Notes under the pieces: model-generated
Database searches by the model: none
The model's input: the letters and a program-made list of their open reading frames with translations, nothing else
Told to the model about the DNA's origin: nothing
Position numbers and translations under genes: made by a program
Assembly (NCBI GenBank): GCA_902782145.1
Contig: CACZLZ010000016.1
Span: 25,116 to 89,115 of the forward strand
Length of the DNA: 64,000 nucleotides
Source of the DNA: an uncultured Aeromonadales bacterium
GTDB lineage: Bacteria > Pseudomonadota > Gammaproteobacteria > Enterobacterales > Succinivibrionaceae
Direction of reading: 5' to 3'
Part shown: positions 1-64,000 of the stretch, one piece after another
Layout: each line of letters opens with the position of its first letter
Position numbering within the stretch: position 1 is the first letter of the stretch

Positions 1-2297
1 ATAAGGCCCCTGATCTCCGGCCCCAGCACCGGGTTTCCTGAAAGGGCTTCCAGGGCACGCCGGTGCACCGTGACAAAATCCCGGATCCTGCCGGGCCGGT
101 CCCTCTCACCCGCTGTCAGATCCCGGAGATAGCCGGCAGCATCTTCTGAGGACGGGAAGGTGAGGTAGTCAAGGCTCACCACGTCCCCGGCGGCCCGCAG
201 CACCCGCTCCAGAAGATCCTTCAGATCCCCGTGGCGCATCAGCTCCCGGATCTCCCGCTCATGGAAGCCCACGAAATCCCGGAAATACCCCGGCTGCTCC
301 CGGATCCCCGCCAGCATCTCCTCCAGAAAAGAAGCCAGATCTTCCCGGGACGGAAACAGCCGATCCCCCAGCATCACACTCTGCGCCATTCTCTCCTCCA
401 GCTCCCTGCACCAGTCCCGGATCCACACCTGCCGGCAGACACTCTTCAAGGCGTCCCGGTAGCGGAGCAGCAGATCCCGCACCACATAGCCCCGGCGATC
501 AGACGGCAGCGCATCAATACTGCGGATCATGTCTCCGCCGTCCAGGAAGAAGTAGTCCCCGTCGCCGAACTCCGCCCGTGAATAGCGGTCAAGGACGCCC
601 TGGACCGCCGCGGCACATTCTTTTCCCCCGAAGGCCCGGACATAGAAGGCCAGCTCCTCCCGGATCTCCCCGGTGAACTTCAGAAAGGCCCCCGGATCCC
701 GGGATGCCAGCTCATCCATGACCCGGGCAAAGTCTGCCGGGCTCTCATAAATCCGTCCACCGGCGGCCATCCGGGAGTTCCCGGAAACGGCATAGCCGAA
801 AAGCAGCACCGTCTCATTCCGGCCGCATCCCAGGGCCGCAGCCTGGCTGCGGATCTGCTGGAGCAGTTCAGCCAGATCCGGATCCCCGAGCACCTCCCGG
901 GCATAAAAATCCCCCAGGGATCCGGCGGCAAAGGCATGGGCTGCCAGGAAGATCTCCCGATCCTTCCCCGGATCCGCTCCCCCGGATCCGCTGCCGTCCT
1001 CCCCTCCGGCCAGACGGAGGGCCAGGGCCGCATCCACGGCCCGGCTGCCAAACTCTTCCAGGCTCCCGAACTCCTCCCCGCCGGCGCACAGCATCCTCAG
1101 TTCCGGAGCCAGCCGGTATGCCAGCTCGCAGACAATCCCCGGATCCCCGCCGTCGGGGGAAGACTCAAGCCTTTCGGCGGCCTGACGGCACAGCTGCCCC
1201 ATCTCCGGATCCAGCAGGGAGAAATGATAGGACAGGATCCCCCGTCCCAGCTCCTTAAGGCCCGCCTCCGGATGCAGCAGGAGGGAGCGGCAGAGCTCCG
1301 GCACCGAGGTGTGCCGGATCCCCATGAAAGTATAGGGCAGCGTCTCCATGGTCCGGCCCGGGCTGGCGCCGGCCGCCCCGGGCACCGGCCGTGGTTTGCC
1401 CTCCAGCCAGCACTGGACCTCCTCATAGCCCCACCGCCGGTTGGGATTGTCCCGATCGTGGCGGCCGGAAATATCCCGGTAGGTCAGACCCAGCACCAGA
1501 TCCCTAAGATCCGGGGGGAAATCCTCCGGAAAGGAGATGGTGCTGATCATGGTCAGCCGGGACAGTTCCTCCTCAGAGGCGGCGCTGCCGGCAAAGGGGG
1601 TGTGTCCCGTGAGCAGCTCATAGACAGTGATCCCGAAAGCAAAGTAGTCCGAGCTCAGGCTGAAGACGCCATGGACAACCTCCGGGGCGGCATATCCCGG
1701 AGTCAGGGAGCCTGAACCGACCACCAGGGTCTGTCCCCCGGAGTCTGCGCTGATCCCGAAATCCGTCAGAAGAATATGCTCCCCCTCCGGATCGGGGATC
1801 AGGTTGGCTGGTTTCAGATCCCGGTGCAGGATCCCCAGTTCATGGATGGCCCTGAGCCCCTCATTCACCGAGGGGATGATCAGTTTCCTGAGTTCATCCG
1901 GGGAAAAGCACTCCCCGGAGCGCAGCACCTCCCCCAGGTTGGGACCGGGATAGTAGGGCCGGACCGCATACTGGTGCCCCTCATATTCTCCGGTCAGGAG
2001 CACCGGGGCCACCCAGGGGCTCCGGAGATCCTTCAGCTTGGCCACCACCTTCGGATCCAGAGAGCCCTTCCGGCGGTAGAGCTTCAGCACATACTCTTGG
2101 GATCCGCCCTCTCCGCCGCCCCCGTCCCAGGAAGCCAGATAGATATCAGCCTCCCCGGAGCACACCGGCAGCCGGGATCTGATCTGGCACGGACCCACGG
2201 TGATCCCGGTGAGATCCGGCACCGCCTCGCTTTCCGTGGACATCCGGGTACGGTTCAGCCGGGCCCGGAAATCGTCATTAATCCTGGTGACGGACAT
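1..2297 (-). CDS. Hanks-type Ser/Thr protein kinase, C-terminus beyond left edge
   Basis: Partial gene: 765 codons are open and no stop is reached before the edge. The start is the ATG at 2297, with AGGA seven bases upstream. The N-terminal 240 residues form a eukaryotic-like kinase domain: candidate VAIK-type lysine in VLKLY near residue 72, catalytic loop HRDLKPANL at 158-166, DFG at 179-181, APE at 204-206. The glycine-rich loop is weak (SGEADIYLA). No membrane segment is seen in the visible part. The rest (about 250-765) is helical and acidic, with at least three degenerate modules sharing a pattern like FPS-ED-FL-RPG-RDFV-H-R. It is last in a leftward operon after two zinc-ribbon genes and a GTPase, so it probably phosphorylates or is controlled by those partners (inference). 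Kinase assignment is firm; substrate unknown. Confidence 0.9.
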   Translation of the reverse strand, partial: MSVTRINDDFRARLNRTRMSTESEAVPDLTGITVGPCQIRSRLPVCSGEADIYLASWDGGGGEGGSQEYVLKLYRRKGSLDPKVVAKLKDLRSPWVAPVLLTGEYEGHQYAVRPYYPGPNLGEVLRSGECFSPDELRKLIIPSVNEGLRAIHELGILHRDLKPANLIPDPEGEHILLTDFGISADSGGQTLVVGSGSLTPGYAAPEVVHGVFSLSSDYFAFGITVYELLTGHTPFAGSAASEEELSRLTMISTISFPEDFPPDLRDLVLGLTYRDISGRHDRDNPNRRWGYEEVQCWLEGKPRPVPGAAGASPGRTMETLPYTFMGIRHTSVPELCRSLLLHPEAGLKELGRGILSYHFSLLDPEMGQLCRQAAERLESSPDGGDPGIVCELAYRLAPELRMLCAGGEEFGSLEEFGSRAVDAALALRLAGGEDGSGSGGADPGKDREIFLAAHAFAAGSLGDFYAREVLGDPDLAELLQQIRSQAAALGCGRNETVLLFGYAVSGNSRMAAGGRIYESPADFARVMDELASRDPGAFLKFTGEIREELAFYVRAFGGKECAAAVQGVLDRYSRAEFGDGDYFFLDGGDMIRSIDALPSDRRGYVVRDLLLRYRDALKSVCRQVWIRDWCRELEERMAQSVMLGDRLFPSREDLASFLEEMLAGIREQPGYFRDFVGFHEREIRELMRHGDLKDLLERVLRAAGDVVSLDYLTFPSSEDAAGYLRDLTAGERDRPGRIRDFVTVHRRALEALSGNPVLGPEIRGL

Positions 2298-2485
2298 GGG
2301 CAAATCCTCATCTGAACATGACTGTCTGACATCGGGGCTGCCGGGCACCCCGGATCTCCCGGAAGATACCGGGATCCGATCCGGCCCGGCAGCAACCCGG
2401 TGACAGCCGAAAGAAGGCGGGAGCGCCACCCGGCCCGGAGTTTCCCGGATCCGGAGCCGTCCCGGGGACGGGGCAGCACATCCGG

Positions 2486-3331
2486 TCAGTCCCCGGACTC
2501 AGCCTCCCCGGCAGCCTGGGGCTCCTGATCGGCATCATCCCCGGCAGACTCCGTCTCCAAAACAGCATCTTCCCCGTCAGGATCGCCGTCCAGCTCCGCC
2601 AGATCCAGGCTCATCCGGCACAGGAGTTCCCCGGTGATCCGGACGCACTGCTTCAGGTAACCGCAGATCGCCACCTCCGGCTCCTTCTCCAGGTAGTCCG
2701 GATCCATAGGCCAGCACTCCCCGGTCTCCCGGGCCAGGACACGGTCCACCTGCTCACCTGGCTCCCCCAGAAGCAGGCACAGGAACTCATCCTCAGTCAG
2801 GCTGTCCCCCAGAGCCACCGCCTTCATGATCCGGCGCTTCTTCTCCTCATCCTGAAAATCCTGCTCCAGGCTCCCGGCAGTGATCCGGGGAAGCTCCGGA
2901 CAGAGCCTGCCCCCGCAGATCCCGTCCAGGAGGCGGTTGCCGGTGTTCAGTAAGACGATGATCTCATCGAGTTTGGTCATCAGCATATCCCTGCCCTCCA
3001 GGGTGAGGGTTCCCAGGCGCTCCTGGAAAGCCTTCTCAGATCCGGGATCTGCACTCTCCTGGGCTGCGGGATCCATATCCTCATCCTTTACCAGAAGCTC
3101 ATCCAGGGCATCCATCTGCCGGATCTCCGTGTCCAGGACCGCAATCACCGCAGCCATGCCGGCGGAGGAGAGTTTGTCCGAAAGATCATAGACATCCTCA
3201 ATCCCGTGCATGCGCATCAGTTCCTTCTCCTGCTCCAGGACTGCCGCAATCTGGCTGCTGCCGCAGTGGGGGCAGATCATGGCGGCGGGCTTGCTCTTGC
3301 CGCAGACAATACAGGTTCCGTTTGCTTTCAT
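2486..3331 (-). CDS. zinc-ribbon protein, paralogue of its upstream neighbour
   Basis: 281 residues. A four-cysteine zinc ribbon opens the protein (C7, C10, C20, C23; CIVCG then CPHCG), followed by a mostly helical acidic body and a very acidic tail rich in D, E and A. No signal peptide. A GGAG lies ten bases before the ATG. It is a paralogue of the next gene upstream (3504-4301): both have CxxCG-x9-CPHCG, then a charged helix ending in a HG motif, and later an NRLL...CRLCP-type stretch (here GNRLLDGICGGRLCP). It sits between that gene and the kinase, 188 bases from the kinase start. I do not recognise a named family. A scaffold or substrate of the kinase is a guess from position only. Confidence 0.75.
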   Translation of the reverse strand: MKANGTCIVCGKSKPAAMICPHCGSSQIAAVLEQEKELMRMHGIEDVYDLSDKLSSAGMAAVIAVLDTEIRQMDALDELLVKDEDMDPAAQESADPGSEKAFQERLGTLTLEGRDMLMTKLDEIIVLLNTGNRLLDGICGGRLCPELPRITAGSLEQDFQDEEKKRRIMKAVALGDSLTEDEFLCLLLGEPGEQVDRVLARETGECWPMDPDYLEKEPEVAICGYLKQCVRITGELLCRMSLDLAELDGDPDGEDAVLETESAGDDADQEPQAAGEAESGD

Positions 3332-3503
3332 TTTCTTCTATCTCCAGTTCGTACCAAAAAAAACACTGTCCGATCCCGGGTGCCGGGGCTGTTGGCCCCC
3401 GCCGCCGGATCCGGGGATCTGTCAGCCCGGATCCCCGCCGTAAGACTCAGCTATGGCGGGGGACATGTCCCCAGGAGCAGAGACGGCGCCCCGGATCTAA
3501 AGC

Positions 3504-4301
3504 TCACGCCCGGCTCGTCCCAGGTTCAGCCCCGGCCTCACCGGCAAGAGTCAGCAGTGCCTCTCCCAGTTCACCCAGCTCCCGGGCCAATGTCCCGGAA
3601 CGGGAACTGAGGTAGCAGGACACCAGCTGTGGTCCCCGGAGAAGGGCCAGCTCAGAGTCCGTGGCACCGGACTCCCGCAGTTCCCGCACCATAAACTCCC
3701 GGTCATCCTCACTCCCGGCGCTGTCCAGCATCTCCTGCAGGCTCAGTTCCTGGACGTAAGGGCAAAGCCGGCAGCCGGCGGCCGTCTCCAGAAGCCGGTT
3801 GGCGCAGTTCACCATGAAGGTCATCCGGCTGTATGCCGCGGCATCCCGTTCAAGATCCGCCTGCAACTCCTCCTCATCCTCCCCGGGAAACATGGCGCTG
3901 ATCAGGAAGTCCTCCATCTCCTGCCCGTCTTCGGCATTCATGGCCTGCTCCAGGATGCCGGCGAGGTGATCCGTCACTTCCTCATCCTGATCTGCGAGCC
4001 GGGCTCTGAACTCGGCGGGAGCACTTATGCACCTGCCGGCGAACAGGAGCAGATCCCCGGACTCCTCCACAAGGCCGTGCTTCCTGAACAGATCCTCCGC
4101 TTTCCGGGAAAGAGCCGCAAACTGGTTCCCGCCGCAGTGGGGACACACCATGGAGGGACTCATCTTCCAGCCGCACTGCAGACAGCTGACCTCATCCACG
4201 CCCATGCTGGCAGAAGACGGGCGGAGTAGCTCCTCAGGTGACACGGTGCCGGATGGCGCCTGATCAGCCGCCGGCGCCCCGGCGCCGGATCCCGGCCTCA
4301 T
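3504..4301 (-). CDS. zinc-ribbon protein of the kinase/GTPase operon
   Basis: 265 residues. The N-terminal 35 residues are A/P/S-rich and probably disordered. A zinc ribbon follows with C40, C43, C53 and C56 (CLQCG, CPHCG). The remainder is predicted helical and contains a second cysteine pair in AAGCRLCPYVQEL. The ATG overlaps the stop of the upstream GTPase gene by four bases (ATGA), so translation is probably coupled and the two proteins are probably needed together. It is homologous to the product of 2486-3331, which looks like a tandem duplication that diverged. No export signal. Function unknown; zinc binding is inferred from cysteine spacing. Confidence 0.78.
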   Translation of the reverse strand: MRPGSGAGAPAADQAPSGTVSPEELLRPSSASMGVDEVSCLQCGWKMSPSMVCPHCGGNQFAALSRKAEDLFRKHGLVEESGDLLLFAGRCISAPAEFRARLADQDEEVTDHLAGILEQAMNAEDGQEMEDFLISAMFPGEDEEELQADLERDAAAYSRMTFMVNCANRLLETAAGCRLCPYVQELSLQEMLDSAGSEDDREFMVRELRESGATDSELALLRGPQLVSCYLSSRSGTLARELGELGEALLTLAGEAGAEPGTSRA

Positions 4302-5455
4302 GCCGGATCCTCCTCATCCAGCCCCTTTTCCTTCCAGTCCCGGGCCTCCTTGGCGTACTTCTTCACATTTTCAATGAAACTGTCCCCGAAAAAGTCGCTG
4401 AAATTGACCGCCAGGCCCGCAAGCTCCCGTTCACACATCATGCGGCAGGTCTCGTTCAAGGCCTTGCCCAGGCCGTAGGTCAGGCTGAAGGCCACCGAGG
4501 CGTTGACGATCCCGCCCATGATCTGCCCGATCCCGGGAATGAACTTGATAATGTTGCCGGCAACAAACCGCCCCAGCATGGGTAAGATCTGATCGATGCA
4601 GGCCGCCTTCAGCAGGTTCTGCATCTGATTCATGTTCCAGACACTGAGGATCCGGCCCACCATGGCCAGCTGGACAGGGGTTATGATGGCGGCGTCTGAG
4701 AAGGGCACCGGGGAGACGGCTGCGGTTCCGGCCATGGCCGAGTACTCCCGGGTGAGTTTGACGCAGTAGTCGTATTTCCGGTCAAAGGCCCGGCCGCAGG
4801 CGATCATGAAGGCATCCTTCCTTGACTCCTCCAGGTTGCCCAGGGTCCACTCATAGAGGGCGTCAATTCCCATGCCGGAGGTGTCAATCTCATGGGCCAC
4901 CATGGGATCCGTGGAGCTTTCAAACACCGCCGTGTCCGATCCCGTGGCGGACTTCACCGTGTCCGCCAGCACATCTGAATCCTCCTGGCTGCACATGTCC
5001 GCCTGGGTCAGGATCACGGCAATGGGACGCCGGCGGGTCCTGAACTCCTTTATCACGCTGATGTCAGCGTCGGTAACCCGGGCCCCGGCAGAGCTGATGC
5101 AGTACCAGATGATGTCCACGGGATTGCCGTTTTCATCCTGCCGATCCATGAAGTCCGTGATGATGGAGAAATAGTCCTGGCCCTCGCCGCCGCTGCCGAA
5201 GTTGGCCCCGGTCTCGTAACCCTCGGAGTCATGGATGATCACAGGAATATCCTCAGCCTGGATCTCCCGGATCCCCCGGGTCTGGGGGCGGCCGCTGCCG
5301 GCAGCACACACATCACGCTTGAATACCAGGTTGCACAGCGTGCTTTTGCCGCATCCGGTGGATCCGGCCAGCAGGATCCGGGGCTTGTCCAGGGAGCTGA
5401 CAAACTTTTGCATCTCGTTTTTGATGTCGCTTTTGACGTTTTCAGTGTCAAGCAT
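4298..5455 (-). CDS. P-loop GTPase with C-terminal hydrophobic domain
   Basis: 385 residues, first gene of the operon, with a strong AGGAGG eight bases before the ATG. GTPase motifs are G1 GSTGCGKST (31-39), a candidate G2 Thr in GRPQTRGI, G3 DSEG (76-79) and G4 TQAD (150-153). The order and spacing fit the Era/YfjP-like GTPases. The segment around 290-335 is rich in glycine and aliphatic residues (GNIIKFIPGIGQIMGGIV), like the DUF697 membrane-interacting region often fused to such GTPases. The tail is charged. Its stop overlaps the following zinc-ribbon start. It likely acts as a nucleotide-dependent switch at the membrane upstream of the kinase (inference). GTPase assignment firm, biological role unknown. 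Confidence 0.85.
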   Translation of the reverse strand: MLDTENVKSDIKNEMQKFVSSLDKPRILLAGSTGCGKSTLCNLVFKRDVCAAGSGRPQTRGIREIQAEDIPVIIHDSEGYETGANFGSGGEGQDYFSIITDFMDRQDENGNPVDIIWYCISSAGARVTDADISVIKEFRTRRRPIAVILTQADMCSQEDSDVLADTVKSATGSDTAVFESSTDPMVAHEIDTSGMGIDALYEWTLGNLEESRKDAFMIACGRAFDRKYDYCVKLTREYSAMAGTAAVSPVPFSDAAIITPVQLAMVGRILSVWNMNQMQNLLKAACIDQILPMLGRFVAGNIIKFIPGIGQIMGGIVNASVAFSLTYGLGKALNETCRMMCERELAGLAVNFSDFFGDSFIENVKKYAKEARDWKEKGLDEEDPA

Positions 5456-5764
5456 GGGAAGTTCCTCCTTCAGAGTGAAAATTGATGCAGCATGGGGGAT
5501 GCACAGATCGGCGGCTCAGGGCAAGATGGAAGAGCCTCCGAGCCTCCCGATGCCTGTCCGGCTCCCGTCCCCCGGCTCCGGGATCCGCTTTGGCGATCCG
5601 GCAGAAAACTGACCGGATGCGCCCTCATTGAACCGGTTCCGGAGCAGTTCCCGGACGCCAGTCATGTCCGGGGCCGGAACGGCGGGGAGACGGTAACAGC
5701 AGGATCGCCAGATCCAGGGACTCCGGCACGCTTAGGATCCTACGAAGAAAACTGTTCATAATAT

Positions 5765-5776
5765 GGATAGTTTTCC
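5765..5776. promoter_or_regulatory. candidate operator GGATAGTTTTCC
   Basis: Imperfect copy of the GGATA-N2-TATCC inverted repeat found at 5951, here with one mismatch in the right arm. The two sites start 186 bases apart in the same divergent intergenic region. Binding by the adjacent WYL regulator is inference. Confidence 0.4.
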
Positions 5777-5950
5777 CTTCATTCCCGCCCTGTCCGGTCC
5801 GTCATTCCGGATCCTATCCGGGAATGCCGGAGTCAGCCACCGGTGACGCCGCCATATGCGATGAAGTTCATAACCCAGGCGCCCCGGTGCCGGAAGGCAG
5901 GATAGCTCACCCTATTGGCGGAATAATAAACAGCCATCAATCCATGAGAC

Positions 5951-5962
5951 GGATAGTTATCC
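5951..5962. promoter_or_regulatory. candidate operator GGATAGTTATCC
   Basis: Perfect inverted repeat GGATA-GT-TATCC upstream of the WYL regulator gene. With the related site at 5765 it suggests a dimeric DNA-binding protein acting on the divergent promoters. Confidence 0.45.
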
Positions 5963-6117
5963 CCTAAGATCATCCATGGAGTTTTCCCGGATCAGACACA
6001 GCTCCGGAAAACAGTGCCATGATCCGGCTCCGGCAGCATTTTCCGGAGACCGGATGCTCTACAATCTCAATGGAGGCACGATCTGCCAGATCAGTGCCAG
6101 GCAACAGAGGAGATACC

Positions 6118-7119
6118 ATGCCAAGAAAAATTGACGAGGACGCAACCACAGGCAACAAACTGCTGCGGCTGTTCCGGAAACTGATGTTCACCCACAGCAA
6201 GCTGTACGTGGCGGATCTGGCCAGGGAGCTGAACTGCTCCCGGCAGACGGTCACCCGGCTGCTGAATGAGATCGAGAATGTGATGGGAAGCCAGCTGCAG
6301 TCAGGACTGGACAGCAACCGCAAATGGTACCAGTACAGCCATGACGGCCTGCCGGTTCCGGGACTGGAGATGGAGGAGCTCAGGCTCCTGAGCGTCTGCC
6401 GGGATCTGGCAGATCCCTACATCAGCGATGAGATCAGGGATCGGCTGGATCGGTTCATCATCGACACCACCGTGGCCCTCTTGGGAGACGATGGGTTTGC
6501 CAGGGACTATCAGAAGATCCTGGCCCCGGACTACCGGTTCTCCAGCAAGGGAACCCTTGACTACACGCCCCATGCCGCCACCATCGCCACACTGGAGAAC
6601 GCCATCCGCAACGGCACCATTCTGAAGATCACCTACAGCTCCCAGAACAGTTCGGCGGTAAAGGAGATCATCTTTGCCCCCCGGAGGTTTGTCTGCCAGA
6701 GCGGCACTCTGTACGTCATCGGCTCAAGCCTCACCGGCGACATGTCAGCCATTGAAAAGCTCCGCTCCCTGGCGGTCCACCGGATCAGCCGCCTGGAGGA
6801 CACCGGCCAGAAATGCCAGCTTCCCCAGCCCGACGCCGATCTGGGGGACTTCGGTCTGCCCTGGAGCAGCAGACTGTGCACCTTTGTCATAACCTTCAGG
6901 CCCTCCAGCGCCGTGGCCTACGTCAAGGAGCGCATGTGGTGCAGCACCCAGGAGTTCAGGGATCTGCCCGACGGCGGCTTGGAACTCACCCTGAAGACCA
7001 AAAGCGGCCCGGAGGTGATCTCCTGGTGCCGGGGATTCGGGGACTGTGTGACCTCAGTGACCATCAACGGCCAGAAGGTCGCCAATATCATGAGCAATGA
7101 TATCTTCCGGCAGATGTGA
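6118..7119 (+). CDS. HTH/WYL-domain transcriptional regulator
   Basis: 333 residues from the ATG at 6118, chosen because AGAGGAG lies five bases upstream; the in-frame ATG at 6019 has no comparable ribosome site. Residues about 15-70 form a winged-helix HTH of the HTH_11 type (LYVADLARELNCSRQTVTRL). A WYL-type ligand-sensing domain follows (about 150-235), with IKITYSSQNSS, FAPRRFV and LYVIGSSLTG matching the family pattern, then a C-terminal extension. Such proteins sense nucleic acid or nucleotide-like ligands and often control accessory or defence operons. It is divergent from the GTPase/zinc-ribbon/kinase operon, its most likely target, with palindromic sites between. Family assignment good; ligand unknown. 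Confidence 0.85.
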   Translation: MPRKIDEDATTGNKLLRLFRKLMFTHSKLYVADLARELNCSRQTVTRLLNEIENVMGSQLQSGLDSNRKWYQYSHDGLPVPGLEMEELRLLSVCRDLADPYISDEIRDRLDRFIIDTTVALLGDDGFARDYQKILAPDYRFSSKGTLDYTPHAATIATLENAIRNGTILKITYSSQNSSAVKEIIFAPRRFVCQSGTLYVIGSSLTGDMSAIEKLRSLAVHRISRLEDTGQKCQLPQPDADLGDFGLPWSSRLCTFVITFRPSSAVAYVKERMWCSTQEFRDLPDGGLELTLKTKSGPEVISWCRGFGDCVTSVTINGQKVANIMSNDIFRQM

Positions 7120-7127
7120 GTCCGGAA

Positions 7128-7181
7128 GAGGAGGGAAAAAGCGTGGAGGAGGGAAAAAGCGTGGAGGAGGGAAAAAGCGTG
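7128..7181 (+). repeat. three tandem copies of an 18-bp unit
   Basis: GAGGAGGGAAAAAGCGTG is repeated three times without mismatch just after the stop of the WYL regulator. It encodes no evident protein and has no clear hairpin; probably replication slippage. Confidence 0.8.
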
Positions 7182-7288
7182 GAGCAGTGAACCGGCACCG
7201 TGCCTGAACTGCACTGCCCGATTGCCAAGCCGGAAGATCGGGGCCGGACGTTTCCAAGAAAAGATCCTGCCTCCCGGACTCAGCCCCC

Positions 7289-7346
7289 AGACAGCCGTCT
7301 CCAGGATCTCAGTTCCCAGACAGCCGTCTCCGGGATCTCAGTTCCC
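7289..7346 (+). repeat. two tandem copies of a 29-bp unit
   Basis: Two adjacent 29-bp copies (unit starts AGACAGCCGTCTCC and ends TCAGTTCCC) differ at one base. The second copy runs into the 3' end of the aat gene, so the last Aat residues are partly encoded by repeat DNA. Confidence 0.7.
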
Positions 7347-8081
7347 GGCCTCCTGGCGGGGACGCCCGATGCTGACAAGTTCCCGGATCTGCTCCTCCAC
7401 ACCTCCGGCGGGATCCGGGAAGATCACCCCGGGCTCCTTGAAGGAGGTCTCAGGCCAGGCCTGACCCCACTTGGCCAGCAGTTTCCGGAAGAACTTCCGG
7501 GGATATTCCCGGCAGCCCAGGGAGGCGGTGTGATCATTGAGGATCTGGGAGTCGATGTAGCGGAACCCGTAGCGGCGGCAGTGAAGCACAAAGGCATAAA
7601 AGGCCAGCTTGGAGGTGTTGCTCTCCCGGCTGAACATGGACTCCCCGCAGAAGATCCGGCCCACGCACAGGCCGTACAGTCCCCCCACCAGCTCGTCCTC
7701 CTGGTTGAACACCCCGGCAGAGACGAAGTTGGGCATGCTGGCATACAGCCGGGGAAAATCCTCCCCGATCCAGCCGTCACCATCCTTCCGGGGAATGTTC
7801 CGGCAGTTTTCCACAATCTCCTGCTTCCGGGTGTTGATCCGCACCTGGTACCGGCCGGGGCAGGATCGCAGGAACTTCACCATGCTCCGGGAGATCTTGA
7901 TCTCATTCAGATCAAACAGCGCCCGCTGCCGGGGACAACCCAGGATCAGATACCCGGGACGCTTTTCCGAGGCCATGGGAAAGATCCCCTGGGAATACAT
8001 CTCCATAAGGATCAGCTGATCCAGCCCCTCACAGGGAGTGAGGACGTAGTCCTTGTCCTTGAAATAGTCCACAAGCCCCAT
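7338..8081 (-). CDS. aat: leucyl/phenylalanyl-tRNA-protein transferase
   Basis: 247 residues from the ATG at 8081 (GGGAG five bases upstream); a longer in-frame start at 8168 exists. The enzyme adds Leu or Phe from tRNA to proteins with N-terminal Arg/Lys, making them substrates for ClpS-ClpAP. Family blocks are clear: QGIFPM, ISRSMVKFLR, DELVGGLYGLCVGRIFCG, ESMFSRESNTSKLA, the ID(S/C)Q block RYIDSQ and LNDHTASLG. The usual WWSP(D/N)PR segment of the substrate pocket is replaced by YLILGCPRQR, which is odd. The C-terminus is slightly longer than in E. coli. It lies downstream of clpS, clpA and trxB on the same strand, matching the E. coli neighbourhood and the shared N-degron function. Confidence 0.9.
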   Translation of the reverse strand: MGLVDYFKDKDYVLTPCEGLDQLILMEMYSQGIFPMASEKRPGYLILGCPRQRALFDLNEIKISRSMVKFLRSCPGRYQVRINTRKQEIVENCRNIPRKDGDGWIGEDFPRLYASMPNFVSAGVFNQEDELVGGLYGLCVGRIFCGESMFSRESNTSKLAFYAFVLHCRRYGFRYIDSQILNDHTASLGCREYPRKFFRKLLAKWGQAWPETSFKEPGVIFPDPAGGVEEQIRELVSIGRPRQEAGN

Positions 8082-8235
8082 GGCCGCTCCCGTCTTCAAC
8101 CAGCCGCTCCTCCGGAGCGGTCGATCCGCCGCTCTGCTGATCATTCTGATCCGCTGATCGTAAATCATCAGATCCGCCGCTACCCTGCGCCGCCGACCCG
8201 CCGATCCTCAGATCCGCTGTACGCCGCTCCCCGGC

Positions 8236-9174
8236 TCATAGCATGGAGAGATAATGCTCCGCATCCAGGGCAGCCATGCAGCCGCTGCCGGCGGCCACCA
8301 CCGCCTGCTGATAGCGGGCGTTGGCCACGTCCCCTGCGGCGAAGAGCCCCGGCACCGCCGTGGCGGTGGCATGCTCCGGATCCCCGGCCAGGGGGATGTA
8401 CCCCCGATCCAGCTCCAGCAGTCCCTCAAGATAGCCGGTGTTGGGCACATGGCCCACGGCCTCAAACACGCCGTCCGTCGCCAGCACCGACTCCTCACCG
8501 GTCACCGTGTCCCGGATCCGGACGCCCTCCAGGCTCTCACCCCCGACAAACTCCAGGGGCACCTTGGAAAGGTGCAGGCTGATCCTGCCCTCACCGGCGG
8601 CGGACATCAGCTTGTCAGTAAGGATCTTCTCGCAGCGGAACTCATTGCGCCGGTGCACCAGGCTGGTCTTTGCCCCCAGGCCGGCAAGGTAAAGGGCATC
8701 GGTGACGGCGGTGTTGCCCCCGCCGATGACCACCACCCGCTTCTTCCGGAAGAAGAAGCCGTCACAGGTGGCGCAGGCGGAGATCCCGGATCCCCGGAAC
8801 CGATCCTCACCGGGGATCCCCAGATATCTGGCGGAGGATCCCGTGGCGGCAATGACGCTGCGGGCTGTGAGCACCTCACCGCCTGCCATATGGAGACTGA
8901 ACACCCCGTCCTCCCGGGTCAGGGTGCTGACGCTGTCCTGGAGGATCTCCACGTCAAACTTCCGCACATGCTCCAGCAGGGACTCCATGAGCTCAAAGCC
9001 CGAAGGGAAATGATGGGCCCCGGGCCAGTTCTCCACCCCGGAGCTCTGGGTCAGCTGCCCGCCCTGGAGCAGTCCGGCCACCAGCAGGGGCTCAAGCCCT
9101 GCCCTGGCGGCGTAAATGGCGGCAGTGCACCCCGCCGGGCCCGAGCCGATAACAATGACATTCCTCAAAGCCAT
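8236..9174 (-). CDS. trxB: thioredoxin reductase
   Basis: 312 residues, the usual length. FAD-dependent enzyme that reduces thioredoxin with NADPH in the cytoplasm. The FAD-binding GxGxxG is IVIGSGPAGCTAA (about 7-19), the redox-active disulfide is CATC (134-137), and the NADPH-binding motif is VVVIGGGNTAVTDAL (about 147-161). The C-terminal FAD-binding stretch is LFAAGDVANARYQQAVVAA. AGGAG lies six bases before the ATG. It sits between clpA and aat on the same strand, as in related gammaproteobacteria; 156 bases separate it from clpA, so it may have its own promoter. Confidence 0.97.
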   Translation of the reverse strand: MALRNVIVIGSGPAGCTAAIYAARAGLEPLLVAGLLQGGQLTQSSGVENWPGAHHFPSGFELMESLLEHVRKFDVEILQDSVSTLTREDGVFSLHMAGGEVLTARSVIAATGSSARYLGIPGEDRFRGSGISACATCDGFFFRKKRVVVIGGGNTAVTDALYLAGLGAKTSLVHRRNEFRCEKILTDKLMSAAGEGRISLHLSKVPLEFVGGESLEGVRIRDTVTGEESVLATDGVFEAVGHVPNTGYLEGLLELDRGYIPLAGDPEHATATAVPGLFAAGDVANARYQQAVVAAGSGCMAALDAEHYLSML

Positions 9175-9330
9175 GAACTTCTCCTTGATGACATGACAGG
9201 ACGGTGCCGGGATCCGGGAAGATCCGCCGGCGGGAAAGGATCAAGCCCCAGGACGGCGCCCAGGGCACGGGATGTTAGTGGGATCCCCCGGCTCTCCGGG
9301 GGATGGGTTGCAGTGACAGGTGCCGCCGGT

Positions 9331-11739
<2,409 letters not shown>

Positions 11740-11742
11740 GTC

Positions 11743-12051
11743 CTACTCCTCCACGGTGCACACCAGCGGATAGCCCTGGGCTCTGGCCTGCTCGGTGACC
11801 TCCGCCACCTTGGTCTCGGCCACCTCCTTGCTGTACTGGCCCACCACGGCACTGCCCTGGCTGTGCACAGCATAGGCCAGGGTCTGGGCTGTGGCCTGAT
11901 CCTTGTCAAAAATGTCCATCAGGGCCTGGATGACAAAGTCAAAGGTGGTCACATCGTCGTTGTACATGATCACATTGAATCTGGGCACCTTGGGACTTTT
12001 GATCTTGGTTGCCACGGCAACATCCGTCTGCCGTTCCTTTTCCATAGCCAT
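11743..12051 (-). CDS. clpS: ClpS adaptor protein
   Basis: 102 residues, typical length. It recognises N-degrons (Leu, Phe, Tyr, Trp) and delivers them to ClpA. Family features are FNVIMYNDDVTTFDFVI, an AVHSQGSAVVGQYSKEVAETK block and the C-terminal ARAQGYPLVCTVEE. A flexible N-terminal arm of about 25 residues precedes the core. GGAGG is five bases before the ATG. It is the first gene of the clpS-clpA pair and is divergent from cspD, as in E. coli. Confidence 0.96.
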   Translation of the reverse strand: MAMEKERQTDVAVATKIKSPKVPRFNVIMYNDDVTTFDFVIQALMDIFDKDQATAQTLAYAVHSQGSAVVGQYSKEVAETKVAEVTEQARAQGYPLVCTVEE

Positions 12052-12535
12052 AACTGCCTCCGCCGTCTGTGCTCCCCCTGATCTCAGCGGGAAACAATTG
12101 CAATCCTGTCTTCATTATAACCCGAAAGGGCACCAATTGCGCCCGGAGACGGCATGCCAGTCCCCCGCCATCTCCGGCGGATGGGAGGCGTTCCCATGAG
12201 GTGTCTCCACAGGGCGGCACTTACCGGATTGGAAAATTCTTCATATACGTCAGAATCAGCCGATATTGTCCCGGTGCCGCCGGTGCTTTTCTGAATTTCT
12301 GTCGATAAGATGTACATTTTTAGACATAGCACATAATTTTCTGCACATTCACCGGATTTATCAGGGAAGGCGCCAGATTTTCTGACAGATTTGCACCATT
12401 CTGCGGAAAACGCCGAAATTTTGCGGTAAAATCAGCATGCTTCCCCGCCGGAATCCAGGATCGGACAGACCAGGAAGGCGGGAAAGCCGGGACGGAAGGG
12501 AATCCGTCCGGGAACAGATTCAAGGAAGGATTGTT
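12052..12535. promoter_or_regulatory. divergent clpS / cspD control region
   Basis: About 480 bases, AT-richer from 12290 to 12430. It should hold the clpS promoter (leftward) and the cspD promoter (rightward). A possible cspD -10 TAAAAT lies at 12427-12432, but I could not pair it with a good -35. The cspD transcript would then have a leader of roughly 100 bases. No gene seen. Confidence 0.4.
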
Positions 12536-12859
12536 ATGGCAACCGGAAAAACCAAATGGTTCAACAATGTCAAGGGGTTCGGGTTCATCACCCCGGATGA
12601 CGGCTCCGAGGAGGTCTTTGTCCATTACTCGGCCATCAGAGCGGAAGGCTTCAGGACATTGAAGCCCCGGGATGCGGTGGAATACCAGGTGGTGCGCACC
12701 GAAAGGGGGCTCCATGCGGTGGATCTGATCCCTCTGGGAAAGAGCGGATCCGCTCACGGCAGTGCCGGCGGTGACAGCAGGGAAGATCGGCAGGAAGATC
12801 AGGAAAGGCAGCGGGAAGAACAGTTGGCAGCAGTGACGCTGGAAGAACAGCAGAGCTGA
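12536..12859 (+). CDS. cspD: cold-shock domain protein, CspD-like, with charged tail
   Basis: 107 residues from the ATG at 12536, with AAGGAAGGA five bases upstream. Residues 1-68 form one cold-shock domain with RNP1 KGFGFITP and RNP2-like VFVHYSAI, binding single-stranded nucleic acid. E. coli CspD, an inhibitor of replication elongation, is about 74 residues; here a 35-residue Ser/Gly then Glu/Gln/Arg-rich tail is added ([15 protein letters not shown]). It is divergent from clpS, the conserved position of cspD, which supports the symbol. The role of the tail is unknown. Confidence 0.88.
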
Positions 12860-12970
12860 CTCTGGCAGGACGGCAGATCAGCCCCGGGACGGAATACCCT
12901 GAACCAGATCTGAACCAGATCAGCAGGCAAGTTCAGGATCACAAGCAGGATCCGGATGCCGGATCATTAC

Positions 12971-13083
12971 CCGGGAACCAGAACTCTGCCATCGTCTCCC
13001 TGCCAGGGAACCAAGGCTCAGCGGACGTCTCCCTGCCCGTAAACCCCTGCCCGGAAACTGGACTCAGCGGCTGTCTACCTGCC
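12971..13083. repeat. three degenerate 34-bp repeats in intergenic DNA
   Basis: Units at 12971-13004, 13005-13038 and 13050-13083 share a pattern like GGGAACCA-GCTC-GCGG-GTCTCCCTGCC. They lie between cspD and the convergent AAA-ATPase gene. They resemble coding-free interspersed repeats; no function assigned. Confidence 0.5.
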
Positions 13084-13095
13084 CGGATCCGGGGC

Positions 13096-15150
13096 TCAGC
13101 CTCCGGCTCCGGAGACAGTCCGGGATCCCGGGACACTCTCACCCGGAGATCTTGCTCCGCCCTCCTTCCCGGCGATCCGGCCGCCGGCGGCGGAAAAGCT
13201 TCCCATCAGACAGCGGCACACCTGCTCCCCCAGGTCACAGCGGCAGGCCAAAAGGTTCATCCTCTGCCGGCCCTGCCAGCGTTCCTGGCTCAGGATCCCG
13301 CCCCCCGGGGCTCTGAGTTTCGCATCCATACCCGCAAGCACCTCCGCCTCCGGGATGTCCCGGGAGAACTCCCCCAGGATCACCGGACGGTCCCCGCCCA
13401 CCTCCAGGGGCACCAGGGCCACCACACAGCTTTCCGGGGAGAACTCCACCTCCGGCTGGTACACCCCGCCCATGCGCCATTTCAGCCGGGACAGCATCAG
13501 GGAGACAAACAGCTCCAGGATGTTGGGAACCAGGGGCATGGACTCCATCACCGACCGGAGAATGTCTGTCAGCATCACCGAGGCCACCGTGAGCCGCCCC
13601 TCCTCCAGGCTCTCCAGGAGGGATCCCGAGTCCAGCAGCTGGGGCATGGATCGGGCCCATTCCTGCTCCCGGATCAGGAAGTACATGGAATAGGACATGA
13701 CAAAGTTGGGCACTGCGGCCACGGTCTCGCCGTCGGCCGCTGTGATGGATCCCAGGAACCCCCGGCACAGTAGCACGCACCAGATGTTCTCCGGGGCCCC
13801 CACCTCCTGGATATCACCCCGGAAAAACTCCCGGGTGAACCGCACCGATCTCCCCTCCAGCACCTGGATCAGTTCCTGCTGGTAGTTCCAGTCCATGCCG
13901 GAGACCAGGCGTAAGAACTCCCGATCATCCCCGCTGCCCGTCTGCAGGGGGAACACCGGGGATCCGGTGATCAGGGAGCTCATCACATGCCGGGGGTTCA
14001 TCATGCCCAGCCCCCCGTTCTGGTAGCCCTCATACCAGCTGCACAGCAGATCACCGGTCACCGGGGATCCGATCCTGGAGGCCAGCTCCTCCGTCTCCTG
14101 CCGGGTGAAGCCGAAAAACTCCCCCAGAAGCTCCGGATCCAGCATGGTGCTTTCCCGGAAGGAGGGCAGCATGGAGATCCCGTCAGAGTTCCGGGGCACC
14201 GGGGATCGGCCCGTGAGCAGCACCAGGGAGAAGAACCGCCGTCCCCGGGGCGTCTCCAGCAGATCCGTCAGGAAGCGCCGCCAGCGCTCACGGCTCCCGG
14301 GCGTCCCCTGGAACAGGAGCAGATCCCAGTCATCCACCACCAGCACATACCGCCTGCCGGGCTCAGCCATCCCCACTTTCTCCAGGGCCGGGATCATGGG
14401 ATCCCCCGGAGTCACCTCCCAGTCCCGGAGGATCCCGGGATACAGCTCTGCCAGCTCCCGCACCACCAGATACTGGACAAACCAGCAGGGATCCCCCAGC
14501 ATCACATTCTCCTGGCGCACAAACTCCTGGCAGATCCCGTCAATCCAGCGCATATCCAGAAATATCACGTCATGGCGGTTCATGTGCCGGGTGTGATCCT
14601 CCGGGATCACCCGCCGGGTCCGGGGGCCAGATCTGCGGATCACCGGCTCGAGGGTGAAGGCGCCCACCGGGGCGGGACGGGTGGAACGGCCCGGATCCCA
14701 GGCGGGGATCTCCCCTGCCCCGTTCCCGGTCACTGTCCCTGCCCCGGCTCCGATCCCTGTCCCTGTCCCTGATCCTGCCCCGTCTGCCGGAACGCCGGAG
14801 GCTGGGTAGAAGGCGGAAGAAGAAGAGGATATGCCGGGACTGGCGCCGCTCGCACTGGCAGGGGCGGCGCCACCACCATCCGGAGCTCCCCCGGGAATCC
14901 GGGCCACCGCCATACCGGAGAAGAAATCCGATCCGTCGGTGCCCCGGGAAAAGAAGTCCGTAACCATGGCGCAGATCCGGCTCTTGCCCCAGCCGGAAGG
15001 CCGGGACACGGCCAGAAAGCCCTCCGGGGTGTCCAGACGGCTGATGAGCTCCCTGAGCAGGAGGCTCTTGTCCACCAGGAAGCGCCGGATCTCAGGGGCG
15101 CCCATGGGGCGGATGAAATACTGTATTTCCGGATTTACAATGCCGCGCAA
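13096..15150 (-). CDS. AAA-ATPase-like / PD-(D/E)XK-type protein, GC-rich resident copy
   Basis: 684 residues from a TTG at 15150, chosen because GGAGG lies six bases upstream; longer in-frame ATG starts at 15267 and 15180 lack this. The N-terminus has the family signature: RRFLVDKSLLLRELI then a P-loop RPSGWGKSR. The C-terminal half carries the usual helical region and a degenerate nuclease-like end (VVALVPLEVGGDRPVILGEF) in which the D/ExK residues are not obvious. An insert of roughly 75 residues rich in G, S, A and T (GTGTGIGAGAGTVTG) interrupts the ATPase domain. Base composition equals the backbone, unlike the AT-rich relatives at 20772 and 63761. Family role is not established. Confidence 0.75.
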   Translation of the reverse strand: MRGIVNPEIQYFIRPMGAPEIRRFLVDKSLLLRELISRLDTPEGFLAVSRPSGWGKSRICAMVTDFFSRGTDGSDFFSGMAVARIPGGAPDGGGAAPASASGASPGISSSSSAFYPASGVPADGAGSGTGTGIGAGAGTVTGNGAGEIPAWDPGRSTRPAPVGAFTLEPVIRRSGPRTRRVIPEDHTRHMNRHDVIFLDMRWIDGICQEFVRQENVMLGDPCWFVQYLVVRELAELYPGILRDWEVTPGDPMIPALEKVGMAEPGRRYVLVVDDWDLLLFQGTPGSRERWRRFLTDLLETPRGRRFFSLVLLTGRSPVPRNSDGISMLPSFRESTMLDPELLGEFFGFTRQETEELASRIGSPVTGDLLCSWYEGYQNGGLGMMNPRHVMSSLITGSPVFPLQTGSGDDREFLRLVSGMDWNYQQELIQVLEGRSVRFTREFFRGDIQEVGAPENIWCVLLCRGFLGSITAADGETVAAVPNFVMSYSMYFLIREQEWARSMPQLLDSGSLLESLEEGRLTVASVMLTDILRSVMESMPLVPNILELFVSLMLSRLKWRMGGVYQPEVEFSPESCVVALVPLEVGGDRPVILGEFSRDIPEAEVLAGMDAKLRAPGGGILSQERWQGRQRMNLLACRCDLGEQVCRCLMGSFSAAGGRIAGKEGGARSPGESVPGSRTVSGAGG

Positions 15151-15275
15151 TTGCAGCCTCCATGGCAACTGCGGCCCCATGCCGCAGGCTCCGGGACATC
15201 CGGAGCATTCTGTCAAGTTTAACCCCAAATCCCCCTGTGGCAAGGATCCGGAATGTGGCGGGATCAAATTCCGGG

Positions 15276-15330
15276 AAAAAAAGACGCGGGATCCCGGAAG
15301 GCCACAAGGCCCTGCCTGGGATCCCGCGTC
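15276..15330 (-). terminator. intrinsic terminator of icd
   Basis: On the minus strand a perfect 13-bp stem (GACGCGGGATCCC with its complement, arms at 15318-15330 and 15283-15295) is followed by seven T (15276-15282). It lies 30 bases after the icd stop. Confidence 0.9.
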
Positions 15331-15360
15331 CGGGGATCAGCCCCGCAGAGGGGGATCAGA

Positions 15361-16614
15361 TCACATCCTGGCGATGATCTCTGAAGCGAACTCGGAGCAG
15401 CGGATCTCCGTGGCGTTCTCCATCAGCCGGGCAAAGTCATAGGTGACCCGCTTGGCGGCAATGGCCTGCTCCATGCCCCTGATGATGAGATCAGCAGCCT
15501 CGGTCCAGCCCATGTGGCGGAGCATCATCTCAGCGGAGAGGATGATGGAGCCGGGGTTGACCTTGTCCATGCCGGTGTATTTGGGAGCGGTGCCATGGGT
15601 GGCCTCGAACATGGCGCAGGTGCTGCCGATGTTGGCCCCCGGGGCGATGCCGATGCCGCCCACCTGGGCTGCCAGGGCGTCGGACATGTAGTCGCCGTTG
15701 AGGTTCAGGGTGGCGATGACGTCATACTCCGCCGGACGCAGCAGGATCTGCTGCAGGAAGGCGTCGGCAATGCAGTCCTTGATCACGATGCTGTCGCCGG
15801 TCTCCGGATTCTTCACCGTCATCCAGGGGCCGCCGTCCAGGGGAGTGCCGCCAAACTGCTCCCGGGCAACCTCATAGCCCCACTCCTTGAAGGCGCCTTC
15901 GGTGAACTTCATGATGTTCCCCTTGTGCACCAGGGTCACGGACTTCCGGCGGTTGGCAATGGCATACTCAATGGCAGCCTTCACCAGCCTCTGGGTGCCC
16001 TCCTTGGACACAGGCTTGACGCCCACGCCGCAGTCCTGCTCAAAACGGATCTTGGTGACGCCCATCTGCTCCTTCAGGAAAGAGATCAGCTTCCCGGCCT
16101 CGGGGGTTCCGGCCTTCCACTCAATGCCCGCGTAGATATCCTCGCTGTTCTCCCGGAAGATCACCATGTCCACCAGCTCAGGATGCTTCACCGGGCTGGG
16201 CACACCCTGGAAATAGCGCACCGGGCGCAGGCAGATGTACAGATCCAGGTTCTGCCGCAGAGCCACGTTCAGGGAGCGGATCCCGCCGCCGATGGGGGTG
16301 GTCAGGGGTCCTTTGATGGAGACCACATACTCCTGGAGCAGATCCAGGGTCTCCTGGGGGAGCCAGACGTCGCTGCCGTAGACCCGGGTGGCCTTCTCAC
16401 CGGCGTAGATCTCCATCCAGCTGATCTTCCGGTCGCCGCCGTAGGCCTTGGCCACCGCCGCGTCCACCACCCGGATCATGGCCGGGGTGATGTCGCTGCC
16501 GATGCCGTCACCCTCAATGAAGGGGATGATGGGGTTGCCGGGAACATTCAGGGTCCCGCCGGCGCCCAGGGTGATCTTCTCTCCCTGTGCGGGAACCGTA
16601 ACCTTGCTGCTCAT
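15361..16614 (-). CDS. icd: NADP-type isocitrate dehydrogenase
   Basis: 417 residues, same length class as E. coli Icd. It converts isocitrate to 2-oxoglutarate in the TCA cycle. The start at 16614 ([13 protein letters not shown]) matches the E. coli N-terminus and has GGAG seven bases upstream; an ATG 11 codons earlier is less likely. Visible blocks: [15 protein letters not shown], the substrate loop [13 protein letters not shown] with the serine phosphorylated by AceK in enterics, [33 protein letters not shown] and the metal-binding [13 protein letters not shown]. It is divergent from mnmA, as in E. coli and relatives. Confidence 0.97.
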
Positions 16615-16863
16615 ATGAAAACTCCATGCAAACTCGCTGAAAAACACCGGGCATTATATCATCATGCGGGATCATTCGGCAGGGATCCGCCGCCCCCCGG
16701 CCCCTGATGCGAAACAGTGCGCAATCTGCTAAAATCAGTGCCCGTAGCGTTCCCGGATCCGGGCGGGCGGCAGTGCTCATCCCCGTCCCCAGCATCAGGG
16801 AAGGCAGCAGGACCGGGACGGCAGGGCCGGCCCGGGGGGATCCGCCCCGGCAGGTGCAGAGCA

Positions 16864-17967
16864 ATGAAGGGAAAAGTGGTGGTAGGCATGTCCGGAGGGG
16901 TGGACTCCTCAGTGGCGGCTTACCTGCTGAAGGAGCAGGGATGGGATGTCACCGGCCTCTTCATGAAGAACTGGGAGGAGGACGACACCAGCGGCCTGTG
17001 CACCGCCGCTGCGGATCTGGCCGACGCCCAGGCGGTGTGCGACCGCCTGGGGATTGAGCTGAAGACCGTGAACTTCGCCACGGAATACTGGGACAGCGTG
17101 TTCGAGTTCTTCCTGGAGGAGTACCGCTCAGGCCGGACCCCCAACCCCGACGTGCTGTGCAACAGCCAGATCAAGTTCAAACACTTCATGGACTACGCCC
17201 TGGACGTGCTGGGGGCCGACTGCATCGCCACCGGGCATTTTGCCTCCCGGGATCAGGATCCCGCCACCGGCAGGTACCGTCTGCTCCGGGGCCTGGACGT
17301 AGCCAAAGATCAGAGTTATTTCCTCCACGCCGTCAGCCATGAGCGCATCGCCCGGACACTGTTTCCCGTGGGGGACATGATCAAGAAGACGGAAGTAAGG
17401 CCCCTGGCCGCCCGGCTGGGCCTGGCCACCGCCGCCAAAAAGGACAGCACCGGGATCTGCTTCATCGGGGAGCGCCGCTTCCGGGAGTTCCTCAGCCGTT
17501 TCCTCCCTGCCACCCCGGGGAACATCGAAACCCCCGAGGGCCGGATCATCGGCCGCCACGACGGCCTCATGTTCCACACTCTGGGACAGCGGAAGGGACT
17601 GGGGATCGGCGGCACCCGGGACGGCAGCGGGGAGCCCTGGTTTGCCGCGGAGAAGGATCTGGAGCGGAATGTGCTCATTGCCGTCCAGGGAAAGGATCAC
17701 CCCCTGCTCATGTCCACCGGCCTCACTGCCGGGAAGATGGCCTGGGTGAGCCGGCAGCCTCCGGAGGAGGAGTTCGCATGCACCGTGAAGATCCGGTACC
17801 GCCAGCAGGATATCCCCTGCACCGTCACCCCCCTGGATCCGGAAACCGTCAGCATCGTATTCTCCCGCCCCGTGTCCGCCGTGACCCCGGGGCAGTACGC
17901 CGTCCTCTACAGCGGCCGGGTGTGCCTGGGAGGCGGGATCATCACTGCAAGGACAAGGCTTGTTTGA
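16864..17967 (+). CDS. mnmA: tRNA-specific 2-thiouridylase MnmA
   Basis: 367 residues, essentially the E. coli length. It 2-thiolates U34 of tRNA-Lys, -Glu and -Gln using sulfur relayed from IscS/Tus proteins. The ATP-pyrophosphatase P-loop is [15 protein letters not shown] near the N-terminus; catalytic cysteines are in [12 protein letters not shown] and [12 protein letters not shown]; a C-terminal beta-barrel follows. The start at 16864 was chosen by homology ([16 protein letters not shown]); its ribosome site is weak. First gene of mnmA-hflD-purB, a conserved gammaproteobacterial order. Confidence 0.96.
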
Positions 17968-17968
17968 C

Positions 17969-18583
17969 ATGGACATTAGCAAACTGACATATGCGCTGGC
18001 CGCGGCCGCCGAGGCCCTCTACCAGATCACCCTCATCAGCCACGGCCGGGAGGCTGACAGCCATACGGTGGGCGGTCTGCTGAAGGGGGTGCTCCGGACC
18101 GAAAGCGCTCTCTCCACCAGCATTTATCCCATGGAGATCCTGCGCCACGGCCTCCAGTACTTCAGCAATGAGCCCCACCTGGATCCTGCCATCCACCGGG
18201 AGATGAGCTACTACCTGGCCAGCATCCTGAAGCTCACGGGCATGTACCTGGAGGATCAGGCTGCCCGCACCTCCCTGGGAAACGAGATCCAGGGGATCAA
18301 GGAATCCCTGTCCGCCCAGACGGCCAAGACCGCCTATGTCAGCACCCGCCTTGCCGACTGGTATGCCCGGGAGATCTTCACCGGCCGGAACTTCAAGGTC
18401 ATCATCTACGGCGATGAGCAGGTGCTGAAGGCCCCGGAGAACCTGTCCCGGATCCGGGCACTGCTGCTCTCCGCCCTGCGCTCCTGCGTGCTGTGGCGCC
18501 AGATGGGCGGCACCCAGATGAACATGCTCTTCGGCCGATCCAAAATGGCCGTCTGCGCCCGGCGCATGCTGGAGGTGCTCTGA
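17969..18583 (+). CDS. hflD: high frequency lysogenization protein HflD homologue
   Basis: 204 residues from ATG 17969; a TTG at 17960 overlapping mnmA is an alternative. All-helical cytoplasmic protein. The C-terminal block VLWRQMGGTQMNMLFGRSKM matches the E. coli HflD ending, and gene order between mnmA and purB is the classic hflD position. In E. coli HflD counteracts lambda CII; its housekeeping role is unclear. The start lies one base after the mnmA stop, so the two are coupled. Confidence 0.9.
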   Translation: MDISKLTYALAAAAEALYQITLISHGREADSHTVGGLLKGVLRTESALSTSIYPMEILRHGLQYFSNEPHLDPAIHREMSYYLASILKLTGMYLEDQAARTSLGNEIQGIKESLSAQTAKTAYVSTRLADWYAREIFTGRNFKVIIYGDEQVLKAPENLSRIRALLLSALRSCVLWRQMGGTQMNMLFGRSKMAVCARRMLEVL

Positions 18584-18670
18584 TCCCCTCCTAAAGGACC
18601 GCGGACCGCCCGGTGCGGCAGAGCCTGACCGCTCATGGCCGCCGTGAGCCTCCCCTTGCCAGAGCCCTGA

Positions 18671-20167
<1,497 letters not shown>

Positions 20168-20216
20168 TCTGCCATCCGGGGACTGTCCCCGGCACATCAT
20201 CCCTGCCATGACTTCT

Positions 20217-20249
20217 GCGGCGGCTGTACATCAGCCGCCGCTTCCTTTT
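20217..20249 (+). terminator. intrinsic terminator after purB
   Basis: Perfect 10-bp stem GCGGCGGCTG / CAGCCGCCGC with a 5-base loop (TACAT), followed by TTCCTTTT. It closes the mnmA-hflD-purB transcript and marks the edge of the AT-rich patch. Confidence 0.85.
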
Positions 20250-20329
20250 GGAGACGGGGGATCACAGACAGATCTTCTGGCCAGTAAGACGGGGCCGTCG
20301 GATCAAGGGATCAGGACAACCTAAAGCTT

Positions 20330-20760
20330 TCACTCCCGCCCCAGCAGCCAGTCGGGGAGATTGTGGATCCTGATCCCCTCGTAGTCATAGGTTCTGTGCC
20401 TGGTGCATGCCAGGATCATCTTCGGATAGGCATCCCTGATCTTGAGAAAGGGCTCATACTCCCGCTTAAAGGTCTCCGGCCGGGAAATGTCGTCACTCAC
20501 CTGGATGTAGACCTTTTCGTTGCCCCTGAGGGCCACAAAATCCACTTCCTTCTGATACAGTTTGCCACCCAGACTTCATACCCGCGGCGTAGGAGTTCAA
20601 TGCAGACAATGTTCTCATACATCCCGTCGTGATCAAGATTCCGCCTGCCAAGTCTGGCAAACCGGATTCCGTATCGCCAAGATAGTGCTTAACAGAGGTC
20701 TTTAGATATCTCCTACCGCGAATGTAGTATCAGCTTCCTGCTCCTGCATGATTTTATAAA
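20330..20760 (-). pseudogene. C-terminal remnant of a DUF4143-type ATPase
   Basis: The 71-residue open stretch 20330-20545 reads VDFVALRGNEKVYIQVS and ends IRIHNLPDWLLG, the C-terminal pattern of AAA ATPases with DUF4143. Upstream to about 20760 the family continues in other frames: GRRYLKTSVKHYLGDT, then MYENIVCIELLRRGYEVWV, then a one-base shift into KLYQKEVDFVA. At least two frameshifts are needed, so the gene is dead. It may be the tail of the gene whose N-terminus survives at 23165-23314. Confidence 0.7.
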
Positions 20761-20771
20761 GTCTTTATAAT

Positions 20772-22430
20772 TTAAACCAGTTTTTCAATCAAGCACTGGT
20801 GATCCTTGGTCTTGGTGCTGTAATTTATTCCGACAAGTATGATATTTCTGTACTGGCCAACGTACCGTTTGAAATACTCTTGTTCCTTAATCTGCTTAAT
20901 AGCTTCTTCGGCAGAGTCGTCGTACTTAAACTCAATCAGAATAAGAGGAGATGTTCCTTTTATCGTAGGTTCGTATACAAGATCAGCTCTGCCTTTACCG
21001 GCCTGTTCTTCCCGGTGAGAAATGTATTTTCCAAGAGTTGACCATAAAAGACCAGTCATTACGCAGTATGTAAGAGATTCTTCATCGTTATAGTCAAGAA
21101 GTGCAACAGCAGGGGAATTATGAACATCCTGAATCAGCGTTGCTGCGGTTGACGCATCAAGTTCCAATATGGCTTTGAGAAGGTTTTCTGAACGCCTGAT
21201 GGTCTCCATTCGTTCATACCATTCCTGTTGTTTTATGATCCCTATTAATGCCCGTTTAATTTCCTTATTCGGAACATAGGCTAGTTTAAGCTCTTCATCC
21301 CCATCTATATCGGAGCATCCCAGATATCCCAGACATACTAAAAGACTGAATACATCGTTTTTGTCTTTTATGGTGACCATATCATTCTGGAAATTGGTGA
21401 AATCAAATTGTACTCTGGCACCTTCGATTAAATTCATGATGTCCTTTTTTATGCCGTCAAAATCCATGTTGATAAGTCGTACTACTTCTTCATTTGATGA
21501 AGTTTTACTCCAATAACTTTTACATTTACCATCATTGATGGCAGAAACAACAGAGTTGGGATTATAGATATCAATCCCATTTAGCTTATATCCCTCATAC
21601 CATTCTTTCAGCTCCAGCAGTGATAATGTGCTGGTCGGTCTTTTCACAATATCGGCAACTTCATCTTCTGTGAAACCAAAATATTTTTCAAAAGGCTCAG
21701 GATCCAGCATATTATATTCATCAAAGCCGTTTAATGCAGATTGAGAGTTGTATTTCTTGATAGGAAGAATACCGGTAAGGTAAGCCAAAGCAAAACAATC
21801 CTGTCCACCATCGGCCTTAAATAAATTTTTTAACAGTTTAATAAATTTTTTCTGTAAGACTTCATCGTTGCGGTATTCGCGATATACCAGATCCCATTCA
21901 TCCATAATAAAGATGAATTTGGTGTTTAAATCCTGAGTAATAGAAAGTAGAGTTTCCAGAAGACCGGTATTTTCAATTTGATGCTTTTCAAGACATGCTG
22001 AAAAAACATCGCTAGACTTTAATTCTTTAATTATTGAGTACTCAAGATAGTCAACCAGATCGTTAACACCTTCAACTTTCTGTTTTTTGTTGGTGTAGCC
22101 GTCAAACAATCCATCAATGGTGTTCATATCGATATAAAGTACATCATATTTATTAAGATGTTCTTCATAGCTGTCTTTCTTTGAAATTTTTAGGTCATCA
22201 AAAATTTTTTGCCCTTCATATCCTTTGGAATAATAAGCAGAAAGCATATGAGCTGTTACTGTTTTCCCAAATCTGCGGGGACGGGTTATAGCAAACAGGC
22301 GTTTAGCTGCATTGAGCTTTGCAGACATCTTTTCTATAAAATCTGTCTTATCTACAAAAATTTCAGAATTTTTGAATTTAACCAGTCTTATAAAGCTGTT
22401 ATCCTTGTCAGGATTCAGAATGCTTCCCAT
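20772..22430 (-). CDS. AAA-ATPase-like protein with PD-(D/E)XK nuclease domain
   Basis: 552 residues from ATG 22430, chosen because GGGGAGG lies eight bases upstream; ATG 22469 has no ribosome site. N-terminal predicted AAA-ATPase domain: IFVDKTDFIEKM, then P-loop ITRPRRFGKTVTAHMLS, and a Walker B-like FIFIMDEWDLVY. The C-terminal nuclease-superfamily part has GKGRADLVYEP, LILIEFKYDDS and a Y/R-rich helix, fitting D-(D/E)xK (D in GRADLV, ExK in IEFK). AT-rich with codon use unlike its neighbours, so probably acquired. Such genes are multicopy in gut and rumen bacteria; mobility or defence roles are suspected, not proven. Confidence 0.88.
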   Translation of the reverse strand: MGSILNPDKDNSFIRLVKFKNSEIFVDKTDFIEKMSAKLNAAKRLFAITRPRRFGKTVTAHMLSAYYSKGYEGQKIFDDLKISKKDSYEEHLNKYDVLYIDMNTIDGLFDGYTNKKQKVEGVNDLVDYLEYSIIKELKSSDVFSACLEKHQIENTGLLETLLSITQDLNTKFIFIMDEWDLVYREYRNDEVLQKKFIKLLKNLFKADGGQDCFALAYLTGILPIKKYNSQSALNGFDEYNMLDPEPFEKYFGFTEDEVADIVKRPTSTLSLLELKEWYEGYKLNGIDIYNPNSVVSAINDGKCKSYWSKTSSNEEVVRLINMDFDGIKKDIMNLIEGARVQFDFTNFQNDMVTIKDKNDVFSLLVCLGYLGCSDIDGDEELKLAYVPNKEIKRALIGIIKQQEWYERMETIRRSENLLKAILELDASTAATLIQDVHNSPAVALLDYNDEESLTYCVMTGLLWSTLGKYISHREEQAGKGRADLVYEPTIKGTSPLILIEFKYDDSAEEAIKQIKEQEYFKRYVGQYRNIILVGINYSTKTKDHQCLIEKLV

Positions 22431-22718
22431 GACTTTAACCTCCCCGAACTCAACATCATCGGCTGTCATTTTATCACAGCAACGAATTTTTATCCGTGAT
22501 ACAGGATGGAACTTCCTGTAAACAATTATCCAAGACGTTAATCTGTCAGTAATTTAACTAGTATCACCAAATTATTAAACTGTTATCTAATGCTTAATCT
22601 GTAGATAAGTCATTCTGTAGTTGCACAATAGCCCTTGTCTAAAAACAAGGTTAAATCAAAATAACATTTGTCTAGTTTAGACTAATAACATTTGTCCATT
22701 ATGGAAGCTTCGCTTTCC
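22431..22718. other. AT-rich intergenic region with short inverted and direct repeats
   Basis: No gene. TAACATTTGTC occurs twice around 22660-22700, flanking a GTCTA-GTT-TAGAC inverted repeat, and CCTTGT-CTAAAA-ACAAGG (about 22634-22651) could form a hairpin. These may be remnants of a mobile-element end or regulatory sites. Confidence 0.35.
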
Positions 22719-23219
22719 TTAGTCGGGAGTACACCCCAAGTCCTGATTGAGTGCCTGAAAGGCAAAGAGATAGTGGATCCAGTCACCACCAAGTCTGAAG
22801 CAGTGCCGATTAACCATCCCCCTGCAATGCGTTTCCAACCAGTCTCTCCCCCAGTAGGAACGAATACGATTAACCAACATCTTTGATGCTATATGGTAGC
22901 CACTTTCTACTGGGGCAACTCTGATATCCGTAACTCCGTCAGTGGTAGCTACCTTCTGGAGTTTTTCTATCCACATTTCTCTCCTGATCCGTTTTCTGTT
23001 CGCAAGCAACATGGCAGCGGTCCTGGTCAGCACATGGGAATGCCTGTCCGCTGTCAGTTCCTGGCAACTGGCTTCATTGATGTCCTCCGGTGTGGGAAGC
23101 CTGTATTGCTGATCCTGCCACAGGGAAGTTTTTACCAGCGGACAGTCATATATGTCACAGGTGTTCACCAGAGCAAGTTGCCATATGAGTTTCCAGTAGT
23201 TTTCCCCATACCGCTCCAA
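22719..23219 (-). CDS. hypothetical protein of uncertain reality
   Basis: 166 codons, intermediate base composition, rich in W, R and H (SYWGRDWLETHCRGMVNRH). No ribosome site is evident and the first codons overlap the broken ATPase N-terminus. I do not recognise a family, and overlapping open frames on the other strand are almost as long. It could be a chance open frame in decayed mobile DNA or a fragment of a larger gene. Confidence 0.25.
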   Translation of the reverse strand: MERYGENYWKLIWQLALVNTCDIYDCPLVKTSLWQDQQYRLPTPEDINEASCQELTADRHSHVLTRTAAMLLANRKRIRREMWIEKLQKVATTDGVTDIRVAPVESGYHIASKMLVNRIRSYWGRDWLETHCRGMVNRHCFRLGGDWIHYLFAFQALNQDLGCTPD

Positions 23220-23314
23220 ATGCAGCGCCGGATCCCGGTGATGATCTTGATGTTCGTAGTACCCATGAGATCAAGCAGCCGCTGCATATACTCCGGCCTT
23301 TCGATACGCTTCAT
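23165..23314 (-). pseudogene. N-terminal remnant of a DUF4143-type ATPase
   Basis: Begins with ATG at 23314: MKRIERPEYMQRLLDLM then NIKIITGIRR, the conserved opening of AAA ATPases of the DUF4143 group. The expected CGKSTLL P-loop is missing and the frame runs into unrelated residues before a stop. The matching C-terminus on the same strand lies at 20330-20760, so the gene may have been split by about 2.4 kb of inserted DNA carrying the AAA-ATPase/PD-(D/E)XK gene. Confidence 0.6.
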
Positions 23315-23319
23315 GACAT

Positions 23320-23403
23320 CACTTCCGAAAATGAAATAATTTTTTAGTTTCGCACCTGGGTTCATGAACAGTGCCGAAAGCATGTCATACCTATGATGGC
23401 AGG
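23320..23403. repeat. 84-bp direct repeat, copy 1
   Basis: Nearly identical to 23475-23558 (one mismatch, G/A). On the minus strand it directly precedes the ATG of the broken ATPase, so it contains that gene's upstream region. The copies are separated by 71 bases. Confidence 0.9.
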
Positions 23404-23474
23404 TGCTGTCCCCTAACCTAACCAGCCCCGTTACTGAGAAGTTGAGGGATTTCCCCAGTGTGATTCCCAGAGGC

Positions 23475-23558
23475 CACTTCCGAAAATGAAATAATTTTTT
23501 AGTTTCGCACCTGGGTTCATGAACAGTGCCAAAAGCATGTCATACCTATGATGGCAGG
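23475..23558. repeat. 84-bp direct repeat, copy 2
   Basis: Second copy of the repeat at 23320. Not followed by any ATPase coding sequence, so it marks a partial duplication or an old excision scar at the patch edge. Confidence 0.9.
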
Positions 23559-23765
23559 ACTATACCACGACCTGTCCCTTTCCGGGGAACTGGTAAACTG
23601 CCGAGGCTTTCCAGGAATTCCCCCCGGGCTCCCGGCACGCGCCTGATCAGGATGCCAGCAGTCCATCCTTCCCGCACATCCGGACAGGGGATGTTCGGGC
23701 AGCACCGGCTCTGACAGATGAGATCTGTGCCGTCACCCAGGGAAAATGGCAGCGCCCTAATGCTG

Positions 23766-23788
23766 AAAAGCCCCGCTTCTGCGGGGCT
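23766..23788 (-). terminator. intrinsic terminator of the first repeat-protein gene
   Basis: Minus strand: AGCCCCGC stem with TTCT/AGAA loop and its complement (23769-23788), followed by TTTT. It lies about 40 bases after the stop at 23827. Confidence 0.8.
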
Positions 23789-23826
23789 GTAATGCCACAG
23801 CCGGAGATCCGGCTCCTTCCGCAGTC

Positions 23827-24432
23827 TCAGAGTCTGGGAGGCGGCGGAAGGGCGTCACGACCTCCCGGAGGGGGAGGGGGCGCATGATGTCCTCCCTTGG
23901 GAGGAGGCGGCGCATGATGATGTCTACCCGGAGGGGGCGGAGGCGCATGATGATGTCTACCCGGAGGGGGCGGAGGCGCATGATGATGTCCTCCCGGAGG
24001 GGGCGGAGGCGCATGATGATGCCCGCCCGGAGGGGGCGGAGGCGCATGATGATGTCCACCCGGAGGGGGCGGAGGCGCATGATGCCCACCCGGAGGAGGC
24101 GGCGGCGCATGATGATGGTGTCCTCCAGGAGGCGGAGGAGGGGGAGGAAGGCGGGTGTCATGACACGGAGGCGGCATGGGGCCATTGTAATGACGCGGCT
24201 GAGGACCGTGCCTGCACGGAGGCGGACCTGCCAGAAGATCATTGACTCCCTGTCCCGCAAAGTCCCGGAAAAGGGACTGCAGGCTCTCCTGCCCTGCCTT
24301 TCCGGCATCCGCCACAACTAACTGAGTCAGACCGGAGGTGCTGAACTCAGTGTTCGTCACGGCTGCACCGGCGGTCGCAGAGACCGCAGTCAGAGCGGAG
24401 ATCAGGGGAAGAAGCGCATACTTGAGTTTCAT
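23827..24432 (-). CDS. secreted Pro/His/Gly repeat protein
   Basis: 201 residues. A Sec signal peptide is clear: MKLKYALL, a hydrophobic core and a cut near TAGAAVTN (about residue 24). A short non-repeated region follows (25-70). From about 90 to the end the protein is tandem PPPPPGGHHHA units, about eleven residues each, with small variations. Such His-rich repeats can bind Zn, Ni or Cu, which is inference here. The nucleotide repeats (about 23885-24120) are near identical, so length variation between strains is likely. It is first from the left in a cluster of four similar exported proteins. Confidence 0.8.
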   Translation of the reverse strand: MKLKYALLPLISALTAVSATAGAAVTNTEFSTSGLTQLVVADAGKAGQESLQSLFRDFAGQGVNDLLAGPPPCRHGPQPRHYNGPMPPPCHDTRLPPPPPPPGGHHHHAPPPPPGGHHAPPPPPGGHHHAPPPPPGGHHHAPPPPPGGHHHAPPPPPGRHHHAPPPPPGRHHHAPPPPKGGHHAPPPPPGGRDALPPPPRL

Positions 24433-24449
24433 GCCCTGTTTCCTTTTGC

Positions 24450-25325
24450 CTAAGTGAAAAACGATAAAACCTCATGGGGGCTCATAACGCAGCAGACGAT
24501 GATCTTCTGTGAGGAAGCCCCGCAACCGGCTTCAGCGTGGCCCCTGCTGGGCACCACCGCCACCGGAAACGCCACCCCTGAACTCCTGCTGCACAGGAGG
24601 ATGCCGGGGATCCCCATGCCGGGGATCTGAATGATGAAGTCCGGTCCCGTCATGGTGAGCAGCCGGCCGCCGTGTCTCGCCGGGCTTCGGCTGATGAACA
24701 TCTGGTCTGACGGTCTCACCGGGCCTCGGGTGATGGGCACCGGGCTTAACGGTTTCACCGGGCCTCGGGTGATGGACACCGGGCTTAACGGTCTCACCGG
24801 GCCTCGGGTGATGGACACCGGGCTTAACGGTCTCACCGGGCCTCGGGTGATGGGGTGATGGACACCGGGCTTAACGGTCTCACCGGGCCTCGGGTGATGG
24901 ACACCGGGCTTAACGGTTTCACCGGGCCTCGGGTGATGGACACCGGGCCTAGGGTGATGGACACCGGGCTTCAAGGTATCGCCGGGCTTCGACTGGTGGA
25001 CACCTGGCTTCAGGGTCTCCCCGGCCTTGGGACGGGGCGGCTGGGGACGGACATGGGCACTGCGGCTGGTTCCGGCCTTTGTCCGGCCATCAAGCCTTTC
25101 GAAGCGGGTCTCCGCCACCTGGATCCGGCCTAGATCTCCGATCTCATGATATCCCACGCTCCCTGGGGCTGGGGAATGCACCGCAGTCCCGGGTGCCGGG
25201 ATCAGCACCTGGACTCCGCTTCCGGAATAAGCGTTTCCGGATCCGGTGACCGCCTCTGCACTGCCGGCACTGATCAGACTCAGGGCCGGGATCACTAGGA
25301 ACAGAACTTTAAGATCCTTCCTCAT
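24450..25325 (-). CDS. secreted KPGVHHPRPGETV repeat protein, frameshifted
   Basis: 291 residues from ATG 25325 (GGAG nine bases upstream). Signal peptide MRKDLKVLFLVIPALSLI with a cut after GSAEA. Tandem 13-residue units KPGVHHPRPGETV fill the middle. At about 24848-24858 the 8-bp CATCACCC (minus strand) is duplicated, shifting the frame: the same repeat DNA is then read as ITRGPVRPLSPVS and the protein ends at 24450 in unrelated sequence. In the unshifted frame the repeats would continue and end at the TGA 24532-24534 with GGVSGGGGAQQGPR, like the end of the neighbour at 25429 (GGVGGGGGAQPGPRRH). The frameshift is therefore recent, an on/off switch, or an assembly error. Confidence 0.7.
   Translation of the reverse strand: MRKDLKVLFLVIPALSLISAGSAEAVTGSGNAYSGSGVQVLIPAPGTAVHSPAPGSVGYHEIGDLGRIQVAETRFERLDGRTKAGTSRSAHVRPQPPRPKAGETLKPGVHQSKPGDTLKPGVHHPRPGVHHPRPGETVKPGVHHPRPGETVKPGVHHPITRGPVRPLSPVSITRGPVRPLSPVSITRGPVKPLSPVPITRGPVRPSDQMFISRSPARHGGRLLTMTGPDFIIQIPGMGIPGILLCSRSSGVAFPVAVVPSRGHAEAGCGASSQKIIVCCVMSPHEVLSFFT
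24718..24985 (-). repeat. tandem 39-bp repeats within the secreted protein gene
   Basis: Repeated units encode KPGVHHPRPGETV; copies differ at a few bases. An 8-bp duplication inside the array breaks the frame. Confidence 0.85.
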
Positions 25326-25428
25326 ACAGAAAATCTCCTTGCAGAACAGGTTCTGCTGCAAATGAAAACGGCGGATTGCCCTGATAAGCAGTCCGCCGCT
25401 GTGATCATGTTGTCAGGCCTGCAGCATG

Positions 25429-25983
25429 TCAGTGACGACGGGGACCCGGCTGGGCTCCGCCACCGCCACCAACACCGCCGCGGATACGGTGATCGCCACC
25501 GTCACGACCTCCTGACGGTCTGGATCCGCCGCCGTGATGTGCGCCTGGTCCGTCATGACGTCCACCACCGGAATGTCCGCCTGGAGTCGGCCTGGGACCA
25601 GGTCTGGGCCCGCTGCTGTGGGGACCGCCATGTCCGCCAGGGCGCATTCCCGGATGACCGCCAGGACCGCGGTGTCCACCGGGACCGAAGCCCTGGTGTC
25701 CGTGATGTCCGCCAGGTCCGTCATGATGGGGGCCATGATATCCACCGGGTCCGGGTCTCGGTCCGGGTCTCGGTCCGGGACCATGGTGGGGCCCATGATG
25801 ACCATCATGATGGTAACGATGGTGGTGTGGAGGCGGAGGAGGCGGCGGGCCGCGGTGATGATGATGATATGACGGCTCGTAATCATAGTCGTCATAGTAC
25901 AGATCGTCATCGATGACGATGCAGCCCGTCAGGCAGACGGCACATGCAAGTCCTATGGCAAGAAGAGTGGATTTCAGTTTCAC
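25429..25983 (-). CDS. His/Gly/Pro-rich lipoprotein
   Basis: 184 residues. Signal peptide with lipobox LTGC (Cys21), so the mature protein is lipid-anchored. The first mature residues CIVIDDDLYYDDYDYEP are acidic and Tyr-rich; the rest is low-complexity His, Gly, Pro and Arg (HHGPHHGPGPRPGPRPGPG). It shares the C(I/V)VIDDD start with the lipoprotein at 26123 and its C-terminal GGGGGAQPGPR with the unshifted end of the neighbour at 24450, so these genes form one family. Metal binding by the histidines is plausible but untested. Confidence 0.8.
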   Translation of the reverse strand: MKLKSTLLAIGLACAVCLTGCIVIDDDLYYDDYDYEPSYHHHHRGPPPPPPPHHHRYHHDGHHGPHHGPGPRPGPRPGPGGYHGPHHDGPGGHHGHQGFGPGGHRGPGGHPGMRPGGHGGPHSSGPRPGPRPTPGGHSGGGRHDGPGAHHGGGSRPSGGRDGGDHRIRGGVGGGGGAQPGPRRH

Positions 25984-26122
25984 GAATGTTCCTCAGAAAA
26001 GAAATTCAGGGATTGCCGGAACGCCGTCAGGATGTGAACCCGGAGGGCACAGTTCATGGCGGCTAGTCCGATTATAACACTGTTGACCAGGAAACAAAGC
26101 GGGCAGCCAGGGGAGATGCGTC

Positions 26123-26461
26123 TCAGCGGCGGTCCCGGCGGACATGTCCCTGATCTGCCTGATGCCTGTCGTGGCTGCGGGCATCATGGTGCCTGCTGTC
26201 ATGGCCGGAGCTGTCTTTATGACGGGTGTCATGGGGGCGGCTGTCATGATGCCGATCGTCGTGACGGCTGTCATGGTGCCTGTCATCATGGTGCCGGCTG
26301 TCATGGTGCTTGTCATCATGGTGGTGTGAGGGGGGAGGCTCATGATGGTGATGACGGGGCCCGTCATCATAGTCATAGTAGTCATCGTCTATGACCACAC
26401 ATCCCCCAAGACCCAGGGCCGAGGCAAAGAGCACCGGCACGAGAACACGCAAAGCTTTCAT
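26123..26461 (-). CDS. His/Asp-rich lipoprotein
   Basis: 112 residues from ATG 26461 (GAGAGG upstream). Signal peptide MKALRVLVPVLFASALGL with lipobox LGGC. The mature start CVVIDDDYYDYDD parallels the 25429 product. The remainder is dominated by HHD, RHHDD and SRHD units, about a third histidine. It is a strong candidate for divalent-metal binding at the cell envelope (inference). Fourth member of the exported repeat cluster, about 140 bases from the next. Confidence 0.82.
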   Translation of the reverse strand: MKALRVLVPVLFASALGLGGCVVIDDDYYDYDDGPRHHHHEPPPSHHHDDKHHDSRHHDDRHHDSRHDDRHHDSRPHDTRHKDSSGHDSRHHDARSHDRHQADQGHVRRDRR

Positions 26462-26555
26462 GGAAACACCTCTCTGGAAAACCGATCCGCCGGAGCAGAT
26501 CCGGGAAAACGTGAACTGCCCCGGCCTTGACCGGCAGCAGAATGAAAGGAGGAGA

Positions 26556-27191
26556 TCAGGGGGCAAGCCGGTCAATGTTCCAGCCGCTGTCCGACCGGGT
26601 GTACAGGAAGCGGTCATGGAGACGGTTCCGGCCGCCCTGCCAGAACTCCACCGAACAGTGCTCCACACGGTAACCGCCCCAGAAGGAAGGCAGGGGGATC
26701 CTTCCCTCCCGGAAGCGCTCCTTCATTTCAGCAAACTTGGACTCCAGGACCGAACGGGCGGAGATCACCGATGACTGGTGGGACACCCAGGCACCGATCT
26801 GGCTGTCCCGGGGACGGGAGGCAAAATAACTCATGACCTCCAGGCTCCCCAACTTTGATGCCCGTCCCTGGATGTGCACCTGACGCTCCAGGGGATACCA
26901 GGGGAACAGCAGGCTCACCGGACTTCCGGCGTCAATCTGCCGGGCCTTCCGGGAAGACAGGTTGGTGAAGAACACAAACCCCCGGTGATCAAACTTCTTC
27001 AGCAGCACCGATCGCTGGAAGGGCATGCCCTGGCCGTCCACCGTGGCCACCACCATGCCTGTGGGATCAGCCAAGGAGGCGTCCACTGCCTCCTTGAGCC
27101 ACTTCTCAAAGAGGATCAGGGGATCCCCGGGCATATCCTCCCTGCGGAGGCTTCCCCGCTCATAGGAGCGGCGGATCCCGCTGATCTCCAT
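26556..27191 (-). CDS. pdxH: pyridoxamine 5'-phosphate oxidase
   Basis: 211 residues from ATG 27191, chosen for GGAG five bases upstream; a longer in-frame ATG at 27269 is possible. FMN enzyme making pyridoxal 5'-phosphate from PNP or PMP. Visible blocks: [90 protein letters not shown] and the invariant C-terminus [10 protein letters not shown]...NIDRLAP. Stands on the minus strand downstream of a lipoprotein gene. Confidence 0.96.
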
Positions 27192-27361
27192 GGCCACTCC
27201 GGCCTCAGATCCGGAAGCCGGCGCGGCACCCACTTTATCGATCACTTGATTGTTCTCTGAATCGCTCATGGCTCAGGCTGTGTCCCCTTCAGTCAATAAC
27301 CGCGGCAACGTCTCCGGCTGCTCCCGGAGTTTCCCGTCTCCGGAAGCCCCGGAGTTCCCCG

Positions 27362-27892
27362 TCACCGGAACAGGCAGGTGTCCTCCGTACCGTCAAAATG
27401 GGTCTCATTGTAGAACACCATGGTGGCCAGCCGGTCAAACTCCTTGACCTTGTCGGCACGGGTGTCATTGTCCGCCGCCCGGCGGCGCAGGGCCCGGACC
27501 ATGGAGGTCATCAGCTCGGTATTGGAGCCGAAGGCATGGACCATGCAGTTGCTGGCCAGATCAATCTCGTTGCGGATAATGTTGATCCCCACTTCATTGA
27601 TCTCCTGCTCGGGAGTGTAGAACTGGGTCTTGAACAGATGCTGGTAGACCTGGGCCATCTGCATCATGGAGTTCCGCTGCATCTGAGTCAGGAAGGTCAG
27701 GGTCTCAATGTAGGACTCCACGTCATCCCGGATATCGTTGTGGTTGTCATCAAAACCCAGCAGATCCCCGCCACAGCCGGTCACGGCCGCCAGCCCCAGG
27801 AGCAGGATCCCCAGGAGGCGCCCCGCCCTCAGCGGCGCTGCCCCCGGCCTGCGGTTCCCCGGTCTTTCCTCTGCTCTGATCCCCGGCTCCAT
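27362..27892 (-). CDS. putative lipoprotein with Ca-binding-like motif
   Basis: 176 residues. The N-terminus has a charged 20-residue lead, then a hydrophobic core ([16 protein letters not shown]) with a lipobox. Just after the Cys is [15 protein letters not shown], like the D-N-N-G-RDDVE calcium-loop motifs seen in other gammaproteobacterial lipoproteins. The rest is helical and contains a cysteine pair (ASNCM, DTCLF). GAGGAG lies three bases before the ATG, which sits inside the 3' end of ygiQ (64-base overlap), suggesting coupled translation. Function unknown. Confidence 0.72.
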
Positions 27893-30087
27893 GCTCTCCT
27901 CTCCGGTCTCTGCTGTGACGATCTACCCCTGCCGTCTCCGGCGCCAAGGCCTGCGGCTCCCCGCCGGCGGTCCCGGCGATCCTCCGGGGGCACCAGACAG
28001 CCGCTGCCGGTGCCGATGAGGCGCTCAAGCCCCAGCTCCCGGAGGCGCTTTCGAATGATGTCCCAGTTCTCAGGGTCGTGGTAGCGCAGGATGGCCTTCT
28101 GGATCCGGCGCCGGATCTCCCCCCGGACACAGGGAACGACGGGGCTATTATCCTTTATTTTCAGCATGGGATCAAAGCCCGTCCAGTACATGGTGGTGGA
28201 GTCCGACAGGGGTGTGGGATAGAAGCTCTGGACCTGATCCACCTGGAGTCCCCGCTCCTTAAGCCACAGGGCCAGGGAGATCATGTCCTCATCCTCCGTG
28301 CCGGGGTGGGAGGCGATGAAATAGGGGATCATCACCTGCCGCCGGCCGGCCTCCTGGGAGCAGCGGAGGAAGATCCGCTCAAAATCCCGATAAGAAAGGG
28401 CCCCGGGCTTGTGCATGTGCCCCAGAACCCGGTCGGACATGTGCTCCGGAGCCACCTTTAGGTGACCGCTGACATGGTGCAGTGCCACCTCCCGGATGTA
28501 GTCGGGCCAGCACAGTGCCAGCTCCAGCCGGATCCCCGAAGAGATGAAGAGCCTCCGGACATGAGGGCTCTGCCGGAGCCGGCGGTACAGTTCCACCGCC
28601 GGGGACTGATCTGTGTCCAGGAAGCGGCAGATGTTGGGATAAAGGCAGGATCCCCGGCGGCAGGCTCCCATGGCCCGCCGGTTCCGGCAGCCCAGGCGGT
28701 ACATGTTGGCTGAGGGCCCTCCCACATCGGTGATCACCCCGGCATACCCCGGCACCCGGCGGCTGATCTCGGCGATCTCCCGCTCAATGCTCTCCGGAGA
28801 TCTGCTCTGGATGAACTTCCCCGCATGCAGGGCGATGGTGCAGAAGGCGCAGCCTCCAAAACACCCCCGCATGGCAGTCACCGAGGTCTTGATCATCTCA
28901 TAGGCAGGGATGGTCTCAAGATAGGAGGGATGGGGACGGCGCATGAAGGGCAGATCGTAAACCAGGTCCATCTCCGGGGTCCCCAGGGGCCAGGGAGGCG
29001 GGTTGATCCACACGCCCCGGTCACCATGGCGCTGCAACAGGAAGGAAGCGCAGAAGGGATTGTTCTCCCGGCGGAGCAGGTGCATGGAATGGGCATAAAG
29101 GCGCCGATCCTCCCGGACATCCTCAAAGGAGGGCATCAGCACATAGCGCCGCCCGGAGGTGTCATCCGGAAAACCGTCCCGGATGCCCTGCTCTGCCGGA
29201 TCCCCCTCGGTCCCGTCCCCGGGATCAGACGGCGCCGGGGCTTCCGCCTCCGGGGATTCCGCCCCGGGATCAGGGCTCTGCCCCGGTGCCTCCGGGATCG
29301 CCGGCTCTTCCCCGGCAGCCTTCCCGGGATCAGAGCCCTCCGGCAGGATCACCGGGGGGATCTCCGTCTCCGCCCCGGGCCGGGTTTCATCTGATCCCGG
29401 GATCCCCGGTGGCGGATCCCGGAGGATCACCGCCGAGCCCCGGATGTTCCAAATAGTACTTATCGTCTCCCCCCGGTGCAGGCGCAGGGCCAGCTCCGTC
29501 AGGGAGCGCTCCCCGCTGCCGTACAGCAGGATATCGGCCTTGGCATCGAAGATCAGCGCCCGCTTCACGGTGTCGGACCAGTAGTCGTAATGGGCGCAGC
29601 GTCTGAGGGAGGCCTCAATGCCCCCCACCGCCACGGGGATCCCCCGGTAGGCCTCCCGGCAGCGCTGGGCGTAGACCACCGCCGCCCGATCGGGACGGCG
29701 GCCGCTGACATTGCCCGGGGTGTAGGCGTCGTCATGGCGGATCTTCCGGTCAGCAGTGTAATGGTTCACCATGGAGTCCATGTTGCCGGCGGACACCCCC
29801 CAGAGCAACCGGGGCGGTCCCAGGCGCCTAAAGTCATCGCAGCTGCGCCAGTCAGGCTGGGCGATGATCCCCACCCTGAAGCCAAAGTGCTCCAGGGTGC
29901 GGCCCAGGATGGCGGCGGCAAAACTGGGATGATCCACATAGGCGTCCCCGGACACCAGGATCACATCGCACTGGCTCCAGCCCAGGCGGCGCATCTCCTC
30001 CCGGGACATGGGCAGGAAGTGATCCCCGCAAGCCGGGGGCTTGCCGGCAACAGGGAATGATGTCAGAGGCAGGGCGGCAAAGTCCAC
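27829..30087 (-). CDS. ygiQ: YgiQ family radical SAM protein
   Basis: 752 residues from a GTG at 30087. It matches E. coli YgiQ along its length: [67 protein letters not shown], then the radical SAM CxxxCxxC in [10 protein letters not shown] (C409, C413, C416) and GYLKIAPEH-type GHLKVAPEH. The stretch 223-310 is Pro/Glu/Gly-rich; this spot is variable in the family. The Arg/Gly-rich tail is probably disordered. Substrate of this enzyme family is not established. It overlaps the following lipoprotein gene. Confidence 0.92.
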
Positions 30088-30222
30088 GGCAGCATCACCA
30101 GATATCAGGGATCGAAAAGGATGGGCATCCCGCCGCGGAAAGAAGATCCGGCAGGGAGAAGCGGAAGGGGAGCGCCGGATGGAAGCCGCAGCAAGTTGAT
30201 CCGGCAGCAGAAAAAGGTGATC

Positions 30223-31311
30223 TCACCGGCGGATCTGCCGTCTGGCGGCGGCGGCGGCCAGATCCCGCTTGGAGCCCCGGCTGCGGTAGGAAATGCCCTC
30301 CAGCACGGAAAAGGCCAGTTCCTTGTCCTCCATGTGGCCGTAGTACTTCATAAAGCACTGGGTGGCCCACTCGGTGTTGCCCTCGTCAGCCACCAGTTCC
30401 CCCAGGGAGCGCCAGCTGTCAGGATAACTGGGGTTGATCTTCACCGCCGAGGTAAAACTGATGATGGCCTGCTTGCGGTTGCCGGACATGTGGTGGGCCC
30501 GGCCCAGCATGTCAAAGAGCTCATGATCCGTGGGGGCCAGGGCCTTGACCTGCTCCAGCATCCGGGCCGCCTCCAGGGGCTGCCCCTGATCCATGAACTC
30601 CAGAGCCTTGATCTTGGTGTCCAGCACATGCTCCTTGGCCTTCTCCGGGGAGGTGGTGACCACCGGCCGCAGGGCAGAGACCCCGGAGCCCTTGGAGGAG
30701 GTGCTGAAACGGCGCATCTCATCCTCGGTCAGCAGGTAAAGCTTGTCCGGCGGGGTGTCTATCATGGCCATGCGGATGCTGTCAGGAACTTTCCACTCCC
30801 GGTAGAAGTCGTTCATGGAAATGGACACCGCCCGGGCGTCCCGGGTGTCCTGGGAGTCATGGTTGGCCCGGTGCACCCCCATCCGGGCCCCGGGGAAGGC
30901 GGTCCGGGGAACACCCCCGGCGAAAATGGAAATGCAGGAGCTGAAGCAGTGCTTGCCCCGCTCCACTGCCGTGGCGATCCCGTTCTGGTGGAGGAACCGC
31001 CCCATGAGGACCCCCTCGGCCACCAGGCCCCCGTTGCTGTTCAGCAGGATGAGCTCCACCGGGGTGCCGCTGCGGCGCATGGCCTCCACCTCCTCCTTGA
31101 GGTTTTTGAAGTCCCCCTCGGTGACGTCCCCGTCATAATGCAGCGCCCCCCGGCCGTCACTGGTCACGGCCCGGGAGATCTCCGCCCCCAGGGCCGGAGC
31201 CGGCAGCAGGAGCGGCGCCAGGAGACCCGCCCCCAGAAGCAGGATCCGGGATCCGGAACAAAGAGCAGTTCTGATGAGCCTCTGGGTCTGCACCCCTCCC
31301 CCGAAAGCCAT
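30223..31311 (-). CDS. exported ClpP-like serine peptidase with TPR tail
   Basis: 362 residues. Signal peptide through about residue 43 (LLLPAPALGAEI). Residues 50-200 resemble the ClpP/crotonase-fold periplasmic proteins of COG3904: LILLNSNGGLVAEGVLMG, then HCFSSCISIFAGG with a candidate nucleophile serine (S124) between two cysteines, and MGVHRAN with a candidate catalytic His147. The C-terminal part (about 225-330) holds at least two TPR units (AARMLEQVKALAPTDHELF, AIISFTSAVKINPSYPDSW). So a protease-like domain is joined to a protein-interaction domain in the periplasm. Catalysis is inferred from motif positions. Confidence 0.75.
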   Translation of the reverse strand: MAFGGGVQTQRLIRTALCSGSRILLLGAGLLAPLLLPAPALGAEISRAVTSDGRGALHYDGDVTEGDFKNLKEEVEAMRRSGTPVELILLNSNGGLVAEGVLMGRFLHQNGIATAVERGKHCFSSCISIFAGGVPRTAFPGARMGVHRANHDSQDTRDARAVSISMNDFYREWKVPDSIRMAMIDTPPDKLYLLTEDEMRRFSTSSKGSGVSALRPVVTTSPEKAKEHVLDTKIKALEFMDQGQPLEAARMLEQVKALAPTDHELFDMLGRAHHMSGNRKQAIISFTSAVKINPSYPDSWRSLGELVADEGNTEWATQCFMKYYGHMEDKELAFSVLEGISYRSRGSKRDLAAAAARRQIRR

Positions 31312-31536
31312 CCCGCACCTCCTGTGACAGACTGTGACCGGAATTCAGATTAATACTTTGCCCCCGCCCTGTCCACAGGGAAGGGAACAGGGCGTGAGCT
31401 TTTTTCCGGCGCCGTCACTCACTGCCCGGTGCCTCCTCCTGGATCCCCACTTTCTCCCGCAGCCGCACACCTCCTGCCCGGGTGGCAGCGCCCCGGCTGT
31501 GAGTAATGCCCCCGGCTCCGGGATCCTTTGCCGCTG

Positions 31537-31565
31537 TGGGCAGTCCCCGGGGCATGTGCTATAAT
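31537..31565 (+). promoter_or_regulatory. predicted sigma-70 promoter of purM
   Basis: -10 TATAAT at 31560-31565 is a perfect match; -35 TGGGCA at 31537-31542 matches four of six with 17-base spacing. The purM GTG lies 41 bases downstream of the -10. Confidence 0.6.
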
Positions 31566-31605
31566 CGGCGGCATTCAGAAACAGCCAGCAACATGGAGTC
31601 AGTTC

Positions 31606-32643
31606 GTGTCCCAGCAGAAACTTAACTACAAGGAAGCAGGCGTTGACATCGACGCCGGAGAGGCCCTGGTGGAGAAAATCAAGGGCGATGTGAAGAAGAC
31701 CGCCCGTCCCGAGGTCATCGGAGGCCTGGGGGGCTACGGCGCCCTGTGCCGCATCCCTGCCGGGTACCGCAAGCCCGTGCTGGTCTCCGGAACCGACGGC
31801 GTGGGCACCAAGCTCAGGGTGGCCATTGACATGAACCGCCACGGCACCGTGGGCATCGATCTGGTGGCCATGTGCGTGAACGATCTGATCGTCCAGGGTG
31901 CCGAACCCCTGTTCTACCTGGACTACTACGCCACCGGGCACCTGAACGTGGATCAGGCCGCCCAGGTGATCTCCGGGATCTGCCGGGGCTGCGAGATGGC
32001 CGGCTGCGCCCTCATCGGCGGCGAGACCGCTGAAATGCCCGGCATGTATGCCAAGGGGGATTATGACATGGCAGGCTTCGCCGTGGGCGTGGTGGAAGAG
32101 GACGAGATCATAGACGGCAGCGCCGTCACCCCCGGGGACACCCTCATCGGCATCGCCTCCTCGGGCCCCCACTCCAACGGCTACTCCCTGATCAGGAAGA
32201 TTGTGGAGGTCAGCGGCGCCGATCTCTCCCAGGAGTTTGACGGCCGGACCCTGGGCGAAGCACTGCTGGAGCCCACCAGGATTTATGTGAAGCCCCTGCT
32301 GAAGCTGATCAAGGCCCTGCCGGTGCACGCCCTGGCCCACATCACCGGCGGCGGCTTCTGGGACAACATTCCCCGGGTGCTGCCCGAGGGAACCAAGGCT
32401 GTCATCGACGGCACCTCCTGGCAGTGGCCCGCCATCTTCTCCTGGCTCCAGGAGAAGGGCAATGTGGACCGCCGGGAGATGTTCCGCACCTTCAACTGCG
32501 GCGTGGGCATGATCGCCGCAGTGCCATCTGACCGGGCTGCCGAAGCCGCAGAGCTCCTGAACGCCCAGGGGGAGAAGGCCTGGATCCTGGGATCCATCCA
32601 GCAGGCCGCCCCCGGGGAGGCCCAGGTGGAGATCCGGGACTGA
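31606..32643 (+). CDS. purM: phosphoribosylformylglycinamidine cyclo-ligase
   Basis: 345 residues, identical in length to E. coli PurM. It makes AIR from FGAM with ATP, step five of purine synthesis. The start is the GTG at 31606 ([16 protein letters not shown]), with GGAG seven bases upstream; an earlier ATG at 31528 is disfavoured. Visible: [68 protein letters not shown] and [12 protein letters not shown]. The usual partner purN is not beside it; a terminator follows directly. Confidence 0.97.
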
Positions 32644-32668
32644 TCCCGAACCTTCCCCGTTTCACCAG

Positions 32669-32694
32669 CCCCGGGCATGTCCCGGGGATTTTTT
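32669..32694 (+). terminator. intrinsic terminator after purM
   Basis: Stem CCCCGGG / CCCGGGG, loop CATGT, then A and six T. It overlaps a possible upstream start (32677) of the next gene, which argues for the later start at 32707. Confidence 0.85.
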
Positions 32695-32706
32695 CCGGCA
32701 CACTCC

Positions 32707-33156
32707 ATGGGCGGCATCACCTACCACATCCCCTGCCCCTCCTGCGGCAGGATCCATGAGATCACCACCGGGGTGAGCATGCTCTGCACCCCGCCTGCCC
32801 TCACCGTGTCCAGCCTCCACAACGGAGGCAGACCCCTGCTGGAATACCTGGTGGGCACTAAAAGGCTCCGCACCCAGACCTTCAGCCTCCTGGATCAGGG
32901 CTATGCCCTGGATCCGGGCTACGGCTACCGCCCCCACTACTGCCCCCGCTGCAAGCGGATCCTCACCCGCTTCCACTTCACCCTCACCTCCCCTGACGGC
33001 CAGAGCTGGGAGCCGGACTACCGGTGCTGGCGCTGCCGGGGCGGTCTTACTTGCATAATGCAAGACTCTTTTACCGATCTGGAGATCCTCTGCCCCTGCG
33101 GCACGGTCTTCCACCCGGATCCCGCACAGGATCCCGCTCCCGAGGAGTGGTCCTGA
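32707..33156 (+). CDS. multi-zinc-ribbon protein, CpXC-like
   Basis: 149 residues from ATG 32707 (MGGITYHIPCPSCG); an ATG at 32677 falls in the purM terminator. Four cysteine pairs are visible: CPSCG near the start, CPRCK around residue 80, CWRC around 110 and CPCG around 135. The opening resembles CpXC-type zinc domains, but the similarity is not strong. No signal peptide. A TTGCA-N3-TGCAA palindrome lies within its coding sequence at 33051. Function unknown. Confidence 0.65.
   Translation: MGGITYHIPCPSCGRIHEITTGVSMLCTPPALTVSSLHNGGRPLLEYLVGTKRLRTQTFSLLDQGYALDPGYGYRPHYCPRCKRILTRFHFTLTSPDGQSWEPDYRCWRCRGGLTCIMQDSFTDLEILCPCGTVFHPDPAQDPAPEEWS
33051..33063. promoter_or_regulatory. TTGCATAATGCAA palindrome, site 1
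   Basis: Inverted repeat TTGCA-TAA-TGCAA followed by GAC, same arms as the sites at 33346 and 33377. It lies inside the 3' part of the zinc-protein gene. Confidence 0.45.
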
Positions 33157-33345
33157 TCTCCCTGCCCGTTCCCCGGACACTCCCACATCTTCCCCTTTTT
33201 GGCACCCTAACCCCCGGATCCTGTGGTGGTCTTTCCTGTTATATCACTCACAGAATTAAATTTTTCTCAAATTTTGACAAAAAAGATGTGGTTATAATGA
33301 ATGTTGCCGCATATAACCTATAACCAAGAGCCCCTTTCCCGCATT

Positions 33346-33358
33346 TTGCAAAATGCAA
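33346..33358. promoter_or_regulatory. TTGCAAAATGCAA palindrome, site 2
   Basis: TTGCA-AAA-TGCAA, embedded in a longer perfect 16-bp palindrome (GCATTTTGCAAAATGC, 33341-33356). It lies in the 359-base gap upstream of the REC-HD-GYP gene; site 3 begins 31 bases on, about three helical turns. Confidence 0.55.
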
Positions 33359-33376
33359 ACATCAAATCCGGAACTT

Positions 33377-33389
33377 TTGCAATATGCAA
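33377..33389. promoter_or_regulatory. TTGCAATATGCAA palindrome, site 3
   Basis: TTGCA-ATA-TGCAA followed by GAC, as at site 1. With site 2 it forms a phased pair typical of cooperative operator binding. Confidence 0.5.
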
Positions 33390-33515
33390 GACCGGACGCG
33401 GGATGGAGCCATGACGGCCAGGGCTTAAGGGATCACTGGCGGCACTGCCCCATGACGTTGATCAGCCACCGGAACAGCTTTAACCAGGACGATCAGAGAC
33501 AGGACGATCAGAGAA

Positions 33516-35129
33516 ATGACTTCAGAACCCAGCGGTAACGGAAAGCACTCCGAACACAATGCCGTGACCTCCTTCCTCCGCTACGACAAGACAGCTCCCC
33601 TGAAGGAGTGGAAACTCCTGATAGTAGATGACGAGGACGATGTCCACCGCATCAGCCGGCTCTCCCTGACGGGGATCCGCTATGACGGCATGAAGATCAG
33701 GTTCCTCTCCGCCTACTCCAAGGAGGAGGCGTGCCGGGTGCTGAAGGAGAATGACGACATCGCCCTGGTGCTGCTGGATGTGGTGATGGAGACCGATCAC
33801 GCCGGACTGGACGTGGCCGCGTACATCCGCAACGATCTGCAGAACTACCTGACCCGGATCGTGCTGCGCACCGGACAGCCGGGACAGGCCCCGGAGGACG
33901 GGATCCTGGATCGCTTTGACATCGACGACTACCGGGAAAAGACAGATCTCACGGCCCAGAAGCTCAGGACCCTGGTGCGGAGTAACTTTCACGCCTACAA
34001 GGACAAGCGGGATCTGTGCCAGATCACCCACCGGATCATCAACATCAACGAGATCTCCCACGGGATCGTCAGCTGCGAAAGCATCTTTGAGGGCGCCCGC
34101 TACGTCTACCGCACCCTGGTGAAGCTGCTCACCGGAGTCACCGTGGACAGCGAGGATGACATGAAGGGGCACATCTTCTCCTTCATCAACGCCGGCGGTG
34201 ACCACATCACCTACATTGACTACATAACCAGCGCCACCGTCCCCGAGGACAAACTGCCGGACAACATCATCCCCCGGACCATCCGGGAGAACCGGGCCCA
34301 GCACAGCGGCTGCCGCTACACCTTCATGAGCTCCGCCGACTTCCACGGCATGGTCTACTACATTGAGAACAGCGGGGACGAGCTTATCGAGTTTGATCAG
34401 GATATTGCCAACCTGCTCCAGGAGACTCTGTCCACCCACTACCGGAACATGTACCTCAATGATCTCATCAACCGCAACCAGCGGGAGATCATGTACCGGA
34501 TCTGCGAGGTGGTGGAGACCCGGTCCAAGGAGTCGGGAGTCCATGTGAAGAGAGTGTCCGCCTACTGCGAGCTCCTGGCTCGGCTGTCCGGCATGCCCTC
34601 CAAGGACGTGGAGCTGCTGAAGAAAGCCGCACCCCTGCATGATCTGGGGAAGATCGCCATCCCCGATGAGATCCTGCACAAGCCCGGGAAGCTGAACGAC
34701 TACGAGTGGCAGGTGATGAAGACCCACGCCCAGATCGGCTACGAGATGCTCAAGGACTCAGAGATCGAACTGTTCAACGTGGCGGCGGAAGTTGCCTTCT
34801 ACCACCATGAGAAATGGAACGGCAAGGGCTACCCCAACGGCCTGGCCGGGGAGGCCATTCCCATCAACGGCCGGATCACTGCCATTGCCGACGTGTTCGA
34901 CGCCCTGGCATCAGATCGCTGCTACAAGAAGAAGTGGCCCATGGACAAGATCTACACCCTGTTCAAGGAGGAGCGGGGACAGCACTTTGATCCCCACCTG
35001 TGCGATCTGTTCATCGAGCATTTTGACGAGTTTGTGGCCATCCGGGAAAGCCTGGACAGCGGTGAACTCACCGCTGAGGAGATGTTCCAGAACCTGGGGC
35101 CTCAGAAGCCCGCGCCGGAAGCCGGCTGA
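33516..35129 (+). CDS. response regulator with HD-GYP phosphodiesterase domain
   Basis: 537 residues, cytoplasmic. Receiver domain at about 32-160 with acidic pocket VDDEDD and phospho-acceptor D88 in VLLDVV. A middle region (165-310) resembles the DUF3369 segment found between REC and output domains. The HD-GYP domain is at about 325-510: HDLGKIAIP (H375-D376), then HHEKWNGKGYPNGL with GYP at 438-440. Such enzymes hydrolyse cyclic di-GMP and promote motile or planktonic states. No sensor kinase is adjacent, so it is an orphan here. Two TTGCA-N3-TGCAA sites lie upstream. Confidence 0.92.
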   Translation: MTSEPSGNGKHSEHNAVTSFLRYDKTAPLKEWKLLIVDDEDDVHRISRLSLTGIRYDGMKIRFLSAYSKEEACRVLKENDDIALVLLDVVMETDHAGLDVAAYIRNDLQNYLTRIVLRTGQPGQAPEDGILDRFDIDDYREKTDLTAQKLRTLVRSNFHAYKDKRDLCQITHRIININEISHGIVSCESIFEGARYVYRTLVKLLTGVTVDSEDDMKGHIFSFINAGGDHITYIDYITSATVPEDKLPDNIIPRTIRENRAQHSGCRYTFMSSADFHGMVYYIENSGDELIEFDQDIANLLQETLSTHYRNMYLNDLINRNQREIMYRICEVVETRSKESGVHVKRVSAYCELLARLSGMPSKDVELLKKAAPLHDLGKIAIPDEILHKPGKLNDYEWQVMKTHAQIGYEMLKDSEIELFNVAAEVAFYHHEKWNGKGYPNGLAGEAIPINGRITAIADVFDALASDRCYKKKWPMDKIYTLFKEERGQHFDPHLCDLFIEHFDEFVAIRESLDSGELTAEEMFQNLGPQKPAPEAG

Positions 35130-35240
35130 TCCTGGCCCCTGCCGTTTCCTCCGGAGAAGAAGGTGACACACAGAGGAGGCGGACAGAAGGGAAGGGATGG
35201 GCTTTGCGCCCGTATTTTTGCATTCCTTGTTTGGTTCTGA

Positions 35241-35266
35241 GCCCGTCCGCCAAGGCGGGCTTTTTT
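35241..35266 (+). terminator. intrinsic terminator after the HD-GYP gene
   Basis: GCCCG...CGGGC hairpin (35241-35260) followed by six T. It lies about 110 bases after the stop. Confidence 0.75.
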
Positions 35267-35378
35267 GCGCCCTGATCAGCAGATCCCCAAAGGAGATCTG
35301 GTAGCAGGATCTGCCGCGGTCTGTCAGCCATGCGGGAGGAGCCCGCCCCGCCCTACTCTGCTCCAGGGGGCGCCATCA

Positions 35379-36104
35379 TCACTCCCAGTAGGTCAGCCAG
35401 TTGGCCTTTCGGTGATCCTTGCTCTCCATTTCCCCCAGCTTGTCCATATGGGCCTTCAGCTCTGCCTCAGTGGGATGGATCACCTTCAGGGGACCATGGG
35501 CGATGGGCACCGGAGAAAGGATCCCCTCCGGCTCCTTGTCGAAGGACATGGACTTCTGTCCGCCAGTCATGGCCAGGTACACCTCCGCCAGGAGACGGGC
35601 GTCCAGGAGTGCGCCGTGCTGGGTGCGGCCGGAGTTGTCAATGTGGAAGAAATCGCACAGTGCGTCCAGGCTGTATTTGGCATGGCCGGGGCTCAGGCGC
35701 CGGGACTCGGAATAGGAGTCGACGATTTCCTTGCAGAACTTGTTCAGGGGTTCAGTGATGCCGGCCAGGCTCAGCTCCTGATCCAGAAAGCCCACGTCAA
35801 ACTTGGCGTTGTGGATGATGAGCACCGCATCCCTGATGAAATCGATAAAGTCCCCGGCCACCTCCCGGAACTCCGGCTTGTCGGCCACAAACTCATCGGT
35901 GATCCCGTGAACCGAGATGGCCTCAGGATCGATTTTCATGCCCGGGTTCAGGAACTGACGGTATTCCCGGCCGGTGAAGTTGCGGCAGTCCACCTCCACC
36001 GCACCAATCTCAATCACCCGGTGGCCCACATGGGCCGGACCGGTGGCGGCCTTGCCGGTGGTTTCAGTATCCAGAAAAACACAGCGGATCTTGCTGATAT
36101 CCAT
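35379..36104 (-). CDS. dnaQ: DNA polymerase III epsilon subunit
   Basis: 241 residues (E. coli 243). The 3'-5' proofreading exonuclease of the replicase. DEDDh motifs: ExoI FLDTETTG near residue 10, ExoII IIHNAKFDVGFL near 95, and ExoIII HGALLDARLLAEVYL with the active-site His, near 160. The C-terminal tail (about 185-241) matches the alpha-binding region. rnhA, its common divergent partner, is not here; yhbY is divergent instead. Confidence 0.95.
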   Translation of the reverse strand: MDISKIRCVFLDTETTGKAATGPAHVGHRVIEIGAVEVDCRNFTGREYRQFLNPGMKIDPEAISVHGITDEFVADKPEFREVAGDFIDFIRDAVLIIHNAKFDVGFLDQELSLAGITEPLNKFCKEIVDSYSESRRLSPGHAKYSLDALCDFFHIDNSGRTQHGALLDARLLAEVYLAMTGGQKSMSFDKEPEGILSPVPIAHGPLKVIHPTEAELKAHMDKLGEMESKDHRKANWLTYWE

Positions 36105-36288
36105 ATGCTCAAGCCTCAGCTAACCAAAAAAGTGCTCTTTCACAAAAAAGGAGGGGATCTGACAGGGCAATTGTAGCAGACCGGAGGGGACAGCGGGATC
36201 CGGGGATCCCACATTCCCGGTGAGAAGTCTGCCGCCCCAACACCGTCCTTCTTCCGATCGGCGGCAGATCTCCCCAAAGGCGGGGCTG

Positions 36289-36317
36289 TTTGCAAAATGC
36301 CGGGGGTGTGCTATATT
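36289..36317 (+). promoter_or_regulatory. predicted sigma-70 promoter of yhbY
   Basis: -35 TTTGCA (36289-36294) and -10 TATATT (36312-36317) with 17-base spacing. The -35 lies in TTTGCAAAATGCC, a half-match to the TTGCA-N3-TGCAA palindromes upstream of the HD-GYP gene. Confidence 0.6.
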
Positions 36318-36427
36318 CATGCGCCGCCCGGGAGACAGCCTGTAAGGCCGGTCCCGGACTCCTCCGGGAGCCGCCCTCCCCGCCTGCCCGAGGGCACAAC
36401 TTTCAACCCAATTCAGGAATGAGCAAA

Positions 36428-36724
36428 ATGCTGACTAAATCCCAGATCACCTATCTCAGATCCCTTGCCCACAGCAAAAAGCCCGTGGTGCAGATCGGCA
36501 ACAAGGGCGTCACCGACGAGGTGCTGAAGGAGATCACCACAAGCCTGGAGCACCATGAACTGATGAAGATCAAGGTGGCCGGCCTCACCCGGGACAACCA
36601 GGAAGAGGTGGCCGGTGAGCTCAGCTCCCGCTGCCATGCCGAGACCGTGCAGATCCTGGGCAAGATCATCACCCTGTTCCGCCAGCGGGAAAAGAACTCC
36701 GCCATCACCCTGCCCCGGGACTGA
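36428..36724 (+). CDS. yhbY: CRS1/YhbY-domain ribosome assembly RNA-binding protein
   Basis: 98 residues from ATG 36428, chosen because AGGA lies nine bases upstream (it abuts the ATG at 36419). Single CRM domain: LAHSKKPVVQIGNKGVTDEV, LEHHELMKIKV, then VQILGKIITLFRQREK, matching YhbY, which associates with pre-50S particles. greA lies downstream on the opposite strand; in E. coli the pair is divergent, here convergent. Confidence 0.95.
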   Translation: MLTKSQITYLRSLAHSKKPVVQIGNKGVTDEVLKEITTSLEHHELMKIKVAGLTRDNQEEVAGELSSRCHAETVQILGKIITLFRQREKNSAITLPRD

Positions 36725-36732
36725 CAGCCCCG

Positions 36733-36775
36733 AAAAAAGCAAAGGCCCGGACATCCCCCAGGGGACAGCCGGACC
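36733..36775 (-). terminator. probable terminator of greA
   Basis: On the minus strand a compound hairpin (GGTCCGG with GGCCCGG, inner TCCCC with GGGGA) is followed by CTTTGCTTTTTT. One mismatch in the outer stem. It lies between the convergent yhbY and greA genes. Confidence 0.5.
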
Positions 36776-36831
36776 TCACAGCACCAGAGATCTGAAGCAG
36801 ATCCCCGGGCGGGAATGCAGATCACTGTCTA

Positions 36832-37308
36832 TCAGATGTACTGAATGTCCACAATCTCCATCTTGATGGTCCCTGCCGGAACACTGATGGACACCTCGTC
36901 ATCCACCTCACGGCCGATAAGCCCCTTGGCAATGGGGGTGTAGACGGAGATGAGGTTGTTCTTCAGATCTGCCTCATCCTCACCCACAATCTTGTACACC
37001 ACTTCCTTGTCCTGATCTGGACGGTAAACAGTCACCGTGCTGCCGAAGACCACCTTGCCGTCGTTCTTGATCTTGGTGATATCGATGATCTGGGCGTTGG
37101 AGAGTTTGCCCTCGATATCACGGATCCGGGCCTCAATCAGCCCCTGGTGCTCCCTGGCGGCATGATACTCGGCATTCTCCTTGAGATCGCCGTGCTCCCG
37201 GGCCTCAGCAATGTCCTGAACCACCTTGGGCCGCTCCACATTCTTCAGATTTTCCAGTTCAGCCCGAAGAAGCTCCGCTCCGCGCACTGTCATGGGTACC
37301 CTTTCCAT
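36832..37308 (-). CDS. greA: transcription elongation factor GreA
   Basis: 158 residues from ATG 37308 ([18 protein letters not shown]), same length as E. coli GreA; an ATG eight codons earlier is possible. It stimulates RNA cleavage in backtracked polymerase. The N-terminal coiled coil carries the tip acidic residues ([19 protein letters not shown]), and the C-terminal FKBP-like domain includes [20 protein letters not shown] and [13 protein letters not shown]. Last of the leftward dnaK-dnaJ-greA run. Confidence 0.96.
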
Positions 37309-37446
37309 ATGCTCTTTTCCTCTGACGGCCAAGGCCGCTTGTTGTTGTAATGCCTAACAGATCGAGAGCGGAGGGGACAGGGATCTGCCGCCTCCGCAGG
37401 AGTGACCGCCGGCGATCACCGGTGAACAGTGTCCGCCGGGCGCAGA

Positions 37447-38658
37447 TCACTTGCCGTTCTTGTCTTCGCCCAGGCTCTTGAAGAAGTCGGCGATGGCGGC
37501 GCCCCAGCTCTTCTTCTGGGGATTGTGGACAGCACTCTTGCTGCTGCCGTCACCCTCCAGGGAGGCTTCCAGTTCCCGGAACAGTTTCTTCTGCTGCTCA
37601 TTCAGGTTCACTGGGGTCTCAACCCGCACCTGGACAAACAGATCACCCCGGGCATCGCTGCCGATGGCCCGGACACCTTTGCCCCGGAGACGGAACTGCT
37701 TCCCGGACTGGGTGCCCTCGGGGATCTTAAGCTCACCCCGGGTGCCGTCAATGGTGGGGATCTCCACCTTGCCGCCCAGGGCAGCCATGGTGAAACTGAT
37801 GGGCATCTCACAGAACAGGTCATAGTCCCGGCGCTGGAAGATCTTGTGGGGCTTGATGAACACCTGCACCATAAGATCACCGGGGGTTCCGCCCCTGACA
37901 CCGGCCTCGCCCTCGCCCCGCAGGCGGATCCTCTGCCCCTCGTCAATACCGGCAGGGATCTTGACGGTGAGAGTACGGCGCTTGCGCACCCGACCGTCGC
38001 CGCCGCAGGTCTTGCAGGGGTTCTTCACAGTCCGGCCGGTGCCCATGCAATGGGGACATTCCATGATCTGGGAAATGAATCCCCGGGACTGCTGGATCTG
38101 ACCGGTGCCGTGACAGTACTGGCAGGCATCGTACTTGGCATCAGGGGTTTCACTGCCGGAGCCGCCGCACTTCTGGCAGGAGGAATAACTCTCAAACTCA
38201 ATGTCCTTGGAGCACCCGGATACTGCCTCCTCCAGTGAGATCTCAATCCGGTAATTCAGATCACTGCCCCGGATGTCTGTAGATCGCCTCCGGCCACCAC
38301 TGCGGCGGCCGAACATCTCGCCAAAGACACCGCCAAACAGATCCCCAAAATCCTCAAAACCGGCCCCACCGGCGCCACCGGCACCGCCGAAGCCGCCAAA
38401 GCCTCCGAAGCCGCCCTGGCCGAAACCAGTCTGGGGATCATTAGGATCAATGCCCTGATCAAACAGCTGCTTCTTCTGGGGATCAGAAAGAACCTCGTAG
38501 GCTTCCTTAACCTTCTTGAACTCCTCCTCAGCCTTCTTAGGATCATCAGGATTGCGATCCGGATGGTACTTCATGGCCAAATGGCGGTAGGCCTTCTTGA
38601 TATCGGCCTCGGAGGCATCCTTGGAGACCCCCAGAATCTTGTAGTAATCCTTCTTCAT
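37447..38658 (-). CDS. dnaJ: chaperone protein DnaJ
   Basis: 403 residues, slightly longer than E. coli (376). J-domain 1-70 with HPD in [11 protein letters not shown], then a G/F-rich region ([15 protein letters not shown]), then the cysteine-rich zinc domain with four CxxCxGxG repeats ([32 protein letters not shown]), then the two beta-barrel client domains. The tail ends with [18 protein letters not shown]. It stimulates DnaK ATPase and delivers clients. Downstream of dnaK by 163 bases; it could serve either dnaK or the fusion protein nearby. Confidence 0.97.
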
Positions 38659-38821
38659 AAACTCTCTCGCTCAAAACCGGAACACCGGAGCAGGACAGCT
38701 CAACAGATCCTGACACCGCAGGACGGGAAAACGCCCGGGACCTGCCCGGGACGTCTCAAGGCGCACCCCGTTGCCGGAGCGCGCCACCTCTCATGCTTGC
38801 GGTCAGGCCGCAGGATGGGAA

Positions 38822-40744
<1,923 letters not shown>

Positions 40745-40809
40745 GATGTTTGTAACTCCTATATGAAAACTTTGCTGAAACTTGCAGAAAATCCGTTACT
40801 GCATTGTAT

Positions 40810-40835
40810 ATATGGACGCACTCCAAGATTTCAAA
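40810..40835 (-). promoter_or_regulatory. predicted sigma-32 promoter of dnaK
   Basis: Minus strand TTTGAAA (-35, 40829-40835), 13-base spacer, CCATAT (-10, 40810-40815). It resembles the heat-shock consensus CTTGAAA / CCCCATNT but is weaker than the grpE site. It lies 66 bases before the dnaK ATG. Confidence 0.6.
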
Positions 40836-41244
40836 CAGATCAGGGAAAAATTTCATCAAAGGAGCGGGTCTTCCCGCCCCCGGAAGGCCATAAAGCAAGA
40901 CAGGGACAGGATCTGCGGGGTACAGGAAGTTCAGGGAAAATGTCAGAAAGATCTTCGTCCTAAGATGTGCCGTGCGTGTGACAGGGAGGATCCGGGAAGC
41001 GGTGGGACCAGAGCGGCACCGGATCAGACCGGGTGTCCAGAACTCCGGGAGAAGGCACCGCTGTCTGACCGCCATAGCCCAGGGCACCTCCGTCCGGGAG
41101 GAAGATCCGGGCTGGAAATCGGCATGCGGGGATCCACAGACGGGAAAGATGTTGCCCCACCGCCGCTGCCGGATAAACAGATCAGGAGATCAGATCAGCC
41201 AGATCAGGCAAGACCAGGCAGCCCGGTCAGAAATCACGGCAGGA
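40836..41244. other. intergenic DNA between dnaK and the DnaK-GrpE gene
   Basis: About 410 bases with no supported gene and no clear intrinsic terminator for the fusion gene. Read-through from the fusion into dnaK is therefore possible. Confidence 0.4.
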
Positions 41245-43617
41245 TCAGCCAGCGGGTCTCCGGGAGACCACCACCATGGCCGGGCGCAGCAGACGGCCCT
41301 TCCTAACATAGCCCTTCTGCAACACCCGGATCACCGTGTCCGCCGGCAGATCCCCGGACTCCTCAGTCTGCACCGCATTTTGGGTTGCGGGATCAAAGTG
41401 CTCTCCCTTAGGATCCAGCATTTCCACCCCGTGGCGGCTCAGGATCCGCTGCAGGGAACGCAGGATGAGCTCCACACCCTTGGTATTACCCTCATTGGCG
41501 GCACCGCCAGCTCCCAGGGAATCCAGGGCGCGCTCCAGATCATCCGCCACCCCCAGGAGATCCTCAGTGAATTCCTCCACGGTCTCATCCCGGGCGCGTG
41601 CGACATCCACAGGCGCCTGCTTCCTGAGGTTCTCCAGTTCCTCCCGGCATCTGGCAAGCTCATCCCCCAGCCGGCGGATCTCATTCTGTGGCTCCTCTTC
41701 AGAACCGGTCTCCCGGCTCTCCTCCAGGGACTCCCGTACTGAAGCATCCTGATCCCTGTCCTCTTCAGAAGAGACTCCCCCGTCTTCATTGTTCTCTGGG
41801 TTCTCCGGCTCATCTGGTCCGGTTTCCGGGCGATCCAGAACCTTCTCCAAAGCATCTGCCGCCTGGGCAAGTTCCCCAGTCCGGCTGCGGATAAGATCCG
41901 GATCAGTTCCCTGGCAGGCCGCCTCCAGCGCATCCGCCGCCGCAGCAGCCTGCTCCGCCTCCCGGAGTGCGCTCCCCCGGGGGATCTCCGCCAGCCGGGA
42001 GCGGATCTTTGTAAGTTCCTCCCGGGCACGGACTGCCAGGAGCATCGCCTCCTCGGCTCTCCGGGCCTGATGCTCCCAGGCTCTGGACTCCCGGCACATA
42101 GCCTCAGACTCCTCAGGAGAAAGTTCATGCGATTTGTGGACAGCAGTCCTGAGCTTCAGGCCGGAAATCTGCTCCCTGGCATGGACATGTAGCCGGGAGT
42201 ACGGATCAACCTCCATGGTAATCTCAACCCGGGGCAGTCCCTGGCGGGCAGGCGGGATACCCTCCAAACTGTAGGTTGCCAATGACTCCATGGGAGAGCC
42301 GCTGCCATCCCCCTGGATCACATGCACCGGAAGGCTCTGCTGTCCATCATAGAATGTGGTGATGATGAAGGATTTTCTGGCCGGCAGCGGGGTATTCCGC
42401 GGCAGCACCGGCATCACTCCCCTGCCGGACACAATACCCAGATCATGGAACAGGACATCCACCAGAGCGGGGCCCTGAACACGTCCGTCCAGGATCCCTG
42501 CCTGTATAGCGGCCCCCCGCACTGCAGTCGTCAGCGGATCATGGCTGGGATCTGCTGAACTGTCCGGAAACATCCCGCCCACGATTGGCATCAGGGTCTG
42601 ACCACCGGTTAAGATCACCTGATCCACCTCATGCCATTCAAGCCCTGCGTCATTCAGAGCCTGGATCATCAGTTCCTCAGTGCGCCGCACCACGCCAGCG
42701 GCTTCTGCCTCCAGTTCCTTCCGGCTCAGAGGAAGAGTCAGATCCTCGGAAAAGCCCAGACTGCGGGGCAGGATCACCTGGGCAGAGGAAGCGGAGGAAA
42801 GCTGCTTTTTGGCCTCCTCCACCGCCCGCAGAAAACTTGTCCTGAGATGCGGGCTGCCCAGAATATCAGTGCCACAACTCCTCAGGATCTGCGCTGCCAG
42901 GCGCCGGGATACAGCAAGATCAATGTCAACCCCGCCCAACTCCTGGGATCCGCTGACGGCAAGGATCCTGACCGCCTCCCGTCCACCCTGGAGTTCCCGG
43001 CGGAACAGTGCAAAATCAAAGTTGCCGGCACCCAGGCTGTACACCGCCCCGATACGAGAATCCTGCCGGTAGTTCCCGGAAGCCACCGCATCAATGGCAG
43101 CGGCCGATGCGGAGCTGATCAGGGTGATCTTCAGATCCGCAATGCGCCCGGCGTCCAGGATGCAGCTGCGCTGGGCACCTGTGAAACTGCCGGGCACAGC
43201 CACCACGGCCCGGGTGACATCCTCCCCCAAAGCCTGCCGGGCTGTGTGACTGAGTTTCCGGAGGATCTCTCCCAAGATCCGGGCTGGGGGAAGAGGCAGG
43301 GAACCGGCAAGCACCCGGACATCCCCCTTCTCCCCCGGAACCAGGTGCCAGGGGCGTGCGGATGACAGTTGACGGATCCTGGGCTCCCCGAAAGAACGGC
43401 CCGCCAGGGACAGCATCCCACGGAAGGAGCTCTCGGGATCTGCAGTCTCCCGGATGGCCGCAGCCCCACCTACCAGGATCCCGCTGCCGGTGATGGACAC
43501 CGCCGATGGCATGCGCTCCTCGCCCCCCTGCTCAGAAAGCACCCGGATCTCTCCAGGAAGTGCCACGGCCACGGAGGAGAAGGAAGTGCCCAGATCCATG
43601 CCAACAGTCACGCCCAT
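41245..43617 (-). CDS. DnaK-like protein fused to a C-terminal GrpE domain
   Basis: 790 residues in one uninterrupted frame; AGGAGGA lies about nine bases before the ATG. Order: Hsp70 nucleotide-binding domain (1-383; VGMDLGTSFSSVAV, VILTGGQTLMPIV), linker (384-397), SBD-beta (398-505; GIPPARQGLPRVEITMEV), helical lid (505-598), acidic linker (599-645), GrpE (about 645-790; coiled coil, LLGVADDLERAL, FDPATQNAVQ, VLQKGYVRKGRLLRPAMVVV). The GrpE part matches the separate grpE at 44102 closely. ATPase residues are degraded: Lys70 region reads MLSLAGR, phosphate-2 is YSLGAGNFD (D194 to S, T199 to N) and NEPTAAA is SSASAAA. So it may be a holdase, regulator or self-exchanging chaperone. It lies between dnaK and grpE. 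I know of no characterised protein with this layout. Confidence 0.93.
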   Translation of the reverse strand: MGVTVGMDLGTSFSSVAVALPGEIRVLSEQGGEERMPSAVSITGSGILVGGAAAIRETADPESSFRGMLSLAGRSFGEPRIRQLSSARPWHLVPGEKGDVRVLAGSLPLPPARILGEILRKLSHTARQALGEDVTRAVVAVPGSFTGAQRSCILDAGRIADLKITLISSASAAAIDAVASGNYRQDSRIGAVYSLGAGNFDFALFRRELQGGREAVRILAVSGSQELGGVDIDLAVSRRLAAQILRSCGTDILGSPHLRTSFLRAVEEAKKQLSSASSAQVILPRSLGFSEDLTLPLSRKELEAEAAGVVRRTEELMIQALNDAGLEWHEVDQVILTGGQTLMPIVGGMFPDSSADPSHDPLTTAVRGAAIQAGILDGRVQGPALVDVLFHDLGIVSGRGVMPVLPRNTPLPARKSFIITTFYDGQQSLPVHVIQGDGSGSPMESLATYSLEGIPPARQGLPRVEITMEVDPYSRLHVHAREQISGLKLRTAVHKSHELSPEESEAMCRESRAWEHQARRAEEAMLLAVRAREELTKIRSRLAEIPRGSALREAEQAAAAADALEAACQGTDPDLIRSRTGELAQAADALEKVLDRPETGPDEPENPENNEDGGVSSEEDRDQDASVRESLEESRETGSEEEPQNEIRRLGDELARCREELENLRKQAPVDVARARDETVEEFTEDLLGVADDLERALDSLGAGGAANEGNTKGVELILRSLQRILSRHGVEMLDPKGEHFDPATQNAVQTEESGDLPADTVIRVLQKGYVRKGRLLRPAMVVVSRRPAG

Positions 43618-43752
43618 GCCCCATCTCCTCCTGTCGTTAAGTTGTCACCGCCTGCCAGAAATACCCGGACACCGTGCCTACCTGACACCGTACCACCGGA
43701 CGGAAACAAGTGTAGCACCAGCGCTTCTGCTGTTCCCCGAAAGGGATCACAC

Positions 43753-43772
43753 AAAAAAAAGCCGGCCCCGGC
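43753..43772 (-). terminator. terminator-like hairpin upstream of the DnaK-GrpE gene
   Basis: Minus strand GCCGGGGCCGGC (43761-43772, self-complementary ends) followed by eight T (43753-43760), 136 bases before the fusion ATG and after the stronger grpE terminator. It would end a short leader transcript, so it may be an attenuator or the end of a small RNA. Confidence 0.45.
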
Positions 43773-44023
43773 GGATCGGACAGTCGTTCCGGTCCCAGAT
43801 CAAAAAGGCTGAACCTGATACGGAACACCAGAACCGTAACGCAGGCAAGTGTCAGCGTCAGCGCTGGCAATCCCGGCTACGCTATTGAAATGCGCTGAAT
43901 CAGTGCCAGGCAGTAAGAACATCCGGTGCTGGCCGCCAAAACATGCAGGATGTGTTCCCGAAGTTAGATCTTATCAACCGCCTCCAACTAGACAGGCAGT
44001 CATGTTTAACATGCAGTCAGGAT
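43773..44023. other. intergenic DNA between DnaK-GrpE fusion and grpE
   Basis: About 250 bases without a supported gene. No sigma-32 match was found here for the fusion gene, in contrast to grpE. The hairpin plus T-run at 43753 implies a transcript begins in this stretch. Confidence 0.4.
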
Positions 44024-44057
44024 AAAAAAAATCTCCGGAAAAGCCCTTCCCGGAGAT
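44024..44057 (-). terminator. intrinsic terminator of grpE
   Basis: Minus strand stem ATCTCCGG / CCGGAGAT (44050-44057 and 44031-44038), 11-base loop, then seven T. It lies 45 bases after the grpE stop and should separate grpE from the fusion gene. Confidence 0.9.
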
Positions 44058-44101
44058 CTCTTGTCAGACTAAGGCACCCCTGGCGCCTCCTTTACCCGGC
44101 A

Positions 44102-44722
44102 TCACGCCTGGGTGTCAACCTTGGCCTTGACCTTGGAGACCACCACCATGGCCGGACGGATATTGCGCCCGTTCAAGTTATAGCCCTTCTGCATCACGTC
44201 AATGACGGTGTTGGCCTCATACTCATCGGATTCCAGCATCTGGATGGCATGCTGGGTGGCCGGATCAAAGGGCTGTCCCCTGGGATCCAGTTGCTCCACA
44301 CCGTGCTTTTCCAGCACCTTCATCAGGGACTTCAGGGTCAGTTCAACGCCCTTGTCAATGTTGGCAAAGTCCGCATTGGCATGATCTATGGATCCATAGG
44401 CCCGCTCCAAATTGTCGGCAACGTCCAGGAGATCCTTGGCAAAGGCCGTCAAGGCGAACTGGCGGTTTTTGTCCAGTTCCTTCTCTGTGCGCTTCCGCAG
44501 GTTGTCCATCTCAGCATAGGCTCTGAGCTCCGCATCCTTGGCCTTCTTCAGCTCAAGGGCCAGGGCCTCCAGTTTACGGGACATGCTGTCAGGAGCCTCG
44601 CCGCCGGCACTCTCCTGCTCTGCATCCCCCTGCGGCTCTGCGGATCCCTGGGGAGTCTCGTCAGCCACAAACTCACTGTCGATCTCTTTTTCTTCGTTAT
44701 TGCTCTGCTCTTCGTCGGCCAT
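44102..44722 (-). CDS. grpE: nucleotide exchange factor GrpE
   Basis: 206 residues from ATG 44722 (MADEEQSNNEEKEID); the ATG three codons earlier abuts its own ribosome site GAGGA. Acidic disordered N-terminus, long dimer-forming helix (MSRKLEALALELKKAKDAE...LRKRTEKELDK), four-helix region (DLLDVADNLERAYGSID) and beta-wing (VMQKGYNLNGRNIRPAMVVV). It releases ADP from DnaK. Divergent from nadK as in E. coli. A perfect-looking sigma-32 promoter precedes it. Clearly paralogous to the C-terminus of the fusion protein at 41245. Confidence 0.97.
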   Translation of the reverse strand: MADEEQSNNEEKEIDSEFVADETPQGSAEPQGDAEQESAGGEAPDSMSRKLEALALELKKAKDAELRAYAEMDNLRKRTEKELDKNRQFALTAFAKDLLDVADNLERAYGSIDHANADFANIDKGVELTLKSLMKVLEKHGVEQLDPRGQPFDPATQHAIQMLESDEYEANTVIDVMQKGYNLNGRNIRPAMVVVSKVKAKVDTQA

Positions 44723-44802
44723 TGCTTGCATTCCTCAAAAATAAAATTCCCGGCAGTCCTCCCGGCAACTGGAATTGGGAGGTCACTACCCACCTGTGTC
44801 AG

Positions 44803-44831
44803 ATATGGGGACGGCAGGTGTTTTTTTCAAG
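44803..44831 (-). promoter_or_regulatory. sigma-32 heat-shock promoter of grpE
   Basis: Minus strand CTTGAAA (-35, 44825-44831), 14-base spacer, CCCCATAT (-10, 44803-44810), essentially the sigma-32 consensus. It lies 81 bases before the grpE ATG. Confidence 0.88.
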
Positions 44832-45184
44832 GGAGCACCATGGAGAAACATCCCGCCTTCCACCAAAAAGGCAGCTGCCGCAAATGAGGCGAACCGGTGC
44901 AGACCGGCTCCCTGCCGGTCCGTCAGTCTGACGTTCTGTGACCTCCCGCCCGCTCTCTGATCTGCAGGCATTAAGGTGAAGCCGTGGCCGGTCATGCTGC
45001 CGCATTTCTGGCTCTCCTCCGTGAAGTCCAGCCGTCCACAGCCGCCTTGCGGTGCAAATCAGCCGGCAACCGTGTAAAATTGCGGCAGAAAGCGACAGTC
45101 AGCACCCTGTCAGCTCCCCGTGGCGGTTTCTTTCCCCATGAGCACGTACCGGAAGACCCGCCTGGAAGATGGAGGTAACACAGC
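44832..45184. other. divergent grpE / nadK intergenic region
   Basis: About 350 bases beyond the heat-shock promoter up to nadK. It should hold the nadK promoter, but I could not fix one by eye. No gene seen. Confidence 0.4.
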
Positions 45185-46057
45185 ATGGATTTCAGCAAAC
45201 CCGTCATTCTGGGCCTTCCCCGGAAAGGCGACTCCTTCAAGGAGACCATCTGCCGCCTGGTGCGCTTTCTGCTGGGAAAGGGCTGCACGGTCTATGTGGA
45301 GCGGCGCATTGCCCGGGTCTACCATCTGACTGACGTGATCCCCGTAGATGCGGAAAACGCCGGCACCGTGGCTGATCTGGCCATTGTGGTGGGAGGCGAC
45401 GGCAGCATGATCGGGGCCTCCCGCAACCTGGCCCGCACCGGAACCCCGGTCATCGGCGTTAACCGGGGACATCTGGGCTTCCTGACCGATCTCCGGCCCG
45501 ACAGCTGCGAGCAGGATCTCCAGGAAGTGCTGTCCGGCGGCTATGTCACGGAAAAGCGCCCCCTGACAGATGTCTCCGTGTCCGAGGACGGCATTGTACT
45601 GGAGACCAGGCAGTTCCTCAACGAGGCGGTGATCCACCCCAAACAGATCGCCCATATGATCGAGTTTGAGGTCTTTATTGACAGCCGCTTCATGAACAGC
45701 ATGAAGGCCGACGGTCTCATCGTCTCCTCCCCCACAGGATCCACCGCCTATGCCCTGTCCGCCGGAGGCCCCATCCTGACCCCGGATATCAGCGCCTACT
45801 GCCTCATCCCCATGTTCCCCCACACCCTGAGCAACCGCCCCATTGTCATCAGCGACTCCCGGGAGGTGACCGTGGACTTTCTGGGTGACGAGGGCAGCCG
45901 GGTCACCATTGACGGCCAGCAGTCCATCAACGTGTCCCCCCACCAGAAGATCTCGGTCAGAAAGAGCAGTTATGAGCTGACACTTATCCACCTGAAGGGC
46001 CACTCCTACTATGATATCCTCAGGGAGAAGCTGGGCTGGGGCTCCAAACTGTTCTGA
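45185..46057 (+). CDS. nadK: NAD kinase
   Basis: 290 residues, close to E. coli NadK (292). It phosphorylates NAD to NADP. Motifs: VVGGDGSMIGASR, NRGHLGFLTDL, LNEAVIHP and the NE/D-SSPTGSTAYALSAGGP loop. GGAGG lies nine bases before the ATG. First of nadK-recN, divergent from grpE, with bamE further on: the standard gammaproteobacterial arrangement. Confidence 0.97.
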   Translation: MDFSKPVILGLPRKGDSFKETICRLVRFLLGKGCTVYVERRIARVYHLTDVIPVDAENAGTVADLAIVVGGDGSMIGASRNLARTGTPVIGVNRGHLGFLTDLRPDSCEQDLQEVLSGGYVTEKRPLTDVSVSEDGIVLETRQFLNEAVIHPKQIAHMIEFEVFIDSRFMNSMKADGLIVSSPTGSTAYALSAGGPILTPDISAYCLIPMFPHTLSNRPIVISDSREVTVDFLGDEGSRVTIDGQQSINVSPHQKISVRKSSYELTLIHLKGHSYYDILREKLGWGSKLF

Positions 46058-46072
46058 ACAACAGGAAAACAC

Positions 46073-47749
46073 ATGCTAACTCATCTGAACATCAGAAATT
46101 TTGCCATTGTCAGGGATCTGGACATCGACTTTAGGGAGGGGATGACCTCGGTTACCGGCGAAACCGGTGCCGGCAAGTCCATTGCCATTGATGCCCTGGG
46201 GCTGTGCCTGGGGGAACGGGCTGACGCCGGCTCCGTCCGCACCGGGGAATCCCGGGCGGAGATCAGCGCCCTGTTTGACATCACCGGCTCCGCCGCGGCG
46301 GAATCCTGGTTCGCCGATAACGGCATGGAACTGGAGGACAGCGAGGTACTGATCCGCCGCACCATCACCGCCGACGGCAAGTCCCGCTCGTATATCAACG
46401 GCACCCCGGCCACCCTGGCCCAGCTGAAGAGCCTGGGAGAGCTGCTGGTGATCATCCACGGCCAGCACGCCCACCAGCTGCTGTTCAAGCAGACCTACCA
46501 GACCGCCATCCTGGACCGCTTCGGGGGACTGCTGGACATCCGGCGCACCGTGGGAGCCGATGCCGGGGAGATCCGGAAACTTGAGGCTGAGCTTGCAGAT
46601 CTGGAGCAGAGCCGGGAGCAGCGGGAGGCCCGCCGGGAGCTGCTGCGCTTCCAGCTGGAGGAGCTCCGGAAGGCAGAGCCCCGGGAGGGGGAGTACCAGG
46701 AGCTGGAGCAGGAGTACAACCGCCTGGCCAATGCCGACGAGATCTCCCGGATCTGCGGAGAAAGCCTCAACTTTCTCCAGGACGGGGAGCGCTTCTCCGC
46801 CCTGCATGCGGTGGAAAGCGCCCTGCAGTGCCTGCAGAAAGCCGCAGAAAAGGATCCCGGCAGCCTGGACAACGCCATCAATATGCTCAGCGACGCCCAG
46901 ATCGCCATCCAGGAGAGCTATGACGAGATCCGGGGCTACAGCGGCAGCGTGGAGGCCGATCCCCAGAGGCTGGAGATCCTGGAGAAGCGCATTTCCCTGT
47001 ATGAGTCCCTGGCCATGAAATACCATGTGGATCCCCGCCAGCTCTGGGAGCATCTGGGCAAACTGGAGCAGGAGTCCGCCTCCGTGGAGGACGCCGGAGA
47101 GGCCGGGGAAGCCCTCCGGCAGAAGCTGGAGGAGGCCCGGGTGCGCTATCTGAACTCCGCCCGGGAACTGTCCCGAGGACGGAAGAAGGCTGCGGAGGAG
47201 CTTGCCGGGCGGATCACCGCCCACATGCATGAGCTGGCCATGCCCCACGGGATCTTCACCATCACCGTGGACGCCGATGAGAAGGCTGCTCCCTCCCCCG
47301 GCGGCATGGACACAGTGCGCTTCCTGGTGAGCATCAACCCGGGACAGGAGGCCGGTCCCCTGAACGCCGTGGTCTCCGGCGGTGAACTCTCCCGGATCTC
47401 CCTGGCCATCCAGGAGATCCACGCCGAAAGGGTGCGCACACCCACCCTGATCTTCGACGAGGTGGACACGGGGATCTCCGGCCAGACCGCCAGCGTGGTG
47501 GGCCGGCTGCTGGCAAGCCTGGGGAACTCCGCCCAGGTGCTGTGCGTCACCCATCTGCCCCAGGTGGCCTCCCGGGCACGGCACCAGATGAAGGTGGAGA
47601 AGGAGGTCCGGGACGGCCGGACCGAGACCAGCATGCGGGAGCTCACCGGAGAGGAGCGGATCCGGGAGATCGCCCGGCTGCTCAGCGGGGATCAGGTGAC
47701 CGACAACGCCCTGGCCAGCGCCCGGGATCTCCTGGAGGGGAACTGCTGA
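46073..47749 (+). CDS. recN: DNA repair protein RecN
   Basis: 558 residues (E. coli 553). SMC-like ATPase acting on double-strand breaks. Walker A GETGAGKSIAIDALG near residue 30; long central coiled coil (about 150-360, many E/L/R heptads such as LEAELADLEQSREQREARRE); ABC signature VVSGGELSRISLA; Walker B LIFDEVDTGISGQTA; D-loop/His region VLCVTHLPQVASRA. AGGA lies just upstream of the ATG, 15 bases after nadK, so they are co-transcribed. No LexA box was recognised by eye. Confidence 0.97.
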   Translation: MLTHLNIRNFAIVRDLDIDFREGMTSVTGETGAGKSIAIDALGLCLGERADAGSVRTGESRAEISALFDITGSAAAESWFADNGMELEDSEVLIRRTITADGKSRSYINGTPATLAQLKSLGELLVIIHGQHAHQLLFKQTYQTAILDRFGGLLDIRRTVGADAGEIRKLEAELADLEQSREQREARRELLRFQLEELRKAEPREGEYQELEQEYNRLANADEISRICGESLNFLQDGERFSALHAVESALQCLQKAAEKDPGSLDNAINMLSDAQIAIQESYDEIRGYSGSVEADPQRLEILEKRISLYESLAMKYHVDPRQLWEHLGKLEQESASVEDAGEAGEALRQKLEEARVRYLNSARELSRGRKKAAEELAGRITAHMHELAMPHGIFTITVDADEKAAPSPGGMDTVRFLVSINPGQEAGPLNAVVSGGELSRISLAIQEIHAERVRTPTLIFDEVDTGISGQTASVVGRLLASLGNSAQVLCVTHLPQVASRARHQMKVEKEVRDGRTETSMRELTGEERIREIARLLSGDQVTDNALASARDLLEGNC

Positions 47750-47867
47750 TCACCGCCGGCGCCTGGGCATGGGATCATGTCCCCTGCCCGCCTGCCCGCC
47801 GATCTTCCCCTCCCCCGGACAGGAGAATTCCGGATCTCCCGTCCCGGAGCCTGCGGGCTCCGGCACT

Positions 47868-47895
47868 TTTGCAGATCATGTCCGGATGATATAAT
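47868..47895 (+). promoter_or_regulatory. predicted sigma-70 promoter of bamE
   Basis: -35 TTTGCA (47868-47873) and -10 TATAAT (47890-47895) with 16-base spacing, in the recN-bamE gap. Leader to bamE about 130 bases. Confidence 0.55.
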
Positions 47896-48029
47896 CTGCC
47901 GGAGGCCCGCCGGGGAAAACACCCCGGAGGATCAGCCCATGCCGAGGATCTGCCCCGGGGCAGACAGGCGCCGCTGATCCGGATCTGGCCCTCAGAACAC
48001 TGCCGGGCTCGTCCCGGAACGGAAGGATC

Positions 48030-48362
48030 ATGATAAGACTCATCTTGGCAGCCCTGGCCGGGCTCATCCTCATCACCGGTTGCATCTACCGGGTGGACGT
48101 CCCCCAGGGGAACTACCTGGAGCAGGAGCGGGTGAATCTGCTCCGGGTGAATATGACCCGGGAGCAGGTGCAGTATGTCCTGGGCACACCCATCACCATC
48201 GATCCCTTCAACAAGGATCGCTGGAACTATGTGTTCCTGATCCAGGAGGGCTGGGAGAAGCCGGTGCAGCGGAACCTGTTCGCCAACTTCCAGAACGGAC
48301 GCCTGGTCTCCGTCACCGGGGACTTCGCCCCGGGTCCGGACTTCGGAACCCCCCTGGACTGA
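48030..48362 (+). CDS. bamE: outer membrane assembly lipoprotein BamE
   Basis: 110 residues, typical length. Signal peptide with lipobox ITGC; mature start CIYRVDVPQGNYL. The conserved core follows: VNMTREQVQYVLGTPITIDPF, then RWNYVFLIQEG. BamE binds phosphatidylglycerol and BamD in the outer-membrane beta-barrel assembly machine. Its place after recN matches E. coli. A terminator closes the gene. Confidence 0.95.
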   Translation: MIRLILAALAGLILITGCIYRVDVPQGNYLEQERVNLLRVNMTREQVQYVLGTPITIDPFNKDRWNYVFLIQEGWEKPVQRNLFANFQNGRLVSVTGDFAPGPDFGTPLD

Positions 48363-48410
48363 GAACCGGGGATCCGTTACCCAGGATCCCGGAGTCAGAT
48401 CCCTGCCAGC

Positions 48411-48440
48411 GCCGGGCATAGTCCCGGCCTTGTTTTTTTT
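48411..48440 (+). terminator. intrinsic terminator after bamE
   Basis: Stem GCCGGG / CCCGGC, loop CATAGT, then CTTG and eight T. About 50 bases after the stop. Confidence 0.85.
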
Positions 48441-48488
48441 CTGCGCCTTAACTGCGCCACCCGGGGCCCAGTCCCCTGACAGCCCGCA

Positions 48489-50747
48489 ATGCCCCACCCC
48501 AGTTCCGCCGCCATCATCCTCACCGCACTGCTCCTGATCTCCTGCGGCGAGCAGAAGCCGCCTCCCAGGCAGGAGATCCAGTTCCGCACCGAATACCTGG
48601 ATGCGGTCACCGGCCGGAAGAGCCTGATCCTGGACGGCTACAGCTCCCTGGTGGCCAAACCCGTCTACGGCAGCGTCCGGAAGGAGAAGGGCAAGTTCAT
48701 CTACACCATGCCGGATCTCCCGGATCTGATCACCGGTCCCGGAGTCCTGGCACCCCGTTACGACGCCTTCACGGCGGACTCAGTTCCCCGGAACGGGATC
48801 TACCGCCGCACGGTGTTCAAGATCTACTTCAGTTCAGATCCCCTCTCCCTGCATCAGTGGTACATCAGCAACCAGGGTCTCAACACCTATGATCCCCAGG
48901 GGTTCAACCAGGACGGCTCCCTGCAGTATCCCCGCCAGGGCTGGCGGGCAGACGGCAGGCCCGGCCTGGATCTGAATGTGGTTCCCGCCTGGAAGTCCGG
49001 AGCCACGGGCAAGGGCGTGGGGGTTATTGTCTATGACAGCGGGGTAGATCCCGGCAACCCGGATCTGGCCGGCGGCCTGCTGCTGGATCGGGCGGTGAAC
49101 TTCATCACCGGCACCTACAGTCTGAAGTCCGAGGACTACGAGCGGAACCCCCACGGCACCAAGGTTGCAGGGATCATCGGCGCCCGGGCCCACAACAGCA
49201 CCGGGATCCGGGGGATCGCCTACGAGAGCACCATCATTCCCTGGCGCTACAACAACGTCTGGGAGGACTACCTGCTCTTCGACTTCCCCCCGGAGGCCCG
49301 GGTGTTCCAGAACAGCGTGGGCAATGATCCCGGCAAGCTCATCAACACCGAGCCCTTCAACCCCTCCCTGCTGGATGCGGATCTGGTGTTCTTCCTGTCC
49401 AAGGGGAACTACTACACCGTCAACTACTATGAGGAGGAGCCCGCCACCGGCAACAGGGTGCTCCTGTATGCGGGGTGCGTGTTCTACCAGGTGAACTGCG
49501 CCGAAACCCCCAAGCTCTCCACCATGCCGGTGTACTACCCGGTGCTGGCGGGGGTCTCGGGAGTCAACGCCCTGGGAGTCCACATGGACTACGGCCAGAT
49601 CCGCAAGTACTACATCGGCATCAACGCCAGTACGGGCTCCGACGTGATGTTCGTGGGCTTCAACTCCACCTCCAACTCCGGGATCAGCAAAGGCTCCCGG
49701 GGGATCTTCACCACCAGTCCCCCCATGGGCCGGGACAGCCAGGCACTGGAGCTCATGGAGCCCTTCCGGGAGAGCCCGGAGTACAGCGCCCACCATGACT
49801 TCTACTCCTCCGGAGATCCGGACAACCCCCGATCAGCCTACACCGGCAACTTCTGCGGCACCTCCGCCGCCGCCCCCATGCTCTCGGCGGTGGCGGCCCT
49901 GGTGCGGTCAGTCAACCCGGATCTGACCTGGGCCGACACCTATGACATACTGATCCGGTCCTCCTCCATAGATCGTCTGGCCCGGCGTCCCGAGATCCGG
50001 GACGACATGAACCTGTGGTTCCAGGACGGTGACCGTCTCACCGTGGAGCGTGCCCCCGAAGCCAACGCCGCGGGCTTTGTCCACAGCAACACCTACGGCT
50101 TCGGCCTGGTGGATGCCGCCCGGGCCGTGGAGCTGGCCCGCAACTACCATCACTCGGATCTCCAGACCGTGAACCGGGAGTTCCTGCGTCCGGCCCGGAT
50201 CCCCATGAAGGGGCTGTCCTTTGCCGCAGCAGCCACCGTGGAAGCCGCCACCAGCCAGGTGTCCGGATCCACCGATGACAGCCGGAAGGTCTTTGCGGCG
50301 GTGCTGGAGCTGCCGCCCTCCTTCCTGGCCCGGTTTGAGAGCAAGGAAAATGCCTGCGCCAAGTCCCGGCGGGTGATCAGCGATGAGGACACCTTCTACA
50401 GGAACATCTACTTCAGCCGGGACTGCTGGATCTCGGATCTGACCTTCACCCAACTGGAGATCGAATCCCCCTCCGGGAAGATCAGCGTCATCAAGCCCAT
50501 GGGATCCATGTACCTGATGATGAAGGATCTGGAGCACCCCCACCGCATCGAGTCCAAGGCCTTTTACGGCGAGGACATGCAGGGGGAGTGGAAGATCAGG
50601 GCCATCACCTCCCGGGGCGAGCGCTGGAAGGTGAGGTACAATGATCCGGAGCAGCGCATAACACTGAACCGCAGCGCGGAGCGGAGGGATCTGGTCACCG
50701 ATGTGACCCTTGAGCTTTATCCCCTCACCGCAGGAGAGACACCATGA
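48489..50747 (+). CDS. S8 subtilisin/kexin-like protease, lipoprotein
   Basis: 752 residues. Short signal peptide with a lipobox (LLISC, Cys19), so probably anchored in the envelope. Catalytic triad: D183 in IVYDSGVDPGNPDL, H222 in NPHGTKVAGIIGA, S459 in CGTSAAAPMLSAVAAL. A long insert between His and Ser carries extra cysteines. A C-terminal P/homoB-like domain (about 640-752; WISDLTFTQLEIESPSGK, MQGEWKIRAIT) is as in proprotein convertases. Its stop overlaps the next start by four bases (ATGA). Substrate unknown. The protease assignment is firm. Confidence 0.9.
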   Translation: MPHPSSAAIILTALLLISCGEQKPPPRQEIQFRTEYLDAVTGRKSLILDGYSSLVAKPVYGSVRKEKGKFIYTMPDLPDLITGPGVLAPRYDAFTADSVPRNGIYRRTVFKIYFSSDPLSLHQWYISNQGLNTYDPQGFNQDGSLQYPRQGWRADGRPGLDLNVVPAWKSGATGKGVGVIVYDSGVDPGNPDLAGGLLLDRAVNFITGTYSLKSEDYERNPHGTKVAGIIGARAHNSTGIRGIAYESTIIPWRYNNVWEDYLLFDFPPEARVFQNSVGNDPGKLINTEPFNPSLLDADLVFFLSKGNYYTVNYYEEEPATGNRVLLYAGCVFYQVNCAETPKLSTMPVYYPVLAGVSGVNALGVHMDYGQIRKYYIGINASTGSDVMFVGFNSTSNSGISKGSRGIFTTSPPMGRDSQALELMEPFRESPEYSAHHDFYSSGDPDNPRSAYTGNFCGTSAAAPMLSAVAALVRSVNPDLTWADTYDILIRSSSIDRLARRPEIRDDMNLWFQDGDRLTVERAPEANAAGFVHSNTYGFGLVDAARAVELARNYHHSDLQTVNREFLRPARIPMKGLSFAAAATVEAATSQVSGSTDDSRKVFAAVLELPPSFLARFESKENACAKSRRVISDEDTFYRNIYFSRDCWISDLTFTQLEIESPSGKISVIKPMGSMYLMMKDLEHPHRIESKAFYGEDMQGEWKIRAITSRGERWKVRYNDPEQRITLNRSAERRDLVTDVTLELYPLTAGETP

Positions 50748-51175
50748 GACACCTTGCATTCCTGACAGCACTGTTCCTGCTGCCCCTGGCGGCAGCGGCT
50801 GAAGAGCCGGTGTACAACAACATCAACGGTGAACTGTACCGGATCATTCCCCTGGAGGAGTACCTGGCGGAGCACCCGGAGCTGGTGGAGAACACGGACT
50901 TCAACAGCCTCAAGGGGGAGCGGATCCTGGGGTTCGCCGAATCCCAGATCCGCACCGGCTGGCTCACTTCCAAGATCTCCTATATGTGCTGGCTGGAGAA
51001 ATGCAACCCCATCGGCACGCCGGTGACCACCGTCAGCGACAAGAAGTTCACCTACATGATTGAGGCCGGCAACATGGATGACTGGGAGTTCATCATCCAG
51101 GTACTGAAAAGCGACGGCCGGGTACGCCTGGTGATGCCGGTGATCCTGGACGGGGAAATGGGCGAGGAGCACTGA
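50744..51175 (+). CDS. small exported protein coupled to the S8 protease
   Basis: 143 residues. Sec signal peptide MRHLAFLTALFLLPLAAAAEE. The mature 120 residues have one cysteine pair (YMCWLEKCNP), likely a disulfide, and no family I recognise. The start overlaps the protease stop (ATGA), so both are made together in similar amounts. An inhibitor, propeptide-like chaperone or substrate of the protease is the natural guess; this is inference from position. Confidence 0.75.
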   Translation: MRHLAFLTALFLLPLAAAAEEPVYNNINGELYRIIPLEEYLAEHPELVENTDFNSLKGERILGFAESQIRTGWLTSKISYMCWLEKCNPIGTPVTTVSDKKFTYMIEAGNMDDWEFIIQVLKSDGRVRLVMPVILDGEMGEEH

Positions 51176-51267
51176 GCCGGCGCCCGTACCGCCACCACCT
51201 GCACTCTGCGCCCTCATCCCGGCACCAGCCCTGCAGCACCCTCCCCCGCAACACCCCGGAGTTCACC

Positions 51268-52791
51268 ATGACCAATCTGATCCACCACCCTCAGACCAGG
51301 GATGAGCTGAAAGCCCTGGCGGCAGATCCCCGGATCTGCCTGGGAGACATTGACACCTCCGCCATCACCGACATGACCGGGATCTTTCAGGATTCCCCCC
51401 GGAATGACTTCACCGGGATCGGATCCTGGGACACCAGTGCCGTCACCTGCATGGATCAGATGTTCAGCGACTGCCAGGCATTCAATGCCGACATATCCTC
51501 CTGGGACACCTCAAAGGTGACCAGCATGGAGGCCATGTTCCGCCATGCGTTGTCCTTCAACCAGCCCCTGGGACAGTGGGACGTGTCCCAGGTCCGAAGC
51601 ATGAAGGAGATGTTCAACATGGCAATCGCCTTCGATCAGCCCCTGGAGAAGTGGGACGTGTCCTCGGTCACCACCATGAGCCGGATGTTTCAGAGCTGCG
51701 ACAACTTCAACCAGCCCCTGGAGAAGTGGGACGTGTCCCATGTGCGGAACATGAGCCGGATGTTTCAGTGTTGCTACAACTTCAACCAGCCCCTGGCGGG
51801 ATGGAACGTGTCCCATGTCACCGACATGTCGTATATGTTCCAGTACGACAACACCTTCAACCAGTCCCTGGAGAAATGGGATGTGTCCCATGTCAGGAAA
51901 ATGAAATGCATGTTCCAGGGTGCCACAAGCTTTGATCAGCCCCTGGAGAAGTGGGATGTCTCCGCGGTGACCGACATGAACCGGATGTTCGCCCAAACGT
52001 CCTTCAACCAGCCCCTGGAGGACTGGGACGTGTCCCATGTCACCGACATGAGTGAGATGTTCATGTTCAATGACGCCTTTAACCAGCCTCTTGGGAAATG
52101 GGATGTCTCCGCTGTCACCACCATGAACAGCATGTTTGAGGGTGCGTACAGCTTCAACCAGGATATCAGCACCTGGGACACTTCCAAGGTCACCAACATG
52201 AGCTGTATGTTTGAGGGTGCCTGCGCCTTCTGCCAGCCCCTGGAGAGGTGGAATGTGGGCAGGGTCAGGCTCATGAGACGCATGTTCGCCGGTGCCGTCA
52301 GCTTCAACCAGCCCCTGGAAAGCTGGGACGTATCTGCCGTCACTGCCATGAGCGGCATGTTCGCCGGCTGCCTGAACTTCAACCAGCCCCTGGGGAAGTG
52401 GAATGTGGCCAAGGTCAGGTTCACCAACGAAATGTTCCGGGACTGCCACAGTTTCAACCAGCCTCTGAACAGCTGGAGGCTGCTGGGGGAGAACCTGAGC
52501 CAGATGTTCATGAACGCCAGTGCCTTCAACCAGCCCCTGGACTCCTGGGACATGTCTGAAGCCAAGGATCTGACGGAGATGTTCCGGGATGCGCTGTGCT
52601 TCAACCAGCCACTGTCAGACTGGCAGATCGCCGCCCGGATCAAGGTGAGCCGGATGTTCCTGGGCGCCATCGCCTACAACCAGGACATGAACCGGTGGCG
52701 CCTGTCCCGGAAGTACGCTGATGATCTCCTCGCCGGAGCAATGTCCTTCAGCCCGGAAAACTGCCTGCAGCTCTTCCGCAGGAAGAAGTGA
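51268..52791 (+). CDS. DUF285 (BspA-type) repeat protein
   Basis: 507 residues. After a 30-residue lead, about 18 tandem repeats of 23-24 residues fill the protein, with consensus FNQPLEKWDVSHVRNMSRMF, the DUF285 pattern known from surface proteins of mycoplasmas and rumen and gut bacteria. Unlike those, it has no signal peptide, membrane segment or anchor, so it is either cytoplasmic or exported by another route. The last two repeats are degenerate. It lies 92 bases after the exported small protein and may share its transcript. Confidence 0.85.
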   Translation: MTNLIHHPQTRDELKALAADPRICLGDIDTSAITDMTGIFQDSPRNDFTGIGSWDTSAVTCMDQMFSDCQAFNADISSWDTSKVTSMEAMFRHALSFNQPLGQWDVSQVRSMKEMFNMAIAFDQPLEKWDVSSVTTMSRMFQSCDNFNQPLEKWDVSHVRNMSRMFQCCYNFNQPLAGWNVSHVTDMSYMFQYDNTFNQSLEKWDVSHVRKMKCMFQGATSFDQPLEKWDVSAVTDMNRMFAQTSFNQPLEDWDVSHVTDMSEMFMFNDAFNQPLGKWDVSAVTTMNSMFEGAYSFNQDISTWDTSKVTNMSCMFEGACAFCQPLERWNVGRVRLMRRMFAGAVSFNQPLESWDVSAVTAMSGMFAGCLNFNQPLGKWNVAKVRFTNEMFRDCHSFNQPLNSWRLLGENLSQMFMNASAFNQPLDSWDMSEAKDLTEMFRDALCFNQPLSDWQIAARIKVSRMFLGAIAYNQDMNRWRLSRKYADDLLAGAMSFSPENCLQLFRRKK

Positions 52792-52888
52792 CCTTACCGG
52801 GATCTGGCACATATCCTGCCGGGCACGCCGCCCCGCCCGGCGCGGCACCTGGGCTGGCACCGCCGAACCGCGCCCCGGGGACAGGGAC

Positions 52889-52920
52889 AAAAAAAACACC
52901 CCCCTGTCTGCACAGAGGGT
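52889..52920 (-). terminator. intrinsic terminator of ackA-rnfH
   Basis: Minus strand hairpin (CACCC...GGGTG outer stem, TGT/ACA inner stem) followed by eight T, about 100 bases after the rnfH stop. Confidence 0.75.
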
Positions 52921-53017
52921 GCCTGCACCAAAAGTGCTCCCTTATAACGGATCTTGACGGCGCTGCGCCGCCTTTTCGGTGCCGGGAGATCCAGAGCCGG
53001 AAAGCCCCGGGGACGTC

Positions 53018-53290
53018 TCAGCCCTTTCTCTTCCGGACCGACCGGGGATCTGCCGTCACCGGGCGCAGGATCTCAGCCCGATCCCCCTCCGCCACGGGAT
53101 CATCCAGTTTCCGCATGCGTCCGTAACTGCCTATCTGCAGTTTCTCCAGCCGGAGTTCTGGGAAAACCGTCAGCAGGTGGCTGCGGCTGATCACACTCCG
53201 GAAGGTGTCCCCCTCCCGGAGCTCCACCCGCTCCTCATACTGTCTGAGGGTCTGGGCATAAACAACATCCACGGTTTTCCTGTCAGCCAC
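53018..53290 (-). CDS. rnfH: RnfH family ubiquitin-like protein
   Basis: 90 residues from a GTG at 53290, with AGGAGG a few bases upstream. Beta-grasp UPF0125 pattern: VDVVYAQTLRQ, LREGDTFRSVISRSHLL, FPELRLEKLQIGSYGRMRKLDD, GDRAEILRPVTADPR. In E. coli rnfH lies beside bamE and ratA; here it is close to bamE but on the other strand and downstream of ackA. Cellular role not well defined. Confidence 0.9.
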   Translation of the reverse strand: MADRKTVDVVYAQTLRQYEERVELREGDTFRSVISRSHLLTVFPELRLEKLQIGSYGRMRKLDDPVAEGDRAEILRPVTADPRSVRKRKG

Positions 53291-53340
53291 TGCGCCTCCT
53301 GCCAGACCGCACAGACAGCGATCCGTTCATCCTGGGGATC

Positions 53341-54558
53341 CTATTTTGCAAACTCACTGGCCAGCCGAGCGATGATCAACTCCTCGTTGGTGGGGATCAC
53401 CGTCACATAGCAGCTGGAATCCGGGGCGGAGATCACACCCCGGCCGCCCTTGTAGACCAGGGCTGCCTCATTTTTCTCCACATCCAGTTTGATCCCGAAG
53501 GGGGCCAGCAGTTCCATGACCCGACGGCGCATGCGGTAGGAGTTCTCACCGATACCACCGGTGAAGACAATGGCATCCACCCGGCCCAAGGGGACATAAT
53601 AGGAAGCAATGAACTTGGCCAGACGGTAGCAGAACATATCAAAGGCCAGGGCGCACTTCTCATCCCCCTGCTCCCTGCCCTCGGTGATCCCCCGGAAATC
53701 TGAGGTCCTGCCGGAAATACCCAGCAGACCGGACTCCTTGTTGAGGATCTTGCACACCTCCTGGGCGGTGAGGCCCATATTGTCACACAGGAAGAAGATC
53801 ACAGAAGGATCAATGGATCCGCTGCGGGTGCCCATCATCAGACCGTCCAGGGGTGTCAAGCCCATGGATGTGTCAATGCACTTGCCGTTCTTAACCGCGG
53901 AGATGGAAGCACCGTTGCCCAGGTGGCAGGTGATCACATTGAAGTTGTCCGGATCTGCTCCCATCTCCTTGCAGACCTCCCCTGCCACATAGTAATGACT
54001 GGTGCCGTGGGCACCGTAGCGGCGGATGCGGTTCTCGGTGTAGTATTTTTCGGGAATGGCAAAACGGAAGGCATATTCCGGCATGGTCTGGTGGAAAGCG
54101 GTGTCGAACACGCACACATGGGGAATGCCGGGAAACACCTTCCGGGCGGCTCTGATCCCCTGGAGGTGGGCGGGGTTGTGCAGAGGGGCGAAGGGAATGC
54201 ACTTCTCAATGCCAGCCTCCACGGAGTCGTCCACCAGGGTGGGCTGGCTGTACAGATCACCGCCAGACACAATGCGGTGCCCCACAGCCACCAGGGAATC
54301 AAGGAGATCCTTATGACCGGCAAGGATGGTGTCCACCACAAAGTCAATGGCCCGGGCGTGATCGGCGCCGCTGCCCAGCATCTGCTCAGTCTTGGCCTCG
54401 CCGTCAAAAGCCCAGCTGATGCGGGCGTCATCCAGGGTCAGGGCCTCGGCAATGCCGCTGACAAAAACCCTGCCGTCCACTGGATTGACAATTGCGAACT
54501 TCACTGAGGAGCTGCCGCAGTTGACCACCAGAACCGTTTTATCTGTGTTGGTTGCCAT
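53341..54558 (-). CDS. ackA: acetate kinase
   Basis: 405 residues (E. coli 400). It interconverts acetyl phosphate + ADP with acetate + ATP. Visible: VLVVNCGSSSVKFAIV, VGHRIVSGG, VFDTAFHQTMPEYAF, RRYGAHGTSHYYV, CHLGNGASISAVKNG, DTSMGLTPLDGLMMGTRSG and FTGGIGENSYRMR. AGGTGA lies eight bases before the ATG. pta is not adjacent. rnfH follows after 50 bases on the same strand. Confidence 0.97.
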   Translation of the reverse strand: MATNTDKTVLVVNCGSSSVKFAIVNPVDGRVFVSGIAEALTLDDARISWAFDGEAKTEQMLGSGADHARAIDFVVDTILAGHKDLLDSLVAVGHRIVSGGDLYSQPTLVDDSVEAGIEKCIPFAPLHNPAHLQGIRAARKVFPGIPHVCVFDTAFHQTMPEYAFRFAIPEKYYTENRIRRYGAHGTSHYYVAGEVCKEMGADPDNFNVITCHLGNGASISAVKNGKCIDTSMGLTPLDGLMMGTRSGSIDPSVIFFLCDNMGLTAQEVCKILNKESGLLGISGRTSDFRGITEGREQGDEKCALAFDMFCYRLAKFIASYYVPLGRVDAIVFTGGIGENSYRMRRRVMELLAPFGIKLDVEKNEAALVYKGGRGVISAPDSSCYVTVIPTNEELIIARLASEFAK

Positions 54559-55162
54559 GTTTCAAATCACCTGTCAAAAAAGAAAAAAAGATTTGCGGAG
54601 GCATCCGCATAACGAACCGGGGATCCGGAGGGAATGTCACCCTTGTGCCTACCGGATCTTAGCGGGAAGATTTTACCACAATTCCCGCCTCACTGCCCCG
54701 GAGGTTCGGAGGCGGGTGCGTTCCTGACAGAAATCCACTTTCCGAGAAAGCACCGCTCTCCCGAATGAGAGTCGGAAAGAAGATTTCCGATCACGTTACA
54801 TTCTGCGGTGCTTCGTGCACCTGCAGGCTCCGGTTCACTACCCTCTGGCTCTTCAAGGTTGCCCGGTCTGATCCACCAGATCGGGAAAACAGATCTCCGC
54901 CTGTGGATCTCCGGTCTTTCACTGCTGCCAAGCCTGATCCAGGGAGTACCCATAACCGCAGCAAAAAATCCGGTAACCAGGTGATTTTGCCAGTTTACCC
55001 CACGTTTTTATGAAAAGTTTTATGATATTATCATCTGAATTGGATTAGCAGACTGAATTTGACTACTTATCCACAAACTACATTATGATCACGGAACGTC
55101 CGGATAATTTGAATGTTCTGCTGCTGCTTTGGTATTCCTAGCAAATATAGGGGGAATGTTAA
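54559..55162. other. transition from GC-rich backbone to AT-rich island
   Basis: About 600 bases without a supported gene. Composition changes sharply near 54990. CTCTCCCGAATGAGAG (about 54752-54767) can form a small hairpin without a T-run. The AT-rich part from 55010 presumably carries the hsdM promoter (for example TATGATATTATC near 55020). Confidence 0.45.
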
Positions 55163-56758
55163 ATGGCTGATGGCTACAAGGAATTGCAAAGTGTTTTATG
55201 GGCAGGAGCAGATGTGCTTCGCTCCAAAATGGACGCAAACGAATATAAGGATTACCTGTTGAGTTTTGTGTTCTACAAGTATCTGTCTGATACCTTTCTC
55301 GCAAAAGTGTATGACGGGGTAGAAGGTGGCGAACCAAGTTCCATAGAAGAGGCACAGAGAGTATACGAAGAAGTAGCCAGGGGCGAGGATGCGGAAGAGA
55401 TCCTGGCTGATTTGAAGGAGGACAATCTTTATGTGATTGATCCGTCCAGTACTTTTTATGCGCTTGCTCAAAATGCTGCCAATAACAGATTCAGAAGAGA
55501 GGATTTGCAAAGCGCGTTCAATGATATCCAAACATCACACCCACTTTTTGAAAATCTGTTCGCTGATGTTGATTTATACTCCAACCGGTTAGGTACGAAT
55601 GACACAAAACAGAGCGCAACGGTTGCTGAACTCGTCACCGTGATCAATCAGGCTGATGTCCTTCATGCCAAGGGTGACGTGCTGGGAAATGCCTACGAAT
55701 ACCTCATTGGCCAATTTGCCTCAGAGACCGGAAAGAAGGCAGGAGAGTTTTATACCCCTGCCGGGCCCGCGGAAATTCTGACAAGAATCGCCATCTCCGG
55801 TCAGGAATCCAAAAGAGGGCTCCTGGTCTACGATCCTTGTATGGGCTCTGCCTCACTTCTTCTTGACGCACGAAAGTTTTCGAATTTCCCGCATGATGTG
55901 AAGTACTTCGGGCAGGAACTTATGATGTCCACCTATAATCTGGCGCGTATGAACATGTTCCTGCATGGTGTTGCGCCGGAAAATCAGCTTTTGCGCAATG
56001 GCGATACACTGGATGCGGACTGGCCGACAACGGAAGAGACGGAATTCGATATGGTGGTGATGAATCCGCCATATTCCGCAAAATGGTCTGCAAAACAGGG
56101 CTTTCTGTCAGATTCAAGATTTTCCGACTATGGTGTTTTAGCCCCCAAAAGCAAAGCTGATTATGCATTTCTTCTGCATGGTTTCTACCACCTGAAATCC
56201 ACCGGAACAATGGGAATTGTTCTCCCTCATGGCGTGCTTTTCCGTGGCGGTGCTGAGAATAAAATAAGACAGAAACTCCTGGAGAACGGCTCAATTTACG
56301 CAGTGATTGGTCTGCCGGCAAACATGTTTTACAACACTTCGATCCCCACTTGCATTATCGTGTTGAAGAAGCACCGGATCGGAAGGGATGTTCTCTTCAT
56401 TGACGCCTCACGAAATTTTGAGAAGAACAAGAATCAGAATGTAATGAAGCCCGAGCACATTGAACACGTTCTGGAGTTGTATAAAAACAGACAGGATGTA
56501 GAGAAAGAGGCTCACTTGGCTGATTTCGATGAAATTAAGGCAAATGACTTCAACCTGAACATACCCCGGTATGTTGACTCCAGCGAGGATGAGATCCCTG
56601 TGGCTCTGTCAGAAGTAAATGCCGATTTGGCGAACCTTAACAGTGAAATTGAAACCACAAAGGCTGCTATGATCTCAATGCTAAATGAATTAAGCACAGA
56701 CGATGAATCCACTTTGTCAGCAGTAAACGACTTCATAAAACTGATGGAGGGCATCTGA
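55163..56758 (+). CDS. hsdM: type I restriction-modification DNA methyltransferase subunit
   Basis: 531 residues. N6-adenine methyltransferase: helical N-terminal domain (1-150), SAM-binding YDPCMGSASLLLD (about 223-235; preceded by GEFYTPAGPAEI) and catalytic NPPY (301-304) in VVMNPPYSAKW. A C-terminal helical region contacts HsdS. A purine-rich GGGGGA precedes the ATG. AT-rich relative to the backbone, so the locus is probably acquired. hsdS starts one base after its stop. Confidence 0.95.
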   Translation: MADGYKELQSVLWAGADVLRSKMDANEYKDYLLSFVFYKYLSDTFLAKVYDGVEGGEPSSIEEAQRVYEEVARGEDAEEILADLKEDNLYVIDPSSTFYALAQNAANNRFRREDLQSAFNDIQTSHPLFENLFADVDLYSNRLGTNDTKQSATVAELVTVINQADVLHAKGDVLGNAYEYLIGQFASETGKKAGEFYTPAGPAEILTRIAISGQESKRGLLVYDPCMGSASLLLDARKFSNFPHDVKYFGQELMMSTYNLARMNMFLHGVAPENQLLRNGDTLDADWPTTEETEFDMVVMNPPYSAKWSAKQGFLSDSRFSDYGVLAPKSKADYAFLLHGFYHLKSTGTMGIVLPHGVLFRGGAENKIRQKLLENGSIYAVIGLPANMFYNTSIPTCIIVLKKHRIGRDVLFIDASRNFEKNKNQNVMKPEHIEHVLELYKNRQDVEKEAHLADFDEIKANDFNLNIPRYVDSSEDEIPVALSEVNADLANLNSEIETTKAAMISMLNELSTDDESTLSAVNDFIKLMEGI

Positions 56759-56759
56759 A

Positions 56760-57935
56760 ATGAGAACATACCCTAAGATAAGAATAAAAGGTTTCACTGA
56801 CCCTTGGGAACAGCGTAAGTTATCAGAAGAGTTTTCCAATTTCATTGTCCCTATGAGAGATAAGCCCAAAGAATTTGGCGGGAATATTCCATGGACAAGA
56901 ATTGAAGACATAGAAGGCAAATACCTGAACGGGTCTCTGTCAGGACAGTATGTTACGGAAGAAACTGTAAAAAAGATGAATTTGAAAATAATACCAAAGG
57001 ATTCTTTAATTGTTTCATCAAGTGCGACTTTTGGCGTAGTTGCTGTAGTTAAAAACAATCTGATAACAAACCAAACATTCATCGGACTTGTTCCAAATGA
57101 TAAAGAAACGTTGGATTACTGGTATTCATATTTTCAGTCAGATGAAGCAAGAATGTACATGAAATTGCAATCTGCAGGCTCCACAATATTTTATATTGCT
57201 AGAGAACATTTTGAAAATATGCCCATCACTGTTCCTACCAAAAAAGAAATGATAAAGATAGGAGCTTTCTTTTCCAATCTTGATGACCTTATTACCCTTC
57301 ATCAGCGTAAGTGTGAGAGTTTGAAGCTTGTTAAAAAATCTTTTCTTGAAAAATTATTCCCGAAAGATGGTGAAATATTTCCAGAATTAAGATTTAAGGG
57401 CTTTACTGACCCTTGGGAACAGCGTAAGGTTTCCGATTTGTTTAGAGTTACCCGCGGGTATGTACTACCTGCAACGAAAACCGACGGTGTGGCAAGTGCT
57501 GAAAAACCATATCCCGTATATTCGTCTCAGACAAAAGATAACGGTTTATTAGGGTACTACCATAACTATCTCTACGAAAATGCAATTACGTGGACAACCG
57601 ACGGGGCTAATGCTGGAACCGTTAATTATCGGGCCGGTAAGTTTTACTGCACCAATGTTTGTGGGGTTTTATTGTCCAGTGATGGATACGCAAATAAGAT
57701 GGTAGCTGAAGCCCTGAGCGCCGTTGCTTGGAAACATGTTTCTAGGGTCGGTAACCCAAAATTGATGAACAATGTGATGTCTCAAATCGAGATATGTGTA
57801 CCTAAATCCATAGAAGAGCAAAAACTTATTTCGGAATATCTTGACCAGATTGACAGGCTTATTACCCTTCATCAGCGTAAGTGCGACGCTCTGAAAAACG
57901 CAAAGAAATATTTTCTCCATAATATGTTTGTTTAG
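56760..57935 (+). CDS. hsdS: type I restriction-modification specificity subunit
   Basis: 391 residues, two half-subunits. TRD1 (about 15-175) and TRD2 (about 220-360) are each introduced by GFTDPWEQRK and followed by a conserved helix LITLHQRKC. The DNA encoding these motifs is duplicated almost exactly: ACTGACCCTTGGGAACAGCG at 56796 and 57405, ATTACCCTTCATCAGCG at 57291 and 57861. The first motif recurs degenerately at 60114 and the second exactly at 60582, in a decayed extra hsdS. The repeats would allow TRD exchange. GGAGG lies nine bases before the ATG. Confidence 0.93.
   Translation: MRTYPKIRIKGFTDPWEQRKLSEEFSNFIVPMRDKPKEFGGNIPWTRIEDIEGKYLNGSLSGQYVTEETVKKMNLKIIPKDSLIVSSSATFGVVAVVKNNLITNQTFIGLVPNDKETLDYWYSYFQSDEARMYMKLQSAGSTIFYIAREHFENMPITVPTKKEMIKIGAFFSNLDDLITLHQRKCESLKLVKKSFLEKLFPKDGEIFPELRFKGFTDPWEQRKVSDLFRVTRGYVLPATKTDGVASAEKPYPVYSSQTKDNGLLGYYHNYLYENAITWTTDGANAGTVNYRAGKFYCTNVCGVLLSSDGYANKMVAEALSAVAWKHVSRVGNPKLMNNVMSQIEICVPKSIEEQKLISEYLDQIDRLITLHQRKCDALKNAKKYFLHNMFV
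57291..57313 (+). repeat. hsdS exchange repeat, copy 1
   Basis: A 23-bp sequence beginning ATTACCCTTCATCAGCG, exact at 57291, 57861 and 60582. It encodes the LITLHQRK conserved helix of HsdS and is a candidate recombination point. Confidence 0.85.
57861..57883 (+). repeat. hsdS exchange repeat, copy 2
   Basis: Exact copy of 57291-57313 at the 3' end of hsdS. Confidence 0.85.
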
Positions 57936-57994
57936 ATTTTGCTCTTATTTTATTCTAATCAATTCGTTGAGATTGAGAAAAGTCGGAAAATTAT

Positions 57995-58843
57995 ATGAAT
58001 CAACAAGAAACAGATTATATTTCATTAACTAACGACCTCCTTTTCTACATGGTGTTTACTAGAAATCTTTATGCCCTGCAAGGACTGCTCTCGGTTATGC
58101 TGAATATACCTGAGTCAAGCATTAAGCAGATAGAAGTGCAAAATCCAATGCAGTATTCAGAAGTTTTTGATTCAAAACTGACGGTCCTAGATTTGAAAGT
58201 CCATATGAACAACAACACCTACATTCTTGGTGAAGTTCAGGTCAGGAAGTTTGAACACTGGACCAATCGCACTCTGGGTTACGCCTGCAGACAAATTGCG
58301 GATCAGATCCATGGTAAATTTTCCTATTCAGACCTTGAACCTGTGATTCAGATTTCCATCATGGATTGCTCACTTTTCCCAGAGCATAAATGTTTCTTCG
58401 CCAAATATATTCTGAAGGATGAAGATGGATATCCTTATACGGATAAACTCCAATTCATCGTTATGGATCTCACCCAAATAGGCATAGCAACTGAAGATCA
58501 AAAGAAACAGGGACTTGTTGAATGGGCGATGGCATTTAAAGCTGGCTCGTGGGAAGAATTAAATAACATCACCAATCACAGTATAAAAGAGGCGGTAAAG
58601 ACTATGAAACTTATCATGTCAGATCCAACAGAGAAGGAAAAGATCCGTATGCGTGAAGACGCTCGAAGGGACGAAATCACGCAATTGGAAGCAGCTAAAA
58701 GAATAGGAAAGGAAGAGGGAATAGAAGAAGGAATAGAGAAGAATAAGCGTGACAATGCCAGACGGATGAAGGAAGATGGCGTGGATGTAACTTTGATCTC
58801 AAAATACACCGGACTGACATCAGATCAGATTTCTCAACTTTAA
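57995..58843 (+). CDS. Rpn family PD-(D/E)XK nuclease / putative transposase
   Basis: 282 residues. The opening SLTNDLLFYMVFTRN followed by a loop to LTVLDLKVHMNNNTYILGEVQVRKF gives the D...ExQ-type nuclease core of the Rpn/PD-(D/E)XK transposase-like family. A middle Y/F-rich part and a Lys/Glu coiled tail (RIGKEEGIEEGIEKNKRDNA) with a small final helix (ISKYTGLTSDQISQL) are typical. Rpn proteins stimulate RecA-independent recombination in E. coli. It is inserted between hsdS and the DUF3990 gene on the same strand. Confidence 0.85.
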   Translation: MNQQETDYISLTNDLLFYMVFTRNLYALQGLLSVMLNIPESSIKQIEVQNPMQYSEVFDSKLTVLDLKVHMNNNTYILGEVQVRKFEHWTNRTLGYACRQIADQIHGKFSYSDLEPVIQISIMDCSLFPEHKCFFAKYILKDEDGYPYTDKLQFIVMDLTQIGIATEDQKKQGLVEWAMAFKAGSWEELNNITNHSIKEAVKTMKLIMSDPTEKEKIRMREDARRDEITQLEAAKRIGKEEGIEEGIEKNKRDNARRMKEDGVDVTLISKYTGLTSDQISQL

Positions 58844-59158
58844 TGAGAGCTGAATCCGTGAGCACCCGGACGAGAAGGTAATCCGTTGCCAGCCCCAAAA
58901 TCGTGTGACCGTGAAGGCCAATTGAAAAATGTGACTAAATTCATAAAATTGCTTTGGTATATTAAAGTAACCGGTTTTTATTTATTTGATCACCTGATTT
59001 TGAGCCGATTTCCGTGCTTGTTTCAGCAAAACAATTTTTCTTCAATACATGTTTCCCTCAGATAAATAAATATATTAGATACTCAATTTACATGCACACG
59101 TTTATAATAATAAATATAACTGCTTTCATATTTATTTGACAAGCTGGAGTTACTTTGC
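58844..59158. other. AT-rich intergenic gap before the DUF3990 cassette
   Basis: About 315 bases, strongly AT-rich from 58920 on, no gene. It probably holds the promoter of the following three-gene cassette, which would then be transcribed independently of hsdM-hsdS. Confidence 0.4.
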
Positions 59159-59637
59159 ATGATATTATTCCATGCAGTAATGTAGAGGTAAAACTACCAG
59201 CTTTACGTTACTCTAGAAGATCACTGGATTTTGGGGCAGTTTTTTATACTACAACTGATTTTTCCCAATCTGAGAAATGGGCTAAACGTATTACAAATGT
59301 AAGACAATTTGGAAAACCTGTAATTTCAGTGTATGAAATTAGAGACAAAGATCTTGATCAACTTTCAATTTTAAAATTTAGTAGTGCGGACATTAGTTGG
59401 TTAAAACTGGTTGTAAAGTTTCGTACTGAATTAAATTTTGAATGCAACTATGATATTATCACAGGACCAGTAGCTAATGATAGAACCGTAGATGTAATTA
59501 ATCAATACATCGCAGGTACCTATGATGACGACATTGCTCTTAGACTCCTTTTACCTATGCAATTAAAAGATCAGTGGACCTTAAAAACTGAGAAAGCACT
59601 TTCTTTATTATCATGGAAAGAGTTAATTGTACTATGA
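59159..59637 (+). pseudogene. DUF3990 (ADP-ribosyltransferase-like) gene, frameshifted at its start
   Basis: The natural start is ATG 59159 with GGAG nine bases upstream; it reads MILFH and would continue GSN if one G were present near 59173 (CCATGCAGT instead of CCATGGCAGT). As it stands that frame stops at once. The rest of the family is open in the other frame: NVEVKLPALRYSRRSLDFGA, then FYTTTDFSQSEKWAKR, the DUF3990 signature. This fold is related to ADP-ribosyltransferases and is suspected to be a toxin. A TTG-started reading from 59155 would rescue translation. Its end overlaps the next ATG (ATGA). Confidence 0.75.
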
Positions 59638-59879
59638 TTAAGCAATTTCCTAATATCCTTTATTATTATGATCATGCGGTAACAGATTTAATGATGGAAA
59701 AGTACGGTTTTGATCGTATGGAAGTGCTAAGACGATTTGTTACATCAAAAACCCATAAATTATTAGAAGATTCTGAAAATGGTTTATCTTCATTCGGGTG
59801 CTATGGAATTTTTGATATTTGGGAATGCGAAGTTGTTACAGGTGACCCCGGTAATTCAATTTATATTCGAGGTGAATAA
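59634..59879 (+). CDS. small DUF3791-like protein, likely partner of DUF3990
   Basis: 81 residues from ATG 59634, overlapping the DUF3990 stop by four bases. Helical start LYYYDHAVTDLMMEKYGFD, then MEVLRRFVTSKTHKLLEDSENG and a Tyr/acidic end. The SKT-LLED-GL pattern recalls DUF3791-type small proteins found beside DUF3990 genes. Probably an antitoxin or companion (inference). Confidence 0.65.
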   Translation: MIKQFPNILYYYDHAVTDLMMEKYGFDRMEVLRRFVTSKTHKLLEDSENGLSSFGCYGIFDIWECEVVTGDPGNSIYIRGE

Positions 59880-60130
59880 TGAAGCTATCCCAAATTGATG
59901 AAGAAATGTGGTTTTTTATTTATTTGCTTGAACATTATGCTAAATTTAAGAACAGATTTACAGGAGATGTCTTACAGGAATGGGATAAACTAGGTATCAC
60001 AAACGAAATTTATAATGGATATTTTCAGTATCACCAAGAACGAATAGAAAATGCGTTTAACGATATAGACAGTCTTGTTTCAACAGGCAAACATCTGCAA
60101 AGTACGCATATTCACTTGGGAACAGAGTAA
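59879..60130 (+). CDS. second small DUF3791-like protein
   Basis: 83 residues; the ATG shares a base with the preceding stop (TAATG). The core WFFIYLLEHYAKFKNRFTGD, GITNEIYNGYFQYHQER and DIDSLV fit DUF3791. The final residues (HLGTE) and its stop are encoded by the first bases of the decayed hsdS fragment, so the original C-terminus was probably changed by the insertion. Coupled tightly to the previous gene. Confidence 0.65.
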   Translation: MKLSQIDEEMWFFIYLLEHYAKFKNRFTGDVLQEWDKLGITNEIYNGYFQYHQERIENAFNDIDSLVSTGKHLQSTHIHLGTE

Positions 60131-60635
60131 GTTATATGAAGTTGCGGATTTCAATCCAAAATCTGAACTGCCTGAGACCTTTGAGTATGTTGACTTCGAA
60201 TCTGTTATCGGAACGGAATGATATCTCACAGAACAGACGCAATGGATACAGCACCATCAAGGGCGCAAAGATTGGCACAGACGGGTGATGTATTCTTCGA
60301 AACTGTAAGACCATATCAGAGAAATAACTATTTGTTTGTAAAGCCTGATACTATCTATGTTTTTTACTGGATATGCGCTGCTGAAATCGAAGATAGATGC
60401 GCAGTTTCTTATGTGTTTTCTGCAGACAGATAGTTTTGTAAAGGTGTCTTTGGATAATTGCACAGGAACGAGTTATCCTGCAATAAATTCAAATAGCCTT
60501 TCAAATTTAGAGATTACTCTGCCAGTTTCAGAAGATGACCAAAGAAGAATTGGTAGTTTCATTACCAACATCGATAACCTCATTACCCTTCATCAGCGTA
60601 AGTGCTATACTCTGAAATCTGCAAAAATGCAATAA
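60114..60635 (+). pseudogene. decayed second hsdS (specificity subunit) fragment
   Basis: Begins at the TWEQSKLYEVADFNP motif, cognate to FTDPWEQRKL of HsdS, then needs two frame changes (near 60221, GAATGA; and near 60360) to continue: QRLAQTGDVFFETVRPYQRN, SKIDAQFLMCFLQTDS, TGTSYPAINSNSLSNLEI, LPVSEDDQRRIGSFITNI and LITLHQRKCYTLKSAKMQ. It lies between the DUF3990 cassette and hsdR, and shares exchange repeats with hsdS, so it could act as a silent TRD donor. Confidence 0.85.
60582..60604 (+). repeat. hsdS exchange repeat, copy 3
   Basis: Exact 23-bp copy of the sequence at 57291 and 57861, located in the hsdS remnant. Confidence 0.85.
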
Positions 60636-60669
60636 TTCGTTCAAAATATGTTTGCATAGGATCCTCGAA

Positions 60670-63600
60670 ATGGCTGAACTAGAATCAACAATTGAAAATA
60701 ATTTAATAAATCAGCTTTGTCTCGGAGATTCGCAATGGGAGTACCGCGCTGATTTAAAAACAGAGTATGATCTCTGGACTAACTTCAAACAAATCCTCGA
60801 ACAAAACAACAAAGCAAAGCTTAACGATCAGCCTCTTTCCGATTCAGAATTTGAACAGGTTAAGAATCAGATTTCCTTCGCTTCATTCTATGAAGCTGGC
60901 AAATGGCTCGTGGGGGAAAGCGGTCTTGTCCAGGTTCATGTCCAACGCGGCAACGACATTTTACATCTGACGGTTCTAAACCAGGAGCACATCTCAGGTG
61001 GAACAAGTGTTTACCAGGTGATCAACCAGTATCAGGCTTTGAAAGAAAATAGAGAGAATACTCTTTCCTCCAGAGACCGTCGCTTTGATGTGACGCTGCT
61101 GATTAACGGTCTTCCCATGATCCATATCGAGCTCAAAAACCGTGAACATTCTTATATGGACGGGTTCCGTCAAATCAAAAAGTACATTGCCGAAGGAAAA
61201 TTTAAAGGAATTTTTTCGGCAGTTCAGATGTTTGTTGTCAGTAATGCCGCCAAGACCTGCTACTTCAGTGCAGCCAGGGACACCGAACTGAATGAGAAAT
61301 TCATATCATGCTGGCTAGATGCTGATAACAAACCTGTTCATGACTATCTCGACTTCGCAAAGAAGGTTCTGAGGATCCCTCAAGCCCATGAAATGGTCTC
61401 CAAATACACCGTCCTGGACAATGACGCTAAAAGACTGTTGCTCCTGCGGCCTTACCAGATCCACGCAATAGAGGCCATGAGGTCCGCATCCAGAAGGGGC
61501 AAATCCGGCTATATATGGCATACCACCGGTTCCGGGAAAACCATGACCTCATACAAAGCCACAAGGAATCTGCTGATTGATATCCCCTCCATTGAGAAGA
61601 CTGTTTTCCTGATCGACAGGAGGGATCTTGACAATCAGACCAAAATGGCCTTCCAGTCATATGCGGACAACGACAAGATAGATGTGGATGAAACGGATAA
61701 CGTTACAGATCTTATAAAAAAACTGGGCAATGATGAGCGCCAGATGATCGTGACCACTATCCAGAAAATGCAGATCATGATTGGCCGCCGGCTTACTGAA
61801 TCTCACCCGAAATACAAGAAAATCAGAGATCTGAAGGTAGCTTTTGTTGTTGATGAGTGCCACAGGACCATCACCCCCAAAACCAAGAGGGAATTCGAGA
61901 AATTTTTCAGCGGATCCCTTTGGTACGGTTTTACCGGGACTCCGAGATTCGCCGAGAATCCTTATCCGCAAATGGGCGATTTGCCCAGGACCACCGGATC
62001 CCTGTACGGAAACCGAAACAGCATGACCAGAGACGGCTCCGGGAACAAAACCATACAGGATGAGCCGCCCCTCCATAAATACACCATCAAGGATGCCGTT
62101 CATGATGATGCAGTGCTCGGCTTCATGATTGAGTATCTCGACAGTGCCGAGGACGGAGAACAGCCGGATTACGAAAGTGAAAATCACATGCTCACTGTCC
62201 TTAACACCATTCTCAACAAGTCCAACGTCAAGTTTGGCATCGAGAATGGCAGAGGGAAAACCTACGAGGCCATTCTGACCACCACCTCCATCAAGAAAGC
62301 CCAGAGATATTATGAACTTCTGAGGCAGATCAAAAACAGAGAAGGCAAGATCAGGATAAACGATAGGATACTGAAGATCCTTCCGGACTTTCCCAAATTC
62401 GCCATCACCTATTCGGTCACTGAAAATGACGAATGCTCCCATGTGAATCAGGACAAGATGAGCGAGTCCCTGAACGACTACAACATGATGTTCGGCACCC
62501 ACTACGGCATCGAACAGATTAGCGCTTACAACACCAACCTAAATGACCGACTTGCGAGGAAGATTGACAGGTACAAGGCAAGAAATGAGCAACTGGATCT
62601 GGTTATTGTGGTTGACCGGTTGCTCACCGGTTTTGACGCTCCGTGTCTGTCGACTCTCTTCATAGACCGGCCACCGATGCAGTCCCACGACATAATCCAG
62701 GCACTGTCCAGAACCAACCGCCTCTTTGACCGGAGAAAGAAATACGGGCAGATAGTCACATTCCAGGCACATGAAGAGTTCAAAACAGCCGTTGATGATG
62801 CCCTGAAGCTGTTTTCAGCAGGAGGCATTGGCAAAGCCGTGGCTGGCGACTGGGATGAGACAGAAGCGGCTTTTATATCGTCCGTGGCGGATCTGCGTAC
62901 CGTGGCAGTCACGCCTGACGTCATCCCCGGGTTCTCCAAAAAAGAAAAGATCCAATTCATTAACTGCTTTAAGAAGTTTGATTCACTGCTGACGCAATTA
63001 AGATGTTACACCAAATTTGAAGGTAAAAGCCTTGAGGATTATGGGATGTCCGAAAGGGAATATGAAGAGTATGCTGCGCATTTCCGCAATATAATTGAGG
63101 AGTTCAAGTCTGATGGTGAGCCTAAGCCTATGCCGGGAGGTGACGGTGGTGACGGCGGGGAGCCCACTCCTGTTGACACGGACTATGAGCCCATTGCGTA
63201 CTGCCAGGTTACCATAGACTACGAATATATTATCAGTCTGATCCAGAACATGGTCTCGTCACTGGAGGAAGACAGTGAGGAGGACTTCAGATCCAAAATT
63301 GCGGAAATCCGCAGCTTCATTGCCGAGTTCAGCAAATCAAATGCCAAACTCGCTCACCTCATGTATCAGATCCTTGAAGGAATTGAGAAAGACAAGGCCG
63401 CATACAAGGGAAGGAATATTTCTGAAATCTTCATTGATATGAAAAATGATCTGGTTACCAGGATAGCTGACACTTTTTCCCAGAAATGGTTTGTGGACAA
63501 AGATGCGGTTCAGCATGCGTTAGAAAATCACCGGAATGGCACTATCCCGAATATCAGCGATCTTAAGAACAGACTTGACTACGAAAAATATAGGGAAAGC

Positions 63601-63708
63601 ACTCCAGAGCCACTTAAAAAGCTAAAGGCAAAAGTAAACATGGTCAGCGAACTTGAGAAAATTATCAGGGAGGAGGTTATACCGCTTCAAATAGGCGTAA
63701 GCTACTAA
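60670..63708 (+). CDS. hsdR: type I restriction endonuclease subunit R
   Basis: 1012 residues from ATG 60670 (AGGA eight bases upstream); a TTG at 60652 is less likely. N-terminal nuclease core with FDVTLLINGLPMIHIELKNR (D, ExK). SF2 motor: Q-like motif RPYQIHAIEAM, Walker A HTTGSGKTMTS, DEAD-like VVDECHR, motif III TGTPRF, and later VVDRLLTGFDAP and QALSRTNR (motif VI). C-terminal coiled region contacts HsdM/HsdS. It cuts unmodified DNA after translocation. Last gene of the disrupted hsd locus. Confidence 0.95.
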   Translation: MAELESTIENNLINQLCLGDSQWEYRADLKTEYDLWTNFKQILEQNNKAKLNDQPLSDSEFEQVKNQISFASFYEAGKWLVGESGLVQVHVQRGNDILHLTVLNQEHISGGTSVYQVINQYQALKENRENTLSSRDRRFDVTLLINGLPMIHIELKNREHSYMDGFRQIKKYIAEGKFKGIFSAVQMFVVSNAAKTCYFSAARDTELNEKFISCWLDADNKPVHDYLDFAKKVLRIPQAHEMVSKYTVLDNDAKRLLLLRPYQIHAIEAMRSASRRGKSGYIWHTTGSGKTMTSYKATRNLLIDIPSIEKTVFLIDRRDLDNQTKMAFQSYADNDKIDVDETDNVTDLIKKLGNDERQMIVTTIQKMQIMIGRRLTESHPKYKKIRDLKVAFVVDECHRTITPKTKREFEKFFSGSLWYGFTGTPRFAENPYPQMGDLPRTTGSLYGNRNSMTRDGSGNKTIQDEPPLHKYTIKDAVHDDAVLGFMIEYLDSAEDGEQPDYESENHMLTVLNTILNKSNVKFGIENGRGKTYEAILTTTSIKKAQRYYELLRQIKNREGKIRINDRILKILPDFPKFAITYSVTENDECSHVNQDKMSESLNDYNMMFGTHYGIEQISAYNTNLNDRLARKIDRYKARNEQLDLVIVVDRLLTGFDAPCLSTLFIDRPPMQSHDIIQALSRTNRLFDRRKKYGQIVTFQAHEEFKTAVDDALKLFSAGGIGKAVAGDWDETEAAFISSVADLRTVAVTPDVIPGFSKKEKIQFINCFKKFDSLLTQLRCYTKFEGKSLEDYGMSEREYEEYAAHFRNIIEEFKSDGEPKPMPGGDGGDGGEPTPVDTDYEPIAYCQVTIDYEYIISLIQNMVSSLEEDSEEDFRSKIAEIRSFIAEFSKSNAKLAHLMYQILEGIEKDKAAYKGRNISEIFIDMKNDLVTRIADTFSQKWFVDKDAVQHALENHRNGTIPNISDLKNRLDYEKYRESTPEPLKKLKAKVNMVSELEKIIREEVIPLQIGVSY

Positions 63709-63760
63709 TCCTTATCCAAGATCTTTATTATAAGCAACAGTCAGATCCGAGGTAACCAGA

Positions 63761-64000
63761 ATGCTGAAATCTATAGATGTGGGTGCCGAATTATTTCACG
63801 AATTAATAGAAAGCAACAGTTATTACGTAGATAAGACCCTCTTTTTAAGAACTGTTTTTAAAGAAAACACATCAAAGGTGATGCTCATCACCAGACCAAG
63901 ACGTTTTGGCAAAACCCTCACCATGTCCACCTTCCACGACTTTTTGACTCTTGATCCTGAAAATCCGGGTGATCTTTCCCGGCAGCAAAAATGGTTTGCC
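63761..64000 (+). CDS. AAA-ATPase-like protein, truncated by right edge
   Basis: 80 codons visible. GAGG lies eight bases before the ATG. Family signature: NSYYVDKTLFLRTVF, then P-loop ITRPRRFGKTLTMSTFHDFL, as in the genes at 13096 and 20772. The C-terminal PD-(D/E)XK part would lie beyond the edge. AT-rich, so part of the same island. Confidence 0.85.
   Translation, partial: MLKSIDVGAELFHELIESNSYYVDKTLFLRTVFKENTSKVMLITRPRRFGKTLTMSTFHDFLTLDPENPGDLSRQQKWFA

What the first reader, a model, noticed from the sequence alone, without database searches (positions are those of the whole stretch)
41245..43617. DnaK-like chaperone fused in one frame to its own exchange factor GrpE
A continuous 790-codon frame joins a full-length Hsp70-like protein (NBD, SBD-beta, lid) by an acidic linker to a complete GrpE domain. 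It lies between a normal grpE and a normal dnaK-dnaJ. Known biology keeps DnaK and GrpE separate, with GrpE a dimer that acts catalytically. A tethered GrpE would fix stoichiometry, could pair with itself or with housekeeping GrpE as heterodimer, and could act on the housekeeping DnaK in trans. I know of no characterised protein with this layout.
Basis: partly seen in the sequence, partly recalled or inferred. Interest (0 to 1): 0.95.

Follow-up and report, generated by a model that had tools for sequence, protein, structure and literature searches.

The report
Dead chaperone welded to its recharger
A bacterial gene joins, in one protein, a relative of the DnaK chaperone that has lost four key ATP-handling residues and a well-preserved copy of GrpE, the helper that recharges DnaK; the joined protein likely recharges the cell's normal DnaK while holding unfolded proteins, and such joins probably arose more than once in this family.

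Summary
In detail: one 790-codon frame (minus strand, 43617-41245) encodes an Hsp70 domain (residues 5-590) and a GrpE domain (640-785), between a normal grpE and a normal dnaK-dnaJ. It is not an assembly slip: database cluster P0001 (10 sequences, 3 contigs) has the same layout, and cluster P0123 (9 sequences, 7 contigs) is a different fusion, that of relative G007. In all, 4 of 56 family genomes examined have a DnaK-GrpE fusion, each between grpE and dnaK. Trees place G007's fusion among its own genus's genes and reject one clade for the four fused GrpE domains, so fusions probably arose repeatedly, plausibly by grpE-dnaK tandem duplication and joining. The halves evolve differently. The window's Hsp70 half has lost K70, E171, D194, T199, the DVLLLDV linker and 16 of 23 conserved GrpE-contact positions; its GrpE half keeps 24 of 30 conserved positions, including Gly122. 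Between two relatives the fused GrpE domain has dN/dS 0.04. So this is probably not a DnaK with 'its own' exchange factor, but a catalytically dead Hsp70 arm carrying a GrpE that acts in trans on housekeeping DnaK, functionally like eukaryotic Hsp110. Function and expression are untested. The searches run found no published description.

The parts
41245..43617 (-). 790-codon fusion gene (stop included): Hsp70-like + acidic linker + GrpE
42478..43617 (-). Nucleotide-binding-domain fold, residues 1-380; K70, E171, D194, T199 positions are L, A, S, N
   Evidence: domain limits read from the model
42118..42471 (-). SBD-beta-like domain, residues 383-500; cleft positions mostly hydrophobic; interdomain linker DVLLLDVTPL replaced by GPALVDVLFH
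   Evidence: limits read from the model
41833..42117 (-). SBD-alpha (lid) helices, residues 501-595
41692..41826 (-). Disordered acidic linker, about residues 598-642 (pLDDT under 50 for 598-639)
41248..41691 (-). GrpE domain, residues 643-790: long stalk helix 643-701, second helix 706-728, beta domain; Gly at E. coli Gly122
43627..43632 (-). Shine-Dalgarno-like AGGAGG 9 nt before the fusion ATG
   Evidence: sequence
44102..44731 (-). Normal stand-alone grpE (209 aa)
44805..44830 (-). Sigma-32-like heat-shock promoter match before grpE (TTGAAA-N15-CCCAT)
   Evidence: 3 matches in the window, 0.25 expected; the other two are elsewhere; consensus recalled
44030..44058 (-). Terminator-like hairpin followed by a T-run, after grpE and before the fusion
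   Evidence: (z -1.84; 7 of 200 shuffles fold as well), sequence; not listed by the scan
38822..40744 (-). Normal housekeeping dnaK (640 aa)
40810..40834 (-). Sigma-32-like promoter before dnaK (TTGAAA...CCATAT), read by eye
   Evidence: sequence; no statistical test
37447..38658 (-). Normal dnaJ (403 aa)

Best explanation
The protein is a DnaK-related chain that has lost K70, E171, D194 and T199, joined in one frame to a well-conserved GrpE domain, and it likely works in trans as an Hsp110-like exchange factor: its GrpE half would recharge the housekeeping DnaK encoded next door while its probably ATPase-dead Hsp70 half would hold client protein or add bulk at the client. Shown: the frame, both domains, the lost residues, the preserved GrpE residues, further fusions at the same place in three relatives. 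Inferred: no ATP cycle in the Hsp70 half; the GrpE half dimerises through its stalk, with itself or with stand-alone GrpE; the docking partner is the intact DnaK, because the fusion's own NBD has lost most conserved GrpE-contact positions; the SBD cleft still binds hydrophobic clients without ATP control. Inferred origin: tandem duplication of the adjacent grpE-dnaK pair (grpE-dnaK-grpE-dnaK), then joining of the inner dnaK to the inner grpE, which gives exactly grpE-[dnaK-grpE]-dnaK, then decay of the Hsp70 active site.
Against: No biochemistry. Only 4 of 56 family genomes have a fusion; congeners G049, G051 and G052, with a contiguous locus, lack it, and G050 is split across contigs. Conservation at GrpE positions does not prove exchange activity; 6 of 30 conserved positions differ. 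Client binding is only inferred: positions 403, 404 and 429 are changed (S, G, F). G007 keeps 22 of 23 GrpE-contact positions in its own NBD and K70, E171, D194, so there cis binding is still possible; it also seems to lack a full lid (about 60 Ala-rich residues between SBD-beta and GrpE). In G053/G054 T199 is Ser, a mild change, and the Hsp70 alignment there is weak. A terminator-like hairpin separates the fusion from the grpE promoter and no promoter of its own was recognised, so expression is unproved. Several origins are not shown by the Hsp70 tree alone (window+G007 as one clade p-AU 0.099; G053/G054 fusions not in that tree), window+G053+G054 GrpE as one clade is not rejected (p 0.27), the fused branches are long, and the clades were named after the tree was seen.
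Confidence: 0.45

Rival explanations
1. Damper or decoy: the fusion binds housekeeping DnaK and/or stand-alone GrpE (as a mixed GrpE dimer) and slows or buffers the DnaK cycle rather than speeding it.
For: The GrpE stalk and helix pair needed for dimerisation are predicted with good confidence; chloroplast GrpE homologues can form homo- and hetero-oligomers (PMC6987454, search listing only); excess Sse1 inhibits the yeast system (PMC12305717 passages).
Against: GrpE residues including Gly122, whose change to Asp blocks exchange, are kept, more than a binding-only decoy would need.
Confidence: 0.22
2. Cis device: the tethered GrpE docks on its own Hsp70 half and holds it nucleotide-free, giving a constant client trap.
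For: Tethering gives high local concentration; in G007 the NBD keeps 22 of 23 GrpE-contact positions and K70, E171, D194; [quoted passage not shown]
Against: In the window protein only 7 of 23 of those positions remain, and 7 and 5 of 23 in G053 and G054; the GrpE dimer was seen with one DnaK (1:2 complex, PMC10803776 passages).
Confidence: 0.15
3. By-product: a duplicated, fused and decaying gene with no selected function.
For: Patchy (4 of 56 genomes), Hsp70 half with lost active site, terminator-like hairpin upstream.
Against: Open over 790 codons at 33% identity to the window's DnaK; intact in clusters of 10 and 9 sequences; dN/dS 0.25 over the whole fusion in G053/G054 and 0.04 in its GrpE domain; found in three genera. 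For the window's own species no dN/dS could be computed.
Confidence: 0.12
4. Assembly or frame artefact: grpE and dnaK copies joined wrongly.
For: The genome is a 93-contig draft.
Against: Both halves differ strongly from the normal genes (33% and 42% identity); database cluster with the same layout; three relatives with fusions in place.
Confidence: 0.01

Closest known systems
DnaK (bacterial Hsp70)
   Different: K70, E171, D194, T199 and the interdomain linker are lost; far under NCBIfam DnaK cut-offs (316.4 bits against 648; 301.6 against 822.55), which the window's own DnaK passes; carries GrpE
GrpE
   Same: Stalk, helix pair, beta domain; 24 of 30 conserved positions; Gly122
   Different: The disordered N-terminal tail is replaced by a complete Hsp70-like chain and an acidic linker
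Hsp110/Grp170 (Sse1), eukaryotic
   Different: Hsp110 exchanges nucleotide through an NBD-NBD contact (PMC12987570 passages) and, from my own knowledge, has no GrpE domain; the two would be convergent solutions
HscA and other stand-alone Hsp70 paralogues
   Same: Extra Hsp70 copies beside the housekeeping one (recalled)
   Different: HscA profile scores 278.8 bits against a cut-off of 708.55; no GrpE in the chain (recalled)

Membership tests
DnaK / Hsp70 | Hsp70 domain above Pfam cut-off and Hsp70 fold | tested here: met
DnaK / Hsp70 | NCBIfam DnaK equivalog score | tested here: not met
   316.4 against 648; 301.6 against 822.55
DnaK / Hsp70 | Catalytic residues K70, E171, D194, T199 | tested here: not met
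   L, A, S, N
DnaK / Hsp70 | Interdomain linker VLLLD and J-domain site (R167, N170, T173) | tested here: not met
   linker reads GPALVDV; positions read L, S, A in the alignment; role of N170/T173 with D393 in PMC12406271, of R167 recalled
DnaK / Hsp70 | ATP hydrolysis and client cycling | not testable with these tools
   needs protein
GrpE | GrpE domain above Pfam cut-off | tested here: met
   136.8 bits against 25.8
GrpE | Conserved GrpE positions, including Gly122 | tested here: met
   Gly at 122; 24 of 30 conserved positions
GrpE | NCBIfam GrpE equivalog score | tested here: not met
   best 126.9 against 231, 120.7 against 152; none of the GrpE models among the 25 of 34 families shown reaches its cut-off
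GrpE | Dimer that speeds ADP release from DnaK | not testable with these tools
   needs protein
Hsp110/Grp170 | Hsp70-derived chain that acts as exchange factor | tested here: inconclusive
   chain is Hsp70-related and carries an exchange-factor domain; activity untested
Hsp110/Grp170 | Exchange made by its own nucleotide-binding NBD, no GrpE domain | tested here: not met
   ATP residues lost, GrpE present

The most novel reading that the evidence does not exclude
Bacteria have repeatedly built their own Hsp110: a grpE-dnaK tandem duplication is joined into one chain, the Hsp70 half loses its ATPase and becomes a passive client-holding arm, and the GrpE half delivers that arm to working DnaK while recharging it. 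The genera of this family then show stages of the conversion: G007 (young, 14 of 19 ATP-site positions left), the window species (10 of 19 left, the four key ones gone, all domains kept), G053/G054 (3 of 19 left, Hsp70 half eroded, GrpE half under the strictest selection).
Probability: 0.35. Interest if true: 0.87.

Novelty: new variant of a known kind. Interest (0 to 1): 0.75.

Why it matters
How an Hsp70 could turn into an exchange factor (as in Hsp110) is described as unsolved (PMC12305717 abstract). Here, within one bacterial family, are several fusions of Hsp70 with its exchange factor at different degrees of Hsp70 decay, next to the intact system, so the steps can be tested directly. It would also be a bacterial case of an Hsp70 pseudoenzyme kept as part of a co-chaperone.

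Tried and rejected
Relatives in genome contigs: 60 stretches matched a pattern, one encoded a relative (L037, Alphaproteobacteria), and it proved to be ordinary separate grpE and dnaK; the window's own or very near genomes may be left out of that search. Whole-protein search: only the 7993 candidates sharing most words were scored; 136 hits, 120 listed; besides P0001 the listed ones carry no GrpE domain. Search with the GrpE part only, allowing partners of 0.55-1.75 times the length, gave just P0001 among 2597 candidates; the same with G007's GrpE part gave just P0123 among 770. These searches need shared 5-residue words: the first did not find P0123, so distant fusions can be missed.

Screens for fusions outside the family: order, 295 genomes, 294 with GrpE; phylum, 299 genomes, 297 with GrpE. 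The two sets overlap and both lists of matches are cut off, so a single fused GrpE in an unlisted row would be missed. Genomes outside the family shown with two or three GrpE hits, or with a long frame, were followed up: G067 and G098 and 19 phylum genomes (39 matches, 30 fetched as loci). No frame in the fetched loci of those 21 genomes holds both GrpE and Hsp70. Limits: the 9 unfetched matches have frames of 431 aa or less, and the 1248-aa frame of G470 was read over 667 residues only.

The gaps between grpE and dnaK in G052 and G049 hold an AIM24-family gene, not a fusion relic. The sigma-70 scan (1 found, 1.5 expected) and terminator scan (5 found, 5.4 expected) gave nothing above chance. 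No dimer or complex prediction was available. The second model (G053 fusion) is weak (mean pLDDT 69.6) but still matches Hsp70 (best E 1.9e-19). The Hsp70 tree leaves out the G053/G054 fusions as too diverged. Assembly artefact was considered and rejected (see rivals).

Full report

It is real. In a database of 5.8 billion proteins the only near-identical hit is cluster P0001: 793 aa, 97% identical, 10 sequences on 3 contigs, with the same Pfam pair; the other listed hits are at most 35% identical and carry no GrpE domain. Window and P0001 differ by 22 substitutions and a three-residue insertion, all at or before residue 631; none lies in the GrpE part, which chance would give with probability about 0.009.

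It is not alone. A search of 56 genomes of the family (one, G036, had no match at all) and reading of loci show three more DnaK-GrpE fusions, each between grpE and dnaK: G007 (764 codons from GTG, 747 from ATG), G053 (666 aa) and G054 (669 aa). Cluster P0123 (9 sequences on 7 contigs) is identical to the G007 protein at 742 of 747 residues. Pfam finds HSP70 and GrpE in each; in G053 and G054 the HSP70 match is short and weak (46 and 41 bits). So 4 of 56 genomes, in 3 of 14 genera, have one. Congeners of the window genome: G049, G051 and G052 have a contiguous locus without a fusion; G050 is split across contigs and cannot be judged.

Origin. In the Hsp70 tree (36 rows, without the G053/G054 fusions) the G007 fusion is the sister of G007's own DnaK (83/62) within its genus clade (99/99); in the GrpE tree (34 family and 4 outgroup stand-alone GrpEs, 4 fused) its GrpE half lies in the same genus's GrpE clade (99/97). 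Holding all four fused GrpE domains together is rejected (p-AU 0.0004), as is window+G007 (0.0007); window+G053+G054 is not rejected (0.27), nor G007+G053+G054 (0.09), nor window with its own genus's GrpEs (0.375). The Hsp70 tree alone does not reject window+G007 (0.099). The fused branches are long and the groups were named after the tree was seen. At least two origins are therefore likely, not certain. The layout grpE-[dnaK-grpE]-dnaK is what a tandem duplication of adjacent grpE and dnaK followed by joining of the inner pair would give; this is inference.

What was lost. Against 97 DnaKs, the window's Hsp70 half keeps 92 of 197 conserved NBD positions (90% or more of DnaKs) and 10 of 19 ATP-site positions (list recalled); K70, E171, D194 and T199 are L, A, S and N, as the direct alignment to DnaK 5nro also shows (that chain itself has A at 199). 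A 2025 study gives K70 and T11 as the side chains that touch the gamma-phosphate, D8/E171/D194 as holders of the Mg waters, and T199A as greatly lowering ATPase; it also notes that E171 changes did not abolish allostery (PMC12406271, passages). The linker DVLLLDVTPL reads GPALVDVLFH. G007 keeps 14 of 19, K70, E171 and D194 among them, but has T199>G and D201>N, and seems to lack a full lid; G053 and G054 keep 3 of 19, with T199>S, on a weak alignment.

What was kept. Of 30 positions conserved in 85% or more of 38 stand-alone GrpEs the fused parts keep 24 (window), 26 (G007), 22 and 22 (G053, G054); for comparison the stand-alone GrpEs of the window genome, G007 and G053 keep 30, 30 and 23. The window domain has Gly where G122D inactivates E. 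coli GrpE (PMC10825016 passages). Between G053 and G054 dN/dS is 0.043 for the fused GrpE domain (0.067 taken to the end), 0.106 for the stand-alone GrpE domain (0.30 for the whole stand-alone gene), 0.066 for dnaK, and 0.321 (bootstrap 0.24-0.42) for the fused Hsp70-like part. So in that genus the GrpE half is strictly kept and the Hsp70 half is loosely but truly kept. The substrate cleft of the window protein stays hydrophobic at 401, 426, 436 and 438 (I, I, L, V), while 403, 404 and 429 are S, G and F (cleft positions recalled from DnaK structure).

Cis or trans. The GrpE-contact regions of DnaK named in PMC10825016 (28-33, 51-61, 276-302; passages) keep 7 of 23 conserved positions in the window fusion, 22 of 23 in G007, 7 and 5 of 23 in G053 and G054. 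In three of four, then, the fusion's own NBD looks a poor partner for its GrpE half, while an intact DnaK is encoded next door. GrpE's disordered N-terminal tail normally helps to displace client at the DnaK cleft (PMC12915176 abstract; PMC10803776 passages); here that tail is replaced by an acidic linker and a whole Hsp70-like chain. I therefore favour a trans-acting exchange factor with its own holding arm, the functional counterpart of Hsp110, at 0.45. Decoy, cis trap and by-product are kept as rivals.

Expression. A sigma-32-like site precedes grpE and another, read by eye, precedes dnaK. A hairpin with a T-run follows grpE (the scan did not list it). No promoter for the fusion itself was recognised, so its expression is unproved.

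Known or not. No paper describing such a fusion was found: searches gave none; one search listed six, none on this by title and opening of abstract; the 2025 review of GrpE-like exchange factors has no occurrence of 'fused' or 'fusion' in its main text. The library holds openly licensed PMC papers only. Screens of 295 order-level and 299 phylum-level genomes, with follow-up of those shown with several GrpEs or long frames, gave no DnaK+GrpE frame outside the family, within the limits told under Tried and rejected. As separate parts everything is known; the combination, its likely repeated origin and the one-sided decay are what is new: a new variant of a known kind.

Noticed in passing
L057:1718-3988 and L057:9628-10071 (G053): G053 also has an Hsp70 with a zinc-ribbon-like stretch (22.6 bits, under Pfam's cut-off of 25) and, about 5.6 kb away on the same strand, a 147-aa third GrpE homologue (68 bits): a possible second Hsp70 system.
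   Followed up: partly
L003:97-2622 and L004:73-2625 (own genome, contigs C17 and C19): Two 841- and 850-aa proteins whose Pfam HSP70 match covers only about the first 375 residues; the rest is unassigned (a weak further HSP70 match in C17).
   Followed up: partly
L095-L101 (phylum genomes): Divergent GrpE-like genes (64-72 bits) lie just before Hsp70 genes; in 6 of these 7 the alignment to the window DnaK breaks off between about residues 75 and 104, part of the NBD lobe region: an apparent co-diverged Hsp70-GrpE pair.
   Followed up: partly
L038:4229-4882 (G052) and L039:2805-3500 (G049): In two congeners the grpE-dnaK gap holds an AIM24-family gene (and in G052 also a chagasin-family inhibitor gene), so this gap seems to take in extra genes.
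   Followed up: partly
window 48489-50747: Subtilase-family (Peptidase_S8) gene after bamE, with a lipoprotein-like start by eye.
   Followed up: no
L042:1285-2388, L043:1643-2758, L044:5631-6608: Stand-alone GrpEs in G007, G053 and G054 are long (367, 371, 325 aa), as in several other genomes of G007's genus; between G053 and G054 the N- and C-terminal extensions evolve fast (dN/dS 0.38 and 0.56).
   Followed up: partly
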